Made by a program: the position numbers and the translations under genes. From Chryseobacterium paludis (GTDB taxonomy: Bacteria; Bacteroidota; Bacteroidia; Flavobacteriales; Weeksellaceae): a stretch of DNA of 64,000 bases. The notes under the pieces were generated by a model that saw only the letters and a list, made by a program, of their open reading frames with translations, was not told the origin of the DNA and searched no databases. The stretch is from contig NZ_CP099966.1 of the NCBI RefSeq assembly GCF_025403485.1, positions 4,958,501-5,022,500 of the forward strand. Reading direction: 5' to 3'. Every line of letters begins with the position of its first letter. The first letter of the stretch is position 1. Shown piece by piece: positions 1 through 64,000 of the stretch.

Positions 1-203
1 TGTACAATACCTGTTGGCCTTTCTTCTTTTATCTCTTCCACGGGTACATTTAAAGCTGCCGCCAACTTTTCCCATTCATCATCATATATTCTTATTTCTC
101 CTCTTTCCTTACGAGAGTAATTGGAAGGATCGGTTGCGATGATACCTGCCAGTTTTTCCTGAGAGAATCCTCTCTGTTTTCTTAGATTTCGTAGCTTTTC
201 CAT
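1..203 (-). CDS. XRE-family helix-turn-helix regulator, N-terminal part (3' end outside window)
   Basis: Reading leftward from ATG at 203, 67 codons stay open to the window edge. The protein begins MEKLRNLRKQRGFSQEKLA and continues GIIATDPSNYSRKERGE, the five-helix DNA-binding domain of the XRE/Cro family; the recognition helix lies around residues 27-38. The rest (EWEKLAAALNVPVEEI) is the usual continuation of such domains. The gene runs out of the window, so total length and any C-terminal domain are unknown. A TATATTTG box and a palindrome lie just upstream (223-236), suggesting autoregulation. The family call is strong; target genes are unknown. Confidence 0.85.
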   Translation of the reverse strand, partial: MEKLRNLRKQRGFSQEKLAGIIATDPSNYSRKERGEIRIYDDEWEKLAAALNVPVEEIKEERPTGIV

Positions 204-633
204 AATGAGATTGTATCCGTGTTTTGTACAAATATAAAAAAAAAATGACTCAGTTTTTTTTACGTTTTACTTTTAATAGATGGAAGGAGGTGTTTTTTTA
301 ACGCAAAGAAAAATTGGATACATACATATAAAGGCAATAAAGACTTTAAATCAATGAAATTGATTTTTCAAAAGCTAACTTAATCGGCGACTTCGTCGCT
401 ACTCTTTGCAAACTTATAATAAAGCAGTTTGTAGCTAAAACTTTGCGTTTAAAAAATAACTACAAAAGCCACAAAAGTTTTTGAACACTTTAGTTTCTTA
501 AAGTTCATTAGTGCTGTATAAGAAGTTCACATAAATTGAAAATCAAAGATTTTCGAGATAGAATCCTTTTTCATTATTGGAGCTCTTTACCAAAATAAAT
601 TTTAAATTTATAAGATATTAAAAATGAAAATTT
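204..633. other. Intergenic stretch with relic repeat sequence
   Basis: No gene is supported in this 430-bp gap. It holds the XRE promoter, a short hairpin (GCGAC-TTC-GTCGC, 387-399), and AT-rich text with 'aacgcaaag', 'actttgcgttt' and 'ttttcgagatag' fragments. These resemble the debris at 3390-3530 and the repeat at 1151-1270, so it looks like decayed dispersed-repeat material. The AT-rich part before 634 presumably carries the promoter of the next gene, but no clear box was seen. Confidence 0.5.
223..236 (-). promoter_or_regulatory. Promoter -7 box and palindrome upstream of the XRE gene
   Basis: On the minus strand TATATTTG (229-236) fits the Bacteroidota -7 consensus TAnnTTTG. It overlaps the perfect 10-bp palindrome TTTGTACAAA (223-232). 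A small XRE regulator binding its own -7 region would be typical, but this is inference; no clear -33 element was found. Confidence 0.4.
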
Positions 634-1077
634 ATGAAGAAAACATTATTAACATTTTCTTTATTAATGGCTTCTTTTTTATTTTCACAAGATGTAAATC
701 CTCCAACAGTTAATAAACCTTCGGCAAATAATAAAATATTAGTTGATCAGTTAATTGAGTCTACGGATTTTGAAAATTATTTCATGGCATATTGCAAAAG
801 AAAAATAGAACAAGCAGCTAAAAATAAGAATTGGGATAATAGTAAAAAGCAAAAAATAATTAGCTCTGTCGATTTTAAGTTATACAAAGACACTATTTAC
901 AATGCATTTTCTTTTGATTCTGATGAGGATTTAAAAAGTATGGTTGATTTATTTAAAAAGATAAATAAAGATCGCAATTATTCAATGTCAAAATTATTTC
1001 CTTTTGATGCTTTAATGCAATATAATTTAGAAGGATATGTTGAAACAGTAATTGACGAAAAATATATAAAACAATAG
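634..1077 (+). CDS. Small exported protein of unknown function
   Basis: A 147-residue protein with a clear signal peptide (MKKTLLTFSLLMASFLFSQ, cleavage expected near residue 19). The mature part is charged and predicted helical, with no cysteines besides the one in MAYCKRK and no catalytic motif. The spacing of helices is vaguely like DUF2059 proteins, but I cannot place it in a family with confidence. Start ATG is chosen because the signal peptide begins there. A strong intrinsic terminator follows immediately, so it is probably monocistronic. It is likely periplasmic or secreted. Confidence 0.7.
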   Translation: MKKTLLTFSLLMASFLFSQDVNPPTVNKPSANNKILVDQLIESTDFENYFMAYCKRKIEQAAKNKNWDNSKKQKIISSVDFKLYKDTIYNAFSFDSDEDLKSMVDLFKKINKDRNYSMSKLFPFDALMQYNLEGYVETVIDEKYIKQ

Positions 1078-1078
1078 C

Positions 1079-1110
1079 AAAACACCACCACAATAATGTG
1101 GTGTTTTTAT
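1079..1110 (+). terminator. Intrinsic terminator of the 634-1077 gene
   Basis: A perfect 10-bp stem AAAACACCAC / GTGGTGTTTT with a 9-nt loop, followed by a T-run, starting 2 bases after the stop codon. Confidence 0.85.
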
Positions 1111-1150
1111 TTTAGAAAATGTTGAATTCTATCACTTCAAGGGGTAGAAA

Positions 1151-1270
1151 CTTCTCGATACGATTTTCTTCAAAAATCTACTCGAAGTGACGACAACGCT
1201 TAGAAATCTGTATACATCGTCAGTTCGAGTGAAATGATTGGGAATGGAAAATCATTTTGTATCGAGAACA
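1151..1270. repeat. Dispersed intergenic repeat, copy A (imperfect long palindrome)
   Basis: The outer arms TTCTCGATACGATTTTC (1152-1168) and GAAAATCATTTTGTATCGAG (1247-1266) are inverted, as are the inner arms TACTCGAAGTGACG (1179-1192) and CGTCAGTTCGAGT (1218-1230). A second copy with the same order of blocks lies at 3670-3793. The structure is that of a non-autonomous, foldable repeat rather than a gene. Confidence 0.8.
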
Positions 1271-1329
1271 TGTTTCCGAGAACCTTATAAATTGGTGAAA
1301 TTATTATTAAATAATTACCATCTTACATT

Positions 1330-1815
1330 TTAGTTGAGCTTCACCTTATAACTTAAGTAAAACAGCGACAAACTTATTAATAAAAATAAAGAACCACTGA
1401 AATATAAATAAATTTTAAAATCATTAAACCAATTTTCAAAATACAAAGGTTTAAAAGGGAATGAAGCATATTTTAGAAAGATGATCAGAAAGCTGAGAAT
1501 GATAACCATTAAGGAGTTGAACCAGCTTATTTTTCGTTTTGAAGAGATCCAGATGCAAATCAAACAACCTATTACAAATCCATAAATTTGGTAATTTCTA
1601 ATTGTATTGATGAGATCATTGAATTTTAGTATATCGATCTTATTTTTATCGAAAAACACTGCCAAATCCACGGAACTATTAGCCGAATTTAGAAAAAGCT
1701 GCGAAAGTTGCATATCCGTTAAATACGAAAATACTTGCGGTGAAAGAACAATGAAATTAAATGCAATAATCTGGATGATGATGTATTTAACTTCTATTTT
1801 ACTGAAAAAATTCAT
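1330..1815 (-). CDS. Small integral membrane protein of unknown function
   Basis: A 161-residue, Ile/Phe/Leu-rich protein. About four membrane segments are visible: residues 10-30 (YIIIQIIAFNFIVLSPQVF), 75-92 (IYGFVIGCLICIWIS), 98-116 (FNSLMVIILSFLIIFLKYA) and 137-156 (YLYFSGSLFLLISLSLFYL). The loop between the first two segments is moderately charged. No family was recognised. The gene stands alone between repeat copy A and the SDR gene, on the same strand as the latter but about 100 bp downstream. It is likely a cytoplasmic-membrane protein. Confidence 0.65.
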   Translation of the reverse strand: MNFFSKIEVKYIIIQIIAFNFIVLSPQVFSYLTDMQLSQLFLNSANSSVDLAVFFDKNKIDILKFNDLINTIRNYQIYGFVIGCLICIWISSKRKISWFNSLMVIILSFLIIFLKYASFPFKPLYFENWFNDFKIYLYFSGSLFLLISLSLFYLSYKVKLN

Positions 1816-1915
1816 GGCATTATATTAGTCAACAAAAATATAAAACAAAAAAGAGAAACCTTTAGGTCTCTCTCAAAATCATTAATACATATTACTTTTT
1901 ACATGGTACAAAAAA

Positions 1916-2653
1916 TTACCACGGACTAATTCCTATCTCATCTTCAATATCATTACTGTAAAATTGTCCTGTCGGGGCATTTTCATCAGTCAGCGTGTGT
2001 TTAATAATGAAAGATGCGGCGCTTTCTACAGAACCCGGACCACTGTGGGCATTGAAATCAGTTGCGGTATAACCGGGATCAATTACATTGACTTTAAAAG
2101 GAAGATCTTTTAATTCATACGCTAATACAATAGTGTAAGCATTTAAAGCTGCTTTTGATGTTCCGTATCCTGCTGTTTTAAAATTGTAATATTTCCAGGT
2201 AGGATCGCTGTGTAGGGTTAAAGAACCAAGTCCCGAGGTAATGTTACTGATTCTCGGACTGTCAGATTTTTTAAGTAAATCTAAAAAAGCCTGTGTAACA
2301 GTGATTACTCCAAAGAAATTGGTGTCAAATACATTTTGGATCTCTTTGATCGAGGTCTCTGATGCCGTTTGAGGGTTGGTTCCTAAGATACCTGCATTAT
2401 TGATCAGGATATCCAGTTTTCCCTGTTCTTTTTCTACAATATTCTTAGCTGCAGCGACTGAATCGGGATTGGTAACATCGATTTCAATGGCTTTGATATT
2501 CTGATACCCATTTTGATTAAGTTCCTCTACTACGGCTTCTCCTTTTTCGAGATTACGACTCCCTAAGTAAACGAATAATCCTTTTGCTGAAAGTTGTTTT
2601 GTTATTTCAAGGCCAATACTTCTGTTGGCTCCTGTTATTAATACTGATTTCAT
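1916..2653 (-). CDS. Short-chain dehydrogenase/reductase (SDR) family oxidoreductase
   Basis: A 245-residue classical SDR. The N-terminal Rossmann motif is TGANRSIG, followed by the NNAG motif (DILINNAGILG), the catalytic Ser (ITSGLGSL) and YGTSK with the catalytic Tyr/Lys, then VNVIDPGYTATDF. It uses NAD(P)H on an unknown carbonyl substrate. The start chosen is MKSVLITGANR at 2653. A longer frame to 2713 exists, but its extra 20 residues are not SDR-like and its start lies inside a palindrome (2706-2721) that looks like an operator. The gene is downstream of, and probably controlled by, the Crp-like regulator at 2730-3299. Confidence 0.85.
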   Translation of the reverse strand: MKSVLITGANRSIGLEITKQLSAKGLFVYLGSRNLEKGEAVVEELNQNGYQNIKAIEIDVTNPDSVAAAKNIVEKEQGKLDILINNAGILGTNPQTASETSIKEIQNVFDTNFFGVITVTQAFLDLLKKSDSPRISNITSGLGSLTLHSDPTWKYYNFKTAGYGTSKAALNAYTIVLAYELKDLPFKVNVIDPGYTATDFNAHSGPGSVESAASFIIKHTLTDENAPTGQFYSNDIEDEIGISPW

Positions 2654-2705
2654 TTTCTTGTTTTTATTTAATAATGTAAAGGTCAAACATTTGAAAATAA
2701 AATCT

Positions 2706-2721
2706 TTTGCCATTTGACAAA
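2706..2721. promoter_or_regulatory. Candidate operator for the Crp-like regulator, upstream of the SDR gene
   Basis: TTTGCC-ATTT-GACAAA, an imperfect 6-4-6 palindrome 52 bases upstream of the SDR start. It nearly matches the perfect palindrome at 3333-3348 upstream of the regulator gene; the flanking 'aaaagtga' is shared too. The N4 spacing is the one used by FNR-type proteins. Confidence 0.5.
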
Positions 2722-2729
2722 AAGTGATC

Positions 2730-3299
2730 TTAGCGTATATTTTTTCTTATTCTACTGAGTGAAGACTGCGTAATGCCTAGGTAAGAAGCGATATAAGAAA
2801 GCGGAATACGGTTAACAACGGTAGGATAGATCTCTAAAAACTTGAGGTATCTCGTTGTTGCATCCTCCGAAACCAAAGGACTTCTTCTTTCCACTTTTTG
2901 GATCAATGCTCTTGAAATAATTTTATGAACAATGGCTTCCCATCCAACAATGGTCTGTAAAAGCTCCAGCCAGTTTTTTCTTGAAAAAACGATCATGGTA
3001 CAATCAGTAACTGCCTGAACATAGGTGCTGGAACAGATTTCATTATCAAAACTTTCCAGATCTACGACCAGATTATTTTCTTCAATAAAATATTTGGTGA
3101 TCTCTTCGCCTTTATTATCGTAATAGCAGACTCGTAAAATACCGTCCACGATGAATCCTACCTGACGGGCAATTTTTCCTGCTTCCGAAAAATAGGCATC
3201 TTTTGGAAAATGAAGTTTAGTGGCTTTGCTTGTGATAAAGTCGATTTGCTGTTGGTTGAGATTTCCAAATCTTAAAATAAAATCGAATAGTTCTTTCAT
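2730..3299 (-). CDS. Crp/Fnr-family transcriptional regulator
   Basis: A 189-residue one-component regulator. Residues 20-110 form the cyclic-nucleotide-binding beta-barrel (FPKDAYFSEAGKIARQVGFI, then YYDNKGEEITKYF). A dimerisation helix follows, and the C-terminal winged helix includes IPLSYIASYLGITQSSLSRI as the helix-turn-helix. The cNMP pocket lacks the canonical RELA motif, as in most Bacteroidota members, so the ligand is unknown. A perfect TTTGCCATTTGGCAAA palindrome lies 34 bases upstream, and a near copy precedes the neighbouring SDR, which suggests autoregulation and local control. Confidence 0.88.
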   Translation of the reverse strand: MKELFDFILRFGNLNQQQIDFITSKATKLHFPKDAYFSEAGKIARQVGFIVDGILRVCYYDNKGEEITKYFIEENNLVVDLESFDNEICSSTYVQAVTDCTMIVFSRKNWLELLQTIVGWEAIVHKIISRALIQKVERRSPLVSEDATTRYLKFLEIYPTVVNRIPLSYIASYLGITQSSLSRIRKNIR

Positions 3300-3332
3300 G
3301 TCCGAAATTTATACAAAGATAAATCTAAAGTA

Positions 3333-3348
3333 TTTGCCATTTGGCAAA
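3333..3348. promoter_or_regulatory. Candidate operator upstream of the Crp-like regulator gene
   Basis: TTTGCC-ATTT-GGCAAA, a perfect 6-4-6 inverted repeat 34 bases upstream of the regulator start. The same motif with one change precedes the SDR gene (2706-2721). Confidence 0.55.
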
Positions 3349-3954
3349 AAGTGAATAGGTTACTGGTGTTAATATCAAATTGGGAATGTTTATACGCAAA
3401 GACGCAAAGTTTTTTTAGTTATTGCGTTTTTAAGACGCAAGGATTTTTATCTGCGATAAAAATTTCAAACAATCTGTGTGATCTGCGAAATCTGTGAGAA
3501 GCAAAAAGTTCTTAAACACTTAGCTATTTTAGATTTAAATGATTTTGCATTTGAAATATACATAAGATGAAAATCGAATAATTTCTTGTTTAAATTATCA
3601 AAATATTGATGTTAGATTCTTTCAGAATGACAAAGATTGAGGATCAATGAGTTATCGGATTTTAACAATTTTCCGATATGATTTTCTTCAAAAATCAACT
3701 GGAAGTGACGATAAGACTTTGATCGTTTTGTATACCGTCAGTTCGAGTGAAATTATTTGGAATGTAATGGAAAATAATTTTGTATCGAGAACCTGTTGCC
3801 GTAGTTTTGAATTTGTCATTAATTACATTTAATCTTCGATTTCACAACGAAGAAGAAAGTTAGTCATTTAATCAAAAATCGACACGAAGTTACGGCTGTT
3901 CAATTCATTATTTTAGAGATTACTTACTTATAAGCAACTTTGCTGGAATGGTAG
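3349..3954. other. Long intergenic region made of repeat debris
   Basis: About 600 bp without a credible gene. From 3390 to 3530 the text 'acgcaaagacgcaaag ... gacgcaagg ... atctgtgtgatctgcg' is an internally repetitive filler similar to fragments at 300-460. Then comes repeat copy B (3670-3793), and at 3872-3894 a further partial arm (tcaaaaatcgacacgaagtt). A 61-codon open frame inside copy B is not a gene. Confidence 0.6.
3670..3793. repeat. Dispersed intergenic repeat, copy B
   Basis: It carries the same ordered blocks as copy A: CCGATATGATTTTCTTCAA, then CTGGAAGTGACGA, CCGTCAGTTCGAGTGAAAT and TTTTGTATCGAGAAC. It is somewhat diverged from copy A, mostly in the left arm and the centre. Confidence 0.75.
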
Positions 3955-4920
3955 CTAGTGTGGTATTGGCATGGGTTGGTCATTAAGATTTTCTCCTACG
4001 TAATAATCATCAATAGTAAACATTTTGTTCTCCCATTTAGATTCAATTTTTTTTGAATCCTCTGGTCCATTATTCAATTTTTTATAGAAGATCGTCTGGG
4101 TCTTTGTGTCAAAACCAATTTCAAAATTTTTAAAATAACGGCTGGGATAATTAGCTTTGATACGTTTATTGTTGGCAAACCTTAAATACTTCCTTAGACT
4201 TCCATCGCTCTTTTCATCATAATCAACAGAATTTAATTTGAATGACCTCCCTTTAAATGCATTCATAGTTTTCCATTGATTGTTTTCAGTGCTTACAACA
4301 AATGCTCTCTGTCCATGATCTCCCATGTCTTCGACCAGTAAAATATGAGTGTTATCAATTGTCTCAAATTTTGAGATCGGGGCATTTGATGTTAGCGCCT
4401 TACTTTCAAAAACAATTTTGTTCTTTGCATTATCTTTTATGTAATAAGTGCCTTCTCCATTGAGTTTATAGTAATAAATTATATATTGCTTTTCACTTAT
4501 TGTAAAGGGTTGAATATAAAATGAAACAAAATTGGATAACTGATAATCATAGATAGGATAAAGGACAACCTGATAATACACATTATTTTCTAATGATTTA
4601 TTGTAAGGATCGATTCTTAAAGATTTGAAAGAGTAATTGTTGTTGCCAATGATGTAATCTGTTTTATTATCGATGCTGTTACTTTTTAAATGATCCAAGT
4701 TCTGACTGTCTTTATGCATGATAAATTCAAGAAATGCTTTTTCAGCATTTTGTTTGAATTTTATGGTATTGGCTTCTGTTTTAGGCGTTGAATTTATTTT
4801 ACCAAGATCATAATTGATTAAAAAATCAACCTCTTTTCTGAATTTTTCCAGTTCCTTAACCTGGCCGAATGAATAAAAGCCCAGCAATAGCGCTCCAAGA
4901 AATAAAGACTTAAGTTTCAT
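3955..4920 (-). CDS. Exported protein of unknown function
   Basis: A 321-residue protein with a signal peptide (MKLKSLFLGALLLGFYSFGQ, cleavage near residue 20). The mature part is rich in Lys, Asn, Tyr and Asp and probably beta-rich, with alternating hydrophobic residues (YYQVVLYPIYDYQLSNFVSF, YIIYYYKLNGEG). No catalytic motif, lipobox or sorting domain was seen. No family was recognised. It stands alone between the repeat region and the DUF2314-ankyrin gene, whose terminator separates them. It is likely periplasmic. Confidence 0.7.
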   Translation of the reverse strand: MKLKSLFLGALLLGFYSFGQVKELEKFRKEVDFLINYDLGKINSTPKTEANTIKFKQNAEKAFLEFIMHKDSQNLDHLKSNSIDNKTDYIIGNNNYSFKSLRIDPYNKSLENNVYYQVVLYPIYDYQLSNFVSFYIQPFTISEKQYIIYYYKLNGEGTYYIKDNAKNKIVFESKALTSNAPISKFETIDNTHILLVEDMGDHGQRAFVVSTENNQWKTMNAFKGRSFKLNSVDYDEKSDGSLRKYLRFANNKRIKANYPSRYFKNFEIGFDTKTQTIFYKKLNNGPEDSKKIESKWENKMFTIDDYYVGENLNDQPMPIPH

Positions 4921-4977
4921 GTTTTAGTTTTTCAATAAGGTTCTAAATATATTAAAATTACGGAATGGTTGCTTTAA

Positions 4978-5003
4978 ATAAAAAAGAAACCCGAAGGCTT
5001 CTC
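4978..5003 (-). terminator. Intrinsic terminator of the DUF2314-ankyrin gene
   Basis: On the minus strand AGAAGCC-TTCG-GGTTTCT followed by TTTTTTA, about 10 bases after the stop codon at 5013. The stem is imperfect but has a stable TTCG loop. Confidence 0.65.
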
Positions 5004-5012
5004 TTTTATATT

Positions 5013-5831
5013 TTAATTACTTAAAACAGGAATCAAATGTTCCCAATTCAGCTGTCTTGCATAATCGAGTGCTGTTTTTCCGTTCTTGGCTTGTGCATTC
5101 TTATCAGCACCGGCTTCCAGTAAGATTTTTATTGAAGTTAAATTTCCAGCAATTGTTTCTCTGTGAAGAAGTGTAAATCCATTTTCGTCTGCATAATTCA
5201 TCTCATCAGGATAATCTTTTAAAAACTGGACAAAATTTTCCTTGGAGTTTCTACTCATTGGATGTTCGATGAGGTTTTCGGGTTGTTCTTTCTGCCCATG
5301 AACGATTTCAATGTCGTTATAATCTCCAAAATCCAGCCCCCAGGCTTTGTCATGTTCTTTTCTTTCTGAAGCTGACATATCGGAACGCATCTTCTGAATG
5401 GTAAAACCACCATAAGCTTTTGGTAAAGGTTCTGCTGAAGATGAGAAAAGTTTAGAGAGACCTTTGGGCTTTGGGGTCATTGGGGTCATGGCAAAAAGCC
5501 AGTCACTGATTTCATTTAAAGGGACATCCACATAATCACCAACTTCTATATTGGTAAGGTCATTGGGTTGGTTGATCAAGATTCCTTTTACACGATCACC
5601 ATCGAAATCAATTTCATTAAGCCACATATGTTCTACGATTGGCTCATCAGAATCTGGGTTTTCCTGAGAAAAAGCAGCTTTTACACAAGAAACATTAAGT
5701 CCCGGAATAATTCTGTTATACTCCCAGGATTGTTCTCTCCAGAAGTATTTAAAAGTTTCCTGAGCCTTTTTATAGGCTTCAATCATTTTCGGATCGCTTC
5801 CGTCTGCAAAAAAAACGGTACTGTTTTCCAT
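5013..5831 (-). CDS. DUF2314 protein with C-terminal ankyrin repeats
   Basis: A 272-residue cytoplasmic protein without a signal peptide. Residues about 20-115 match the DUF2314 domain (FKYFWREQSW, VEHMWLNEIDFDGDRVKGIL, VGDYVDVPLNEISDWLF). Residues about 195-270 form two ankyrin repeats (NGFTLLHRETIAGNLTSIKI, then NGKTALDYARQLNWEHLIPV). Such fusions are common in Bacteroidota and are often linked with protein-protein interaction or polymorphic-toxin immunity, but no toxin is nearby, so the role is open. A hairpin terminator follows. Confidence 0.75.
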   Translation of the reverse strand: MENSTVFFADGSDPKMIEAYKKAQETFKYFWREQSWEYNRIIPGLNVSCVKAAFSQENPDSDEPIVEHMWLNEIDFDGDRVKGILINQPNDLTNIEVGDYVDVPLNEISDWLFAMTPMTPKPKGLSKLFSSSAEPLPKAYGGFTIQKMRSDMSASERKEHDKAWGLDFGDYNDIEIVHGQKEQPENLIEHPMSRNSKENFVQFLKDYPDEMNYADENGFTLLHRETIAGNLTSIKILLEAGADKNAQAKNGKTALDYARQLNWEHLIPVLSN

Positions 5832-6116
5832 TGTATCTAAAATATTTTGTGATTAAGGTTAAAAGAAAGAATCGGAATAAGTTGCTGAAAAGCATTACAA
5901 ACACTTATAAAGCCGAACTATTTAATGGACTAAAATACGAAAAATAGTACTTGATGGTTTGGGATTTATGATAAAATTTTCTTAAAAAACGAGACTAGAT
6001 GTAGTTTTATATTGAGCAATGTTAATAAATATTTGGCAAAGCTAGTGTAAGAAATTTTTAAAATACCTAAAATTGCACATTGAAATCTGAAGGTTTAATA
6101 AAAGGAGAAAAGTTAA

Positions 6117-6656
6117 ATGGGAATAGTAAAGAAGTTGTTTTTTTTAATGTTGATTGGTGCTTCAAGTTTAATCTTATCACAGACTAAAGCGAAAGTAATA
6201 GGTATCAAAGATGGAGATACTATTTTGGTTCTTGATCAAGATAATAACCAAGTTACATTGCGCCTCGCAGAAATAGATTGTCCGGAAAAAGGACAGCCAT
6301 TTGGAAAAAATGCCAAGCAGTTCACGAGTGATCTTGTTTATGGTAAACAAATCCAATATTACAAAACCAATTCTGACCGATATGGTAGAATAATAGCTAA
6401 AGTGTATTTTAATAATGACCAGTATCTCTCTGAAAAAATTATAAAAGAAGGTTTTGGATGGTGGTATTATCAATATTCTGATAACCAAAATTTAGGGGTA
6501 TTAGAATCTAAAGCAAGATCTCTTAAATTAGGACTTTGGTCGGGTAGTGGAACCGTTTCACCTTGGGAATGGAGAAAAGCAAAAAGAGCAGCTTATCAAG
6601 AGAGAAAAGCAAAAGCTAAACTATCATCAATCTCGTTAAAGGAAATTTCAAAGTAA
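6117..6656 (+). CDS. Secreted thermonuclease-like nuclease (SNase fold)
   Basis: A 179-residue protein: signal peptide (residues 1-21, ending LILSQ), then the SNase/OB-fold domain. Equivalents of the staphylococcal nuclease catalytic residues are visible: Arg49 and Glu57 in RLAEIDCPE, and Arg91 in DRYGRIIAKV. Calcium-ligand acids are present in IKDGDTI and EIDCPE. The tail is Lys/Ala-rich. It probably degrades extracellular or periplasmic DNA/RNA. The ATG is preceded by AAGGAG at 13-15 bases, an unusually clear Shine-Dalgarno-like sequence for this genome. It is an independent gene, convergent with the DUF4268 gene. Confidence 0.88.
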   Translation: MGIVKKLFFLMLIGASSLILSQTKAKVIGIKDGDTILVLDQDNNQVTLRLAEIDCPEKGQPFGKNAKQFTSDLVYGKQIQYYKTNSDRYGRIIAKVYFNNDQYLSEKIIKEGFGWWYYQYSDNQNLGVLESKARSLKLGLWSGSGTVSPWEWRKAKRAAYQERKAKAKLSSISLKEISK

Positions 6657-6707
6657 ATTGACTGATTTCAATTTTAAGTTGTCTTACTAAAGAATGTTTT
6701 TTGAAGG

Positions 6708-7136
6708 TTAAACATCCTTTATAAAGTCTTCATACTCATAATAAAATCTTTCGAAACCATCCATTTTTTCAACAAAAAATTCGAAAATATCACTCCAGGT
6801 GTTTTTATTAAAGATGGAAACGTTATGTTTTTCGATCCAGATTTTACTGATCACTTTTCCGTTATCTAAAGTGAAATATTCATCTTTATTGAACTCGCCC
6901 ACATAATCTTTAAGAATGTCCTCCAAAGACCATATCTTCTCATAATACGCGTTCCTAAAAATTTCATCCTTCATTTCAATATCCAGAGAAACTTCAGCTT
7001 TTTTATTATCTGCATTAAATTTAAATGCAAAGTCTTTCACTTTTGTATCATATAACATCCATTTTCTTGGAAACGACTTTCCAAAAGCCGTCCAAAACTC
7101 CTTCTTTAGCTGCTGTGCTTCTTGTTTACTGAACAT
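6708..7136 (-). CDS. DUF4268 family protein
   Basis: A 142-residue cytoplasmic protein beginning MFSKQEAQQLKKEFWTAFGK, the hallmark of stand-alone DUF4268 proteins of Bacteroidota. Aromatic- and acid-rich segments follow (YYEKIWSLEDILKDYVGEF, FYYEYEDFIKDV). In other bacteria this domain is appended to nuclease or restriction-like proteins; alone it has no known activity. It is convergent with the nuclease gene (52-bp gap). The assignment rests on the N-terminal motif and length. Confidence 0.75.
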   Translation of the reverse strand: MFSKQEAQQLKKEFWTAFGKSFPRKWMLYDTKVKDFAFKFNADNKKAEVSLDIEMKDEIFRNAYYEKIWSLEDILKDYVGEFNKDEYFTLDNGKVISKIWIEKHNVSIFNKNTWSDIFEFFVEKMDGFERFYYEYEDFIKDV

Positions 7137-7363
7137 AAAACAAACTTAATGAATTATAAGGAAAAGTGCAAAAGTATAGATATTGAAATCGCAGGATAAG
7201 TAATTTAATCCATTTACCTAAATCGGGGGAGATCGTGTATAAATGATTAGAATTATGGGAGTAGAAGTATTTATTAATGTAACTTAGTACAAGATACATA
7301 GTGTCGCTTGTGGCTAAGTAGAGTTTATTACACAATTGAAACTATTTTCTTAAATTTGCTGTA

Positions 7364-7771
7364 ATGTTGTCAAAAAAATCTCAATATGCTTTTAAGGCAC
7401 TTTCATATCTTGTAGAAAAAAGAAATGAAGGGCCTACGCTTATTTCCGAAATCGCAGAACATAAGAAAATTCCGTTGAAATTTTTGGAAAATATTCTGCT
7501 TGAACTAAAAAAATCAAGCATCCTTGATAGTAAGAAAGGAAAGGGTGGTGGATATTTCTTTAAAGAAAATCCCGCGAATGTGACGCTTGCTAAAATTATC
7601 CGTTTAGTGAACGGACCTATTGCTATGCTTCCCTGTGTAAGTTTAAATTTCTATGAAAAATGTGATGACTGCAATGAAGATCACTGTGGTCTACACGATG
7701 TACTTATCGAAGTTCGGGATGCCTCACTTAGGATCCTTGAAGAAAAAACATTAATGGATTTGATCGACTGA
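7364..7771 (+). CDS. Rrf2-family transcriptional regulator with Fe-S-type cysteines
   Basis: A 135-residue regulator beginning MLSKKSQYAFKALSYLV, the usual Rrf2 start, with a winged helix (TLISEIAEHKKIPLKFLENI and the GKGGGY wing). Near residues 88-106, PCVSLNFYEKCDDCNEDHC offers four cysteines, enough to bind an iron-sulfur cluster as in IscR/NsrR/RsrR. The next genes are a small ORF and a TSUP permease, so it may respond to a sulfur or redox signal. A TAAATTTG box (7351-7358) ends only 5 bases before the ATG, so the transcript may be leaderless. Confidence 0.88.
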   Translation: MLSKKSQYAFKALSYLVEKRNEGPTLISEIAEHKKIPLKFLENILLELKKSSILDSKKGKGGGYFFKENPANVTLAKIIRLVNGPIAMLPCVSLNFYEKCDDCNEDHCGLHDVLIEVRDASLRILEEKTLMDLID

Positions 7772-7859
7772 TCTGATCCTTTTTTTTGAATTATTAGTCT
7801 ACATTTTTGGTAGGATAATTATTTTGTTTGATATTTGCAAGACGCCAAATGAACAGACT

Positions 7860-8003
7860 ATGATTCCAAAAAATGATGCAGATGCATTAAAAAAGCTTTC
7901 AGGAGAGGATAGTATAAAGATTGTCTCTAAATTGCCATATAGATTTATCTTTTCAGAATCCATGGACGGAAATTGGAACCTTATAAAATTAATGATTGTA
8001 TAA
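7860..8003 (+). CDS. Possible 47-residue protein upstream of the TSUP permease
   Basis: An open frame from ATG 7860 to TAA 8003 encodes a 47-residue polypeptide (MIPKNDADALKKLSG ... ESMDGNWNLIKLMIV). The composition looks coding, and the stop is one base before the permease ATG (8005), consistent with translational coupling. No family was recognised. Alternatively it is the tail of a decayed gene. No Shine-Dalgarno sequence was seen. Confidence 0.45.
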   Translation: MIPKNDADALKKLSGEDSIKIVSKLPYRFIFSESMDGNWNLIKLMIV

Positions 8004-8004
8004 G

Positions 8005-8892
8005 ATGGTAATTTCAAGAAAAGTCCAGGTAAGGCTGAATGTGCTGCTGATTACTATTGCAGTATTGTTTATTGTAATTTTCTCAATGTATAATTTAGGA
8101 TATCTAGACGAACTCCTGAATATCTTAGCCAAAGACAATTATATTTTTTACTGGATGCTTTTAGTAGGTGTTTTTGCAGAAATTGTAGCTGGATCTATGG
8201 GAATGGGTTATGGCGTAATATGTACAACAACACTGCTATTTCTGAATATTCCGCCCCATATTGTAAGTGCAAGTATTCATTCTGCGGAAAGCTTTACGAC
8301 GGCTGCAGGAAGTATAAGTCATATCAAACTGAAAAATGTAAGTAAAAGTTTAGTTAAGAAATTAGCCATTCCTGCGGTAATAGGAGCGGTTATCGGTGCT
8401 TTGTCTCTGACTTATCTGGGCGAGTATTATTCTAAGATTACCAAAACCATCATTGCTTTTTATACTTTGTATCTTGGTATTCAAATTCTTTCCAATGCTT
8501 TTAAGCCCAAACAGAATAGAGCTTTAAAAAGGAAAACAAATCTTACGAGATTAGGCCTGATCGGAGGTTTTATAGATTCTTTTGCTGGTGGAGGATGGGG
8601 ACCGTTAGTAACGGGGACTCTAATTAAAAATGCTTTTACACCAAGGTTTGCAGTAGGAAGTTCAACGGTTGCCAAATTCATTTTAACTATTACCGCAGCA
8701 GTTACCTTCTTTTTTACACTGGGAATTCAACACTGGAATATTATTCTGGGACTTTTAATGGGTGGGATTGTAACGGCTCCTTTTTCAGCGATGCTTACAG
8801 CGAAGCTGCCTGTAAAAAAGATGTTTTTGTTTATCGGAAGTTTGGTCATTGTGATGAGTTTAATTACTATTTATAAATCCATTTTCAAATAA
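8005..8892 (+). CDS. TSUP (TauE/SafE) family membrane transporter
   Basis: A 295-residue permease with a TM helix at residues 10-28, followed by two repeats of the TauE/SafE fold: MLLVGVFAEIVAGSMGMGYG in the first half and IGGFIDSFAGGGWGPLVTG in the second, the paired glycine-rich signatures of the family. It is a cytoplasmic-membrane exporter or importer of sulfur-containing or organic anions. Start ATG 8005 is preferred over an upstream in-frame TTG at 7996, which lies inside the small upstream ORF. The Rrf2 neighbour suggests a role in sulfur or sulfite handling; the substrate is inferred only. Confidence 0.88.
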   Translation: MVISRKVQVRLNVLLITIAVLFIVIFSMYNLGYLDELLNILAKDNYIFYWMLLVGVFAEIVAGSMGMGYGVICTTTLLFLNIPPHIVSASIHSAESFTTAAGSISHIKLKNVSKSLVKKLAIPAVIGAVIGALSLTYLGEYYSKITKTIIAFYTLYLGIQILSNAFKPKQNRALKRKTNLTRLGLIGGFIDSFAGGGWGPLVTGTLIKNAFTPRFAVGSSTVAKFILTITAAVTFFFTLGIQHWNIILGLLMGGIVTAPFSAMLTAKLPVKKMFLFIGSLVIVMSLITIYKSIFK

Positions 8893-8978
8893 ACATCTGA
8901 TTGTTGTGGAAAAATAAAGGCCTTAAAAATACATTCGGTTTTGAAAATATTTTACTTTTACACGATAATAAATAGAGT

Positions 8979-9269
8979 ATGAATTTACATATCGTTGCGC
9001 TTTTTAAGTTTCATGAAAACTACTTAATGGAAGCGGTGGAATTATTTCAGAATTTAGTAAGGGAAACAAGAAAAGAAGAGGGCTGTCTGCAGTATGATCT
9101 TATTGAAGATAAGGATAATAAAGGAACCTTTTTTATGATTGAATTATGGGAAACGGTAGAACACCATAATAACCATATAGGTCAGGATCACCTTCTAAAT
9201 TTTCGTACCGATACTTCCAGGATGATGGAAAGTTCAACTGAGGTATATAAAGGATTTAAGATCTACTAA
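8979..9269 (+). CDS. Antibiotic-biosynthesis-monooxygenase (ABM) fold protein
   Basis: A 96-residue single-domain ferredoxin-like protein. The ABM signatures are EEGCLQYDLIEDKDN (residues about 36-50) and FFMIELWETVEHHNNHIGQ, with the conserved His in HIGQDH. Relatives such as YgiN act on quinols without cofactor, and others (IsdG/HmoB type) degrade heme. This protein is nearer the general YgiN-like group. It sits next to the heme locus but on its own transcript ending in a strong terminator. Confidence 0.8.
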   Translation: MNLHIVALFKFHENYLMEAVELFQNLVRETRKEEGCLQYDLIEDKDNKGTFFMIELWETVEHHNNHIGQDHLLNFRTDTSRMMESSTEVYKGFKIY

Positions 9270-9282
9270 GAAACTTAATTTT

Positions 9283-9316
9283 AAAAGGCTGCTTACAATG
9301 GTAGGCAGCCTTTTAT
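9283..9316. terminator. Bidirectional intrinsic terminator between convergent genes
   Basis: A perfect 10-bp stem AAAAGGCTGC / GCAGCCTTTT with T-runs readable on both strands, lying between the ABM gene (+) and the HmuY-like T9SS gene (-). Confidence 0.85.
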
Positions 9317-9350
9317 TAGAAAAAATAGAAAGTATTAAAATTTAAAAGTT

Positions 9351-10646
9351 TTATTTTACAATTAACTTTTTGGTTTCGGTGTTTCCACCATAAGTTATTT
9401 TTACCAGATAAGTTCCGGAAGTAAGTGTTGATAAATTCAGGTCTTGCTTATAGAAACCAGTTTGATTGGTTAATTCAGCTTTGTAAACTTGCTTCCCTGA
9501 AAGATCATATACTTCAACATTTCCTTTGTTGTTTGCTTTTTCTTTTACATCAAACAAAATTGTTACTTTTTTATCAGATGCTGTAGGATTCGGATAAATT
9601 CCAAAAGAAGCTTTTGTGCCTACTTCTTTAATTCCTAAAGTAGAGGTAATGTTTTTGTATTTGAAGTACATATTACCTGAAGTGGCACCACCATTAGATG
9701 TAAAGTACATTCTGTAATAATCAGCCCCTTGTTTTACATAGTAGACAACATCATTATAAATTCCTGAGGTAGGTTTCCATGAATGACCAATTGCAGTAAT
9801 ATTACTGGAAAAAGCATTGGATGCAGGAATAGTAGATGTAGCAGTTGCCTGTGTTTCTGGTTTTACCTTTGCTACGGAAATTGTTGGACTTTGAATAGCT
9901 CCTGACATTCTGTACTTCATTGTTTGTGGGTTTCCCTGTGGGTCAACATAAGGATAATCAGTCCAATATCTTGTAAACATCAGATCCCAATTAGCTTTTG
10001 ATGGTTCAAGGTTGGCTACTTTATCTCCTGTAGCGAAAGAAAAGTAATTAAAGTAAGCATCATCCGTTCCATTGGCTATAGTTTTTGTTTGGGTAGCATC
10101 CCAAGATGTTCCGTTCCATTTTGAATATTTAAAAGTATATCCACCAAAATAATCAGTAATCATGAATTTCACATACGTATTTGTGGTCACATATTTTAAA
10201 ACGAAAACCACTTTTCCATCAATATGATGTGTTCCGCCATTATAATCTCCCCATCCGTACATTGCAGTTCCCTGTTCAAATGCCCCTTCCTGAAGAGAAG
10301 TAATTTGGTCAGGATTATACAAAGGAGCCCCCCAGGAAGCAATATTGGCAATATTAATATTATCCCAGTCTGTAGGAACTGCAGAAGCCTGATATACTTC
10401 TACGTTTTGAGCATCATTGATTCTGGTTCCAAAACTCATGCTTGAATTTCTGAAGAAAGCAACATCCCAGGTGTCTGCTGGTTGCGATACAATATTATTG
10501 GCACTAAAATCAAAAAACACACGATTTTGGTAATTTGCTCCTGTTGTTAAATTAACCGTAGTATATCCATTTGCATCTGTTTGTGCCAATACTGTCTGTT
10601 GAACACCGAATGCAAACATTGAAGCCAAAAGTAGTTTTGTTCTCAT
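9351..10646 (-). CDS. HmuY-like heme-binding protein exported by type IX secretion
   Basis: A 431-residue protein: signal peptide (residues 1-21, VLAQ), a HmuY-like beta-rich domain of about 320 residues, and a C-terminal T9SS type A sorting domain (residues about 348-431: FGIYPNPTASDKKVTI, VEVYDLSGKQVYKAEL, SGTYLVKITYGG, KKLIVK). HmuY features are paired WD motifs (TWDVAFFR, NWDLMFTRYW) and the final DVVYYVKQGADYYRMYFTS strand pair, which align with the lipoprotein at 13881. HmuY proteins take heme from host hemoproteins and pass it to a TonB receptor. A perfect TAGAATtATTCTA Fur-type box and a TACTTTTG -7 box lie upstream, so iron repression is likely. Confidence 0.82.
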   Translation of the reverse strand: MRTKLLLASMFAFGVQQTVLAQTDANGYTTVNLTTGANYQNRVFFDFSANNIVSQPADTWDVAFFRNSSMSFGTRINDAQNVEVYQASAVPTDWDNINIANIASWGAPLYNPDQITSLQEGAFEQGTAMYGWGDYNGGTHHIDGKVVFVLKYVTTNTYVKFMITDYFGGYTFKYSKWNGTSWDATQTKTIANGTDDAYFNYFSFATGDKVANLEPSKANWDLMFTRYWTDYPYVDPQGNPQTMKYRMSGAIQSPTISVAKVKPETQATATSTIPASNAFSSNITAIGHSWKPTSGIYNDVVYYVKQGADYYRMYFTSNGGATSGNMYFKYKNITSTLGIKEVGTKASFGIYPNPTASDKKVTILFDVKEKANNKGNVEVYDLSGKQVYKAELTNQTGFYKQDLNLSTLTSGTYLVKITYGGNTETKKLIVK

Positions 10647-10660
10647 CTCCTTAATTATTA

Positions 10661-10714
10661 TTTAGAATTATTCTACAAAAGTATGTTTTTATTTTTAATG
10701 AGTCTAAATAAAAA
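10661..10714 (-). promoter_or_regulatory. Fur-type box and promoter of the HmuY-like T9SS gene
   Basis: On the minus strand the -7 box TACTTTTG (10676-10683) is followed directly by a 7-1-7 palindrome (10661-10675, TTTAGAATTATTCTA read on plus). A second half-site with TCTAAATAAA (10702-10711) lies in the -33 region. The arrangement is nearly the same at 11669-11691. Confidence 0.6.
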
Positions 10715-10792
10715 CATGATTTTTATCTTGTTTGACCAATTAATCACACAATTTTATCTGTGTTGATCGATATTTAGAGATGCTTTTAAATG

Positions 10793-10823
10793 AAAAAAGG
10801 GCGGCTTTATAAAAGCCGCCCTT
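10793..10823 (-). terminator. Intrinsic terminator of the T9SS surface protein gene
   Basis: A perfect stem AAGGGCGGCTTT / AAAGCCGCCCTT with a 3-4 nt loop, ending in six T on the minus strand, about 30 bases after the stop codon at 10855. Confidence 0.85.
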
Positions 10824-10854
10824 AATAAAAACGTAAGGTAATATCTAATAAATC

Positions 10855-11655
10855 TTACTTTTTAATAAATTTTGATTTCGTTACTGAACCTTCAGCGGTT
10901 TCAATCGCGATATAGTAAATACCAGTTTGAAGTTTACTGATATCAAATCTTTGGTTATTTAGTTTTCCTTCAGCTAATTTTTGTCCAGTCGCAGAATAAA
11001 TCTGAATATTCTTCGGATCTTTTTTAGATACAAATTGTAAAGCGGTGTTTTCTGAGTTTACAGCAAACTTGATAGTGTTTGTTGATTTTACATTATTAGA
11101 AGTGCCAAGTGATCCTGCAGCAGTTAATACAACATTATCTAAACGTAATGCCTGGTGTACCATACTTGCAGAAAATTTAAATGCTATATACTGATAAGTT
11201 GAAGTAGGAACATTTACAGTTGTAGTTGTTGCTGTAGAGCTGCTTAATGCTATGGCATTTCCAATAGGAGTAAATGTTGACATATCTGTTGGACTTGCCA
11301 CTAATCCAATTTGAAGAGTTCCAGTTCCTCCTGGTACACCTCCAATTCTTAACGTACTTACTGATAAAGTCTGACCAACGGTTGGTGCTACAATTTGTGG
11401 TGAAATTAAGTAAAACGGTACGTTTGGAGAAAATAGTGAATATGCCTGAATATATTTATCAGCTGTCCCTTCAACAGTTAAAATAGGGTCTGAAGCAGGA
11501 TCCACAACATTAATTTTTGTAGTCCAGTTGTTTTGTGGTAATGACCCTGTACCTACAGTAGCAAACGAATCAAAGTTTTCATTGATAGATGCTAATTGAG
11601 CATTAGCTGTAATAGCGGAAAACATAAAAGCTCCAAAAAGTAGTTTTAGTTTCAT
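10855..11655 (-). CDS. T9SS-sorted surface protein with a choice-of-anchor/cleaved-adhesin type domain
   Basis: A 266-residue protein. Signal peptide MKLKLLFGAFMFSAITANAQ, then a jelly-roll-like domain (INENFDSFATVGTGSLPQ, PFYLISPQIVAPTVGQTLSV, LRLDNVVLTA) typical of choice-of-anchor J / cleaved-adhesin modules. It ends in a T9SS type A sorting domain (IQIYSATGQKLAEGKL, LQTGIYYIAIETAEG, KSKFIKK). The start at 11655 begins the signal peptide; a longer frame to 11787 crosses the promoter region and the divergent gene, so it is rejected. The same Fur-type box arrangement as the HmuY-like gene lies upstream, so it belongs to the iron-starvation response. The ligand is unknown. Confidence 0.8.
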   Translation of the reverse strand: MKLKLLFGAFMFSAITANAQLASINENFDSFATVGTGSLPQNNWTTKINVVDPASDPILTVEGTADKYIQAYSLFSPNVPFYLISPQIVAPTVGQTLSVSTLRIGGVPGGTGTLQIGLVASPTDMSTFTPIGNAIALSSSTATTTTVNVPTSTYQYIAFKFSASMVHQALRLDNVVLTAAGSLGTSNNVKSTNTIKFAVNSENTALQFVSKKDPKNIQIYSATGQKLAEGKLNNQRFDISKLQTGIYYIAIETAEGSVTKSKFIKK

Positions 11656-11668
11656 AACATTATTTTTA

Positions 11669-11732
11669 TTTAGAATTATTCGACAAAAGTAATAAATTAT
11701 TTTTAACTGTTCTAAATAAAGCATTATATTTG
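11669..11732. promoter_or_regulatory. Divergent Fur-type control region of the heme locus
   Basis: Leftward: -7 box TACTTTTG (minus, 11684-11691) with a Fur-like palindrome TTTAGAATTATTCGA (11669-11683) at the expected transcript start. Rightward: -7 box TATATTTG (11725-11732) for the TonB receptor, with TTCTAAATAAAG (11710-11721) just upstream, reading as a second Fur half-site. The spacing and sequence match the HmuY-like promoter at 10661-10714. Confidence 0.6.
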
Positions 11733-11749
11733 TCGAAAATTTTGCGTCT

Positions 11750-13870
11750 ATGAAGAAGAAGGTGCTTTCTATACTCTCATTATCCACTGTCTTGTGGATG
11801 AATGCACAGGAAAAAGATTCTCTAAATCAAAAACAGATAGAAGAAGTTGTCGTTACGGGACAATATAGACAACAATCAATTAATAAATCCATTTATAAAG
11901 TTGAAGTGATCAATGAACAACAGATTAAAAATATGGCGGCTACCAATGTTGCCGATGTTTTAAATCAAAGTTTGAACGTTCTGATTGTTTCTGATCGTAA
12001 TTCAGGAAACTCAACAGCGAGTCTTATGGGACTTGGCGGAGAATATACTAAAGTTCTTATAGATAATATTCCTGTTGTGGGAGATATTGGTCTTGGGAAT
12101 AATATAGATCTTACGAAATTGAACATTAATAATGTTGAACGTATTGAGATTGTAAGAGGATCAATGGGCGTAGACTATGGAAGTAATGCTGTTGCAGGCG
12201 TAATTAATATTATTACCAAGAAGAACAGTCAGAAAAAGTTGACTTTAAATGCTTCGGTACAGGAAGAAACTGTTGGTAAAGAGTATGACTGGTATAAAAA
12301 AGGAGAAGGAAGACATATCCAAACTTTAAATGTAGGTTATAATATTGATGAGCATTGGTATGTTGGCGCTAATATAAATCGTAATGATTTTCAGGGATTC
12401 AAAGGGAGTCAGGAGGGGTATAAATACTTTGAACAAGATAAAAAAAGAGGCTATTTGTGGCAGCCAAAAGATGTTTTAAATGTTGATGGAATATTGAGAT
12501 ATAGTAAAAATAAGACTTCAATTTTCTACAAATTTGGTTTTTTAAATGAAAAATTAAATTACTATAATCCTACTGTTCAGGAATATTTTTATGATGTAGA
12601 AAATATGACATATGCCGGAGTAGATAGAGACTATAAAACGACACGATATCTAAATCAGCTTAATGTACAGACTAAATTGGGAAGCATAAATTATACAGGT
12701 GATTTCTCTTATCAAACACAGGATAGAAAATACAGAGATTACACTTATGATATTCCTAACAGAAAGCTGGCTAAAAGTAAAGACGAGTATCAATCTTATA
12801 ATAAGTCAGATGTTTTTTATTCCAGAGGTGTATTTAGTAATTTTTTAGATAGTAAAAAAATTGATTTCCAATTAGGATATGAATTAGATCATACCTCAGG
12901 TTATGCTGGTAATATCGCAGGAGATTTTGGTGGTACGGATAACATCAAAAGAAAAATATTTAATTATGCTAATTTCATGTCTGTTGAATGGAATGCAACA
13001 GATTGGTTATCACTTCGTCCGGGCTATCGTTTAGCCTTAAGTGATAAGTTTAATACTTTACATAATTACTCTTTAACTGCAAGAGCAAAAATCACTGAAA
13101 ATGACAATATTAGATTGGTGGTTGGTAGTGCAAACAGATTTCCAAATTTTGATGAATTATATACTTTTAGAGTAGATAGTAATCATGATATTCGTGGAAA
13201 TGAAGATCTAATTCCGGAAGAAGGTATAACGGCCTCTTTAAATGCAGGAAAAAGAATAAAAACATCTTCTGGTTGGGATCTTAACTTGGGAGCAAGTGCA
13301 ACTTATATGAAAGTAAAAGACAGAATAGAACTTGCTTTAATCAATCCACAACCACTAAAATATAAATACATCAATATAAACAATTTCCGTTCTTATATTT
13401 TTGAAGCTAATTTCCGGGCTCAAAAAGGACCGTTCTCGTTTGCTGCAAATGGAACTTATTATGGAATTTCAAAAGAATTAAGTGAAGGTGGTGTTACCTC
13501 ACCAGATGATTTTTTTGGAACTTTTGAAGCTAATGTAGCTGCAAACTATACTGTACCAAAGTTTAATACGACTTTGTCCTTATTCTATAAATATACTGGA
13601 AAATCACAAATGTTTGTTTTAGTATCTCCAGATCTAAAAACATCTCATTACGAAATTGGAGAACGTGGAGATTTCAACATGATGAACTTTATTGTTACCC
13701 AACCTTTCTTTAAAAATCATTTTGAAGTGAGCTTAGGGGTTAAAAATATTTTTGATGTATCCTCTGTAAGAGATACCACTATACCTGGAAATGCTCATGA
13801 GTCAGCAGACCCAAATTCGAATCTTTTTTATGGCAGAAGTTACTTTGCAAGAGTAGGCTATAATTTTTAA
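11750..13870 (+). CDS. hmuR: TonB-dependent outer-membrane receptor, probably for heme
   Basis: A 706-residue receptor. Signal peptide (residues 1-19, WMNAQ), TonB box IEEVVVTGQ (residues about 30-38), plug domain to about residue 150 (VEVINEQQIKNMAATNVADV, LIDNIPVVGD, IEIVRGSMGVDYGSNAVAGV, INIITKK), then the 22-strand barrel ending in YFARVGYNF. NPNF-like and YRLALSDK barrel motifs are present (ANRFPNFDELY). It heads a run of same-strand genes with a HmuY-like lipoprotein and HmuTUV, so heme or hemoprotein-derived heme is the likely substrate. The preceding Fur-type region points to iron regulation. Confidence 0.85.
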   Translation: MKKKVLSILSLSTVLWMNAQEKDSLNQKQIEEVVVTGQYRQQSINKSIYKVEVINEQQIKNMAATNVADVLNQSLNVLIVSDRNSGNSTASLMGLGGEYTKVLIDNIPVVGDIGLGNNIDLTKLNINNVERIEIVRGSMGVDYGSNAVAGVINIITKKNSQKKLTLNASVQEETVGKEYDWYKKGEGRHIQTLNVGYNIDEHWYVGANINRNDFQGFKGSQEGYKYFEQDKKRGYLWQPKDVLNVDGILRYSKNKTSIFYKFGFLNEKLNYYNPTVQEYFYDVENMTYAGVDRDYKTTRYLNQLNVQTKLGSINYTGDFSYQTQDRKYRDYTYDIPNRKLAKSKDEYQSYNKSDVFYSRGVFSNFLDSKKIDFQLGYELDHTSGYAGNIAGDFGGTDNIKRKIFNYANFMSVEWNATDWLSLRPGYRLALSDKFNTLHNYSLTARAKITENDNIRLVVGSANRFPNFDELYTFRVDSNHDIRGNEDLIPEEGITASLNAGKRIKTSSGWDLNLGASATYMKVKDRIELALINPQPLKYKYININNFRSYIFEANFRAQKGPFSFAANGTYYGISKELSEGGVTSPDDFFGTFEANVAANYTVPKFNTTLSLFYKYTGKSQMFVLVSPDLKTSHYEIGERGDFNMMNFIVTQPFFKNHFEVSLGVKNIFDVSSVRDTTIPGNAHESADPNSNLFYGRSYFARVGYNF

Positions 13871-13880
13871 AATTAAAAAA

Positions 13881-14984
13881 ATGAAAAAATTACTATTGTA
13901 TCTTTTAATAGGTGGATCGTTTATTTCACAATCTTGTATTAATGACAATGAAGATCCGGTACCATATACTGCTTCGCAAGGAGTAACCGTTGATGCACGT
14001 GTTGGTGGCCCAACGGAACCCAATCAAGTGTGGATCGATTTAAGTAATGTAGATCTTCAGGGCCAACCCAGCCAAGTACTTACGACCAGAACCGACTGGG
14101 ATCTTGCATTTTATTCTGGATCTGAATTTAAAGTTGTATTAAATTCTTCAATTATTATGGCTGCTTCAAAAATTCCTAATGCCACAGATATTAATGCTGT
14201 TAATTCATTAAGTGTAGCGTCATTACAAGGCCTAGTACAAGTTGCAAATTTCAAACCGGAGAATACGATATATATTGATGATGTAAAAGGAGATTTTCCA
14301 AATGGTTATACTGCAATTGGAGAAGTAAAAGCAACTGAATCTGAAAACGGAATTTACCTTATTAATATGGGTAAAGAGGTTTATCAAGGAAGTGTTGCCG
14401 TAGGATCAGTAGCGAATGGTGGAGATGATAGAGGCTGGATGAAGTTCCAAGTGATAAGAGAAGGTGCTGCTTATAGAATAAAATATGGTGATCTAAATGC
14501 AACAGGTTCTCAGATTAAAACGGCAATAATCAATAAGAACGCTGCTTACAATTATAATTTTTTCAGTTTAAAGAATAATCAGGAAGTTTCAATTCAACCT
14601 GAGAAAAATAAATGGGATCTTTGTTTTACTGTATTTACGAATATAATTGAAGGAGCTGGAAGTTATGTATATGCAGATTTTGTAACAACAAATAATATGG
14701 GGAATGTTGGAGCTTATGAAGTGCATGTCTCTTCAGGATCTACAATTGAAGCATTTAATAACTTTGATATTTCAAAAGTGGATAATACAAAATTTGTTCA
14801 TAATGATCAACGGGTAATCGGGTCAAATTGGAGAGAAGTAGGACCTTCAGGATATCAGGTAAAGGGTGATGTATTCTATGTAATTAAGGATGCCGCCGGA
14901 ACTTATTATAAGTTAAGATTTACTAGACTTACGAGTGCAGAAGGTGTACGAGGAAATCCTAAATTCCAATACAAAGTTTTATAA
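13881..14984 (+). CDS. hmuY: HmuY-family heme-binding lipoprotein
   Basis: A 367-residue lipoprotein: lipobox ISQSC with Cys19, then the HmuY fold. It shares with the T9SS protein at 9351 the two WD motifs (TRTDWDLAFYS, NKWDLCFTVF) and the late GDVFYVIKDAAGTYYKLRFT strand pair. HmuY captures heme at the cell surface and delivers it to the TonB receptor encoded just upstream (10-bp gap, same transcript). It lacks a T9SS sorting domain, so anchoring is by lipid. The axial ligands used for heme cannot be fixed by eye. Confidence 0.82.
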   Translation: MKKLLLYLLIGGSFISQSCINDNEDPVPYTASQGVTVDARVGGPTEPNQVWIDLSNVDLQGQPSQVLTTRTDWDLAFYSGSEFKVVLNSSIIMAASKIPNATDINAVNSLSVASLQGLVQVANFKPENTIYIDDVKGDFPNGYTAIGEVKATESENGIYLINMGKEVYQGSVAVGSVANGGDDRGWMKFQVIREGAAYRIKYGDLNATGSQIKTAIINKNAAYNYNFFSLKNNQEVSIQPEKNKWDLCFTVFTNIIEGAGSYVYADFVTTNNMGNVGAYEVHVSSGSTIEAFNNFDISKVDNTKFVHNDQRVIGSNWREVGPSGYQVKGDVFYVIKDAAGTYYKLRFTRLTSAEGVRGNPKFQYKVL

Positions 14985-15005
14985 TAAATCAAATAATAGT
15001 ATATC

Positions 15006-15884
15006 ATGAAAAAAATAATTTTAGTGGCATCCGTACTTTTAGCGGTGTACTCTTGTAAAAAAGAAGGGGCTAAACAAGAAAACGGAACAGAAACGGTTTC
15101 ATCCGAAACACCAAAAAGTAATAATAAAATTGTAACCTTAAACGGTGGAATTACAGAAATTGTAAGTGCTTTAGGGCATGAAAAAGAAATCGTAGGAACT
15201 GACGTTACAAGTACTTACCCGGAAACTTTGAAAGCGACAGCTAAAGATCTGGGACACGTAAGATCAATGACTATTGAGCCTATTATGGCTGTAAACCCGA
15301 CATTGATATTAGCTTCTGATAAAGATATTAACCCTGAATTACTGGGGAAAATCAAATCTTCAGGAATAAAAGCTGAGGTTTTCAAACAGGAATATTCAGT
15401 TGAAGGAACTAAAAAATTAATCGAACAGGTTGCAAAAGCAATTGGAAATACAGATTATCAGAAATTAAATGATAAAATAGATGCTGATCTGAAGCAGGTA
15501 CAGCCGATTGCTAAAAAACCTAAAGTATTGTTCATCTATGCGAGAGGAAATATGTTGATGGTTTCAGGTACAAAAACGCCAATGGATGCGTTGATCAATC
15601 TTGCTGGCGGACAAAATGCAGTAAGTGAATTTGAAGATTTCAAACCATTGACTCCGGAAGCAGTTGTAAAGGCTAACCCGGATGTACTGTTCTTCTTCTC
15701 ATCAGGCTTACAAGGAGCAGGAGGAAATGAAGGTGCTCTTAAAATGCCGGGTGTTTCTCAGACGAATGCGGGTAAAAATAAGAAGATCATCGCTATGGAT
15801 GGAGGCTTGGTATCAGGTTTCGGACCAAGATTAGGAGAGGCTGCAGTTGGATTAAACAAACTATTAATTGAAAGCACAAAGTAA
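15006..15884 (+). CDS. hmuT: Heme ABC transporter substrate-binding lipoprotein
   Basis: A 292-residue class III binding protein: lipobox VYSC with Cys17, then a Peripla_BP_2 fold (IVTLNGGITEIVSALGHEKE, GHVRSMTIEPIMAVNPTLIL, then KVLFIYARGNMLMVSG and NPDVLFFFSSGLQGAGG). The sequence around GHVRSMTIE and the presence of HmuUV-type neighbours favour heme over siderophore or cobalamin. It delivers substrate to the FecCD-type permease, whose frame overlaps its last 17 bases. Confidence 0.85.
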   Translation: MKKIILVASVLLAVYSCKKEGAKQENGTETVSSETPKSNNKIVTLNGGITEIVSALGHEKEIVGTDVTSTYPETLKATAKDLGHVRSMTIEPIMAVNPTLILASDKDINPELLGKIKSSGIKAEVFKQEYSVEGTKKLIEQVAKAIGNTDYQKLNDKIDADLKQVQPIAKKPKVLFIYARGNMLMVSGTKTPMDALINLAGGQNAVSEFEDFKPLTPEAVVKANPDVLFFFSSGLQGAGGNEGALKMPGVSQTNAGKNKKIIAMDGGLVSGFGPRLGEAAVGLNKLLIESTK

Positions 15885-16908
15885 ATTATACTTTTATTTA
15901 ACTTTAAGTACCATACTGCTTGTTATTATAGCAGTATGGTCACTTAATACTGGGGTTTATGATTTTAGCGGGGCTTCTCCGTATAAAATTTTATGGCAGG
16001 TAATAAAAGGAGATGAGGGTTTATCATTAAGTGATAAATATGTAGTATGGGATGTTCGTGCTGCAAGAATTATTATGGCCATTTTAATTGGCAGTATGCT
16101 GGCTGTTTCAGGAACGGGATTGCAGGGACTTTTTAAAAATCCATTGGCAACAGGGGATTTAATTGGATTGACTTCAGGGGCAACACTACTTGCTGCAATT
16201 GCTATTGTTTTAGGTGGATATTTCAAACAGTATCTTCCTGAAGTTGTACAATTTTCCTTAGTAGGTATTTCTGCTTTTATAGGAGCTTTTCTATCTATGA
16301 TGTTGGTATACAGGATTTCTTCAAGCGGTGGAAAAACGAATGTGGTCATGATGCTGCTTACAGGGGTTGCTATCACTGCGATTGGTTTTTCAATCACTGG
16401 TTTTTTGATCTATATTTCAAAAGATGAACAGTTGAGAGATTTAACGTTCTGGAATTTAGGGAGTTTAGCTGCAGCAACCTGGACGAAAAATATTGTTTTA
16501 GTGACTGTTTTGATTATTTCTTATGTCATTTTGATACCGAAAGGAAAAGCGCTAAATGCGATGATGTTAGGGGAAAAAGATGCTCAGCATTTAGGAATTA
16601 ATGTTGAAAAACTAAAAAAGCAGATCATTATCATTGTAGCATTGATGGTTGGAACCTCAGTGGCATTTTCAGGAACGATAGGTTTTGTGGGTCTTATTGT
16701 ACCTTACATTTTAAGGCTTTTATTCAAATCGAATTACGCTTTTATCCTTCCTTTGTCTGCAGTTTGTGGAAGTATTCTGCTATTAACGGCTGATACTTTC
16801 AGCAGAAGCATTGTGCAGCCTTCAGAATTACCGATTGGTATTCTCACGGCACTAATGGGTGGACCTATTTTTATAGCTATTTTAATTAAATTTAAAAAAT
16901 CACTGTAA
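15868..16908 (+). CDS. hmuU: FecCD-family heme ABC permease, TTG start
   Basis: A 346-residue inner-membrane permease with about nine to ten helices. Family signatures: WDVRAARIIMAILIGSMLAVSGTGLQG, with LQGLFKNPLATGDLIG as the classic FecCD segment, and late GTIGFVGLIVPYILR (the coupling region that contacts the ATPase). No in-frame ATG precedes the first membrane helix. The frame opens after a TAA at 15865-15867, so TTG at 15868 is the only upstream start, overlapping the end of hmuT by 17 bases. This overlap implies translational coupling. Its own stop overlaps the hmuV start. Confidence 0.88.
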   Translation: MKAQSKLYFYLTLSTILLVIIAVWSLNTGVYDFSGASPYKILWQVIKGDEGLSLSDKYVVWDVRAARIIMAILIGSMLAVSGTGLQGLFKNPLATGDLIGLTSGATLLAAIAIVLGGYFKQYLPEVVQFSLVGISAFIGAFLSMMLVYRISSSGGKTNVVMMLLTGVAITAIGFSITGFLIYISKDEQLRDLTFWNLGSLAAATWTKNIVLVTVLIISYVILIPKGKALNAMMLGEKDAQHLGINVEKLKKQIIIIVALMVGTSVAFSGTIGFVGLIVPYILRLLFKSNYAFILPLSAVCGSILLLTADTFSRSIVQPSELPIGILTALMGGPIFIAILIKFKKSL

Positions 16909-17681
16909 TGATAAAAGCACATCAAATCAGCTATAAACATAAAGAATTTCATATTCTGGATGGAGTAGATGTATCATTGGGATATGGTGAGTTTTTAGCT
17001 ATTGTAGGACCAAATGGAGCTGGGAAATCAAGTTTACTTAGTGTTCTTGCAAATGAAGTAAAGTCTGGAAAACAAAAGGTTTTATTTAAAGATAAATCGA
17101 TCAGTGAATGGAATGTAGGAGAATTATCCAAACATAAGGCTAAATTTTCTCAACACAACAGCAATGATATTCCTTTGGATGTAAAAGATGTTGTCATGAT
17201 GGGAAGGTATCCTTATTTTGATGCACAGCCGAGAAAAGAAGATCTTGAAGCGATGAATAATATGATGTATGAAACGGATGTATATCATTTAAAAGACAGA
17301 GAATATAATACACTATCGGGAGGAGAAAAACAGCGGGTACATCTTTCACGGGTATTGGCACAATTACAAAATGAGATCGCTCATAAATTACTGTTTTTGG
17401 ATGAACCTCTGAATAACCTCGATGTTAAACATCAATATAAAGCGTTAGAAATTATAAAGAAATTCACTACAAAAGCAAACAGTGCCATCGTAGTTTTACA
17501 TGATTTGAACTTAGCGGCTCAATATGCCGATAAAATATTATTAATGAAATCAGGACGTGTTTCAGCTTATGGGACGCCGGAAGAAGTTTTTACTGCTGAG
17601 AATATCAGCAATGCATATAACTTCCCATGTACCATTTGTGATCACCCCTTAACGAATAACCCAATGATCATTTTTGGATAA
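16908..17681 (+). CDS. hmuV: Heme ABC transporter ATP-binding protein
   Basis: A 257-residue ABC ATPase: Walker A GPNGAGKSS (residues about 34-42), Q-loop region SQHNSNDIPLDVKDVVMMGR, signature LSGGEKQRV, Walker B LLFLDEPLNNLD, and the switch His in VVLHDLNLAAQYAD. The C-terminal CTICDHPLTNNPMIIFG is typical of HmuV/HemV rather than FhuC. The start codon overlaps the permease stop by one base (TAATG). It energises import through the permease above. Confidence 0.9.
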   Translation: MIKAHQISYKHKEFHILDGVDVSLGYGEFLAIVGPNGAGKSSLLSVLANEVKSGKQKVLFKDKSISEWNVGELSKHKAKFSQHNSNDIPLDVKDVVMMGRYPYFDAQPRKEDLEAMNNMMYETDVYHLKDREYNTLSGGEKQRVHLSRVLAQLQNEIAHKLLFLDEPLNNLDVKHQYKALEIIKKFTTKANSAIVVLHDLNLAAQYADKILLMKSGRVSAYGTPEEVFTAENISNAYNFPCTICDHPLTNNPMIIFG

Positions 17682-17683
17682 CC

Positions 17684-18334
17684 ATGGAAAAAGATGAACT
17701 AAAAATCCTCGCTCAAAATCTTGCCAACCCACAGGGAGAAAAAGGGATCGAGATTGGTGAAATGATGAATGCTACGAATATTAGCATGACTTCGGAAAGC
17801 ATCAGAACATTACTGATAGAAGATGACGAAGGCATTCTGGAAATTGGACACGGGAATGCGGGACACCTGAAAACTATATTGGATAAAGCAAAAAATATCC
17901 GCTATACAGGGATCGATATTTCTGAAACAATGCATAATGAAGCCAAAAAAATAAATAAGGAATTTGAAATACAGGCTGATTTTGTATTATATGAAGGAAA
18001 GAAACTTCCCTTTCAAGATAAAACATTTGACAAGATATTTACAGTCAATACCGTTTATTTTTGGGAAGAGCCTGTTGCATTTTTAAATGAAATTTACAGA
18101 GTCTTGAAAAGTAACGGAACATTTGTACTGACTTTTGGACAACGTGATTTCATGGGAAAGTTACCATTTACACAGTACAATTTTAACCTGTACAGTAACG
18201 AAGAAATGGAAGAGGTGGTTTCTAAAAGTCATTTTAAGAGAATGAAGATTTCGGAAAAAGAGGAAGAGATAGCAAGTAAAACAGGAAACGAAAAAATAAC
18301 AAGAATTTATACAGTTTTAACCATAAAAAAATAA
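17684..18334 (+). CDS. Class I SAM-dependent methyltransferase in the heme operon
   Basis: A 216-residue Rossmann-fold methyltransferase: motif I ILEIGHGNAGHLK (residues about 47-59), acidic loop TGIDISETM, motif II KIFTVNTVYFWEEP and motif III VLKSNGTFVLTFGQRD (Methyltransf_11 type). It begins two bases after hmuV and is followed 11 bases later by hmuS, so it is clearly a member of the operon. The substrate is unknown; the position suggests a small molecule or protein linked with heme use, but this is inference. Confidence 0.8.
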   Translation: MEKDELKILAQNLANPQGEKGIEIGEMMNATNISMTSESIRTLLIEDDEGILEIGHGNAGHLKTILDKAKNIRYTGIDISETMHNEAKKINKEFEIQADFVLYEGKKLPFQDKTFDKIFTVNTVYFWEEPVAFLNEIYRVLKSNGTFVLTFGQRDFMGKLPFTQYNFNLYSNEEMEEVVSKSHFKRMKISEKEEEIASKTGNEKITRIYTVLTIKK

Positions 18335-18345
18335 AATAAATAAAA

Positions 18346-19374
18346 ATGAGCACATTAGTTAACGAACTGAAAGAAAAGTGGGACGCTCTAAAAGCAGAAA
18401 ATCCACATTTAAGAATAAGAAATGCTGCTTTACAATTAGGTGTAAGCGAAGCTGATTTATTAGTAACTAATATCGGTGATGGGGTAACCATTCTAAAACC
18501 AGAATTTCAAAATATTTTAACTGAGGTTGAACAATTAGGTAAGGTAATGGCTCTTACCCGTAATGACGAGTGTGTTCATGAGAGAAAGGGGATTTACCTT
18601 AATGGAGACTTCAGCAGCCCTCATGCACAGCTTTTTGTAGGTGAAGATATCGATCTTAGAATCTTCCTTAACTCTTGGAAATTTGCTTTTGCAGTAGTAG
18701 AAGGAGATAAAAAAAGTCTTCAGTTCTTCGGAAAAGACGGATTGGCTCTTCATAAGATCTACCTTACAAAAGACAGTAATGCAGAAGCATTCGATACCAT
18801 TGTTGAAAAGAATAAAGCTGAAGATCAGAATGAAGTTTTCACTTTCGAAGCAATTGCACCAAAACCAGCTGAAAAACCTGATTCTGAAATTGATGCTGAA
18901 GGTTTCAAAAAAGCATGGACTGAGCTAAAAGATACCCATGAGTTCTTCATGATGACAAGAAAATTTGGTGTTAGCAGAACACAGGCTCTAAGATTAGCTC
19001 CCGAAGGATTTGCTAAAAAAATCGATAATGCTAAAGTAGTCAACATTCTTGAAGATGCTTCTGAAAAGAATGTTCCAATCATGGTTTTTGTAGGAAATAG
19101 AGGTATTATCCAAATCCATACTGGAAACATTAAAAAAACACTTTGGCACCAACAATGGTTCAATGTAATGGATCCTGATTTCAATTTACATTTGGACGTA
19201 ACTAAAATTGATGAAGCATGGATCGTTAAAAAACCAACCGAAGACGGAGAAGTAACAGCTATTGAAGTTTTCAATAAAGAAGGAGACTTCATCGTTCAGT
19301 TCTTTGGAAAAAGAAAACCTGGAATTCCTGAACTACAAGAGTGGAAAGACCTTGTAGCAGAATTGGAAAAATAA
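18346..19374 (+). CDS. hmuS: HmuS/HemS-family hemin-binding/degrading protein
   Basis: A 342-residue cytoplasmic protein of two repeated ChuX/HemS domains. The first starts LKEKWDALKAENPHLRIRNA and carries NDECVHERKG, the segment with the conserved heme-region His. The second starts FKKAWTELKDTHEFFMMTRK and has VFVGNRGIIQIHTGNIKK, nearly invariant in the family. HemS proteins accept heme from the importer and release or chelate iron. The length matches the family (about 340-350). It is the last gene before a strong terminator. Confidence 0.92.
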   Translation: MSTLVNELKEKWDALKAENPHLRIRNAALQLGVSEADLLVTNIGDGVTILKPEFQNILTEVEQLGKVMALTRNDECVHERKGIYLNGDFSSPHAQLFVGEDIDLRIFLNSWKFAFAVVEGDKKSLQFFGKDGLALHKIYLTKDSNAEAFDTIVEKNKAEDQNEVFTFEAIAPKPAEKPDSEIDAEGFKKAWTELKDTHEFFMMTRKFGVSRTQALRLAPEGFAKKIDNAKVVNILEDASEKNVPIMVFVGNRGIIQIHTGNIKKTLWHQQWFNVMDPDFNLHLDVTKIDEAWIVKKPTEDGEVTAIEVFNKEGDFIVQFFGKRKPGIPELQEWKDLVAELEK

Positions 19375-19393
19375 TAGTTAGATGATTTGATTT

Positions 19394-19432
19394 AGACCGT
19401 TTTGTTTTTTGTAATTCAAAGCGGTCTTTTTA
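19394..19432 (+). terminator. Intrinsic terminator at the end of the heme operon
   Basis: A stem AGACCGTTTTG / CAAAGCGGTCT (11 bp with one G-U) followed by TTTTTATTTTT, about 20 bases after hmuS. Confidence 0.85.
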
Positions 19433-19546
19433 TTTTTACATGATAATAGGATAAATGCAAATTAGCCATTCACTGTTTCACAGTTTTACAAAAAACGGGA
19501 GCAATGGTGAAAATTAATCAGTGTTTAAAAATTTAAAAGAATAACA

Positions 19547-20419
19547 ATGAAGAATATATTCATCGCAATATTAATGATGGGTTTTGGTTTTACAAATGCC
19601 CAAAATTTTAAAGCTTATCAATTTTATGATCAAAAAGGAAAGGAAATAGACACAGATAAATTAGTAAAAGAATTGGCTAATTACGATGTTATTTTCTTTG
19701 GTGAAAATCATAATAGCTCTATCAACCATTGGCTTCAATTGAAATTGACAGAAGCTTTGTATGAAAAGAAAAACGGAAAGATTACTTTAGGAGCTGAAAT
19801 GTTTGAAAGAGATAATCAAGAGCAGTTGAATAATTATTTAAGCGGAAAATTTGATACCAAAACATTGAAGGATTCTGCCCGTTTATGGAATAATTATGCA
19901 ACGGACTATAAACCGTTAGTTGATTTTGCAAAAGATAAAAAACTGAATTTCATTGCTACAAATATTCCTCGAAGATATGCTTCTCAAACTGCAAAAGAGG
20001 GGTTGGAGTCTTTAAATAAGCTTACGGCAAAAGAGAAAACTTATATTGCTCAATTGCCCATTAAAGTAACCCTGGATACACCTGGATATCCTGAAATGAA
20101 AAAAATGATGGGTGATCATGCAGAAGGAACAAAAGTAATGAACTTTATTTCAGCTCAGGCAACCAAGGATGCGACAATGGCGGAATCTATCCTGAAAAAT
20201 ATTCAGTCGGGAAAGACTTTTATTCATTACAACGGAAATTATCACAGTAAAGAATTTGGTGGAACGTATTGGTATATCAAACAAAAGAATCCCAATCTTA
20301 AAATGGCAGTGATCTCTGTTTTTGAATCTGAAAACCCAGAATTGAAAGTTCCGGAAAAAGAATATATCCCAACAGACTTTAATCTGATCATCCCAGCTGA
20401 TATGACAAAGACTTTTTAA
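19547..20419 (+). CDS. ChaN-family (DUF399) exported heme/iron-associated protein
   Basis: A 290-residue protein with a signal peptide (FGFTNAQ, cleavage near residue 18) and no lipobox Cys. The ChaN fold is shown by YDVIFFGENHNSSINHWLQL (residues about 46-65), LGAEMFERDNQEQLNNYL, and late FIHYNGNYHSKEFGGTYWYI. In Campylobacter, ChaN binds a pair of hemes and is iron-regulated. The gene follows the heme operon on the same strand but after a terminator, with its own 170-bp upstream region in which no clear Fur box was seen. The function is assigned from family and location. Confidence 0.85.
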   Translation: MKNIFIAILMMGFGFTNAQNFKAYQFYDQKGKEIDTDKLVKELANYDVIFFGENHNSSINHWLQLKLTEALYEKKNGKITLGAEMFERDNQEQLNNYLSGKFDTKTLKDSARLWNNYATDYKPLVDFAKDKKLNFIATNIPRRYASQTAKEGLESLNKLTAKEKTYIAQLPIKVTLDTPGYPEMKKMMGDHAEGTKVMNFISAQATKDATMAESILKNIQSGKTFIHYNGNYHSKEFGGTYWYIKQKNPNLKMAVISVFESENPELKVPEKEYIPTDFNLIIPADMTKTF

Positions 20420-20607
20420 TTCAATATCTGAGATATCTTGGTTATAATACAAGTATTTGACTATTTTAGGGAATCTGTAAAATGTAAAAAGTATTCATGT
20501 AAAATGATGTTGAAAGTCAACGTAGAAATTGTATACTTTTTGATAAAAAATAATATATCAGGATAATCTTGAATACATTTTACGTTAATACATCAATACA
20601 ATTAAAA

Positions 20608-21225
20608 ATGATAAAACTATCTTTTCTGTTACTTTGTTTCATGAGTTGGGCCCATGCTCAAAAATTGACATCGAATGAACTTTCAATTATCAACCAGGGT
20701 GATATTAGTTCGGCATTACCAATTTATCAGACTACAGATTCTAATCAGCATAAAACATTACTAAGCCTTTCTACAGAAATTGACCCTGTTGATCCGAATA
20801 CGGCTATATTAGTTAGTAGGATGAAGAAGTCTCTTTTAGCCACAGATGGAGGAGTAGGAATTGCAGCACCACAGGTTGGCATCAACAGGAAAATAATCTG
20901 GGTTGAACGTTTTGATAAGAAAGACAATCCATTGGAATATTTTATTAATCCCGTGATCCTTTGGAGATCTGATCTTGAGAATCTTGGACCTGAAGGGGAT
21001 TTGTCTATTCCTGAATTCAGAGATCAGTTTTATAGAAGCAAGGTGATTCAGTTAGAATATGTCGACCTGAAAGGGCAGAAGTATTCAGAGATTGTGGAAG
21101 GTTTTACAGCAGTTATTTTCCAGCATGAAATAGACCACCTTTTTGGAATCTTAATTTCTGATAAAAAGGAAAAAGAAAAGAATAATTCTTATTTGAAAGT
21201 GGATGCTTTTCAAAAAGAGAAATAA
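20608..21225 (+). CDS. Exported peptide-deformylase-like protein with altered metal motif
   Basis: A 205-residue protein with a signal peptide (MIKLSFLLLCFMSWAHAQ), unlike cytoplasmic deformylases. Motif I GVGIAAPQ (82-89) and motif III HEIDH (173-177) are intact. Motif II reads EGDLS (129-133), placing Asp131 where deformylases have the metal-binding Cys of EGCLS. Metal binding by Asp plus two His is possible, so activity cannot be excluded, but an exported enzyme would not meet ribosomes. The start at 20608 is chosen because the signal peptide begins there; an in-frame TTG at 20569 is rejected. Confidence 0.85.
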   Translation: MIKLSFLLLCFMSWAHAQKLTSNELSIINQGDISSALPIYQTTDSNQHKTLLSLSTEIDPVDPNTAILVSRMKKSLLATDGGVGIAAPQVGINRKIIWVERFDKKDNPLEYFINPVILWRSDLENLGPEGDLSIPEFRDQFYRSKVIQLEYVDLKGQKYSEIVEGFTAVIFQHEIDHLFGILISDKKEKEKNNSYLKVDAFQKEK

Positions 21226-21227
21226 AC

Positions 21228-21262
21228 AAAAACGGTTATCCAAATTGGATAACCGTTTTTTT
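21228..21262. terminator. Bidirectional intrinsic terminator
   Basis: A stem AAAAACGGTTATCC / GGATAACCGTTTTT with T-runs on both strands, shared by the deformylase-like gene (+) and the OhrR-type gene (-), whose stop codon it touches. Confidence 0.88.
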
Positions 21263-21695
21263 ATTTTTCAATTTTACTTAAAATCTTGTTGATCGAATTT
21301 TTAAGTTCCAATAGATCTTCGGGCTGGACATTTATTTTTTTCAGGATCTTATCGGGAACGCCACACGCATTCTCCTTCAGTATTTTCCCTTTTTCCGTTA
21401 AAAATACCTGTACCACTCTTTCATCTTCTTTTTTACGGTTTCTGGAAATAAATCCTTTCGTTTCCAATCTTTTAAGTAGCGGTGTCAACGTACCACTATC
21501 AAGAAGCAACTTTTCACCAATATGGGTAACAGGAAGACCATCTTGCTCCCAAAGCACCATCATTGCCAAATATTGCGGATAAGTAATGTCCAGTTCATCA
21601 AGAAATGGACGGTATAATCCGGTAATCTCCTTTGCAATAGCATATAGAGGAAAGCAAATCTGATTTTCGAGTTTTAGGTTTTCTGAATTTTCCAT
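21261..21695 (-). CDS. MarR/OhrR-family peroxide-sensing regulator
   Basis: A 144-residue winged-helix regulator. NQICFPLYAIAKEITGLYRP places a single Cys at residue 14, exactly the reactive Cys of OhrR, and TYPQYLAMMVLWE carries the partner Tyr region. The wing has DSGTLTPLLKRLETKGFI and RKKEDERVVQVFLTEKG. OhrR is a repressor released when Cys is oxidised by organic hydroperoxides. The gene lies 34 bp downstream of the nitroreductase, probably in one operon. No ohr gene is in view, so the nitroreductase and perhaps the divergent SDR are the likely targets. Confidence 0.88.
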   Translation of the reverse strand: MENSENLKLENQICFPLYAIAKEITGLYRPFLDELDITYPQYLAMMVLWEQDGLPVTHIGEKLLLDSGTLTPLLKRLETKGFISRNRKKEDERVVQVFLTEKGKILKENACGVPDKILKKINVQPEDLLELKNSINKILSKIEK

Positions 21696-21729
21696 GATCT
21701 TTTAAATAAGCGTGAAAAGTTAGGATATA

Positions 21730-22362
21730 TTATTTTTTAATGATGAATTCTTCCATCGGAACACGAACTTTCTTCATGGAAGATAACCAGTCTTTTTCTT
21801 CATCCCTGTATCCCAGGTATAAAAGGCTTACACTTTTTAAACCTAATTCTTTAAGTCCAAGGATCTCATCTACTACTTCATTACTGAAACCTTCTGCCGG
21901 TGTACTGTCTATTTTTAATTCTGCAGCCTGTGCTAAAGCCATACCTAAAGAAATATAGGTCTGACGGGCAGTATGAAGAAAATGTTGTTCTGGAGTCTGA
22001 GACCCATAGATCTCTTTTAATTTATCCGTATAACTGTTGAAACGGCCTTTTGGTAAATCTCTTACTTCGGTATGGTAATCATAAACCTGATCTATTTTTT
22101 CGTTGGAATAATTATCCCATGCAGCAAATACCAGGACATGCGAAGAATCTCTCATCACCTCTGGATTTAATGCTCCCTTTACCATCTTCTCTTTTAATTC
22201 CTGATTTTCTACCACAACAATGCGGAAAGGCTGTAATCCTGATGAAGTGGGAGCCAATCTGGCTGCTTCTAAAATTGTATTTAAATCTTTTTCTGATACT
22301 TTTCTTGACGGATCATATGCTTTTACTGCATGTCTCCAGTTTAGATCTTCTATTAACGACAT
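21730..22362 (-). CDS. Nitroreductase-family NAD(P)H flavoprotein
   Basis: A 210-residue FMN-dependent oxidoreductase of the NfsB-like family: WRHAVKAYDPSRKVSEKDL, the FMN-binding ARLAPTSSGLQPFRIVVVE, and late GMALAQAAELKIDSTPAEGF plus LLYLGYRDEEKDW. It would reduce nitro groups, quinones or enones using NAD(P)H. It is the first gene of an operon with the OhrR-type regulator, so redox or electrophile control is likely. A TAACTTTG -7 box lies upstream at 22424-22431. Confidence 0.9.
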   Translation of the reverse strand: MSLIEDLNWRHAVKAYDPSRKVSEKDLNTILEAARLAPTSSGLQPFRIVVVENQELKEKMVKGALNPEVMRDSSHVLVFAAWDNYSNEKIDQVYDYHTEVRDLPKGRFNSYTDKLKEIYGSQTPEQHFLHTARQTYISLGMALAQAAELKIDSTPAEGFSNEVVDEILGLKELGLKSVSLLYLGYRDEEKDWLSSMKKVRVPMEEFIIKK

Positions 22363-22423
22363 TTTTCTATTTTTTCTTTAATTAAAATATTTAATAGCTA
22401 ATTTATGGTATTAAATAACGGGA

Positions 22424-22455
22424 CAAAGTTACAAATAAATTGAATTGCACACAAT
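22424..22455 (-). promoter_or_regulatory. Promoter and candidate OhrR operator of the nitroreductase operon
   Basis: On the minus strand the -7 box is TAACTTTG (22424-22431), with TTG (22452-22454) 20 bases upstream as -33. The -33 lies inside the inverted repeat ATTG-CACA-CAAT (22444-22455). A repressor bound there would cover the -33 element. The operator assignment is inference. Confidence 0.45.
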
Positions 22456-22571
22456 ATAATTTTAAGTAATGTATTTTAGATAAAATCAATAATTATGAAA
22501 CTCCACAAGTTTCGGATTTCAAAAGACAGTCTGTATTCTAATCTTTGCTGTAGAATTTTAAACAAAATATC

Positions 22572-23324
22572 ATGCAAAGATTTAAAGACAAATTCGCCTT
22601 AGTAACAGGCGGAACAAATGGAATGGGCTATGCAGTGGCTCAACAGTTTATTGACGAAGGTGGAAGAGCCATCATTACAGGAAGAAGTTTAGAAACAGTA
22701 GAGAAAGCGATAAACCAATTAGGTGAGAAAGCTTTTGGAATTGTTTCAGATGCCGGAGATATGAAAGATTTATTGAACCTGCAGGCTAATGTGAGAAAAT
22801 ACACCAATACCATTGATCTGCTTTTTGCCAATGCAGGTTATGGAAAATTTATGCCTATTGAAAATGTTAGTGAAAGTGATTTCGATGAGCTTTTCAATAT
22901 GCTCGTAAAAGGACCTTTTTTCACGGTTCAACAAATACTGCCACTAATGAAAAATGGAAGTTCTGTTATTTTTAATACTTCTGTAGCTACTGAGATTTCA
23001 ATGCCTAATTTCTCTATATATTCAGCTGCTAAATCTGCTGTACAGTCTTTTATTAAAACCTTTGCGACTGAATTAACGGAAAGGGGAATTCGTGTGAATG
23101 GAGTGAGTCCAGGACATATTAAAACCAATATTTTCAATAATACAGGGTTAAACAGAGAACAAATTGAAGATGCTATCCAGAATATTATTCCAACAATACC
23201 TTTTAAAAGACAAGGTGAGCCATCAGAAATAGCAAGTGCTGTACTTTTCCTTGCTTCAGAAGAAGCTTCCTATATTCATGGAGCGGAAATAAAAGTAGAT
23301 GCTGGGATTTCAGTGGTAGGATAA
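22572..23324 (+). CDS. SDR-family oxidoreductase
   Basis: A 250-residue classical SDR: cofactor motif TGGTNGMG (residues about 12-19), LFANAGYG, catalytic Ser in VIFNTSVATE, YSAAK, VNGVSPGHIKTNIF, and the C-terminal ASYIHGAEIKVDAGISVVG. The Asn-rich GTNGMG loop and the ITGRS segment suggest preference for NADP. The gene is divergent from the nitroreductase/OhrR operon across a 209-bp region, so shared redox control is possible. The substrate is unknown. Confidence 0.88.
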   Translation: MQRFKDKFALVTGGTNGMGYAVAQQFIDEGGRAIITGRSLETVEKAINQLGEKAFGIVSDAGDMKDLLNLQANVRKYTNTIDLLFANAGYGKFMPIENVSESDFDELFNMLVKGPFFTVQQILPLMKNGSSVIFNTSVATEISMPNFSIYSAAKSAVQSFIKTFATELTERGIRVNGVSPGHIKTNIFNNTGLNREQIEDAIQNIIPTIPFKRQGEPSEIASAVLFLASEEASYIHGAEIKVDAGISVVG

Positions 23325-23347
23325 GTAACAAATAAAGGTTTTAGAAA

Positions 23348-23656
23348 TTATTTAACATCATTAATCTGTTTAATAATGTTGGTTTTGTTTTCAATACCGA
23401 TGCTAAATGGCTTTCCTTTCTTTAGACTTTGATTTAATTTATCCAAAAGAGATTTATAGGTAGATTCTTTTTTTGATAGATAAAAAACCTGTGGACTGAT
23501 TCCAATAGATATACGAAGAAAATCTTCCGGCTTATCCGGATCTTCAGAAATTTGACTTATGGTAGCATTTTTATACCATGTTAAGTTTTGGGAACCTGAA
23601 CTACCAGAGCAAGATGTTATCATAAATAAAAATAATATTAAGATCCATGTTTTCAT
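23348..23656 (-). CDS. Small lipoprotein resembling the protein-glutaminase propeptide
   Basis: A 102-residue lipoprotein: lipobox MITSC (Cys16), a short Ser/Gly linker, then a domain of about 60 residues. That domain aligns almost without gaps with residues 59-111 of the protein-glutaminase precursor encoded just upstream: LRISIGISPQVFYL against LKVSFIVTAQFYEI, and QSLKKGKPFSIGIEN against QAIKNESPIHVFLKP, both ending in a N-x-I-x-x-x-x-x-V segment. In the glutaminase this region belongs to the inhibitory propeptide. A stand-alone, membrane-anchored propeptide homologue could inhibit or chaperone the enzyme. The alignment was made by eye; the functional idea is inference. Confidence 0.6.
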   Translation of the reverse strand: MKTWILILFLFMITSCSGSSGSQNLTWYKNATISQISEDPDKPEDFLRISIGISPQVFYLSKKESTYKSLLDKLNQSLKKGKPFSIGIENKTNIIKQINDVK

Positions 23657-23675
23657 AAAAGTGTGTTATTAAATA

Positions 23676-23720
23676 AAACTGCTCCTGCCAATTTATGCAT
23701 AATAAAGACAGGAGCAGTTT
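23676..23720 (-). terminator. Terminator of the protein-glutaminase gene
   Basis: A 12-bp stem AAACTGCTCCTG / CAGGAGCAGTTT with a 20-nt loop, then TTTATTT on the minus strand. It lies between the glutaminase stop and the small lipoprotein start, so read-through would be needed for co-transcription. Confidence 0.7.
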
Positions 23721-23736
23721 AAATTGTTAGTATTAA

Positions 23737-24699
23737 TTAGAATCCACAAGATGATACATCTGGAGCCGGTGAAGGAGAACATCCGGAAAGTGATGTAAAT
23801 TTAGTCAGTACACAATTGGTATTGATTAAGTTGTTATCATACAGATAAGAATTACTTGGGCTTCTGTAATATACATTTCCAGCAGTATTAACGTAAGAAG
23901 AAACTGATGCCGATCCACAAGAAGTATTAATACATGCATTTCTCCATGCAGTATCTGTTACAGGTCCGCTTGAAAATAATGAAGGGTCAATAATTCTCTT
24001 TTCAGTTACTCCGGAAGCATTTTTATAGCTTACCAATATAGCTACGTGATAGCTCCATCCAACGCAACAAGTACCTGTAGAAGCTTTTAAGTTTCCATAT
24101 ACAAACTGCTTTTCACAGTCGTATCCATTGTTGATCAGAATTTGTCTCATTTTGTGAGCTCTTGCATAACATCCATCAACAGGATATCTGAAGGTAATAC
24201 AAGGTGATGAAGCAGTAGAAGTACCACAAGACTGATTTTTAATCTGAGTAAATAAACTGTTTAATGTTGCCACATTTGGAATTACACTAGCTAATTTACT
24301 TTCTTGTCCTTTTGCTTCTTTTGTTAAAATAGATTTAAAATACCTTGTGTCTTCCAGGCTTACCGATTCTACTTTTGCTATTTCATTAGAATTAGGTTTA
24401 AGGAAAACATGTATTGGAGATTCATTTTTTATGGCCTGTCTGATCATACCAATATACTGTTCATTCTCTTTACTAGGCTTAATCTCGTAGAATTGTGCGG
24501 TAACAATAAATGAAACTTTTAGCATTCCATTTTCCTCGTCTATCCCTACCGGAACAGTTTTTCCGAAATCCTTCAGAGAAGCATTGTTTATACTCGATTT
24601 TTCTTGTGCGCTTGCCTCTTGATTACCATTGGAATCGGCACAGGCATTAAATGTCAGGATGGTCACAAAGGCCATCATTGATAAAAAAAAGTTTTTCAT
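23737..24699 (-). CDS. Protein-glutaminase precursor (protein deamidase)
   Basis: A 320-residue preproenzyme (EC 3.5.1.44 type) that deamidates glutamine side chains in proteins. Signal peptide residues 1-21, propeptide about 22-135, mature enzyme from Leu136 (LASVIPNVATLNSLF), giving 185 mature residues, the known length. The catalytic triad is in place: Cys177 in DGCYARAHK, His218 in WSYHVAI and Asp238 in RIIDPSLF, i.e. mature residues 42, 83 and 103. The mature part looks nearly identical, from memory, to the Chryseobacterium proteolyticum enzyme; eight further or more Cys would form disulfides. The N-terminal FNAC resembles a lipobox, but secretion of the mature enzyme is the known behaviour. 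Confidence 0.95.
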   Translation of the reverse strand: MKNFFLSMMAFVTILTFNACADSNGNQEASAQEKSSINNASLKDFGKTVPVGIDEENGMLKVSFIVTAQFYEIKPSKENEQYIGMIRQAIKNESPIHVFLKPNSNEIAKVESVSLEDTRYFKSILTKEAKGQESKLASVIPNVATLNSLFTQIKNQSCGTSTASSPCITFRYPVDGCYARAHKMRQILINNGYDCEKQFVYGNLKASTGTCCVGWSYHVAILVSYKNASGVTEKRIIDPSLFSSGPVTDTAWRNACINTSCGSASVSSYVNTAGNVYYRSPSNSYLYDNNLINTNCVLTKFTSLSGCSPSPAPDVSSCGF

Positions 24700-24789
24700 A
24701 GTAATTGTAATTTGGTTTTTAATAATGAGTTCTGATTTGTTTTTTGACTATTAATTTTTATTGTGATATACTTCACGTTTTGGTGAAAA

Positions 24790-24820
24790 TAAAAGTAATA
24801 AAAAATTGAATACAAACAAG
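24790..24820 (-). promoter_or_regulatory. Possible promoter of the protein-glutaminase gene
   Basis: On the minus strand TACTTTTA (24790-24797) preceded at 19 bases by CTTG (24817-24820), a reasonable fit to the -33/-7 pattern of the phylum. It lies about 90 bases upstream of the start codon. The rest of the 306-bp gap to 25005 is AT-rich with no gene seen. Confidence 0.35.
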
Positions 24821-25005
24821 TTATTTTTATAAAAAATCAAGTTATTTACAACTTTTGCATTATTTTATGCATTAAAAACCAGTGTTTTGTCAAGTGGTAA
24901 TAATGGCTTTACATTTTTTATTGACAGGGTAAAATATTTATGGAAAAGTTTTGATGTTCAATAAAATAATAAATTACACTAATGAAATGGGGTTGTTGTT
25001 TTGCG

Positions 25006-26043
25006 TTATCTCTTAACCAAATTACTTTGTAGTACAATATCTCTGATTAAAGTTTCAAAATAATAAAAGAGATCATTTTTTTCACTCATTTGGTTTTCCA
25101 ATATAATGACACTTACATCAGAATCAGGAATGTAAACATTTAAAGATGCAAAACCATCTCCCAAACCGGTGTGTCCAAAATAATTGATTCCATGAGCTTT
25201 TACAATTCGGATGGCATAACCATAACCCATTTTACCCTTTCCAAATACATCGTGCTCCGACATCACCGATGTAGTGGTCATTGATTTATAAGATTTTGGG
25301 TTTAAAATTTTACCTTTATGAAGGAGGTTATTCCACAGTGCTAAGTCTTTGGCTGTTGTAACAACTCCATCTGCGGGTAAGTTTTCATCATTAATGAAAG
25401 AATTCTCAACAACTTTAAAATCAGTATCATTGCTCATATGCCCGGATACAAGCTTCCGTAGATTGGTCTTCGTATAACAAAATGTATCCTTCATTTTGAG
25501 CTCTGTGAACAGGTCATTAGCCAATTCAGCATATTTTTTATGGCTCATATTTTCAATGATTTTCCCTAAAAGAATATACGATAAGTTGCCATATTTGAAG
25601 TCACTGCCCGGTTTAAAAACCAAAGGTTTTTCAATATCTACAATTCCGTGGGTATGATTCAATAATTGGTGTACGGTAACAGAATCTGCCCAGGATTGAG
25701 TTAGAGAAGGAAGATATTTTTTTATAGGAGCCTGTAGATCTACTTTTCCCTTTTCAACTTCTTTCAATAATAAAACGGCAGTTACTTGTTTTGTATTTGA
25801 CATGATTTCAAACTGGTCATCCATTTTTAAAGGAGTTCCCGTATTAATATTGGCAACACCAAATGCTTTGAAATATTTAATCTTATCATTTTTGGTGATC
25901 AAAACAACACCATTGAACTTTCTGGGACTTTTAATCTCAATTAAACTGTCAATCTTTTTTGTGTAATTATCTTTTTGTGCATACAAATAGGGATGGACAA
26001 AGAATAATAGCAGATAACAAAAGAGCTTAACTATTGATTTCAT
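25006..26043 (-). CDS. Exported serine hydrolase, class C beta-lactamase/penicillin-binding fold
   Basis: A 345-residue protein with a signal peptide (residues 1-22, PYLYAQ). The beta-lactamase-related motifs are present: SxxK in MSNTKQVTA (residues about 82-85), YxN in KYGNLSYIL, and HxG in YFGHTGLGDG. These families include D-aminopeptidases, esterases and beta-lactamase-like peptidases; true AmpC activity is not implied. It is likely periplasmic or outer-membrane associated. It stands alone, with a spaced upstream region and no operon partner. Confidence 0.88.
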   Translation of the reverse strand: MKSIVKLFCYLLLFFVHPYLYAQKDNYTKKIDSLIEIKSPRKFNGVVLITKNDKIKYFKAFGVANINTGTPLKMDDQFEIMSNTKQVTAVLLLKEVEKGKVDLQAPIKKYLPSLTQSWADSVTVHQLLNHTHGIVDIEKPLVFKPGSDFKYGNLSYILLGKIIENMSHKKYAELANDLFTELKMKDTFCYTKTNLRKLVSGHMSNDTDFKVVENSFINDENLPADGVVTTAKDLALWNNLLHKGKILNPKSYKSMTTTSVMSEHDVFGKGKMGYGYAIRIVKAHGINYFGHTGLGDGFASLNVYIPDSDVSVIILENQMSEKNDLFYYFETLIRDIVLQSNLVKR

Positions 26044-26146
26044 TTGGTGTTAAGTTTAGATTAAAAGTTGTGTAAGATCGATTGCAAAATAGTAAATCCA
26101 AAGCAAAACTTCTAGATTTTTTTAATCAAATAAAACCAAGCTTTTT

Positions 26147-26971
26147 TTAAATATAGTTTTTAAAATATTTGTCCACAGCTTCCTGATTGTATTGGTCTTC
26201 ACCACGCCAGTATTCTACAAAAACCCAATCATTTTTTCCTCTGCTAGGTCTATCATATGAATTTGGTTTTAGTATTTCTATACAAGCCAGTATTTCAATT
26301 AATACTTTTCTTTCAGGTTTTGTTGATTTCAGGACATCTGCCAAATTCTTTTCTAACGCACTTGGATAGTCACCAGGTTGCGAATTTTCAATTGTATTTA
26401 AGATGGTTTTAAAAATAGAAACATCCTCATCGGTTGGTTGGGGAATTTGGGCCTGTTGTAATTGTTGTAAATCAAATAGGGTGTAGATTAAATCTCCATG
26501 TCGAACACCGCCCCATTTTATTCTTTCAAAATTCAGGACATTCAGGTCTTCATTTTTATATTCCTTATCACCAATAATACCATACTTTAGATCCCTACAA
26601 ATACCACAAGTGTAACTTCTATGACTTACTTCTCCATTTTCATCATAGCTTTCTCCACTTACTACTTTAGTATATGAATGTGGAATTAATTGTTTGGCAA
26701 TAAAATATGAAGCCAAGCCCGAACGCCAGTCCAAACGTCTGGTTGAAAGACTGCTTAAAAAAGCTTTTGAAATTTTATCAAATGAAATGGTTGGGAGAAT
26801 TTTAAATATATCTTCTAAACATTTATCATGTGTTGTGGTTATTGGATCAAACATTAATCCCATTGATTTTGCATACTCAAAATCTGTGGAACTTATTTGC
26901 CTTTCTCCGTCTTCGATCCAGCCATTTTTCCAATATGTTTTAAACAATATATTTTTTGCTTTTTTATCCAT
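26147..26971 (-). CDS. Cytoplasmic protein of unknown function with a CxxC motif
   Basis: A 274-residue soluble protein without a signal peptide. It begins MDKKAKNILFKTYWKNGWIE. A TCGICRDLKYG segment near residue 122 could be part of a metal site, but only this Cys pair is seen. Later text (WGGVRHGDLIYTLFDLQQLQ, KVLIEILACIEILKP) looks helical, perhaps TPR- or HEAT-like. No family is recognised with certainty. It lies between the serine hydrolase and lipB, all on the minus strand but with gaps of 100-200 bp. Confidence 0.65.
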   Translation of the reverse strand: MDKKAKNILFKTYWKNGWIEDGERQISSTDFEYAKSMGLMFDPITTTHDKCLEDIFKILPTISFDKISKAFLSSLSTRRLDWRSGLASYFIAKQLIPHSYTKVVSGESYDENGEVSHRSYTCGICRDLKYGIIGDKEYKNEDLNVLNFERIKWGGVRHGDLIYTLFDLQQLQQAQIPQPTDEDVSIFKTILNTIENSQPGDYPSALEKNLADVLKSTKPERKVLIEILACIEILKPNSYDRPSRGKNDWVFVEYWRGEDQYNQEAVDKYFKNYI

Positions 26972-27091
26972 TATCCATAGTTAAAGTTCTATCTAATATA
27001 AAAATATTTTGAATATTATTAGAATTATCTTAAACAGGAATCCGACGAAATTAATCGTAAAATAATAAATATATAATTAAAACATGGGACT

Positions 27092-27157
27092 TTGTTATTC
27101 CGTAGGAATCTAGACTTTAATATACAATTCTAAATTTAGATTCCTACGGAATAACAA
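27092..27157. repeat. Perfect 21-bp inverted repeat (MITE-like or terminator element)
   Basis: The arms at 27092-27112 and 27137-27157 are exact inverted copies (core ATTCCGTAGGAATCT), separated by 24 bp of AT-rich sequence. It starts 10 bases after the lipB stop on the minus strand. No T-run flanks it, so it looks more like a dispersed foldable repeat than an ordinary terminator, though it could end the trp-lipB transcript. Confidence 0.75.
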
Positions 27158-27167
27158 GAAGTAATTT

Positions 27168-27920
27168 TTAGAAATTAGTTATAGTTACTGGTTTTTTATG
27201 AGTTATTTCAGCTCCAAAAACATCCGCAAAATGCTTTGTGATCTTAGTTTTGATATCCTTCATTTCTTCAGGAGAAAGCTCTCTTTCAAGTTCTCTTTTT
27301 AAGGAAGTAACCTGTTTATCTTTTATGCCGCAAGGTATAATATACTCAAAATATCGCATATCGGTATTCACATTTAAAGCAAAGCCATGTAAGGTCACCC
27401 AACGAGAAGCTTTTACGCCCATTGCACAGATCTTTCTGGCATAAGGTTTCCCTGGATCCAGCCAAACGCCTGTTTCTCCTTGGGAACGCTCTCCTTTGAG
27501 ACCATATTCTCCAATAGTTCTGATAATTACTTCTTCCAGATTCCTCATATACAAATGGATATCCGTAAAGAAGTTTTCAAGATCTAAAATAGGATAACCC
27601 ACAACCTGTCCATATCCATGATAAGTAATATCTCCACCACGATTGACCTTTACAAAAGTAGCATCGATCTCCTTCAATTGATCAATACCGGCTAACATGT
27701 TTTCTTCATGTCCGCTTTTTCCCAAAGTATAAACATGAGGATGCTCTACTAAAAGTAAATGATTGGGAGTGGTCATATGCTGTTCAGCAGGGAGATCACG
27801 ATTTTTTATTTTGGTATCAATAATATCCTTCATCAGTTTTTCCTGATAATCCCATGAGGACTGATAATCCTTGATGCCTAAATCTTCGAAGTCTACTACT
27901 TTATTTTGATTTGTATTCAT
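27168..27920 (-). CDS. lipB: Octanoyl-[acyl-carrier-protein] transferase LipB
   Basis: A 250-residue enzyme that moves octanoate from acyl carrier protein to lipoyl domains, the first step of lipoate synthesis. Signatures: RGGDITYHGYGQVVGYPILD (residues about 94-113), KICAMGVKASRWVTLHGFAL with the catalytic Lys, and IIPCGIKDKQ with the catalytic Cys. The second residue of the motif GPGQ is Tyr here (GYGQ), seen in Bacteroidota. It lies 42 bp downstream of trpA on the same strand and may be carried on the same transcript. Confidence 0.95.
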   Translation of the reverse strand: MNTNQNKVVDFEDLGIKDYQSSWDYQEKLMKDIIDTKIKNRDLPAEQHMTTPNHLLLVEHPHVYTLGKSGHEENMLAGIDQLKEIDATFVKVNRGGDITYHGYGQVVGYPILDLENFFTDIHLYMRNLEEVIIRTIGEYGLKGERSQGETGVWLDPGKPYARKICAMGVKASRWVTLHGFALNVNTDMRYFEYIIPCGIKDKQVTSLKRELERELSPEEMKDIKTKITKHFADVFGAEITHKKPVTITNF

Positions 27921-27962
27921 ATGTTGATATCATACCATTTTTCGATACAAATTTAGTGATTT

Positions 27963-28697
27963 TTAATTCTTTATTGAATTTATAAAATCTATGGCATTGA
28001 TCTTCCAATCTTTATTTTGCAATAATATATTCACGAAAGCAGTTCCTATAATTCCACCATCCGCTTTTTCGGTTACGTTTTCAAAATCTTCTTTAGATTT
28101 TATTCCAAAGCCAATCATCACCGGATTTTTAAGCGGAAGAGAGGCTATCCTGGAAAGATAGTCTTCATTTTTCAAAACAGCATTTTTATTTCCTGTTGTA
28201 GATGAGGAACTTACAGCATATAAAAATCCTGAACTTAGAGAATCCAAATATAAAATCCTTTCATCCGAAGTTTCAGGGGTGATTAAAAATGTAAAATTGA
28301 GATCATACTTCTTAAGGATTTGCTGATAGTTTTTCTCGAATTCAATAGGAGGAAGGTCGGGAATAATTAAGCCTGAAACTCCACTTTCCGAACATTCTTT
28401 GCAGAAATTTTCGAAACCAAAACTTAAAACAGGATTAATGTAACCCATTAAAATAATCGGAATTTTGATCTCATTTTTAATGGATTTCAGTTGTGAAAGT
28501 AGTTTTTTAATCGTCATGCCATTTTCCAGGGCCAGTTCATGGGCTTTCTGAATAACTGGCCCATCAGCGACAGGATCAGAATAAGGCATTCCGATTTCCA
28601 TCATATCCGCTCCGGAATCCTGTATTAATTTTATAATATCAGCAGTATCTTCCAGTTGTGGAATCCCCGCCGTGAAGTATATGTTGAGTTTTTTCAT
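27963..28697 (-). CDS. trpA: Tryptophan synthase alpha subunit
   Basis: A 244-residue TIM barrel that cleaves indole-3-glycerol phosphate to indole. Catalytic Glu in DMMEIGMPYSDPVADGP (residues about 38-54) and the Asp in GLIIPDLPPIEFE are present, as are GFGIKSKEDF and GGIIGTAFVN phosphate-binding segments. The start MKKLNIYFTAGIPQ at 28697 fits the family; the frame extends to 28724, but the added nine residues are not conserved in type. It is the last trp gene, 133 bp after trpB. Confidence 0.95.
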   Translation of the reverse strand: MKKLNIYFTAGIPQLEDTADIIKLIQDSGADMMEIGMPYSDPVADGPVIQKAHELALENGMTIKKLLSQLKSIKNEIKIPIILMGYINPVLSFGFENFCKECSESGVSGLIIPDLPPIEFEKNYQQILKKYDLNFTFLITPETSDERILYLDSLSSGFLYAVSSSSTTGNKNAVLKNEDYLSRIASLPLKNPVMIGFGIKSKEDFENVTEKADGGIIGTAFVNILLQNKDWKINAIDFINSIKN

Positions 28698-28830
28698 AGA
28701 GTTAAATTGTATTGATGTATTCATGTATAATATATTGATGATATCTCCAGTGAATTATCATCTTAAATTAAAGAAGCATGATTTTCTTTGGCAACTTTCA
28801 AAATCATTTTACATAAATACTTTTTACAGA

Positions 28831-30009
28831 TTAAAGATTAGCTAAGTACGTTTCCATATCCTTGTCACCACGTCCGCTTAAACAGATGACAACAATATCA
28901 TTTTCATTGAATTTCTTTTTATCTAAAACTGCCAGAGCGTGAGAGCTTTCCAATGCAGGAATGATACCCTCTAGTTTGGTCAGTTCAAAAGCACATTTTA
29001 AGGCTTCATCATCATTGATGCTGAAAAATTCAGCACGCTTTTCTTTAAATAAATGAGCATGAAACGGTCCGATTCCCGGATAATCTAAACCTGCAGAAAT
29101 AGAGTGGGGCTCAATTACCTGCCCGTCATTCGTCTGCATAACAAGACTTTTACTGCCGTGTAAAACACCTAAAGTTCCAAGAAAAGTAGTAGCAGCTGAT
29201 TTCCCTGATTCTACGCCGAAACCACCTGCTTCTGCGGCAATAATTTTTACACTTTCTTCTTCTACAAAATGATAGAAAGTTCCTGCGGCATTGCTTCCAC
29301 CACCCACACAGGCGATGACATAATCAGGGTTCTCTCTTCCGATCTGTTCCTTAAGCTGTTCCCTGATCTCTTTTGAAATAATACTTTGAAATCTGGCAAC
29401 AAGATCAGGAAAAGGATGCGGTCCTACCACACTTCCAATCACATAGTGGGTGGTTACCGGGTGGTTGATCCAATCCCTTAAGGCTTCATTAACGGCATCT
29501 TTTAATGTCTTTGATCCTGAAGTTGCAGGAATCACTTCTGCACCCAACATTTTCATTCTTGCTACATTGGGAGCCTGTCTTTGAATATCTACTTCACCCA
29601 TATAAACGATGCATTCCAACCCAAGCAAAGCACAGGCTGTAGCTGTGGCAACACCATGTTGTCCAGCACCGGTTTCAGCAATGATCCTGGTTTTTCCAAG
29701 ACGTTTTGCCAATAGTACCTGACCAAGTGCATTGTTGATTTTGTGTGCTCCTGTGTGATTGAGATCTTCTCTTTTTAAATAAATGTTCGTATTGTATTTA
29801 TTACTTAAATTCTTCGCAAAATAAAGTGGAGTAGCTCGTCCTACATAGTTTTTTAGTAAATCCTGATATTCTTTCTGAAATTCTTCAGATTCGATGATTT
29901 CAAGATAGTTTTTTTGGAGCTCTTCTACATTGGGGTAAAGCATTTCAGGAATGAAAGCCCCTCCGAATTCTCCATAATATCCATTCTTATCCGGGTTTTT
30001 ATAATTCAT
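28831..30009 (-). CDS. trpB: Tryptophan synthase beta subunit
   Basis: A 392-residue PLP enzyme joining indole and serine. It starts [20 protein letters not shown]; the PLP lysine is in [13 protein letters not shown] (about residue 83), [14 protein letters not shown] follows, the phosphate cup is [10 protein letters not shown], and the Ser near the ring nitrogen is in CLSGRGDKD. TrpB1 type, with full length. It is preceded by a 167-bp gap after the small operon gene, which contains a decayed coding fragment. Confidence 0.97.
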
Positions 30010-30020
30010 TTTCTTTATTG

Positions 30021-30143
30021 TTATTGTATTAAATAATCGGGATCCGTTGAATCAAGCTGTTTGAGCAGGTTTTTATTTTCTTCAGATAAGTGAATAATTG
30101 AGATATCATTTTCTTTTCCCAAAGCTCTATGGGTCTTTTTATT
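30021..30143 (-). pseudogene. Possible relic coding fragment between the trp operon genes
   Basis: A 40-codon frame that ends at a stop (30021-30023) reads THRALGKENDISIIHLSEEN and then [17 protein letters not shown], which has protein-like composition. It has no ATG and opens directly after a stop at 30144-30146. It looks like the 3' remnant of a lost gene, or a gene disrupted by frameshift. No family was recognised. Confidence 0.35.
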
Positions 30144-30176
30144 TTAAAGTCTGCCAGCTATTCTGTCTTTTTAATA

Positions 30177-30692
30177 TTATAAATCATTGTTTACATTATT
30201 GATAAATGACAGATTATGATCAAACTGTTGTCTGGTGATCTGCTTGTTCATATATAAAAATTTTATTTTACTCGCTATACTGATTAAAGTTTCCATATCA
30301 AGTTTTGAGTGATACATTTTAAATATCAGTTCCAGATTGTCCAGTAAATAATAAGAGTCTAATTTTTCATATGATAGGAAGATCTTAAAGTATATTTTCC
30401 CCAAATCATAGTTAACATTGGTTCTAACCGTGTTTTCCATAAGTTTGTCTGCGATCATCACCAGATGATATCCATCCCATAAATGAATGGTTTTAAAAAA
30501 ATATTGAATGTCCAGTTCATCAAAATCTTTAATGATATCAATAAATTGGGATAATAAACCTCCCATTTCCCAGAAGTCCGTTGTACTATCATTTTCGGAT
30601 ATAAATTGATAAAGTTTTTTTACATTTTTATTATCAAACCTTGGTGGAAACAATACCTGATAAAACTGTTTTTTTAATGATTTTATATTCAT
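30177..30692 (-). CDS. Unknown protein encoded within the trp operon
   Basis: A 171-residue, probably all-helical cytoplasmic protein (MNIKSLKKQFYQVLFPPRF, then FDELDIQYFFKTIHLWDGYH, LLDNLELIFKMYHSKLDMET). No catalytic motif, signal peptide or membrane segment was seen and no family was recognised. Its ATG overlaps the trpF stop (ATGA), so translation is coupled to trpF, and it sits between trpF and trpB. Placement suggests a link with tryptophan synthesis, but it may equally be a passenger gene. Confidence 0.7.
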   Translation of the reverse strand: MNIKSLKKQFYQVLFPPRFDNKNVKKLYQFISENDSTTDFWEMGGLLSQFIDIIKDFDELDIQYFFKTIHLWDGYHLVMIADKLMENTVRTNVNYDLGKIYFKIFLSYEKLDSYYLLDNLELIFKMYHSKLDMETLISIASKIKFLYMNKQITRQQFDHNLSFINNVNNDL

Positions 30693-31345
30693 AGGTTTGA
30701 GTTTAATAGGTTAGACTTAAATAAACGTACTTTTTCCAAATCCTTAATTCCTGGTGTGATCTCAAATTTTGAATTGATATCCAGAGCAAAAGGCCTTTGA
30801 TTCAGGATTTTTACGTTATCAATATTTTCTTCTGAGATCCCTCCACTTAAGAAATAGGGGATTTTTATTTCCAATTCATTCAATAATGACCAGTCAAATT
30901 GCTTTCCTGTTCCTCCAAATGACTGACTGTCTGTATCAAACAAAATGTAGTCCACATCGAATTGTAAATGTTTAATTGTAGACTTCAGCTCTTCTATTGT
31001 GTTGGCTATTCTAAATACTTTTATAATCTTAGTAGCAGGGTTTAGCTTTTTTCTTAATTCCGAAATATAATGCAGGCTTTCGTCACCATGAAGCTGAATG
31101 AAATTCAGATCAGCCTGTTTCGCAATTTCTAATATAATATCTGGTTCCGCATTTACAAAAACACCTACTTTTCCCTCATGAATAATTTTCGAAATATCTT
31201 TTAAACTTAAACGATTAAGTGCATATCTGGGTGATTTTTTATAGAATATAAATCCAAGGAAGTCAATATTCATAGAAATTAATTCGTGAATTTGATCGAG
31301 TTCTGATAAACCGCAAACTTTTATATGTAAGTTGTTGTCTGTCAT
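30689..31345 (-). CDS. trpF: Phosphoribosylanthranilate isomerase
   Basis: A 218-residue TIM barrel catalysing the Amadori rearrangement of PRA to CdRP. It has KVCGLSELDQI with the catalytic Cys (residue 11), FLGFIFYKKSPRY, LNFIQLHGDES, ILFDTDSQSFGGTGKQFDWS with the catalytic Asp, and PYFLSGGISEENI. The length is normal. Its start overlaps the trpC stop by one base (TAATG), and its stop overlaps the next start by four bases. Confidence 0.95.
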   Translation of the reverse strand: MTDNNLHIKVCGLSELDQIHELISMNIDFLGFIFYKKSPRYALNRLSLKDISKIIHEGKVGVFVNAEPDIILEIAKQADLNFIQLHGDESLHYISELRKKLNPATKIIKVFRIANTIEELKSTIKHLQFDVDYILFDTDSQSFGGTGKQFDWSLLNELEIKIPYFLSGGISEENIDNVKILNQRPFALDINSKFEITPGIKDLEKVRLFKSNLLNSNL

Positions 31346-32124
31346 TATACAGCTACATTATCGATAAATTCCTCAAATGCCTTCGCAGGATTTTCATTCT
31401 TCATAAAATATTCACCCATCAAAAATCCATCAAAACCCTTTTCTTTCAAATAATGAAAATCTTCAATATGATAAATTCCACTTTCTGCAACAGATAAGAC
31501 TTCCTTTGGTAGCTGATTTTTCAATTTAACAGAATGTTGTAGGTCAACTTTAAAATCTTTTAAATTCCTGTTATTTACTCCCACCAAATCAATGGCAGAG
31601 TGGTAGTGCTTCAGTTCTTCTTCAGTATGGATTTCCAGTAGAACCTCCAATCCGAGCTTATGAGATAAATCTGTGAATTCCAAAACCTGCGCAGGAGAAA
31701 GACAAGCAGCAATTAATAGGATTACATCAGCACCCATATTTTTCGCTTCATAGAACTGGTATTCGTCGATCATAAAGTCTTTTCTAAGAATAGGAACTGC
31801 AATATGATCCCGAACACTAAGGATATCTTCGAAACTCCCCCCAAAAAAATCGCTATCTGTCAGAATAGAAATTCCGCTTGCTCCAAAATTTTCATACGCA
31901 GAAACAACCTCTAAAGGAGAAACCTTGTTGTTGATAATTCCTTTTGATGGTGACTGTCTTTTAAATTCGGCAATAATTCCGCTTTTTTCTTTTAGCGACG
32001 TTTTTAAAGATTTGGTTTGTCTTCCAAAAAAAACAGAATCTTTTAATTCTTCAATGGAAATACTTGCCTTTGAAAAAGCAACCTCTTCCTTTTTTTTCGA
32101 TATAATTTTATCTAATATGGTCAT
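31345..32124 (-). CDS. trpC: Indole-3-glycerol phosphate synthase
   Basis: A 259-residue TIM barrel that closes CdRP to indole-3-glycerol phosphate. Catalytic residues are in IIAEFKRQSPSKG (Glu, Lys), PILRKDFMIDEYQFYEA (Lys), LEVLLEIHTEEEL (Glu) and VGVNNRNLKDFKVD (Asn), plus VAESGIYHIED and GFLMGEYFMKNENP for phosphate. It is monofunctional (not fused to trpF). It starts 52 bp after trpD and overlaps trpF by one base. Confidence 0.96.
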   Translation of the reverse strand: MTILDKIISKKKEEVAFSKASISIEELKDSVFFGRQTKSLKTSLKEKSGIIAEFKRQSPSKGIINNKVSPLEVVSAYENFGASGISILTDSDFFGGSFEDILSVRDHIAVPILRKDFMIDEYQFYEAKNMGADVILLIAACLSPAQVLEFTDLSHKLGLEVLLEIHTEEELKHYHSAIDLVGVNNRNLKDFKVDLQHSVKLKNQLPKEVLSVAESGIYHIEDFHYLKEKGFDGFLMGEYFMKNENPAKAFEEFIDNVAV

Positions 32125-32176
32125 TTAATGTGTGTTTTTTTATGCTTTTATTTCAATCAAATCTTATCCATTGTTA

Positions 32177-33205
32177 TTATTCCAGTAATAGTTCCATACT
32201 TCTCAAAGCTCTACCACTTTGTAAACTTTCCTGAGCCAATAAAAGGCAATCATCATAACTCCCGAATTTTTCGGTATGATAAAGCGCAATGGAAGCATTT
32301 GCCAAAACCACAGAGTTTTGTGATTCTGTTCCCTTACCTTCTAAAATGTTTCTGAAAATAGTTGCCGCTTCCTGAATTGTTTTACCTGCCTGTATGCTTT
32401 CTGGAGTTACCGGATCAAATCCAAGATCTTCCGCTGAATAAATATTCTCACCTTTTTTGGTAATAATTTTACTGTCATGGGTTAAGCTTATTTCATCATA
32501 ACCATCCAGACCATGAACAAGAATAAACTCCTGGGAATCTTTTTGTAATAGATATTGATAAATCCTTGCAATCTCCAGATTATAAACTCCGATCACGGAA
32601 AATTTTGGTTTAGCAGGATTTACCAACGGACCTAATAAATTAAAAAATGTTCTTAACCCTAGCGATTTTCGTAATGCACCAACAGATTGAAGGGCAGGAT
32701 GAAAGTAGGGAGCATGTAAAAAGCAGATATTGGCTTTTTCAAGATCACGGCTTAGCTTTTCAGAGTCATTATTCATTTGATAACCGAGCTCTTCTAAAAC
32801 ATTGGAAGAACCTGTAACTGCTGAAGCTCCATAATTTCCATGTTTAGTTACTTTTTGCCCGGCTCCGGCAATAACAAAACTTGCCAATGTTGAAATATTA
32901 ATAGTGTTTTTCCCATCACCTCCGGTTCCAACAATATCTATAGCATCACTGGCATCTATATTTACAGGAACAGCCATTTGTAACAATGCTTCTCTAAAGC
33001 CTTCCAATTCTCTCAACGTAATATTACGCATAAGGAAAACACTAATAAAGGCAGTGACCTCCGTTGTGTTAAACTTATTTTGAGCAATTTCAATCATGAT
33101 AGCCTTAGCTTCAGATTTTGATAAGGTATGATGATTAAACAAATATTGCAAAATTTCTTTCATTTGTGGTGTTTTTATGGTTGAGGTGCTTTCTAATGTT
33201 TTCAA
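32177..33205 (-). CDS. trpD: Anthranilate phosphoribosyltransferase
   Basis: A 342-residue enzyme transferring phosphoribose from PRPP to anthranilate. It has DIVGTGGDGKNTINIST (PRPP-binding, residues about 90-106), KHGNYGASAVTGSSNVLEELG, HPALQSVGALRKSLGLRTFFN and GLDGYDEIS. Start ATG 33205 overlaps the trpG stop (ATGA), which favours it. Family members usually begin at MKEILQYLFNHHTL, so an internal start at 33163 remains possible. Confidence 0.95.
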   Translation of the reverse strand: MKTLESTSTIKTPQMKEILQYLFNHHTLSKSEAKAIMIEIAQNKFNTTEVTAFISVFLMRNITLRELEGFREALLQMAVPVNIDASDAIDIVGTGGDGKNTINISTLASFVIAGAGQKVTKHGNYGASAVTGSSNVLEELGYQMNNDSEKLSRDLEKANICFLHAPYFHPALQSVGALRKSLGLRTFFNLLGPLVNPAKPKFSVIGVYNLEIARIYQYLLQKDSQEFILVHGLDGYDEISLTHDSKIITKKGENIYSAEDLGFDPVTPESIQAGKTIQEAATIFRNILEGKGTESQNSVVLANASIALYHTEKFGSYDDCLLLAQESLQSGRALRSMELLLE

Positions 33206-33816
33206 TGTAAAAGGAAGTTTTTAATGATTACTTCTCCATCAGGAGTTAAAATACTTTCAGGATGAAACTGTACACCATGTACATCATAGGTTTTATGCTG
33301 CAAGGCCATAATCATTCCATCTTTATCAACAGCTGTTATTTCCAGTTCTTCAGGAAATTGGTCGGGATCTACAGCCCAACTGTGATATCTTCCTACCTCA
33401 AGTCCTGAAGATAAATTTTGAAAGAGTTTTGTTTTATCTTTTGTCAGTTCAGCCGTCGTGGCTACGCCATGAAAAATTTCAGAAAGATTAATTAGCTTTC
33501 CACCAAAAGCCTCGGCAATAGCTTGCTGCCCAAGGCAAACTCCCAGAATACTTTTTGTGGAGGCATATTTTCTGATTAAATCCAATAAAATCCCTGATTC
33601 TTCAGGAATTCCCGGACCGGGTGACAGAATGATTTTATCATATTTGTCAATATCTTCTAAACTTATTTCATCGTTTCTGAAGACATCTACTTTTTGATCC
33701 AGAATTTTTTCAATAATCTGTACAAGATTATAGGTAAAGCTATCATAATTATCAAAAACTAAAACTTTAGCTGTTGATTGACCTTCTATATTTTTATTCA
33801 TCTCTTTATTTATCAT
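33202..33816 (-). CDS. trpG: Anthranilate synthase component II (glutamine amidotransferase)
   Basis: A 204-residue class I glutaminase supplying ammonia to TrpE. It has LVFDNYDSFTYNLVQ, ILSPGPGIPEESG, the nucleophile Cys in GVCLGQQAIAEAFGG, and the His/Glu pair in VHGVQFHPESILT. Start 33816 gives about 16 residues before the conserved core; MNKNIEGQ at 33801 is an alternative. It is coupled to trpD by a 4-base overlap. Confidence 0.95.
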   Translation of the reverse strand: MINKEMNKNIEGQSTAKVLVFDNYDSFTYNLVQIIEKILDQKVDVFRNDEISLEDIDKYDKIILSPGPGIPEESGILLDLIRKYASTKSILGVCLGQQAIAEAFGGKLINLSEIFHGVATTAELTKDKTKLFQNLSSGLEVGRYHSWAVDPDQFPEELEITAVDKDGMIMALQHKTYDVHGVQFHPESILTPDGEVIIKNFLLH

Positions 33817-33865
33817 TATTGGTTAGCATTTATTGTACAAAATTTTAACATTAAAGTACAAACAA

Positions 33866-35287
33866 CTAATAATTTAGTTTGTCAGCTTTTTCTACTGCCT
33901 TTTTTAATGCATTTAGTTTATTATTAACTTCCTGTAATTCACTTTCAGGGTTTGATTTGGCTACTAATCCTGCTCCTGCCTGATAAAATAACGTATTGTT
34001 TTTACTTAGAAAAGTTCGGATCATGATTGCCTGATTACAGGTTCCATTAAGTCCCACCATTCCAATGCAACCTCCGTAATAGCCACGGGAATCTTTTTCA
34101 TATTTATTGATCAGCTGAAGAGCTTTGTGCTTGGGTGCGCCACTTAGAGTTCCTTGTGGAAAGGTGGATGAAACAACCTCAAAAGGATTCGTATCTCTTG
34201 GTAATTCCGCTGTAACTTCACTTACCATATGGATAACGTGAGAAAAAAGCTGAATTTCTTTCAATTTGGTAACGGTAATATTTTTCCCCATTTTCCCAAG
34301 ATCATTTCTTGCCAGATCCACCAACATGGTATGTTCTGCGTTTTCTTTAGGATCATTTTTTAATTCCTCAATAGACTGCAGATCGATATCAAAGTTTCCG
34401 GTTCTTTTGAATGTTCCGGCAATAGGGTGGATGATCGCTTTATGATCTTTAATAATTAACTGGCTTTCGGGACTGGATCCAAATAATTTATAGTCTCCAT
34501 AATCGAAAAAGAATAAATAAGGAGAAGGATTGATATTTCTTAAAGCTCGATACACATTGAACTCATCACCCAGGAATTTTTGCTCAAACCTTCTGCTTAG
34601 TACCAATTGGAAAACGTCTCCTCGCATACAGTGTCTCTGAGCTGTTTTTACCAATTCAAGATATTCTTCATCAGTAATGTTTGAAGTTTCCGCCCCCGTT
34701 TTTTCGAAAGGATAGACTACTGAGCTTTTGTTCTTTATTAAATTTTCCAACGTATAAAGTTCAGATTTAACACCTTCAATTTGATTTTCAATAAAATGCA
34801 TCTCATCATTGTAATGATTAATAGCAATGACATATTGGTATAGTCTGTATCTGACTAAAGGAATTTCAACCTCTTCACTTTGTGCTTTAAAATTGACATT
34901 CTCAAAAAACTGAACTGCTTCAAAACTGGTATATCCAAAAAGATTTTGTGCAGTTTCTTCAATAGGATCTGCTGTTTTCTCACAGTCGAAAACTGAAGAA
35001 AAATCATGCAGAATATCTGCTATCTTATGATCGATGATGAATTGTTTTACAGGTTCTGAATTGGGAAGCTTTATTTCAAACTCTTTTAGATTCTTTACCT
35101 CAATTCCAGCAATGGCATTTACTGCAATAAAAGAAAAATTATTATCGATATTTTTAGAATCTGAACTCTCCAAAAGAATGGTATCTCTAAATTTATCTCT
35201 GATTTGTAGATAGATATTCATTGGAGTCTGGAGATCCCCCAATGTTTTTTTCGAAACTGTTTTTACTTTTATTTTTTTGTTAAACAT
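33866..35287 (-). CDS. trpE: Anthranilate synthase component I
   Basis: A 473-residue chorismate-utilising enzyme. The C-terminal catalytic domain has RHCMRGDVFQLVLSRRFEQ, YLFFFDYGDYKLFGSSPESQ, HPIAGTFKRTG, EHTMLVDLARNDLGK, and SGAPKHKALQLI plus RGYYGGCIG. The N-terminal domain has LLESSDSKN, the usual LLES element that takes part in tryptophan feedback. The start chosen is MFNKKIKVKTVSKKT at 35287; a frame extension to 35335 would begin inside the attenuator terminator. It is the first enzyme gene of the operon and lies just after the attenuator. Confidence 0.95.
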   Translation of the reverse strand: MFNKKIKVKTVSKKTLGDLQTPMNIYLQIRDKFRDTILLESSDSKNIDNNFSFIAVNAIAGIEVKNLKEFEIKLPNSEPVKQFIIDHKIADILHDFSSVFDCEKTADPIEETAQNLFGYTSFEAVQFFENVNFKAQSEEVEIPLVRYRLYQYVIAINHYNDEMHFIENQIEGVKSELYTLENLIKNKSSVVYPFEKTGAETSNITDEEYLELVKTAQRHCMRGDVFQLVLSRRFEQKFLGDEFNVYRALRNINPSPYLFFFDYGDYKLFGSSPESQLIIKDHKAIIHPIAGTFKRTGNFDIDLQSIEELKNDPKENAEHTMLVDLARNDLGKMGKNITVTKLKEIQLFSHVIHMVSEVTAELPRDTNPFEVVSSTFPQGTLSGAPKHKALQLINKYEKDSRGYYGGCIGMVGLNGTCNQAIMIRTFLSKNNTLFYQAGAGLVAKSNPESELQEVNNKLNALKKAVEKADKLNY

Positions 35288-35317
35288 TTGCTGTTTTATT
35301 TTGTTTGAGATTAAATA

Positions 35318-35355
35318 ATAAAAAAAAGACTTCAACGGAATCCGTCAAAGTCTTT
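35318..35355 (-). terminator. Attenuator terminator of the trp operon
   Basis: Read on the minus strand, arms AAAGACTTTGACGGA and TCCGTTGAAGTCTTT pair (two G-U pairs), followed by a run of eight T, ending 30 bases before the trpE start. It lies between the leader peptide and trpE rather than at the end of a gene, so it is a regulatory terminator. Its first arm can instead pair with 35420-35431. Confidence 0.9.
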
Positions 35356-35397
35356 GTATTTTGTTTTATCTTATTTTCTGTAAGCGTAGCTTAACAG

Positions 35398-35475
35398 TTA
35401 GCAACATGATAATAACTTCAGACCCGACGAAGAGTTTGAATGCCACCACCAAAAATTATTGCTCGTATTAAACAT
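35398..35475 (-). CDS. trpL: Tryptophan leader peptide with three tandem Trp codons
   Basis: A 25-residue ORF starting MFNTSNNFWWWHSNSSSGLK and ending LLSCC. Its three consecutive TGG codons (residues 9-11, 35451-35443) are the hallmark of a Trp-sensing leader. It sits between the operon promoter and the attenuator terminator. Stalling at scarce Trp-tRNA would leave 35420-35431 free to pair with the terminator's first arm and allow transcription into trpE; rapid translation would cover that region and let the terminator form. The -7 box ends four bases before the ATG, so the mRNA may start at or near the ATG itself. Confidence 0.9.
   Translation of the reverse strand: MFNTSNNFWWWHSNSSSGLKLLSCC
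35420..35431 (-). promoter_or_regulatory. Antiterminator strand of the trp attenuator
   Basis: Minus-strand TTCGTCGGGTCT, inside the leader peptide frame and 11 bases after the last Trp codon. It can pair with AGACTTTGACGGA (35341-35353), the first arm of the terminator, over 12 pairs (three G-U) with one bulged T. The two structures exclude each other. Confidence 0.75.
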
Positions 35476-35479
35476 GGCA

Positions 35480-35507
35480 CAAATGTAGATAATTTTTTAT
35501 TATCAAA
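35480..35507 (-). promoter_or_regulatory. Promoter of the trp operon
   Basis: On the minus strand -33 TTTG (35504-35507), 16 bases, then -7 TACATTTG (35480-35487). The spacing is a little short for the phylum, but the -7 box is exact (TAnnTTTG). Confidence 0.65.
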
Positions 35508-35550
35508 AACTAAAAAAAATGAAAATTAAAAAAACTTAAGATAAAATTAA

Positions 35551-36195
35551 CTATTTCAATTGTTTTAAATTATTCTTCAATTCTTCTAATTTTATGCTGT
35601 AATTTTTATCGTTATATACCTGTAAATAAGCCTCTAAAGCGGAAATGTATTCTTGTATAAATTCTTTATTGGTCGGATCTGCTTCATATTTAATTTTTGC
35701 AGTATTAATGGGAGCCTGCATTTCATATTGACGTAAGTTTTTACCTTCCTCAGATTCATTGTAAAGAATGACTATATTTTTCTCATAACCCGGAATGTAT
35801 TTTACAGGAAAAGTCTTGTTTACTTGTGGGATACGAATGGCATTTTCAATAGGGTATATGGATGCTGAGGTGGTTGAAAAATTCGTAGTCGCATATTTTC
35901 CATCCTGTTTCTTTACAATGGCTTCATAATCATGGATATACTGATCATTTAAGGTAGAATTTGTTTCAACATCTGAAGTGATTATTGCTGTGCTTTCAAT
36001 GCCGTATTTATTTAAAAACCATGCATTTAAAAACTGTCCTGCGAACCCATTTGCAATTGACAAAGGAATAATAGGAAGCAGCATCCACCACTTTTTAGTA
36101 ATAAATGACAGAAAACAGAAAAAAATAATAAGAAGTATCACAGTATAAAAACCATGATGGCTTGTGAAAAACAGAATTTTAGAAATAAAGATCAT
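35551..36195 (-). CDS. Membrane-anchored protein of unknown function
   Basis: A 214-residue protein: two N-terminal membrane segments (residues about 16-32 VILLIIFFCFLSFIT and 36-56 WMLLPIIPLSIANGFAGQF), then a soluble domain that resembles the extracytoplasmic part of DUF3592-like proteins (ESTAIITSDVETNST, IRIPQVNKTFPVKYIPGYEK) and a C-terminal helical tail (EYISALEAYLQVYNDKNYSI). The family link is weak. It lies upstream of the trp operon on the same strand, separated by the operon's promoter, and is a separate transcript. Confidence 0.6.
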   Translation of the reverse strand: MIFISKILFFTSHHGFYTVILLIIFFCFLSFITKKWWMLLPIIPLSIANGFAGQFLNAWFLNKYGIESTAIITSDVETNSTLNDQYIHDYEAIVKKQDGKYATTNFSTTSASIYPIENAIRIPQVNKTFPVKYIPGYEKNIVILYNESEEGKNLRQYEMQAPINTAKIKYEADPTNKEFIQEYISALEAYLQVYNDKNYSIKLEELKNNLKQLK

Positions 36196-36334
36196 GGTTT
36201 AAAATTAAAATTTTTATTTAAATATGCGACCATTTAATGATTATATTCCAGATAAATTATTATTAAAAGGGATATTTATCATCAGTTTAAAAATTTATTT
36301 TTTATACTTTTGCTTAAATTTTATAGAAAAAATA

Positions 36335-36553
36335 ATGAAAAAAGTATTAGCACTTGCATTTATCGGAGGTTTATTAGTTGTAAACTGCAAAAAAGCCCCA
36401 GATCATTCATTACAAGACAGCAACACAATGCTTGAAGAACCTGAAGCAACGACTGTTGTAGATTCTACAAAAGCTAAACCTGCTACCGCTGCTGCACCTG
36501 TTGCTGCAACACCAGCACCAGCTGCTAAAACAGACTCTACTGCGAAAAAATAA
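36335..36553 (+). CDS. Small Ala/Pro-rich lipoprotein
   Basis: A 72-residue lipoprotein: lipobox LVVNC (Cys18), then an acidic stretch and a low-complexity tail of Ala, Pro, Thr and Lys (AKPATAAAPVAATPAPAAKT). The start at 36335 begins the signal peptide; an upstream in-frame ATG at 36224 is rejected because its leader is hydrophobic without a lipobox. A TACTTTTG box lies at 36305-36312. The stop overlaps the cytochrome c start by one base, so the two are cotranslated. The function is unknown; it may be a spacer or periplasmic tether. Confidence 0.7.
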   Translation: MKKVLALAFIGGLLVVNCKKAPDHSLQDSNTMLEEPEATTVVDSTKAKPATAAAPVAATPAPAAKTDSTAKK

Positions 36554-36927
36554 TGAAGAAATTATTTTTGACAGGATGCATTGGATTTTTAATTCTTTCC
36601 TGTTCCAAAAAAGAAAATACACCTGTTGACGCTTCCTCTTCAGAAACATCTGTTGTTTCGGAACCTGCAAAAACTAATCTTTCGGGAAGTCAGATTATTG
36701 AAACATTAGATTGTACAGGGTGTCATACGGTAAATGAAAGAATGATAGGACCTTCTTATCAGGAAATAGCAGATAAGTATTCTGAAAAAGATATTGAAAT
36801 GCTGGCTTCCAAAATTATAGAAGGCGGAAGTGGAGCTTGGGGAAGTGTACCCATGCAACCCCATCCTCAGGTATCTAAAGAAGATGCTAAAAAAATGGTA
36901 GAATATATTTTAAGTCAGAAAAAATAA
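36553..36927 (+). CDS. Lipoprotein cytochrome c (class I)
   Basis: A 124-residue lipoprotein: lipobox ILSC (Cys17), a Ser/Pro-rich linker, then a mono-heme domain with CTGCH (residues about 55-59) and the distal Met in SVPMQPHPQVSKEDAKKM. The short fold with HTVNERMIGPSYQEIADKY resembles cytochrome c-551/c6-type domains of Bacteroidota. It would carry electrons in the periplasm, anchored to a membrane. It is coupled to the small lipoprotein upstream and lies 3 bp before rlmF. Confidence 0.88.
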   Translation: MKKLFLTGCIGFLILSCSKKENTPVDASSSETSVVSEPAKTNLSGSQIIETLDCTGCHTVNERMIGPSYQEIADKYSEKDIEMLASKIIEGGSGAWGSVPMQPHPQVSKEDAKKMVEYILSQKK

Positions 36928-36930
36928 AAT

Positions 36931-37860
36931 ATGACTACTGAAAAATCCAGTCTGCACACAAGAAATTTACATCGCAATCCCTATGATTTTGATCAACTTA
37001 TTTCTTGTGTGCCAGAACTGAAACAGTATGTTTTCATTAATGCTTATCAAAGGGTAACCATTAATTTCAGCCTTCCAAAGGCGGTTAAACTGCTTAATAA
37101 AGCTTTATTGCTGCACTTTTATAATATTAAGAATTGGGACATTCCTGAGGCTAATCTATGTCCACCCATTCCAGGACGAGCTGATTATGTACATTATATT
37201 GCAGATTTATTATCCGAACAGCAAAGTGAAATTCCAAGCGGAATTTCGATATCTGGTTTAGATGTGGGAGTGGGGGCAAACTTAGTTTATCCCTTAATTG
37301 CCCATAGATCTTATGGATGGAAAATGTTGGGTACAGATATCAATAAAGATTCTTTGGAAAATGCCCAACGTATTTTAGACCATAATCCCGATTTGTCATT
37401 TGCTATTCAATTAAAACAACAGTTGAAACCCAATAATATATTCAAGAACATTATTGGTGTTGGAGATCGGTTTGCATTTTCGATGTGTAATCCTCCTTTT
37501 CATGATTCAGAAGAATCTGCACTAAAAGGAAATGTCAGGAAAACTAAAAATCTTAACAGGTCAAAAGTGCAGAAACCTTTACTTAATTTTGGTGGACAAC
37601 AATCAGAATTGTGGTGCGAAGGTGGTGAACTGGCTTTCATTGCAAATATGATCAATGAAAGTACATTATACGGGTCTCAAATCCTCTGGTTTACCTGTTT
37701 AGTTTCTAAAAAGGATAATTTACATAAGCTAACCAGACTCTTAAAAAAAGTCAAAGTAGCAGATTTTAAAACCGTTGATATGGCTCAGGGACAAAAGATA
37801 AGTAGAATACTGGCTTGGACGTTTATTCCTCAACAGGACCGAAAAGATTGGTTCTTGTAA
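36931..37860 (+). CDS. rlmF: 23S rRNA (adenine1618-N6)-methyltransferase RlmF
   Basis: A 309-residue SAM methyltransferase. Signatures: LHTRNLHRNPYDFDQLISC (residues about 8-26), NWDIPEANLCPPIPGRADYV, SAM motif LDVGVGANLVYPLIAH, GTDINKDSL, and the N6-methylase motif FSMCNPPFHDSEE (NPPF). Later GGELAFIANMINES fits the family. It methylates A1618 of 23S rRNA. It starts 3 bp after the cytochrome c gene, an odd pairing that probably only reflects shared transcription. Confidence 0.93.
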   Translation: MTTEKSSLHTRNLHRNPYDFDQLISCVPELKQYVFINAYQRVTINFSLPKAVKLLNKALLLHFYNIKNWDIPEANLCPPIPGRADYVHYIADLLSEQQSEIPSGISISGLDVGVGANLVYPLIAHRSYGWKMLGTDINKDSLENAQRILDHNPDLSFAIQLKQQLKPNNIFKNIIGVGDRFAFSMCNPPFHDSEESALKGNVRKTKNLNRSKVQKPLLNFGGQQSELWCEGGELAFIANMINESTLYGSQILWFTCLVSKKDNLHKLTRLLKKVKVADFKTVDMAQGQKISRILAWTFIPQQDRKDWFL

Positions 37861-37919
37861 AATAACTTTCTCTTTAACTGCATTTTTACAGAAATAAATT
37901 ATATTTCTGGTAAAAGTCA

Positions 37920-37950
37920 TTGACAGTCAACTCAAAAATGCCTAAATTTG
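37920..37950 (+). promoter_or_regulatory. Promoter of lysS
   Basis: -33 TTG (37920-37922), 20 bases, -7 TAAATTTG (37943-37950), 22 bases before the lysS ATG. A good fit to the phylum's consensus. Confidence 0.6.
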
Positions 37951-37972
37951 TAGGCTTTTAGAAAAATAAGAA

Positions 37973-39670
37973 ATGCAATTATCAGAACAAGAAATCATTA
38001 GAAGAGAAAAGCTTAATAAGCTTGTTGAAATGGGAATCAATGCGTTCCCTGCAGAAGAATACAAAATTACAGATACAACAGAATCTATAAAACAGGATTT
38101 TTCTGAAAGTAAACAGGTGAAGATTGCTGGCAGATTGATGTCCCGAAGAATTCAAGGGAAGGCTTCTTTTGCTGAATTGCAGGATTCTACAGGTAAAATT
38201 CAGGTGTATTTCAACAGAGATGAAATTTGTACGGGAGAAGATAAAACCTTATATAATGAAGTTTATAAGCATCTTTTAGATATCGGAGATATTATCGGTA
38301 TTGGAGGTGATCTTTTTACCACGCAGGTAGGAGAGAAGACGGTATTGGTAAAGAACTTTACGCTTCTTACTAAATCTCTACGTCCTCTTCCACAAGCGAA
38401 GACGGATGAGAATGGCGTAATACATGATGCGTTTAACGACCCTGAATTAAGATACAGACAACGTTATGTAGATTTAACAGTAAATCCTCATATTAAAGAG
38501 ATCTTTGTAAAGAGAACAAAACTGTTCAATGCCATGAGGACTTTCTTTAATGATGCTGGATACTTTGAAGTGGAAACACCTATTCTTCAGTCGATTCCGG
38601 GAGGAGCTGCTGCAAAGCCTTTTATTACGCATCACAATGCCTTAGATATTCCTTTATATTTAAGAATTGCCAACGAACTATATCTTAAAAGATTGATCGT
38701 GGGTGGATTTGATGGGGTATATGAGTTTTCTAAAAACTTCAGAAATGAAGGGATGGACAGAACACATAATCCAGAGTTTACAGCGATGGAAATCTATGTA
38801 GCCTACAAAGATTACAACTGGATGATGCATTTCACAGAGAAATTATTGGAATTCTGTGCAGGTCAGGTGAACGGAAATGCAGAATCTACTTTTGGAGAAC
38901 ATACCATTAATTGGAAAGCTCCTTATCCAAGAGTTTCTATGACCGAAGCGATCCAAAAATATACAGGTTTTGATATTACAGGAAAGACTGAGCAGGAATT
39001 GTTTGTTTTTGCTAAATCTATCGGAATCGATGTAAATGAAACAATGGGTAAAGGAAAATTAATTGATGAGATCTTCGGTGAAAAATGTGAAGGAAACTTC
39101 ATTCAGCCAACTTTTATTACTGATTATCCTATTGAAATGTCTCCATTAACGAAGAAACACAGAAGCAAAGAAGGCTTAACAGAGCGTTTTGAACTAATGG
39201 TTTGTGGAAAAGAAATTGCGAACGCATATTCTGAGTTAAATGACCCAATCGATCAGAGAGAACGTTTCGAAGCACAAATGACTTTATCAGAAAGAGGTGA
39301 CGATGAAGCGATGTTTATCGACCAGGACTTCTTAAGAGCTTTGGAATACGGTATGCCGCCAACTTCAGGATTAGGAATTGGGATGGACAGATTGATCATG
39401 TTCTTAACGGATAATGCATCAATTCAGGAAGTATTATTCTTCCCTCAGATGAGACCGGAAAAAACAGTTCCTCAAATTGAATTAGGTGAAGATGAAAAAG
39501 TGATCCTTGAGATCTTAAACTCTCAGGAGGAACCATTCTCTTTAGCTGAAGTTAAAGAAAGAAGCCAGCTATCTGGAAAAAAATGGGATAAAGCATCTAA
39601 GACTTTAACCAAAAATAATTTAGTAAAAGTAGAGAAGATTGAGGATCAGGTTCTGATGAAACTGGTTTAA
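37973..39670 (+). CDS. lysS: Lysyl-tRNA synthetase, class II, with C-terminal extension
   Basis: A 565-residue class II synthetase. The OB-fold anticodon domain (KIAGRLMSRRIQGKASFAEL) is followed by the catalytic core: motif 2 FRNEGMDRTHNPEFTAMEIY and motif 3 GLGIGMDRLIMFLTDNASIQ. The core ends near residue 497 (EVLFFPQMRPEK). About 65 further residues (VILEILNSQEEPFSLAEVKE, KASKTLTKNNLVKVEKIEDQ) resemble a winged-helix unit. It is essential for charging tRNA-Lys. A terminator follows. Confidence 0.96.
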   Translation: MQLSEQEIIRREKLNKLVEMGINAFPAEEYKITDTTESIKQDFSESKQVKIAGRLMSRRIQGKASFAELQDSTGKIQVYFNRDEICTGEDKTLYNEVYKHLLDIGDIIGIGGDLFTTQVGEKTVLVKNFTLLTKSLRPLPQAKTDENGVIHDAFNDPELRYRQRYVDLTVNPHIKEIFVKRTKLFNAMRTFFNDAGYFEVETPILQSIPGGAAAKPFITHHNALDIPLYLRIANELYLKRLIVGGFDGVYEFSKNFRNEGMDRTHNPEFTAMEIYVAYKDYNWMMHFTEKLLEFCAGQVNGNAESTFGEHTINWKAPYPRVSMTEAIQKYTGFDITGKTEQELFVFAKSIGIDVNETMGKGKLIDEIFGEKCEGNFIQPTFITDYPIEMSPLTKKHRSKEGLTERFELMVCGKEIANAYSELNDPIDQRERFEAQMTLSERGDDEAMFIDQDFLRALEYGMPPTSGLGIGMDRLIMFLTDNASIQEVLFFPQMRPEKTVPQIELGEDEKVILEILNSQEEPFSLAEVKERSQLSGKKWDKASKTLTKNNLVKVEKIEDQVLMKLV

Positions 39671-39690
39671 AAACTTTACAATAATATATT

Positions 39691-39720
39691 AAATCCTGAA
39701 CAATGCTTCAGGATTTTTTT
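39691..39720 (+). terminator. Intrinsic terminator of lysS
   Basis: A stem AAATCCTGAA / TTCAGGATTT with a 6-nt loop and a T-run, about 20 bases after the stop. Confidence 0.85.
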
Positions 39721-39772
39721 GTGCTATAAACTATAAGTTGATATTTCCCGTTATTTAGAAAACTCAATTTCG

Positions 39773-40594
39773 ATGAAACTCTTTGTTTTATTTTTTTTGT
39801 TTTTATGTGTTGAAATTCATTCCCAAATGATTCAATCTATATATTTTGCTCACGGTTCGTATGAGCTTGATAAACAATCTGAAAAGAAATTAGATAGTTT
39901 GGCTCAGCTAAAGAACAATTTAAAATTCAGGATTTTTGGAAACTGTGATTCTGTAGGAAGTATCAATTATAATAGGATATTATCTGAAAATCGAGCCAAT
40001 ACAGTTAGTAAATATCTAAAAACGAAAATTACGGATAACATAAAATTGGAAAATATTGTCGGTCTGGGTGAAGAAAAACAGATTAATGATAACAGTTCAG
40101 AAGAGTTGCGTGGAAAGAATAGAAGAGTAGATATTTTTATTGATAGAGAATTTGCTGAAGGAGAAAAGATTTCAGGCAAAACTTTCCCAAGTTTTTTGGG
40201 CTTAAAAGTTTCTGAAATGAAGGTTCAGAATACTTATTCGCTTCCCAATGTCAATTTTATAGGAGGCAGACATATCTGGCTTTCCTCAGGTAACGAAACA
40301 CTTTTCCAATTATTTAAGATATTGAGGGATAATCCAGCAATGGAGGTTGAATTGCAAGGACATATTTGTTGTGACTATGATAATTTTGATGGTAAAGATC
40401 TTGATTTGAATACTTTTAATCTTTCGTATACAAGAGCCAGCGCTATAAAAGAATTTCTTCAAAAGCAAGGAATAGAATCCAGTCGGATAAAAGCAAGTGG
40501 ACAAGGGCATCTTGATCCAGTCGTTTATCCCGAGCAAACGGAAGTTGACAGGACCAAGAATAGGAGAGTTGTAATCGTTTTGCTTAAAAAATAA
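39773..40594 (+). CDS. Exported protein with two OmpA-like domains
   Basis: A 273-residue protein: signal peptide (residues 1-18, CVEIHSQ), then two OmpA C-terminal peptidoglycan-binding domains. The first has IYFAHGSYELDKQSEKKLD and ELRGKNRRVDIFI. The second has VELQGHICCDYDN, YTRASAIKEFLQKQGIESSR, ASGQGHLDPVV and RTKNRRVVIVLLKK. The tandem layout without a beta-barrel is unusual in size. It probably binds cell wall at the outer membrane. It is convergent with cydB, only 4 bp apart. Confidence 0.88.
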   Translation: MKLFVLFFLFLCVEIHSQMIQSIYFAHGSYELDKQSEKKLDSLAQLKNNLKFRIFGNCDSVGSINYNRILSENRANTVSKYLKTKITDNIKLENIVGLGEEKQINDNSSEELRGKNRRVDIFIDREFAEGEKISGKTFPSFLGLKVSEMKVQNTYSLPNVNFIGGRHIWLSSGNETLFQLFKILRDNPAMEVELQGHICCDYDNFDGKDLDLNTFNLSYTRASAIKEFLQKQGIESSRIKASGQGHLDPVVYPEQTEVDRTKNRRVVIVLLKK

Positions 40595-40598
40595 TTTT

Positions 40599-41603
40599 CT
40601 ATTTTCTCAGTTTACTAAATGAGAACATCAGATAAAACAAAAACGGCAGAATAAATAATGAACCGAGCATTAATGCCCAGGCTAGTGCTGAGATTGTTTT
40701 TGGTGCGGCTACATGTTCTAATAAAGAAAGATGTTGTCCATTGCCTAATAAAATAATATCAGGATTATGTTGATAGGTTGCTGCAATTAAAATCATAATT
40801 ACCTGAAATCCAGCTAAAGCACGTACAGGAAGTAGTTTGCGTCGTTTCATAGCACGGAATATCAATCCTAAAGCAACAGTAGCAAAAGCAATAGACATAA
40901 TTCCCAGAGGTTTTGAGAAGACCCACTTTACTAAAGGAATTCCAGAAAGATAAGCGGAAAGAAATACCAATGCTCCCGTAATAACCACAAATAGCATTGT
41001 TTGTTTAGATTTTCTGATCATCAAACTTAATTCTAATCTGTCTGTTGTTTCTCTTAACGAAAATATAGACGCCAGATAGGCGCAAAGTGATACTGTAAAC
41101 AAACCTACAGCAACGCCAAACCAATTAAGCCAACTGAAAATATATAAGTCTAAAAAGGTGGTCGCATCAGGATTTATAGACTGAGAAACGGTAGCAGCAG
41201 CAATTAATCCCAAGAAAAAAGGAGTTAAAAGGCTTGCGTAATAAAAGATCTGTGTATATAAAAACTGCCAGTCATCCTTTACTGCATCATAATGTCTGAA
41301 AGTAAAAGCTGTACCTCTTGCAATAATTCCTACCAGCATAAGAACCAAAGGAATATGCAAATAGGTGGACATGGTTGTATAAATTTCAGGAAAGCCTACA
41401 AATAAGATAACAATTGCGATGATCAGCCACATATGATTAGCCTCCCATACAGGAGCAATAGATTCATACATGATCTCCTTAGTTTTATGGCGTGATTTTT
41501 TATTGGTAAACAATTCTACAATTCCAGCGCCGAAATCTGCTCCTCCTAAGATTACATAAAGGCAAATTGAAAGCCAGAGAAAGCCAATAACAACATAGAT
41601 CAT
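40599..41603 (-). CDS. cydB: Cytochrome bd quinol oxidase subunit II
   Basis: A 334-residue membrane protein with about eight helices: FLWLSICLYVILGGADFGAG (residues about 8-27), YESIAPVWEANHMWLIIAIV and IFYYASLLTPFFLGLIAAAT, all typical of CydB. It forms the terminal oxidase with CydA and reduces oxygen to water at low oxygen levels. Its ATG overlaps the cydA stop (ATGA), so the two are coupled. No cydX-like ORF was found downstream; the stop is 4 bp from the convergent OmpA-domain gene. Confidence 0.95.
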   Translation of the reverse strand: MIYVVIGFLWLSICLYVILGGADFGAGIVELFTNKKSRHKTKEIMYESIAPVWEANHMWLIIAIVILFVGFPEIYTTMSTYLHIPLVLMLVGIIARGTAFTFRHYDAVKDDWQFLYTQIFYYASLLTPFFLGLIAAATVSQSINPDATTFLDLYIFSWLNWFGVAVGLFTVSLCAYLASIFSLRETTDRLELSLMIRKSKQTMLFVVITGALVFLSAYLSGIPLVKWVFSKPLGIMSIAFATVALGLIFRAMKRRKLLPVRALAGFQVIMILIAATYQHNPDIILLGNGQHLSLLEHVAAPKTISALAWALMLGSLFILPFLFYLMFSFSKLRK

Positions 41604-42943
41604 GATTTCGTATTTTTAGAATTAAACTGAGTATCTGTAGGGTCGTAAAGTTTCGGTACCATTTGGATCTGTCTTTTTAAAAGAAAAATTAAGATCAATG
41701 ATAAGGAAACGAAAATTGCTGTGAAAAAATAGAATGAATACTGGATTCCCGGCATTGGAGTTACAGCATCAACGGTTCGCATGATCCCATAGATGATCCA
41801 GGGTTGCCTACCGACTTCAGTAACTGTCCATCCTGCTTCTAAAGCAATATAACCGAAAGGAGTAGCAATGAGAAAAGTCTTAAGAAACCAATTTTTACTC
41901 AGCCATTCTTTTTTGAAAAATAGGGAATAAACATAAAGGATACCAATGCATATCATAACAACACCAAAAAAGATCATGATCTGAAAAGAATAATGTACAA
42001 CAGCAACTGGTGGCCACTCATCTCTAGGAAAATCATTTAATCCTTTTACTTCAGCATTGAAATCATTGCTTACCAGAAAACTTAATACTTTTGGGATCTT
42101 TAAAGCATATTTTATTTCGCCCTTCTTTTCATCAGGGATACCACCAATTACAAATGCAGCTCCTTTTTCTGTCTCAAAATGTGCTTCCATTGCAGCCAAT
42201 TTAATAGGTTGTCTTTTCGCTACAGATTTAGCGGCAATATCACCACTTAAAGGAGCGCCAAAAGCACCGATCAAGGCGAAACCGGCAGCAATTTTAAATG
42301 CTTTGGTATGGAACTCTACATTTCTCTTTCTCATGATTAAAAAAGCATGTACACCCGCAACGGCGAATCCGGTAGCACAAAAAGCAGCAACTGTCATATG
42401 AAGTGCCTGCGGAAACCAAGCTTCGTTGAACATGGCTTTTATAGGGTCTATATTTAAATATTGTCCGTTGATATAATCAAAACCTGCCGGAGAGTTCATC
42501 CATGCGTTAGCGGCCACAACTAAAATTCCAGAAGCCAAGCCACTTAAACCTACTAAAAAGCCACAAAACCAATGAAACCATTTATTGAATTTATCCCATC
42601 CATATAGAAAAAATCCAATAGCTATTGCTTCAATAAAAAATGCCGTTCCTTCGAGGGAAAAAGGCATTCCGAAAATGGGTCCTGCATGTTTCATAAATTG
42701 TGGCCACAGAAGTCCTAACTCAAAAGAAAGCATAGTTCCGGAAACAGCACCAGTCGCAAATAAAATAGCTACCCCTTTACTCCAGGCTTTAGTGAGACCT
42801 TTGTAGACTTCATTTTTGGTCTTAAGGTATTTCCAGTGGGCAAAAGCCATTAAAAAAGGCATTACCATACCCACACATGAGAAAATAATGTGGAAGCCAA
42901 GGGACATGGCCATTTGGGCACGAGCGGCAATGAAATCGTCCAT
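41600..42943 (-). CDS. cydA: Cytochrome bd quinol oxidase subunit I
   Basis: A 447-residue membrane protein carrying hemes b558, b595 and d. Visible: ARAQMAMSLGFHIIFSCVGM with the first heme His, VSGTMLSFELGLLWPQFM, MNSPAGFDY, and GWTVTEVGRQPWIIYG. The quinol (Q) loop is short, placing it in the CIO/short-Q-loop group. The start is taken at MDDFIAARAQ (42943); a frame extending to 42976 exists. Upstream lies a hairpin with T-run (43048-43081). Confidence 0.95.
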   Translation of the reverse strand: MDDFIAARAQMAMSLGFHIIFSCVGMVMPFLMAFAHWKYLKTKNEVYKGLTKAWSKGVAILFATGAVSGTMLSFELGLLWPQFMKHAGPIFGMPFSLEGTAFFIEAIAIGFFLYGWDKFNKWFHWFCGFLVGLSGLASGILVVAANAWMNSPAGFDYINGQYLNIDPIKAMFNEAWFPQALHMTVAAFCATGFAVAGVHAFLIMRKRNVEFHTKAFKIAAGFALIGAFGAPLSGDIAAKSVAKRQPIKLAAMEAHFETEKGAAFVIGGIPDEKKGEIKYALKIPKVLSFLVSNDFNAEVKGLNDFPRDEWPPVAVVHYSFQIMIFFGVVMICIGILYVYSLFFKKEWLSKNWFLKTFLIATPFGYIALEAGWTVTEVGRQPWIIYGIMRTVDAVTPMPGIQYSFYFFTAIFVSLSLILIFLLKRQIQMVPKLYDPTDTQFNSKNTKS

Positions 42944-43047
42944 AATATCAATTTTTGAGTAAATAAATTTAAGCATTAATTATAGAAGAGCATATGATTT
43001 AAAACAGTTGATATTGTTGAAATACGTGATAACTTTGTTATTTTTAA

Positions 43048-43081
43048 GAAAAAAAGAGCCTTCTTTACCATTGAAAGCTCT
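43048..43081 (-). terminator. Hairpin with T-run between divergent cydA and gyrB
   Basis: On the minus strand AGAGCTTTC / GAAGGCTCT (one U-G pair) followed by TTTTTTTCTT. No gene ends here on the minus strand, so it may be an attenuator or insulator in front of cydAB. On the plus strand the stem has a C-A mismatch. Confidence 0.5.
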
Positions 43082-43164
43082 GTCTTTTTTGACATATTTT
43101 AACTTTCATATTTCGAAAAAAATCACGATATTTGTAGGTCATTGCGCTTAGCAAGATTTAATAA

Positions 43165-45105
<1,941 letters not shown>

Positions 45106-45129
45106 TTAATTTTTAAAATATAAGAACAA

Positions 45130-45162
45130 AAAAAAAGACTTCAGAAATGAAGTCTTTTTTTG
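45130..45162 (+). terminator. Intrinsic terminator of gyrB
   Basis: Arms AAAAGACTTCA / TGAAGTCTTTT with a short loop and a long T-run, 25 bases after the stop. Confidence 0.88.
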
Positions 45163-45225
45163 TGCATGAAATTTAATTTTAACATTTGTTAAGATTTCGT
45201 TACTTTTGCTAAATTTTTGTAACCA

Positions 45226-47118
45226 ATGATGAAAATCCTGACCGTAGGAGCTGTATGTGTAGCTTCTGTTTACTACTCTCAGAATTACCCTGTGTCGGCA
45301 ATTCCTGAAAATCTGAAGAAAGATGCTAATGTTGTTATTCGAAAAGATTATACAACTGTTCAAATTGAGAAAATTGATGAGATCAAATATCAGATCAATA
45401 CTGTGACTACCGTTTTAAATAAAGATGGTGATTCTAAAGCACAAGCTTATATTCCTTATGAAAAAGGAGATCACATTTCAGATGTTAAAGTAATCGTTTA
45501 TGATGAGTCGGGTAAAAAAGTAAAAACATATTCAAAGTCAGATTTTGGAGATTTTGCAAATAATTCCCAGGGAGTATTTTATTCTGATAGTCGATATTTA
45601 GCATTACCCTATACTCCAACACAATATCCGTATACTATTGAATTTTCTTATCAGATAACGAATGAAAATACCATTTTCATTCCTGACTTCGTTCCATTTA
45701 CCGATACCAATACTTCAGTAGAAAACAGTCAGTTTAAAATAATAAATAATTCAGGTATTGAACTTCGTACAAAAACATATCCATCTCCGTATAATTATGC
45801 ATCAGTTACAGAGAGTGGGAGTGGAACAGGGAAAATGTATTCCTATAAGAATGTTCCTGCTATTGATGATGCCTTTTTGCTTCCAAAGCCAGTTGAAATT
45901 TTACCTAAAGTGAGTTTTTCACTTATAAAATTTAACCTTGAAGGAAAGCAGGGAAGTATAACCAATTGGAAAGATTTTGGATCGTGGTATTATAATAGCA
46001 TTTTACAGCCGGTATCTGTTTCTACACCTTCCATAAAAGCTGAAGTGGCAGCTCTTCAGCTGAAAGGTTCAACTGAAGAAAAAGTGAGAAAGATATATCA
46101 ATATATGCAAAGTAAAACCAGGTATATAGCTGTTGGACTTGGGATTGGTGGTTGGCAGCCTATGATGCCTGATGAAGTTCAGAAAAAAGGATATGGAGAT
46201 TGTAAAGCTTTGTCAAATTATATGAAGATCTTACTTGATGAAGCTGGAATTCCATCATATTATTGTAAGATAAATTCAGATTCTTCACCAGTTTCTTTTG
46301 ATAAGGATTTTCCAAAAATGGGTGGCAACCATATTATTTTAATGGTTCCTTCCGAAAAAGGAAATATCTGGTTGGAAAATACATCTCAGCAGATTGCTTT
46401 TAACCACTTAAGTTATAATACGACGGATAGGAATGTTCTTTTAGTTAGTAAAGATGGAATTGAAGTTGTTGATACTCCTTCTTATTCTGCTGAACAGAAT
46501 AAAGAAAAACAAACATTGAAGATTAAGCTCAATGAGGATAACAGTATTACAGGACTGGGACAGTTTTCTTTCACAGGAATCCAATATGACTATAGTTTAA
46601 GATATGCTTTGTTATCACCCAAAGAAAAAAATGAGGCTATAAAAAACCAATTGGGTCTTTTACATTTTGAAAAACTTGAAATGAAGGATTTTATTAACGA
46701 TAGGGAAAATGCAGTGGCACAATACAGTCTTGATTTTAAAGCAAATAATTATTCTAAAAATGCTGGAAATAGTATGGTCTTCAGGGCTATTCCTATTTTT
46801 TCAGACAATAATTATAAAACTGATGAAAAGAGGGAATTGCCTTTCGAAATAATGCAGTCGTTTGAAGATGATTACCAGATCAGTTTTGAAATTCCTAAAA
46901 ATTATAAAATAGAAGAAGTTCCAGCCGATATAAAATTACCCTCCGAGTTTGGAACGTATCAACTAAACTTTGTAAAAAATGGAGAGGAATTAAAGGTAAC
47001 CAGAACCATCAGAGTGAACAAAGGGATATATCCGAAAGAAAAGTACAACGAGTATATCAAATTCAGAAAAAAAACAGTAAACATGGATAATTCTAAAATT
47101 TTAATTACTAAGATATAA
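45226..47118 (+). CDS. DUF3857 / transglutaminase-like exported protein
   Basis: A 630-residue protein with a signal peptide (residues 1-19). The N-terminal DUF3857 domain (YTTVQIEKIDEIKYQINTVT, GDHISDVKVIVYDESGKKVK) precedes a transglutaminase-like core: KKGYGDCKALSNYMKILL with the nucleophile Cys, KMGGNHIILMV with the His, and NIWLENTSQQIAF, where the acid position reads Glu in place of the usual Asp. The C-terminal part is beta-rich (DUF3858-like). Known members hydrolyse or crosslink cell-envelope peptides, but the role here is open. It begins 2 bp before the partner at 47121. Confidence 0.85.
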   Translation: MMKILTVGAVCVASVYYSQNYPVSAIPENLKKDANVVIRKDYTTVQIEKIDEIKYQINTVTTVLNKDGDSKAQAYIPYEKGDHISDVKVIVYDESGKKVKTYSKSDFGDFANNSQGVFYSDSRYLALPYTPTQYPYTIEFSYQITNENTIFIPDFVPFTDTNTSVENSQFKIINNSGIELRTKTYPSPYNYASVTESGSGTGKMYSYKNVPAIDDAFLLPKPVEILPKVSFSLIKFNLEGKQGSITNWKDFGSWYYNSILQPVSVSTPSIKAEVAALQLKGSTEEKVRKIYQYMQSKTRYIAVGLGIGGWQPMMPDEVQKKGYGDCKALSNYMKILLDEAGIPSYYCKINSDSSPVSFDKDFPKMGGNHIILMVPSEKGNIWLENTSQQIAFNHLSYNTTDRNVLLVSKDGIEVVDTPSYSAEQNKEKQTLKIKLNEDNSITGLGQFSFTGIQYDYSLRYALLSPKEKNEAIKNQLGLLHFEKLEMKDFINDRENAVAQYSLDFKANNYSKNAGNSMVFRAIPIFSDNNYKTDEKRELPFEIMQSFEDDYQISFEIPKNYKIEEVPADIKLPSEFGTYQLNFVKNGEELKVTRTIRVNKGIYPKEKYNEYIKFRKKTVNMDNSKILITKI

Positions 47119-47120
47119 AC

Positions 47121-49052
47121 ATGAAAAAAATATTATTAATCGCTTTTACATCAATAAATATTATTTTTATTGATGCTCAAAAACAGGAGTTTCTTAATAC
47201 ACCCAAATTTAACGAAGCTGATCTATCAAAACAAAAATCAGTACTTGATGAAAATGCACCCGCAGAAATATTATACAAATCTGTACATTTTAATATTGAT
47301 TCAAATAATGGGACTCTTCAAAAAAAAGCTTTTTACAGAGTAAAGATTTATGATAAAGATAAAGCTGAAGACTGGTTAAATCTTGAAATTCCTCTTTATC
47401 AAAATGGCAGTGATAAAGAGTCAGTATCTAGAATTAAAGCATTTACATATAATCTTGAAAATGGGAGTGTTTTAACAACCAAAGTTGATAAGAGCTCAAA
47501 ATATAAAAGCAAAGAGAATAAATACATAGAGGTAACCAAGTTTGCATTTCCCAATGTTAAGAATGGTTCGGTTATAGAATATGAATATGAGGTTACATCT
47601 CCATTTACATATGCAATTCCACAAATATTAATTGAATCGGATACTCCTTCATTATACACAGAATATGTATTGGATAGTCCTGCTAATGTATCCTATAATG
47701 TAAATTACACAGGTTCTCTAAATCCTAAATACAGACAGGTTGAAGAAAAGATGTTGTACGGTACAAATTACAGAACCTATAGATTTGGATATGAAAATCT
47801 TAAAGGTTTTAAGACGGAAAAGTTTATAAAAAACGATAGAAATTACAGAACTAAAATTAGTGCAGAATTACATTCTACCAATTTTAGAGAGCTGAAACTA
47901 TACTCTTCATCGTGGGATAAGATCAAAGACAGATTGTATGAAAATGAAGATTTTGGAGATGAACTAAAAAGAACAAAACTGGCCAAAGAAAATATGCCTG
48001 CCGGAATTCTAGATTTACATTCAGAGAGTGAAAAAGCTGATGCCATTTTTAAGTATGTTCAAAAGACATTTACGTGGAACAAATATTCTGGGGTAAGAAC
48101 AGAAGATGGGATAAAAAAATTATTGGAAACAAAAACAGGAAATGCAGCTGAAATTAACCTTTTTTTAGTAATGATGCTTAGAGAGGCTGGATTAAAAGCT
48201 GATCCACTATTGATTTCTACAGTAGGTAATGGAATGATCAATCTTGCATCTCCCAATGTTTCGAATTTAAATTTTGTTATTGCAACCGTTAAATTGGGGG
48301 ATAATTTTCATTTATATGATGCTACTTCAAAGCAGTCTTCTATTGATATGTTGCCTCCAAGAGATTGGAATGGTCTTGGAATTTTACTTTCTAAAGATAA
48401 AGTACAGCAAATATCCATGACTAATGCAAAGCCTAGTTTTTCTTATCTTACTGCTGTTGCGAAAATGAATGAAGATGGAGGTATTAGTGGAACCTATTCT
48501 GATAAAGATACAGGAAGTTATGCAATGTCTGCAAAAGAAAGTTATGATGATAATATGGAGAAGTATAAAAAGCAGTATAAAGACAACTTTTCCATAGATT
48601 TTACCAATATAGACTCTAAAGTGCTTGAAAATGGAGATTTTGAAAGTACAATGAACTTTACATCTGAAAACTTAATTGATAGGATAGGTAAGAAAATGAT
48701 CATCAATCCAATGCTATTCCTAAATAAAAATTCTAATGAGTTTGATCAGACAGAAGAAAGAAAATATCCGATAGATTTTATTTCAGGATATACAAAAGCT
48801 AAGAAAGTGATTTTTGAAATTCCTGAAGGTTATGTGATTGAAGAAATGCCGAAAAATAAAAAAATTGTAACAGATGACAAAGAAATTGAGTATAGTTATA
48901 TGGCTGAGCAAAAAGGGAATAAGTTAGAAGTAACTTCAACGACAAAGGTTCTTAGTCCGGATTATCCCAAAGAATATTATCCTGCATTTAAACAAATATG
49001 GGGGGTTGCTTCAAAAAGCGAGAACCAGGTTATAAGTTTAATTAAAAAATAA
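47121..49052 (+). CDS. DUF3857 protein with inactivated transglutaminase core
   Basis: A 643-residue paralogue of the upstream gene: signal peptide (FIDAQ, residues 1-19), DUF3857 (FYRVKIYDKDKAEDWLNLEI), then a transglutaminase-fold region. The Cys segment reads LLETKTGNAAEINLFLVMML, with Ala at the Cys position, and the His segment reads NLNFVIATVKLGDNFHLYD, without the His, though the acid (YDATS) is retained. It should therefore lack peptidase or transglutaminase activity. It lies 2 bp after its paralogue, suggesting a catalytic/non-catalytic pair acting in one complex. Confidence 0.85.
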   Translation: MKKILLIAFTSINIIFIDAQKQEFLNTPKFNEADLSKQKSVLDENAPAEILYKSVHFNIDSNNGTLQKKAFYRVKIYDKDKAEDWLNLEIPLYQNGSDKESVSRIKAFTYNLENGSVLTTKVDKSSKYKSKENKYIEVTKFAFPNVKNGSVIEYEYEVTSPFTYAIPQILIESDTPSLYTEYVLDSPANVSYNVNYTGSLNPKYRQVEEKMLYGTNYRTYRFGYENLKGFKTEKFIKNDRNYRTKISAELHSTNFRELKLYSSSWDKIKDRLYENEDFGDELKRTKLAKENMPAGILDLHSESEKADAIFKYVQKTFTWNKYSGVRTEDGIKKLLETKTGNAAEINLFLVMMLREAGLKADPLLISTVGNGMINLASPNVSNLNFVIATVKLGDNFHLYDATSKQSSIDMLPPRDWNGLGILLSKDKVQQISMTNAKPSFSYLTAVAKMNEDGGISGTYSDKDTGSYAMSAKESYDDNMEKYKKQYKDNFSIDFTNIDSKVLENGDFESTMNFTSENLIDRIGKKMIINPMLFLNKNSNEFDQTEERKYPIDFISGYTKAKKVIFEIPEGYVIEEMPKNKKIVTDDKEIEYSYMAEQKGNKLEVTSTTKVLSPDYPKEYYPAFKQIWGVASKSENQVISLIKK

Positions 49053-49055
49053 CTA

Positions 49056-49085
49056 AAAAGCTTCTAGTATATAGAAGCTTTTTTC
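49056..49085 (+). terminator. Intrinsic terminator after the DUF3857 pair
   Basis: Arms AAAAGCTTCTA / TAGAAGCTTTT followed by TTTTCT, immediately after the stop codon at 49052. Confidence 0.85.
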
Positions 49086-49117
49086 TATATTTGACCAAAC
49101 CAATAAAAAATAATAAT

Positions 49118-49531
49118 ATGTTAACTCTTTTACAAACAGATCCTTATGATGGGATGGATTCTGCTGCTGCGGCCGGAATTGGAATCGGAATGATGATTTT
49201 CTATTTAATCATATATCTTTTTTATGGATATTGTATGTATAAAATATTCCAGAAAGCAGGGCGTGAGGATGCTTGGGCTGCTTTTATTCCGATTTATAAT
49301 ATAATTGTTCTTCTTGGTATTGTTAAAAAACCAACTTGGTGGATTATCTTATTTTTTATACCATTTGTTAACCTATTTGCCTCTTGGATGGTTAATGATG
49401 GGCTTGCAAAAGGATTTAGCAAAGAAACACCATTGTATACTATTCTTTTATTCTTCTTAGGTTTTATCTTTATTCCGGTATTGGCTTTTAATGATGATAA
49501 ATTTGATAGCCAGAAAGTACCAGCTAGTTAA
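49118..49531 (+). CDS. DUF5684 integral membrane protein
   Basis: A 137-residue protein with three to four membrane helices: GIGIGMMIFYLIIYLFYGYC, VKKPTWWIILFFIPFVNLFA and PLYTILLFFLGFIFIPVLAF. The signature KIFQKAGREDAWAAFIPIYN is diagnostic of DUF5684, a family linked in other bacteria to signal-peptidase-like membrane proteins of unknown role. The start at 49118 is chosen. The frame reaches 49091 through a TTG, but that TTG lies in the TATATTTG promoter box (49086-49093). It has its own terminator. Confidence 0.82.
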   Translation: MLTLLQTDPYDGMDSAAAAGIGIGMMIFYLIIYLFYGYCMYKIFQKAGREDAWAAFIPIYNIIVLLGIVKKPTWWIILFFIPFVNLFASWMVNDGLAKGFSKETPLYTILLFFLGFIFIPVLAFNDDKFDSQKVPAS

Positions 49532-49554
49532 GAAAAAAAATGAAAATAATTATA

Positions 49555-49581
49555 AAACCATTCATCTTTTGAATGGTTTTT
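49555..49581 (+). terminator. Intrinsic terminator of the DUF5684 gene
   Basis: Arms AAAACCATTC / GAATGGTTTT with a 6-nt loop and T-run. Confidence 0.8.
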
Positions 49582-49605
49582 GTATTCATATGAAAAATTT
49601 AAAAT

Positions 49606-50430
49606 ATGAAAAACATTATTGCTACTTTAGCGCTATCTTCTTTCTTTGTTTTTTCAGCATGTAAAAAGACAGATCCAAAAGATGCCGGGCAAACCCAAAC
49701 GGAGACACAAGAGCCTCAAAAATTTATTGTAGACTCTGTGAAAGTAAATGATTCCACGAAGATCAGTGATTCTCTCTCTGTTCAATATTCTTCTAAATTC
49801 CTTGTTTTTCCAACAATTAAGGATAAAAAGCTTTTAGACAGTATTTATTTTGGTAACAAAGGCATTAATGATTTTTCAAAAGAGGGGCTTCAGAACCTTT
49901 TGCAAAAAGAAAAAAATGAATATTTTGCTTCTATAAAAAAGGATAGTAAAGATTTAGCATCTCTACCTTTCAACCAGGATTGGAATTCAGATTTTACGAT
50001 GACTTTGAAATCCAACAATAATGATTTTATGCATATAGAATATTTGTCGAGCTCTTATGAAGGTGGGGCACATGGTAATTATAATTATGCTGAAAGAGTT
50101 TTTGACCTAAAGAATAATAAAAAAGTTGAGCTTAAGGATATTACCTCAATGCCTAAAAATAAAATGGAAGGTATTTTAATGAAGAATATCAATAAACTTA
50201 ACAGTGGAACTACAGACGCTGATGGAGAAGTGAAAAATTCAGATATGCTTTTAGTTGAAGTGATCCCGGCATCTGATAACTTCTATTTTGATGATAAAAA
50301 TTTATATTTCCACTACAGCCCATATGAAATTGCAGCTTATGCAGCGGGAGATATCGTTATTCCTGTCTCATGGGAGGATTTAAAAGGAACTTTAATTCCA
50401 ACATTTAAAGAAAGAATGAAAATTAAATAA
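49606..50430 (+). CDS. RsiV/DUF3298-family lipoprotein
   Basis: A 274-residue lipoprotein: lipobox VFSAC (Cys19), a Thr/Gln-rich linker, then the paired DUF4163/DUF3298 domains seen in PdaC and RsiV: YLSSSYEGGAHGNYNYAERV (residues about 138-157) and the late YSPYEIAAYAAGDIVIPVSW. In RsiV this unit binds lysozyme. Here it may bind cell wall or glycan, anchored to a membrane. A terminator follows, so it is monocistronic. Confidence 0.85.
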   Translation: MKNIIATLALSSFFVFSACKKTDPKDAGQTQTETQEPQKFIVDSVKVNDSTKISDSLSVQYSSKFLVFPTIKDKKLLDSIYFGNKGINDFSKEGLQNLLQKEKNEYFASIKKDSKDLASLPFNQDWNSDFTMTLKSNNNDFMHIEYLSSSYEGGAHGNYNYAERVFDLKNNKKVELKDITSMPKNKMEGILMKNINKLNSGTTDADGEVKNSDMLLVEVIPASDNFYFDDKNLYFHYSPYEIAAYAAGDIVIPVSWEDLKGTLIPTFKERMKIK

Positions 50431-50434
50431 GAAT

Positions 50435-50463
50435 AATGCTTCCAAATCAGGAAGCATTTTTTA
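50435..50463 (+). terminator. Intrinsic terminator of the RsiV-like gene, overlapping the next promoter
   Basis: Arms AATGCTTCC / GGAAGCATT with a 6-nt loop and T-run. The T-run merges into the TATTTTTG box (50462-50469) of the lipid kinase gene. Confidence 0.85.
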
Positions 50464-50474
50464 TTTTTGCTCCA

Positions 50475-51326
50475 ATGGAAAAAGTAGCTTTTATCATCAA
50501 CCCGTTTTCTGCAAAAAAAAATTATCAGCCATTTCTTAATGAACTGAAGAAAAAGGTTGAAAATCCTCTTTATTATATCTCTGAATCCATTCAGGGGACT
50601 GATGATTTTATTCAGCAATATTTCAATGAAATAGATATTTTTGTTGCGATAGGAGGTGATGGAACTATTTCTACTGTAGCTAGGCAGCTAATCAATACCG
50701 ATAAAATTTTGGCAATTTTCCCTGCAGGTTCAGGGAATGGTTTTTCCAACGAAACCCAGTTTAGCAAGAATTTGGATGAGCTGTTGGAAAAGATAAAAAC
50801 CAAGAAATCTAGGAAAATTGATACTTTCACAGTAAATGATAAACTTTCCATTAATGTATCAGGGACAGGGTTTGATGGAAAAGTGGTGAAAGAATTTGAA
50901 AAAACAGATCGTGGTTTCAAAAATTATATTAAGGTTTCACTTAAAACATTCTTTAATTATAAACCGATTAAAGTGAAGTTTACGGATGAAAAATATCAAG
51001 AGTATAATGGCAGATATTTAATGTTGAATATTGCAAATACCCGACAGTTTGGTAATAACGCATATATTGCTCCGAATGCGAGTAAAAGTGATGGGTTAGT
51101 TGATATGGTTTTGGTTAAAAAGTTTCCATTAACTTATTCCGCATTATTTGCTTACAGGATGTTTACCAAAAAATTGAAAGATGATGATTATGTGACTTAT
51201 CTTCCGGTTTCAGAAATTGAATTTAAGGTCAATACCAAAAACTGGCATTTGGATGGTGAATTCAACAAGATAAAGTCTCCCATTCATGTTAAAGTTCTTC
51301 CTGCCAGCCTCACCATTCTGATTTAA
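50475..51326 (+). CDS. Diacylglycerol/lipid kinase family protein (YegS-like)
   Basis: A 283-residue kinase: MEKVAFIINPFSAKKN at the start, the nucleotide motif FVAIGGDGTISTVARQL (residues about 57-73), PAGSGNGFSN, and late DGLVDMVLVKKFPLTY and WHLDGEFNKIKSPIHVKVLP. It would phosphorylate diacylglycerol, sphingosine-like or related lipids at the membrane. The start at 50475 is preferred: an upstream in-frame ATG at 50436 lies inside the terminator hairpin of the previous gene. A TATTTTTG box ends 5 bases before this ATG, so the mRNA could be leaderless. Confidence 0.9.
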   Translation: MEKVAFIINPFSAKKNYQPFLNELKKKVENPLYYISESIQGTDDFIQQYFNEIDIFVAIGGDGTISTVARQLINTDKILAIFPAGSGNGFSNETQFSKNLDELLEKIKTKKSRKIDTFTVNDKLSINVSGTGFDGKVVKEFEKTDRGFKNYIKVSLKTFFNYKPIKVKFTDEKYQEYNGRYLMLNIANTRQFGNNAYIAPNASKSDGLVDMVLVKKFPLTYSALFAYRMFTKKLKDDDYVTYLPVSEIEFKVNTKNWHLDGEFNKIKSPIHVKVLPASLTILI

Positions 51327-51380
51327 AATCCCCCAATTCAAATAAGAAAAAATTCTTTTGATAACTTTGAATGCTTTATA

Positions 51381-52661
51381 CTAAACTTCTAGTTTTTTTT
51401 CCATCTCTTGTGGATGATTTAAAGAATATTTCAGCTGATCTTTGTCTAATTGCTTTTCCCAGTTGGCTACGACTACGGTAGCAACTGAATTACCAATAAC
51501 ATTGGTTAGAGCTCTACATTCGCTCATAAATTTATCAATTCCAAGGATCAGGGTCATTCCTGCGATCGGAATTTCAGGAACAACAGCTAATGTTGCAGCC
51601 AAAGTAACAAAACCTGCTCCAGTAACTCCAGCAGCACCTTTAGAGCTTAACATAGCAACAAGTAATAGCATTAATTGTTTCTCAAGAGGTAAATGAATAT
51701 TGAGTGCCTGTGCGATAAATAATGAAGCCAGGGTCATATAGATATTTGTGCCATCAAGGTTGAAAGAATAGCCTGTAGGTACTACCAATCCTACAATTGC
51801 TTTTGAGCAACCTGCCTTCTCGAGTTTTTCCATAATTCCCGGAAGGGCAGATTCTGAAGAGCTGGTCCCTAATACCAAAAGGAGCTCTTCTTTAAGATAA
51901 TACATTAGTTTAAAAATGCTAAAACCATTGTACCACGCCACTGCACCCAATACCAGGACAACAAATAAAATTGAAGTGATATAGAATGTACCCACTAAAA
52001 ATATGAGATTTAAAACAGAGTGAAGTCCGTATTTTCCAATCGTAAAAGCCATTGCCCCAAAAGCTCCGATAGGGGCTAGCTTCATAAGCATATGAACTAT
52101 TTTGAAAATAGGAGTTGAAAGATCTTGTAGGAAATTTGTTATTTTCTGGCTTTTCTCTTTTGTAAGAACAAGAGCTACTCCCATTAAAATGGCAACAAGC
52201 AGAACCTGAAGAATATTCTCACCAACCAATGGACTGAACAATGTTTCAGGAATAATATTCATCATAAATCCGGTAAGTGTAGTGTCGTGGGCTTTCTGCT
52301 GATATTGTGAAACATCTCCCGAAAGAGTGGCAGGGTCAATATTTAACCCAGAACCAGGTTGTAAAATGTTTCCAACGATAAGACCGATGATCAAGGCTAA
52401 AGTTGAAAATGTAAAAAAATAGATCATTGCTTTTACAGCAATTCTACCAACTTTTTTAAGATCAGTCATATGAGCAATTCCCAATGTCAGAGTAATAAAG
52501 ATCACTGGAGCAATAATCATTTTTACAAGTTTAATAAAACCATCACCTAATGGTTTCATTTTTTCTCCTAATTCAGGATAAAACCTGCCTAAAAGTATAC
52601 CTGCAATGATGGCTATAATTACTTGGAAATAAAGCTGCTGATAAAATTGTTTTGCTTTCAA
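51381..52661 (-). CDS. Dicarboxylate/amino acid:cation symporter (DAACS family)
   Basis: A 426-residue sodium- or proton-coupled carrier: [20 protein letters not shown] (residues about 42-61), the serine-rich hairpin [20 protein letters not shown], and [20 protein letters not shown], the substrate-binding segment. The C-terminal [20 protein letters not shown] is typical. The group includes GltP and DctA, for glutamate/aspartate or C4-dicarboxylates. Which one is meant cannot be read safely. It is monocistronic and convergent with the lipid kinase. Confidence 0.92.
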
Positions 52662-52801
52662 TGGAGATGTATTACATTATTAAAGGATGAAAAATAAGAA
52701 AAAAATGTTACGATTTGTGATAGATATCATAAAAAATACTCTTTTTTCCTTAATCCATCCTTTTGTATTTTTGTTGAAGGTGCTTATTAATAAATAGAAA
52801 A

Positions 52802-54490
52802 TTATTCTGTGGCAACAGAATCGTCTCCACGCCCATCTGCAACAGCGTGAATATTTCCATTGTTATCAATGACGATCATTTCTGTCTTTCCTATCTGTTT
52901 TATTTTTTCGATAACATAGTTTTTTGCTTTCAAATCATTAATGGTAGACTCTGGAAAATCATTTTCTACCGTTACGGTCTCTGGAAGCCACTGATGGTGA
53001 AATTTAGGAGCATTTACAGAGATATTAGCATTTAATTTAAAATCCACCACATCCACAATAGACTGATAAACTGATGTAGCTATCGTTGTTCCACCAGGTG
53101 TTCCAACTACCATAAAAGGTTTTCCGTTTTTTAATAAAATGGTTGGTGTCATTGAAGAAAGCATTCTTTTATTTGGCTGAATAGAATTCGCTTCACCACC
53201 TACAGCTCCAAACATATTTGGAACACCAGGTTTAATTGAGAAATCATCCATCTCGTTATTTAGAAAGAATCCTGCACCAGAAACAAAAACCTTACTTCCA
53301 TAATATCCATTAAGGGTTGTAGTAACGGATGCTGCATTTCCATCTTTGTCAATGACTGAAATATGAGTGGTTTCTGTAGATTCTTTAGGTTGTTTAATGA
53401 TCTTTCCTACTTCAGAACTTGGAGTTGCCTTTGAGAAACTAAAGCTTTTCCACCTGTTTCTTAGGTAGTCATCAGAAATCAGATAGTTTGTTTTATCAGC
53501 TATAAAATCAGGATCACCCATATATTCTGCTCTGTCTGCATAAGCCCGTCTTTCAGCTTCCACCATGATCTGTACCGCAGGCGTAGAGTTAAGCTGATAT
53601 TTTTCCAGATTTTCATAACTGGCCATTCTAAGCATTTGAGCTAGAAGAATCCCCCCACTTGATGGCAGCGGCATAGAAACGACATTGTTTCCCTTATAGT
53701 CGAACTCCAGGGCTTTTCTTTCTGCTACTTTATAATTTTTTAAATCTTCAGAAGTAATTATACCATTTCCTTTTTTCATCTCGGAAACAATTAGGTCAGC
53801 TGTTTTTCCTTCATAAAAACCTTTGGCTCCCAATTTTTGGATGAGTTTTAAAGTCTCTGCAAGCTCTTTCTGAACCAGTAAATCCCCAGCTTTCCATGGG
53901 GTGTTTTTTACAAAAATAAAGGTTGATTTATTATTTTTTTTAAAACTTTCTTGATGAGTGTTCAGCATATCTGCTTCTTTTTCTGTAATAGCAAATCCTT
54001 TTTCTGCTAGATCAATAGCTGGCTGGATAATTTTATCCATAGGAAGTTTACAGTATTTTAAAGTAGCAAAAAATCCTGCAATGCTTCCGGGAATACCTAC
54101 TGCTAATCTGCCGTTTTGAGAAAGATCTGTATTCGCCTTTCCTGTTTTGTCGATATACATGTCCTTTGATGCATTTTTAGGAGCTGTTTCCCGATAATCT
54201 ATAGTGAATTTTTCACCATTATTTTTTACACCTACTAAAAAACCACCACCACCGATATTTCCGGCTTGAGGGTATACAACGGCTAGCGCATATTGTGTGG
54301 CGACAATAGCATCATAAGCATTTCCACCCAGCTTCATCACTTTTGCGCCCGCTTCACTGGCTAAAGGATGTGCAGAAACCACAACTCCCTTATTTTTTAC
54401 TTTAACTTCTTTTACGATGTTGAAATCGGTAAACTGACTCCAATAAAAATTTGTACTTAGAATTATTGCTGCGAATAATAACTTCTTCAT
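52802..54490 (-). CDS. ggt: Gamma-glutamyltransferase
   Basis: A 562-residue Ntn-hydrolase precursor with a signal peptide (residues 1-18). The autocleavage/catalytic Thr lies in STETTHISVIDKDGNAASVT, where the small subunit begins. Also VVSAHPLASEAGAKVMKLGG, GGGGFLVGVKNNGE, ETAPKNASKDMY, FLNNEMDDFSIKPG and the late GTPGGTTIATSVYQSIVDVV. It hydrolyses or transfers the glutamyl group of glutathione and gamma-glutamyl peptides in the periplasm. A separate transcript, divergent from the TonB receptor. Confidence 0.95.
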   Translation of the reverse strand: MKKLLFAAIILSTNFYWSQFTDFNIVKEVKVKNKGVVVSAHPLASEAGAKVMKLGGNAYDAIVATQYALAVVYPQAGNIGGGGFLVGVKNNGEKFTIDYRETAPKNASKDMYIDKTGKANTDLSQNGRLAVGIPGSIAGFFATLKYCKLPMDKIIQPAIDLAEKGFAITEKEADMLNTHQESFKKNNKSTFIFVKNTPWKAGDLLVQKELAETLKLIQKLGAKGFYEGKTADLIVSEMKKGNGIITSEDLKNYKVAERKALEFDYKGNNVVSMPLPSSGGILLAQMLRMASYENLEKYQLNSTPAVQIMVEAERRAYADRAEYMGDPDFIADKTNYLISDDYLRNRWKSFSFSKATPSSEVGKIIKQPKESTETTHISVIDKDGNAASVTTTLNGYYGSKVFVSGAGFFLNNEMDDFSIKPGVPNMFGAVGGEANSIQPNKRMLSSMTPTILLKNGKPFMVVGTPGGTTIATSVYQSIVDVVDFKLNANISVNAPKFHHQWLPETVTVENDFPESTINDLKAKNYVIEKIKQIGKTEMIVIDNNGNIHAVADGRGDDSVATE

Positions 54491-54693
54491 ATCATTTTGT
54501 TTTTCCTTGAAGCAAAATTATATATTTTTTAACAAAATTTTCCTTTTCTAACCCATAACTATTAAGTGAAAATAGGGATTTAGTTAAATTTGTTTCATTT
54601 GTACAGAAATGTGGATAATGTTATATTTTGTTTATTATTTGTTAGGTTTAAATAATTATAATTTAATAAAATTGACTTTTAATTGTGTTTAAA

Positions 54694-54723
54694 TTGTTTT
54701 TTAAAGATAATTCATTACTTTTG
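54694..54723 (+). promoter_or_regulatory. Promoter of the large TonB receptor gene
   Basis: -33 TTG (54694-54696), 19 bases, -7 TACTTTTG (54716-54723). It fits the consensus well; no Fur-type box was seen nearby. Confidence 0.6.
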
Positions 54724-54736
54724 GAAAAAAAGCAAT

Positions 54737-57583
54737 ATGATTAAAAATTACCAAAAAGCTATTTCCTTAGGCTCATTATTTTTAGTTTCCATGTATGCGC
54801 AGGCGCAAACAGATTCTACAAAAACAAAAAATATAGAAGAGATCAAAATTACATTAGGATCCCGGAATAAAGCGAGGGTAGCGACAGATACTCCTGTGCC
54901 TGTTGATGTTATCAATATTGGCTCACAATCTGTTATGACTCCGCAGATGGATCTTAATCAAATTCTTAATTACGCCGCTCCTTCATTTACATCAAATTCC
55001 ACGACAGTTGCCGATGGAACTGACCATATAGATCCCGCACAATTAAGAGGGTTAGGACCAGATCAAGTACTGGTTCTATTGAACGGCAAAAGAAGACATA
55101 CTTCATCTTTAGTTAATGTAAATGGTTCGCCCGGTAGAGGTTCTGTGGGAACAGATCTAAATGCATTACCAGCTTTTGCAATAGAACGTTTGGAAGTATT
55201 AAGAGATGGTGCTTCAGCTCAATATGGTTCTGATGCTATTGCGGGTGTTATTAATGTGATCATGAAAAAAAACACCAATGCATTAAGTGCTGCGATTACG
55301 GCTGGAGGTTTTAATAGTAATGGCTCAAATGATCATACTGGAGGTTGGGATGGAGGTAAATATCAGGTAGACCTTAATTATGGTACTGGACTAGGGAAAA
55401 ATGGATTCATCAACTTCACGGCAAGTTTAATGAAAAGAGACGAGACGAGAAGAGCTAATACGGCAACAGGTAATATTTTTAATGCATATAATGCTATTGA
55501 ACGAAGAGCATCAGAAAATGGAGTTAATATTTCTTCTCTTTTTGGTAATATAGGAAATACACCTAATCAGCAACAAATCGTTGATTACATTCATCAATAC
55601 GCCCAGGGCGTGAGCTATTTTAATCCTTCTTTTCAGTCACAGATTCAAAACACAAATAATATTGCTGGATTGCAGGATCTTTTGCGCACAGATTTTACAG
55701 AAAATGAATTGGCCTACAGAGGGCTGACAAGAAATGATTTTAATATGAGGGTTGGACAGTCCAGGTTGACATCGGGACAATTTTTCATGAACTCTCAATT
55801 TGATTTATCTTCCTCTATACAGGGCTACGCTTTTGGTGGAATTTCTTACAGAAGTGGTAACGCTGGTGGATTTTTCCGTAGACCGAATGAGGGCAGGGCT
55901 TCTACTTCCATTTATCCCAATGGTTTCTTGCCTGAAATTGCTTCTGATGTAATTGATCTTTCTTTCGCTGCTGGTTTTAAAGGAAAAATAGGAAATATAA
56001 ATTATGATATAAGCAATACTTTTGGACGTAATACATTTGATTACACCATAAAAAATACAGCTAATGCTTCGATGCCTTATCCAAGTAAAACAGAATTTAA
56101 TGCCGGAGGCTTAAATTTTTCACAGAATACCATTAATGCAGACTTTGATACAAAAGTTGACTGGCTTCAAGGATTTAATATTGCTTTTGGTGGTGAGGCT
56201 AGGTTTGAAAGGTATAAAATTACAAGCGGAGAGCAGGATTCGTGGGCATTATATGATATTAACGGCAATGTTCAAAATGCTTCAACTCCTGACAATTTAA
56301 AACCAACTGATTTTTTGGGAACAGTACGACCAGGAGGAGCACAGGTTTTTCCGGGATTCAGGCCTGCAAATAGTTTAAACAAGGGAAGAAGTTCCATTGC
56401 CGGATATCTGGATACTGAACTTGATATTACGGATAAATGGCTTGTGAGTGGTGCAGTAAGGTTTGAAAATTATTCAGATTTTGGGTCTACATTTAATTAT
56501 AAAATAGCTACCCGATATAAGCTTACTGATCAGATTAATGTTAGGGCTGCGCATTCCACTGGATTTCGTGCTCCATCTTTGCAGCAGATTTATTATAATG
56601 CAACATCTACACAGTTTGTAGGTGGGACGGCTTTTGAAGTAGGAACCTTTTCTAATGATTCTCAAATAGCAAAGAATCTGGGGATTCCTCAATTAAAACA
56701 GGAAGAATCTGTAAGCTATTCTGCAGGTTTTACAGCTAAAATACCTACGGCTAACCTTACGCTTACGGTAGATGGATATTATATTAAAATTAAAAATAGG
56801 GTGGTTCTTACTGATCAGTTTTTGAGACCCAATGGAACTTATCCAGGTGGAAGTTTTCTATATGATCTTCAGGTTGAATTTGATAAAGCCAATGCCAATG
56901 CAGCAACATTCTTTGCCAATGCTATTGACACCCAAACAAAAGGCTTGGAGGGTGTAGTTTCACATAGAGCTAAATTCTCTCCAAAAGTTTCATTGAACTC
57001 TGACCTGGCAGTAACTGTTTCTAAAACAAATAGGGTAGGGAATATTCACGGTTCAGATCTTTTAATCAATGCAGGACAGATCAATCGTTATTATTCTGAA
57101 ACAAGTCGTATATATATTGAAGAAGCGGTTCCAAGATTTAAGGCTTCACTTAATAATGCCTTGGAAATCAATAGATTTAGCGTTTTTCTAAGAAATGTTT
57201 ATTTCGGAAAAGTGACTGATCCAAATACGATGGACGTTAATGGGGATGGTAAAATTGGTTATGAAATGATCAATGGGAGTGTTGTTGAGACAGAGCATCC
57301 GGTGTGGGGTGCAAAAATAATAACTGATCTTTCAGTAGGATATAAGTTCAATAAAAGTTTTATTTTGACGATTGGTGCAAATAACCTGTTTGATATCTAT
57401 CCGGATAAAAATTATGGGCCAACAGCTGTTCAAAGGGCTTCTATGAATACTTCGGGAAATATAGAATATAAGCCAGCTACTATTGATCTCTCTAATCAGA
57501 ATCAGTTTGTGTATTCAAGAAATGTATCACAGTTCGGGATGAACGGCAGGTTTCTTTTTACAAGGCTTAATTTAAATTTTTAA
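54737..57583 (+). CDS. Large TonB-dependent outer-membrane receptor
   Basis: A 948-residue receptor. Signal peptide residues 1-22 (YAQAQ), TonB box IEEIKITLGS, plug (PVPVDVINIGSQSVMTPQ, VLVLLNGKRRHTSSLV, IERLEVLRDGASAQYGSDAI, AGVINVIMKKN), then the barrel with AHSTGFRAPSLQQIYYNAT and the final FGMNGRFLFTRLNLNF. The substrate is unknown. It resembles proteobacterial-type iron complex receptors rather than SusC. The start at 54737 begins the signal peptide; the frame extends to 54683. There is no partner gene (no SusD). Confidence 0.9.
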   Translation: MIKNYQKAISLGSLFLVSMYAQAQTDSTKTKNIEEIKITLGSRNKARVATDTPVPVDVINIGSQSVMTPQMDLNQILNYAAPSFTSNSTTVADGTDHIDPAQLRGLGPDQVLVLLNGKRRHTSSLVNVNGSPGRGSVGTDLNALPAFAIERLEVLRDGASAQYGSDAIAGVINVIMKKNTNALSAAITAGGFNSNGSNDHTGGWDGGKYQVDLNYGTGLGKNGFINFTASLMKRDETRRANTATGNIFNAYNAIERRASENGVNISSLFGNIGNTPNQQQIVDYIHQYAQGVSYFNPSFQSQIQNTNNIAGLQDLLRTDFTENELAYRGLTRNDFNMRVGQSRLTSGQFFMNSQFDLSSSIQGYAFGGISYRSGNAGGFFRRPNEGRASTSIYPNGFLPEIASDVIDLSFAAGFKGKIGNINYDISNTFGRNTFDYTIKNTANASMPYPSKTEFNAGGLNFSQNTINADFDTKVDWLQGFNIAFGGEARFERYKITSGEQDSWALYDINGNVQNASTPDNLKPTDFLGTVRPGGAQVFPGFRPANSLNKGRSSIAGYLDTELDITDKWLVSGAVRFENYSDFGSTFNYKIATRYKLTDQINVRAAHSTGFRAPSLQQIYYNATSTQFVGGTAFEVGTFSNDSQIAKNLGIPQLKQEESVSYSAGFTAKIPTANLTLTVDGYYIKIKNRVVLTDQFLRPNGTYPGGSFLYDLQVEFDKANANAATFFANAIDTQTKGLEGVVSHRAKFSPKVSLNSDLAVTVSKTNRVGNIHGSDLLINAGQINRYYSETSRIYIEEAVPRFKASLNNALEINRFSVFLRNVYFGKVTDPNTMDVNGDGKIGYEMINGSVVETEHPVWGAKIITDLSVGYKFNKSFILTIGANNLFDIYPDKNYGPTAVQRASMNTSGNIEYKPATIDLSNQNQFVYSRNVSQFGMNGRFLFTRLNLNF

Positions 57584-57602
57584 GAAATCTTATAAATGTT
57601 CT

Positions 57603-57630
57603 AAAGGTGTGTTTTTACACACCTTTTTTT
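57603..57630 (+). terminator. Intrinsic terminator of the large TonB receptor
   Basis: Arms AAAGGTGTGT / ACACACCTTT with a 4-nt loop, followed by TTTT. Confidence 0.88.
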
Positions 57631-57688
57631 ACTATGGTAAGCATGATTTTTTTACTTTTGTAAAGTTCAAAATCTAAAAGATATAAAA

Positions 57689-58654
57689 ATGGAATCCTAT
57701 ACGGAAAAAATACTGATTACAGGTGCTTTAGGTCAGATCGGCACTGAACTTACCAACAGACTTGTTGAAATCCACGGAGCTGAAAATGTTGTAGCATCTG
57801 GATTAGACAGATGGCAGAAAGGAATTACTTCTGCCGGATACTATGAGAGAATGGATGTTACCAATACTCAATTGGTAAGACAGGTTATCAAGGATTATGA
57901 CATTACTACAGTTTATCACTTGGCGTCTTTACTATCCGGAACCTCAGAAAAACAACCGGTTTTTGCATGGAAACTGAATCTTGAGCCTCTACTTCATTTT
58001 TGTGAAATGGCAAAAGAAGGATTGCTTAAAAAGATCTTCTGGCCAAGTTCAATTGCTGTTTTTGGTAAAGGAATTCCTAAAGAAAATGTAGAGCAGGATG
58101 TTGTTTTGAATCCAACTACTGTATATGGTATTTCTAAAATGGCGGGTGAAAAATGGTGTGAATATTATTTCGATAAGTATGGGGTAGATGTAAGAAGTAT
58201 TCGTTATCCTGGATTAATTTCATGGAAGACCCCAGCTGGAGGTGGAACCACTGATTATGCAGTGGAGATTTTTTATGAAGCGATCGAGCAAGGAAAATAT
58301 ACAAGTTTCATTTCCGAAAATACAGGAATGCCTATGTTGTATATGGATGATGCCATCAATGCAACTTTGAAACTAATGGATGCTCCAAAAGAAAGTTTAA
58401 CAGTTCGTTCTTCTTATAATTTAGGAGGGATGTCTTTTACTCCAAAAGAATTGGCAGAAGAAATCAAGAAAGAAATTCCAGAATTTACAATCGATTACAA
58501 GCCAGATTTCAGACAACAAATTGCAGACTCTTGGCCAGCTTCAATTGATGATTCAATTGCAAAAAAGGACTGGGGACTTACTTATGATTTTGGAATTTCT
58601 GAGATGACAAAAGATATGATCAAGAATCTTAAAGTGAAATTAGATAAAAATTAA
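57689..58654 (+). CDS. L-threonine 3-dehydrogenase of the SDR/epimerase type
   Basis: A 321-residue extended SDR. Dinucleotide motif ITGALGQIGTELTNRL (residues about 10-25), DITTVYHLASLLSG, catalytic Ser in IFWPSSIAVFG, and YGISKMAGEKW with the YxxxK pair. The segments GGGTTDYAVEIFYEAIEQGK and ENTGMPMLYMDDAINATLKL are the hallmark of SDR-type threonine dehydrogenases first characterised in Flavobacterium. It oxidises threonine to 2-amino-3-oxobutyrate with NAD. A separate transcript. Confidence 0.88.
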   Translation: MESYTEKILITGALGQIGTELTNRLVEIHGAENVVASGLDRWQKGITSAGYYERMDVTNTQLVRQVIKDYDITTVYHLASLLSGTSEKQPVFAWKLNLEPLLHFCEMAKEGLLKKIFWPSSIAVFGKGIPKENVEQDVVLNPTTVYGISKMAGEKWCEYYFDKYGVDVRSIRYPGLISWKTPAGGGTTDYAVEIFYEAIEQGKYTSFISENTGMPMLYMDDAINATLKLMDAPKESLTVRSSYNLGGMSFTPKELAEEIKKEIPEFTIDYKPDFRQQIADSWPASIDDSIAKKDWGLTYDFGISEMTKDMIKNLKVKLDKN

Positions 58655-58738
58655 TTACTTTAAGTTTAGCTTTAATTAAAAGTGTTTTTAACGTCTCATT
58701 TTTAATTGTTTATGAATTTTATATAAAATTAACTTTAA

Positions 58739-59491
58739 ATGATATTATTGACTTTTAACATCGTAGATATTGAAGCAGAAGCCAAAAATGGAGTTCAGAT
58801 TTCCAATGATGACAGGTTAAAAATAACAAATGACAATACAAAAGCTATTCTTAGAATTTTAGATATTCACGATACCAAAGCAACATTTTTTGTTGAAATT
58901 TCTATCATTGAAAAACTTCAAAATCTTATAAAAGCAATTTCAGGCCGCGGGCATGAAATTGCTTTTTATAATAAAAACTCTACCCTTCACGAAATTGAAA
59001 AATTGAAGAAATATATCCAGGAATGTTTTGGAAAACAGATCCGGGGAATTCGTCAAAAAGAGGTGAAGTTCCCCCAGGAGAATTTGAAATTATTGGAGTT
59101 CAATTATGTTTCAAATATTGATAATGCAAATATTCTTTTTCCTTTAAAACGATTAAAAAGAGACACTGAAATTTCAGAAGAAGACGGATTAAGTATTATT
59201 CCTGAAAGTATATCTCCGTATAGTCAATTGCCATACAATGATTTTGTATTTCAAATATTGCCAATGAAGTATTATCAGAATATGGTCTTTGAAACCTTGA
59301 AGAATGATGACTTTGTTCTGATCTATTTAAATTCGTGGCAGTTCACCGATTTTAAAACCTATCCTTTTGAGATTCCATTTTACAGGAAATTCTTTTCAGG
59401 AAAAAAAATGGAGGACAAATTAAATGCCCTCCTTACCTGGATTAATGAGAAGGAGCTTGCTACTTCCCGCATGAAAGATTATATTTTTTAA
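58739..59491 (+). CDS. Polysaccharide-deacetylase-fold protein with degenerate metal site
   Basis: A 250-residue soluble protein without a signal peptide. The fold is suggested by MILLTFNIVDIEAEAKNG at the start, DTKATFFVEISIIEKLQNLI, GRGHEIAFYNKNSTLHEIEK and QIRGIRQKEVKFP, the order seen in NodB/PuuE-like enzymes. The catalytic Asp of the first motif (TFDxE/D) is Asn here (TFNIVD), and the HxxxxH metal pair reads as HEIAFYNKNSTLH, with only part of the ligands. It is thus likely inactive or altered. It ends 5 bp from the convergent methyltransferase. Confidence 0.65.
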   Translation: MILLTFNIVDIEAEAKNGVQISNDDRLKITNDNTKAILRILDIHDTKATFFVEISIIEKLQNLIKAISGRGHEIAFYNKNSTLHEIEKLKKYIQECFGKQIRGIRQKEVKFPQENLKLLEFNYVSNIDNANILFPLKRLKRDTEISEEDGLSIIPESISPYSQLPYNDFVFQILPMKYYQNMVFETLKNDDFVLIYLNSWQFTDFKTYPFEIPFYRKFFSGKKMEDKLNALLTWINEKELATSRMKDYIF

Positions 59492-59496
59492 TCCTA

Positions 59497-60321
59497 TTAT
59501 TCATTTTTACAGATTACTAATAAATCTGTAGAATATTGCATATCTTTTTTAAAGAGAATATCTTTAAAGGAATATTCTGATAAAAAATAGTTTTTAGCAG
59601 TACTTGGTACAGAGTTTTTCTGATTGTTGGATTTTGATTTTTTTATAAAATCGAATAATTTTTTTTGAAGTTTTAAAAGGAAAACTCTTAAGAAATAAGG
59701 ATAAAAAAACAGAGTTGACGGCAACGTGATTGTTCTTTGTTTTTTTGTTCGTTTAATCTCCTCCAAAACCAAGTCCGACTCAGAACCTATTTTTAAAATT
59801 TCTACTTTTTTAAAATGTTTTAAAAGCATTTTTTGCAAACTTTCAGGAGTGTATTCTTTGAGATGGAAGATATTCCAGGGCTGTTGTATATATCTAAAAA
59901 GTCTGTGCTTTTTATCCGGAGTTGAAATAATCAGAATGCCACCAGGATTCAACATCTTTTTTAAATGGGCAGTATATTCACGATCGTTGGGAACGTGCTC
60001 TATAACTTGAAAAGATGTTATAACATCAAATTTTTCATTTTCCAATTCAGAAATTGTCATAAAGCGTAAATTAGAAGCGCTATATTCTTTTTTTGCATAC
60101 TCAATAGCTTCATCACTTATATCAGCGCCAATAATGCTTTCTGTGTTCTCTGATAGCATATGAGTACCATAACCTGAACCACATCCGTAGTCCAAAACCT
60201 TTTTGTTTTTTACAAAGTTTCTGGCATATTCATAAGTAGCAATATGCATCAAATGAAGATATAATTCAGATTTATTGTTGAAATTTTCATTTAAAATATG
60301 CCTTTCTCCAGTGTCTTTCAT
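59497..60321 (-). CDS. Class I SAM-dependent methyltransferase
   Basis: A 274-residue UbiG-like methyltransferase: motif I KVLDYGCGSGYGTHMLSENT (residues about 39-58), GADISDEAIEYAKKEY, FDVITSFQVIEHVPND and LNPGGILIISTPDKKHR. About 90 further residues follow, basic and partly hydrophobic (FYPYFLRVFLLKLQKKLFDF), as in methyltransferases of polysaccharide or glycan synthesis. The substrate is unknown. It is downstream of a 36-bp gap from the phosphoesterase gene on the same strand. Confidence 0.85.
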   Translation of the reverse strand: MKDTGERHILNENFNNKSELYLHLMHIATYEYARNFVKNKKVLDYGCGSGYGTHMLSENTESIIGADISDEAIEYAKKEYSASNLRFMTISELENEKFDVITSFQVIEHVPNDREYTAHLKKMLNPGGILIISTPDKKHRLFRYIQQPWNIFHLKEYTPESLQKMLLKHFKKVEILKIGSESDLVLEEIKRTKKQRTITLPSTLFFYPYFLRVFLLKLQKKLFDFIKKSKSNNQKNSVPSTAKNYFLSEYSFKDILFKKDMQYSTDLLVICKNE

Positions 60322-60357
60322 ACTTATAATATTTTGATTTCTACTAAAATATACAAT

Positions 60358-61563
60358 TTAAGACAACTCAAAAAGAGTGATCTCCGGTAATACACCCACT
60401 CTTCCAGGGTATCCTAAAACTCCGAATCCTCTGTTTACATAAAGAAACTTACCTTCACTTTCATAAATATCAGCCCATTTCGGATAACGATACTGAACAG
60501 GTGACCATTTTATGTTTTTTAAGTCCAATCCGAACTGCATACCATGAGTATGTCCTGATAAAGTCAGTTGGACGTTTCCGGGGTGTTGTTTTACGACGTA
60601 ATCAAAATGAGTAGGGTCATGGCTCATTAATATTTTTGCTGCTGATTCAGGGACGCTTTCAAGTGCTTTGTCCAAATCTCCAAATTGTGGAAATGGTTTT
60701 AATCCCCAGTTATCAACTCCTAAAATATAGAGTTTTTCACCATTCTTTTCGATGACTCTATGTTCATTTCTCAACATATCGAACCCTGCTTGTTTTTCGT
60801 AATCGATAAGTGTGTCAAGATTCTTTTTCTTGGCATCCAAAGAAGACCATGTTACATAATCTCCGTAATCGTGATTTCCAAGTACTGCCAATTTACCATC
60901 TTTAGACTTGATTTTTGAAAACAAAGGAATGAAAGGCAGGAATTCTTCCGAAACATTATTTACCATATCTCCGGTAAACAAAACCAGATCTGGGTTCTGT
61001 TCATTGATCAGTTCGATGGCGTGTTCCAGTTTACTTGGGTCGGCAAAACTTCCACTATGGACATCTGAAATCTGTATAATTTTGTACCCTTTAAAGCTAT
61101 TCGGAAGATTGGTGAGTTTTACTTTTACCTTTCTTACTTTATGGCGATATTTTCCAAAAGTAATTCCATCAATAAAAAGTGCGGATAGTACTCCGCCTAA
61201 CCCCAGTCCCATTAAACTTAGAAACTTTCTTCTTTCAGGAAAAAAATTCTCCGCCGGATTTCTAAAACCTAAAATATAGGTTCCTGTTCTGAAAATATCA
61301 TCGATCAATAAAAACAGGACAATGAAAATTTTTGGGAGAATGAAAATCAGAAAAAGAGACATCATCCATTGGATTCTAATAGAACTTCGATCTGATTTCT
61401 GAAAATGAGTGATCTCATAAGCGAAAATTCCATAAATAGCTAGTGATAACACGCAGTAGCCGATTTTTACCCAGGAATTGTCTGTTAATGTTCTTATTGC
61501 CTGGTAAATATATACTTCCAGGAATAGAAAAATAGCGGCAATAATTAAAAAATTTTTTTGCAT
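60358..61563 (-). CDS. Membrane-anchored metallophosphoesterase
   Basis: A 401-residue protein: four N-terminal membrane helices to about residue 95, then a cytoplasmic or periplasmic link and a calcineurin-like domain. Metal motifs: IIQISDVHSGSF (D-x-H), VLFTGDMVNN (GD), AVLGNHDYGDY (GNHD), MSHDPTHFDYV and TLSGHTHGMQFG (GHTH). Similar to YaeI/YkuE-type phosphodiesterases acting on lipids such as UDP-diacylglucosamine or undecaprenyl derivatives. The start at 61563 is chosen; a frame to 61584 exists. Confidence 0.92.
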   Translation of the reverse strand: MQKNFLIIAAIFLFLEVYIYQAIRTLTDNSWVKIGYCVLSLAIYGIFAYEITHFQKSDRSSIRIQWMMSLFLIFILPKIFIVLFLLIDDIFRTGTYILGFRNPAENFFPERRKFLSLMGLGLGGVLSALFIDGITFGKYRHKVRKVKVKLTNLPNSFKGYKIIQISDVHSGSFADPSKLEHAIELINEQNPDLVLFTGDMVNNVSEEFLPFIPLFSKIKSKDGKLAVLGNHDYGDYVTWSSLDAKKKNLDTLIDYEKQAGFDMLRNEHRVIEKNGEKLYILGVDNWGLKPFPQFGDLDKALESVPESAAKILMSHDPTHFDYVVKQHPGNVQLTLSGHTHGMQFGLDLKNIKWSPVQYRYPKWADIYESEGKFLYVNRGFGVLGYPGRVGVLPEITLFELS

Positions 61564-61572
61564 AATCAGATT

Positions 61573-61612
61573 TAAAAAAAGCACAAAAGAAAAATTCCCT
61601 TTGTGCTTTTTA
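61573..61612 (-). terminator. Intrinsic terminator of the KAS III-like gene
   Basis: On the minus strand a 12-bp stem AAAAAGCACAAA / TTTGTGCTTTTT with a T-run, about 20 bases after the KAS III stop at 61634. It overlaps the start region of the phosphoesterase gene. Confidence 0.85.
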
Positions 61613-61633
61613 ATATTTTTAAATTATTTATTC

Positions 61634-62701
61634 TTAAGGAAATTTATAAACGATCGCATTGATGTTCATTCCGGCACCTACCGAAGTCATAACAATGTTC
61701 CCTTTATCTTTAAACGATTGACCATCCATTTTTCCTTTAATTATTAAATTAAACATGGTAGGAATAGTTGCTACAGAAGAATTTCCAAATTCCTGAATCG
61801 TCATAGGAGATATAGAATGATCATAATCTTTAACGTCATAAAGCTTATGGAGTCTTTCTATCATTGCATAATCCATTTTTGCATTAGCCTGGTGGATAAG
61901 TATTTTATCAATGTCCTCAATAGAAAGTCCTGCGTCATCAATAGTCTCTTTAATTGCTGCAGGTACATTTTTTAAAGCGTATTCATAGATCTTTCTTCCC
62001 TGCATTCTTACAAAAAGACGTTTTTGGTCTGCGTCTTTATTGATAGATGGGCCATTTTCCAGGTAACATAATTCAGGACCATTATCACAGATCGTATTGT
62101 GTGCTATAATTCCTACATTCTCTTCATCTGTTGCTTTTACAACTACTGCACCAGCACCATCAGCAAAGATCATTCTGTTTCTATCATGCGGATCAGTAAC
62201 ACGGCTTAAAGTCTCAGCTCCAATAACAAGAATCGTTTTGGCAGATTGAGCTTTGATCAGATTATTAGCGAGGATCATTGCTTCAACCCATCCCGGACAA
62301 CCAAAAATCATGTCATAAGTAATACACTTTCTATTTTGTATTCCCAATTTATTTTTTACTCTTGCAGCCATATTAGGCATGAAGTTTACATAGCCATCCA
62401 CTGTAACTTCCCCGAAATTACTTGCGTAAATAATATAATCTAAATCTTCAGCATCTATTTTTGCATCCTCAATAGCAGCTTTAGCTGCTTCATATCCAAT
62501 TTTTGAGTTGGACAGGTCCTCTTCAATAAACCTTCGGTTTTCTATTTCGGTAATTTCTACAAACTTTGCAATAACTTCTTCAGCAGGCTTTTCTATCTTC
62601 TCACCTTCATCTGTATAGAACTCAGAATTCATGAAAAAGTCTCTACCTATAATTCTATTAGGAATATAAGATCCAGAACCTATAATGATCGTATTCGGCA
62701 T
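61634..62701 (-). CDS. 3-oxoacyl-ACP synthase III family protein
   Basis: A 355-residue thiolase-fold enzyme with the FabH triad: Cys135 in IFGCPGWVEAM, His in ILIHQANAKMDYAM, Asn in EFGNSSVATIPTMFNL. Flavobacteria commonly carry this second type, longer than E. coli FabH (317) and with an N-terminal insertion (residues 25-45, EFYTDEGEKIEKPAEE). It condenses an acyl-CoA or acyl-ACP with malonyl-ACP, perhaps for branched lipid or secondary product synthesis. A monocistronic gene with its own terminator. Confidence 0.9.
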   Translation of the reverse strand: MPNTIIIGSGSYIPNRIIGRDFFMNSEFYTDEGEKIEKPAEEVIAKFVEITEIENRRFIEEDLSNSKIGYEAAKAAIEDAKIDAEDLDYIIYASNFGEVTVDGYVNFMPNMAARVKNKLGIQNRKCITYDMIFGCPGWVEAMILANNLIKAQSAKTILVIGAETLSRVTDPHDRNRMIFADGAGAVVVKATDEENVGIIAHNTICDNGPELCYLENGPSINKDADQKRLFVRMQGRKIYEYALKNVPAAIKETIDDAGLSIEDIDKILIHQANAKMDYAMIERLHKLYDVKDYDHSISPMTIQEFGNSSVATIPTMFNLIIKGKMDGQSFKDKGNIVMTSVGAGMNINAIVYKFP

Positions 62702-62801
62702 TCGCTTAAATGATTTTTTAAAAACGCAAAGTTAATAATTAATCTTAATAAGAAAGAATTAAAAATATTATTAAATTTGCAAAAATTGTACTTTACAGTC
62801 T

Positions 62802-63371
62802 ATGAAAAATAATCCATCCTTAAAAGGCTTAGCTATTGCCGTTGTGGCGTTTATAATTGCCTTTGGGATTTATTTCCTTTTTTTAGCTAAGAAAAATTAT
62901 TACTTAGTGGATAACCCAACTCCTAATACTTATTACTATAGAATTAATAATGGTTCTGAAGGTATTATTTCAGCAGGGCAGTCGGTACCCGTCGATTTAA
63001 ATCAAGGAAAAAATTCTATTAAAGTTTTCGACCAAAACAAAAAAATACTTTACGATTCTGCTTTCCAGGTAAATAAGATTCGTGGGCTTTTAAACATCGC
63101 TCATCAGGATTATTATATTAACCGACAATATTATGGATACAATCTTAAAAAAGATTCATTACTTTTGGAGCTTAATAAAACCGTAATAGACGGAAAAGAA
63201 TATTTGGGCGGAGCTAAACATTTCAATAAGCTTTTTACAGATGACTTTTATTATAATGTAGATGAGGATTATGATAAATTAATCAAGAATATTGATAAAG
63301 TGGAATCCCGTTCAAAAATCTTCAGAAAACAAGATTACCTTAATTACTATAAAGAATATTACAAGTTTTGA
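62802..63371 (+). CDS. Single-pass membrane protein of unknown function
   Basis: A 189-residue protein: one N-terminal membrane helix (LAIAVVAFIIAFGIYFLFLA, residues about 10-29), then a Tyr/Asn-rich extracytoplasmic part that starts beta-like (NPTPNTYYYRINNGSEGIIS) and ends helical. No family was recognised. A TAAATTTG box (62772-62779) lies upstream. Its stop overlaps the menG start (TTGA), so it is co-translated with menG. Confidence 0.7.
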   Translation: MKNNPSLKGLAIAVVAFIIAFGIYFLFLAKKNYYLVDNPTPNTYYYRINNGSEGIISAGQSVPVDLNQGKNSIKVFDQNKKILYDSAFQVNKIRGLLNIAHQDYYINRQYYGYNLKKDSLLLELNKTVIDGKEYLGGAKHFNKLFTDDFYYNVDEDYDKLIKNIDKVESRSKIFRKQDYLNYYKEYYKF

Positions 63372-64000
63372 CAAAAGATATCAACCAAGTAACCCCCTAC
63401 AATTCTGAGGCTACAAAAAAAAGCCAGGTAGAGGATATGTTCGACAATATTGCACCCAAATATGACCTTTTAAATCGTGTTTTATCAATGAAAATTGATA
63501 TCATATGGAGAAATAAATTGGTAAAATGGATGAAAAGTGATAACCCCCAAGAAGTGCTGGATGTGGCTACAGGAACGGGAGATCTGGCAATCACAATTGA
63601 AAAAGGAACCAGTGCAAAAGTAATTGGTTTAGATTTATCGCAACAAATGTTAAATGTTGGCGTTATTAAAATAAAAAAACTTAATTTAGACGGCAAAATT
63701 TCCATGCAGAAAGGGGATGCAGAAAATTTACCTTTCGAGGACAATAGATTTGATTCTGTTTCCGTTGCATTTGGAGTAAGGAATTTTGAAAATCTTACAA
63801 AAGGTTTATCAGAGTTGAGAAGAGTAGTTAAAGATAACAAGAGTGTTTTTATACTTGAGTTTTCAAAGGTTGAGGGGTTTTTGGGACCATTTTATATGTT
63901 TTATTTTAAAAATATATTACCTGCAATAGGCAAGTTGGTTTCTAAAGATAATAGGGCATATACATACCTTCCGGATTCTGTAAATGCTTTTCCTTTCGGG
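63368..64000 (+). CDS. menG: Demethylmenaquinone methyltransferase, 5' part (3' end outside window)
   Basis: An open frame from a TTG at 63368 to the window edge (211 codons). It reads LTKDINQVTPYNSEATKKSQ, VEDMFDNIAPKYDLLNRVLS, the SAM motif EVLDVATGTGDLAI, and SVAFGVRNFENLTKGLSELR, the MenG/UbiE signatures. In a menaquinone-only flavobacterium it methylates demethylmenaquinone. The TTG overlaps the upstream stop by four bases (TTGA); the next ATG (63440) would remove the conserved N-terminus, so TTG is the start. The product continues past position 64000. Confidence 0.9.
   Translation, partial: MTKDINQVTPYNSEATKKSQVEDMFDNIAPKYDLLNRVLSMKIDIIWRNKLVKWMKSDNPQEVLDVATGTGDLAITIEKGTSAKVIGLDLSQQMLNVGVIKIKKLNLDGKISMQKGDAENLPFEDNRFDSVSVAFGVRNFENLTKGLSELRRVVKDNKSVFILEFSKVEGFLGPFYMFYFKNILPAIGKLVSKDNRAYTYLPDSVNAFPFG

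Follow-up and report, generated by a model that had tools for sequence, protein, structure and literature searches.

The window, a 64,000-nt stretch of the Chryseobacterium paludis genome, carries a tryptophan operon on its minus strand, with a promoter, a short leader ORF and an intrinsic terminator upstream of its first gene:

35504..35507, minus strand: possible -33 promoter element, TTTG, a weak element read from the sequence
35480..35487, minus strand: -7 promoter box TACATTTG of the sigma ABfr type (consensus TAnnTTTG), separated from the leader ATG by 4 nt
35475, minus strand: predicted transcription start at the A of the leader AUG (within ~1 nt), placed by the 4-nt spacing
35398..35475, minus strand: leader ORF MFNTSNNFWWWHSNSSSGLKLLSCC, ATG at 35475, 25 sense codons and TAA
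35443..35451, minus strand: Trp codons 9-11, TGGTGGTGG, the 5′ strand of the protector hairpin (sequence, folding)
35419..35439, minus strand: codons 13-19, wobble positions fixed too (codon 15 is TCC in one of 72 leaders)
35420..35431, minus strand: strand 2, the antiterminator strand TTCGTCGGGTCT, beginning 11 nt past the last TGG
35400..35463, minus strand: the whole protector (anti-antiterminator) hairpin (folding, comparison)
35463-35457 with 35406-35400, minus strand: protector outer stem (folding)
Trp codons with 35416-35407, minus strand: protector middle (folding)
UCA.ACUC with GGGU.UGA, minus strand: protector apex (folding, covariation)
35341..35353, minus strand: strand 3, which pairs with strand 2 and consists of the 5′ arm of the terminator and one base of its loop
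35325..35355, minus strand: intrinsic terminator hairpin of 14 pairs with a 3-nt loop, followed by a T run
33866..35287, minus strand: trpE, first gene of the operon, ATG at 35287 (TIGR00564, E 1.6e-120, 403 bits, below the cut-off of 518)
27963..33816, minus strand: trpG, trpD, trpC, trpF, an unknown 171-aa ORF, trpB and trpA (profile matches, with trpF below cut-offs)

Among the profile matches of the operon genes, trpE and trpF thus score under the NCBIfam cut-offs. The 171-aa ORF between trpF and trpB (30177-30692, minus strand) has no NCBIfam or Pfam match, and a 214-aa ORF that lies upstream of the trp promoter (35551-36195, minus strand) has no Pfam match. The original prediction had placed the promoter, the 25-codon ORF, TGG codons 9-11, the terminator and trpE correctly to the base, and the antiterminator of 12 pairs and one bulge that it described was recovered by RNAduplex (35431-35420 with 35353-35341). 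It had also held that all four parts of an attenuator were present. The parts it listed are in the sequence, but it had missed the protector hairpin, a structure that termination requires if the ribosome does not stall; the closeness of the promoter to the leader ATG, absent from that account, was likewise found in the follow-up.

Three consecutive TGG codons are not rare by themselves, as the genome holds 115 such places vs 89 for the reversed pattern. The parts of the locus exceed chance because they are conserved, the leader standing before trpE throughout the genus and the terminators recurring in 142/142 distinct leaders. TrpE is present in 60/60 Chryseobacterium genomes searched, and a leader ORF with TGGTGGTGG precedes trpE in all 60, with SNSSSGL following the Trp codons in 59. 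When the same leader test, with an ATG start, was applied to 80 named trpE loci (a set overlapping the 60 genomes), 78 passed, 74 of them with SNSSSGL, other genera included; the remaining two, L100 and L128, have the WWW run and no ATG within the stretch read, the trpE of L100 lying near the stretch end. Among the 80 named loci kept, the nearest relatives are Chryseobacterium species, the TrpE of C. paridis being 96% identical. In the family, 118 of 148 Weeksellaceae genomes have TrpE at E<=1e-100, and a leader with WW was found at 37 of the 40 trpE loci fetched from family genomes with TrpE, being absent in L210, L220 and L221. At the level of the class, TrpE was found at E<=1e-90 in 63/197 genomes, and 58 loci were read, 40 of which gave a WW candidate, a few of them probably by chance. 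In all, 199 stretches were read; 13 wrongly oriented ones were left out (those of the genus among them were later counted), and eight more loci were left without an orientation. Merging duplicates of unequal length reduced 169 rows to the 142 distinct leaders, which are distinct but related.

A terminator hairpin of -10 kcal/mol or lower was detected in all 142 distinct leaders vs 1/338 shuffled downstream stretches passed through the same detector. Covariation was counted in A1, an alignment of 34 Weeksellaceae sequences chosen to span genera, against shuffles that preserve column make-up, not relatedness. In the terminator, 96.2% of cells are paired, at most 56.2% in slid versions, and 37 cells carry a double change vs 7.9 in shuffled alignments (0/500 shuffles as high). 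RNAalifold run on A1 predicted the terminator only and no other helix. Counted helix by helix, compensatory changes occur in each of the terminator, the antiterminator and the protector apex across the 34 sequences. What the sequences themselves show is the arrangement of the parts, how well it is kept and that all three helices covary.

In the predicted fold, the protector pairs the Trp codons with codons 20-24 and adds an outer stem 5′ of the Trp codons. The cross-genus count is limited to the apex because the lower stems could not be aligned. In A1, 85.7% of apex cells are paired (slid versions, at most 54.4%), with 26 double-change cells vs 6.8 shuffled (0/500); counted by pairs, six have a double change, a value matched by 17/500 shuffles, which is a thin margin. 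Within Chryseobacterium the protector barely varies: over 72 distinct leaders, 94.6% of cells are paired vs 93.8% shuffled (maximum 94.2), further pair types number 15 vs 15.1, and double-change pairs 3 vs 1.2 (maximum 5), so that the within-genus data alone lend the hairpin little support. Over 26 species, the folding z of the leader stretch spans -4.9 to +0.2, the value for the window being -4.3. The protector, as predicted by folding and comparison, completes the classical set of attenuator parts.

The antiterminator of the window, taken alone, is only modestly better than chance: the strand 2:3 duplex of 12 pairs and one bulge has an RNAduplex energy of -13.5 kcal/mol, with z -1.9 relative to shuffled strand 2, and the mean z over 30 species is -1.8. 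In A1, 82.3% of its cells are paired, at most 55.0% in slid versions, and there are 23 double-change cells vs 8.9 shuffled (0/500). For example, columns 57-58 and 155-156 change from U-A/C-G to C-G/U-A in rows L165 and L170. Seven pairs have a double change, which 27/500 shuffles matched, again a thin margin. When strands were swapped across 19 species, the native duplexes averaged -13.6 vs -9.9 kcal/mol for the swapped ones, and 0/20000 permutations were as good; for the window, two foreign terminators and four foreign strands beat the native partner. Of 53 distinct combinations, 45 have strand 2 starting 8-14 nt past the last Trp codon, and in 24 the distance is exactly 11 nt. When the last UGG occupies the A site, the ribosome extends over some 10 nt downstream of it; a stall there would therefore leave strand 2 just free. 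The outer genera L214, L215, L218 and L222 gave no convincing antiterminator, with duplex z from -0.4 to +1.2 and strand 2 not at 8-14 nt. The prediction of an attenuator has withstood comparison across the Weeksellaceae, in that the Trp codons are kept and both the antiterminator and the terminator covary.

Taken together, these features make it very probable that the leader controls the trp operon by ribosome-mediated transcription attenuation. From them we infer a start site, leaderless translation, stalling, a folding order and a response to tryptophan as follows. RNA polymerase would start at, or adjoining, the leader AUG, and a ribosome would load on the bare 5′ end. With ample charged tRNA-Trp, it would reach the stop codon, ~44 nt short of strand 3, and depart. 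The protector would then re-form and hold strand 2 in its apex, leaving strand 3 to pair with strand 4, and transcription would end before trpE. Termination would need quick release, since most of strand 2 would be exposed if the ribosome paused on the stop codon. When Trp-tRNA is scarce, the ribosome would halt on the UGG run and occupy the 5′ strand of the protector, and strand 2, whose onset lies 11 nt past the last UGG, would be free to pair with strand 3 before strand 4 is made, so that transcription would continue into the trp genes. Folding predictions for this leader give strand 2:3 (-20.7 kcal/mol) when the stretch before strand 2 is removed and strand 4 is unmade, whereas once strand 4 is present the terminator fold is favoured (-26.9 kcal/mol), even with the upstream part removed. 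Because the completed terminator is the stabler of the two, antitermination has to rely on kinetics.

The start proposed here depends on the position of the promoter. In 129 of the 142 distinct leaders, 4 or 5 nt separate the -7 box from the ATG of the leader (4 nt in 103, 5 nt in 26), whereas a box at this distance is found for only 5 of the 2283 ATGs of the window, the trp leader counted among them. The spacing occurs in 13 genera: Chryseobacterium and g2, g9, g11, g16, g20, g21, g22, g23, g26, g27, g29 and g32. The exceptions by genus are g28 (6 nt), g8 (7 nt), g10 (10 nt), and g7 and g30, without a box within 24 nt; by locus they are 4/7 in g9, 1/2 in g22 and 1/2 in g23. In F. johnsoniae, passages of the published analysis place many predicted start sites 4 or 5 nt past the -7 box, describe the -33 element as much less evident and report that Bacteroidota mRNAs lack Shine-Dalgarno signals (PMC6847099); in F. 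psychrophilum, the box is given at -12 to -5 (PMC9723704). As the distance between box and AUG equals the published distance between box and start, transcription is predicted to begin on the A of the AUG or on a neighbouring base. The trp leader RNA is thus probably leaderless, the messenger beginning at the start codon of the peptide.

The alternative, that the TAnnTTTG box is coincidental and the leader has an ordinary 5′ UTR, concerns the start only and leaves the attenuator untouched. Leaderless RNAs are rare in the phylum, judging by published values: 5.5% in F. psychrophilum (PMC9723704), ~3.7% of 5′ UTRs below 10 nt in B. thetaiotaomicron (PMC7366714) and 87% of leaders above 10 nt in F. 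johnsoniae (PMC6847099). Seven of the 37 leader-bearing family loci lack a box 2-24 nt before an in-frame ATG, and class-wide the 4-5 nt spacing is found in only 5 of the 40 Trp candidates (L230, L238, L262, L270 and L277). The Trp leaders in four genomes of one genus of the same order (f2/g34) differ from that of the window, with 18-20 nt from box to ATG. Nevertheless, the recurrence of the spacing in 13 genera, far above its frequency at other ATGs, makes an ordinary UTR unlikely, if still a serious alternative.

Another reading has the terminated leader RNA or its peptide acting elsewhere, like rnTrpL and peTrpL of Sinorhizobium. Passages on Sinorhizobium meliloti trpLE(G) describe a leaderless attenuator RNA with its 5′ end at the leader ATG, as is predicted here, and report a trans-acting RNA and peptide; the phylum and the promoter are different (PMC7298713). 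In our leaders, the Ser-Cys-Cys end of the peptide is largely kept (S in 70, C in 68 and C in 68 of 72), and the Ser wobble position varies. However, the protector also holds the first two bases of these codons, and a constraint on the RNA can therefore explain their conservation. A trans-acting role, which we regard as improbable, would in any case supplement attenuation and not substitute for it.

A further possibility is an arrest of the TnaC type, in which the nascent peptide stalls the ribosome by its own sequence. Here, WWW-x-SNSSSG would be the arresting sequence and the RNA pairings would be secondary. The peptide after the Trp codons is indeed nearly uniform within the genus and among the named loci that passed the leader test. 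However, the conservation is at the nucleotide level: over 72 distinct Chryseobacterium-type leaders, codons 13-19 use a single codon in six of seven columns and 71/72 in the seventh. In trpE, by contrast, none of 76 columns with invariant Ser, Gly, Leu or Asn uses one codon (57 genes, the standard-length ones among the 76 loci L069-L144). The fixed wobble positions, unlike those of trpE, point to a constraint on the RNA and not on the peptide, and we reject the idea that the SNSSSG block is fixed mainly by a function of the peptide. The block does double duty, contributing to the apex of the protector and to the antiterminator. Beyond the genus, the residues differ (WWWPQNFQSLEH, WWWHLYSSLSLS and WWWSSSDSSVL) while the pairings persist. 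Peptide-sensing arrest is therefore very improbable. That another factor acts at the same place and the short ORF is incidental would fit a conserved terminator leader on the operon but is scarcely credible: TRAP and TrpR have no match in the genome, no Rfam family, T-box included, is over threshold in the 64,000-nt window, and with no match for any of them T-box, TRAP and TrpR control were rejected.

The ribosome-mediated attenuator favoured here can be compared with that of E. coli trpL, which has tandem Trp codons in strand 1, 1:2, 2:3 and 3:4 helices, and an intrinsic terminator before trpE. The C. paludis leader shares all of these. It differs in that strand 2 and the whole protector are inside the ORF, and in having an AUG predicted to be leaderless, in a phylum without Shine-Dalgarno signals and a genome with no TrpR match. 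Attenuators were reportedly predicted in Bacteroidetes by Vitreschak and colleagues (2004). The original prediction knew of no detailed account of leader-peptide attenuation in flavobacteria, but the novelty is smaller than this implied: the Rfam family RF01692 and two flavobacterial papers already propose it in the phylum. RF01692 (Bacteroid-trp) was listed in 2010 for Bacteroidetes, as an RNA with a probable cis-regulatory role (PMC2864571), and is mentioned before the F. psychrophilum trp operon (PMC6414381), and a passage of a transcriptome study reports strong clues that amino-acid operons of F. psychrophilum are attenuated through leader peptides (PMC9723704). The same mechanism has thus been proposed within the same bacterial class (PMC9723704, PMC6414381).

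RF01692, the "Bacteroidete tryptophan peptide leader RNA", resembles our leader in its phylum, its short ORF with tandem UGG, and its hairpin with the Trp codons in the 5′ strand, the model closing with a terminator arm; its matches in the family are mostly directly before trpE. The protector of the window resembles the hairpin of the model. Unlike the window leader, the model stops inside the terminator, without the antiterminator pairing (five alignments). Its positions 1-20, ~20 nt before the AUG, cover the -7 box (aligned with L175, L178, L182, L183 and L187) and are therefore probably promoter DNA that is not transcribed. By score, the window is not a member: it falls under the gathering score (49 bits), with no match at E<=10. 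The homology is instead seen through intermediates, since genera with RF01692 matches align with the window leader in A1 and fold alike. Judged from these sequences, the leader is a real, conserved attenuator of classical logic and of a known type that the curated model misses.

RF01692 matched 21 of 100 family genomes, 14 of them above the cut-off and none of the eight from Chryseobacterium, with filters that lose some weak matches. R1, a model built from A1 and thus trained on some of the genomes searched, matched 125/148 family genomes. The Rfam model misses much of the family, as R1, partly trained and with weak matches counted, found 79 of the same 100 genomes, including all 21 that were RF01692-positive. 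Fifteen R1 loci were fetched: seven have a WWW leader, one has WWGW and seven have none. Of the eight fetched with less than 44 bits, only one, L292 (43.5 bits), has a WWW leader, and weak R1 matches are therefore mostly chance.

The seven WWW leaders found outside the R1 training set lie before a TrpB-like PLP enzyme (L283, L285, L287, L288 and L292), trpB (L295) and a trpG-like gene (L284). The genes at L292 and L295 were tested against the family library, and those at the other R1 loci were read from sequence alone; the L292 enzyme is NF009057/TIGR01415, and those of L283, L285, L287 and L288 were assigned by similar reading. Genomes G073, G126, G141 and G149 are outside the 118 with TrpE at E<=1e-100, whereas G103, the genome of L292, has both TrpE and the TrpB-like enzyme. 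A further R1 match, L286:126-188 (45.9 bits), has the ORF MDTTINAYWWGWQGLQKIRA, and no trp gene was recognised within the 2.3 kb fetched. In the C. paludis genome itself, a his leader (L281:1156-1206) has MKPNFLTLHHYYHHLC and then a terminator-like hairpin before hisG, with a -7 box 18 nt upstream. A candidate ilv leader (L282:328-414), MKDRKYTSLSFESKLERTSCIAFGIGIG, lies upstream of ilvD, and the ilv operon is a weak candidate for a second attenuator in this genome. A leaderless start is ruled out as a general trait of the attenuators examined here: beside the 18 nt of the his leader, the seven extra Trp leaders are not leaderless by spacing, their boxes being 6 nt or 10-20 nt away or absent.

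From a biological perspective, leader-peptide attenuation had, in the literature searched, only been proposed in this phylum, and the present comparison adds helix-by-helix evidence for a full three-helix attenuator. Its most interesting feature is the predicted leaderless start; no leaderless trp attenuator in Bacteroidota was found in that literature. Such a start raises the questions of whether ribosome-mediated attenuation can use leaderless initiation and whether transcription and translation are coupled in Bacteroidota. On balance, we lean towards the view that most of the Weeksellaceae genera examined have a trp attenuator in the form of a leaderless mini-mRNA whose first bases would be seized by the ribosome, allowing early coupling without a Shine-Dalgarno signal and implying tight transcription-translation coupling in Bacteroidota, and that a related class may also stand before TrpB-like genes, in a role in tryptophan salvage, in relatives where no close trpE was detected.
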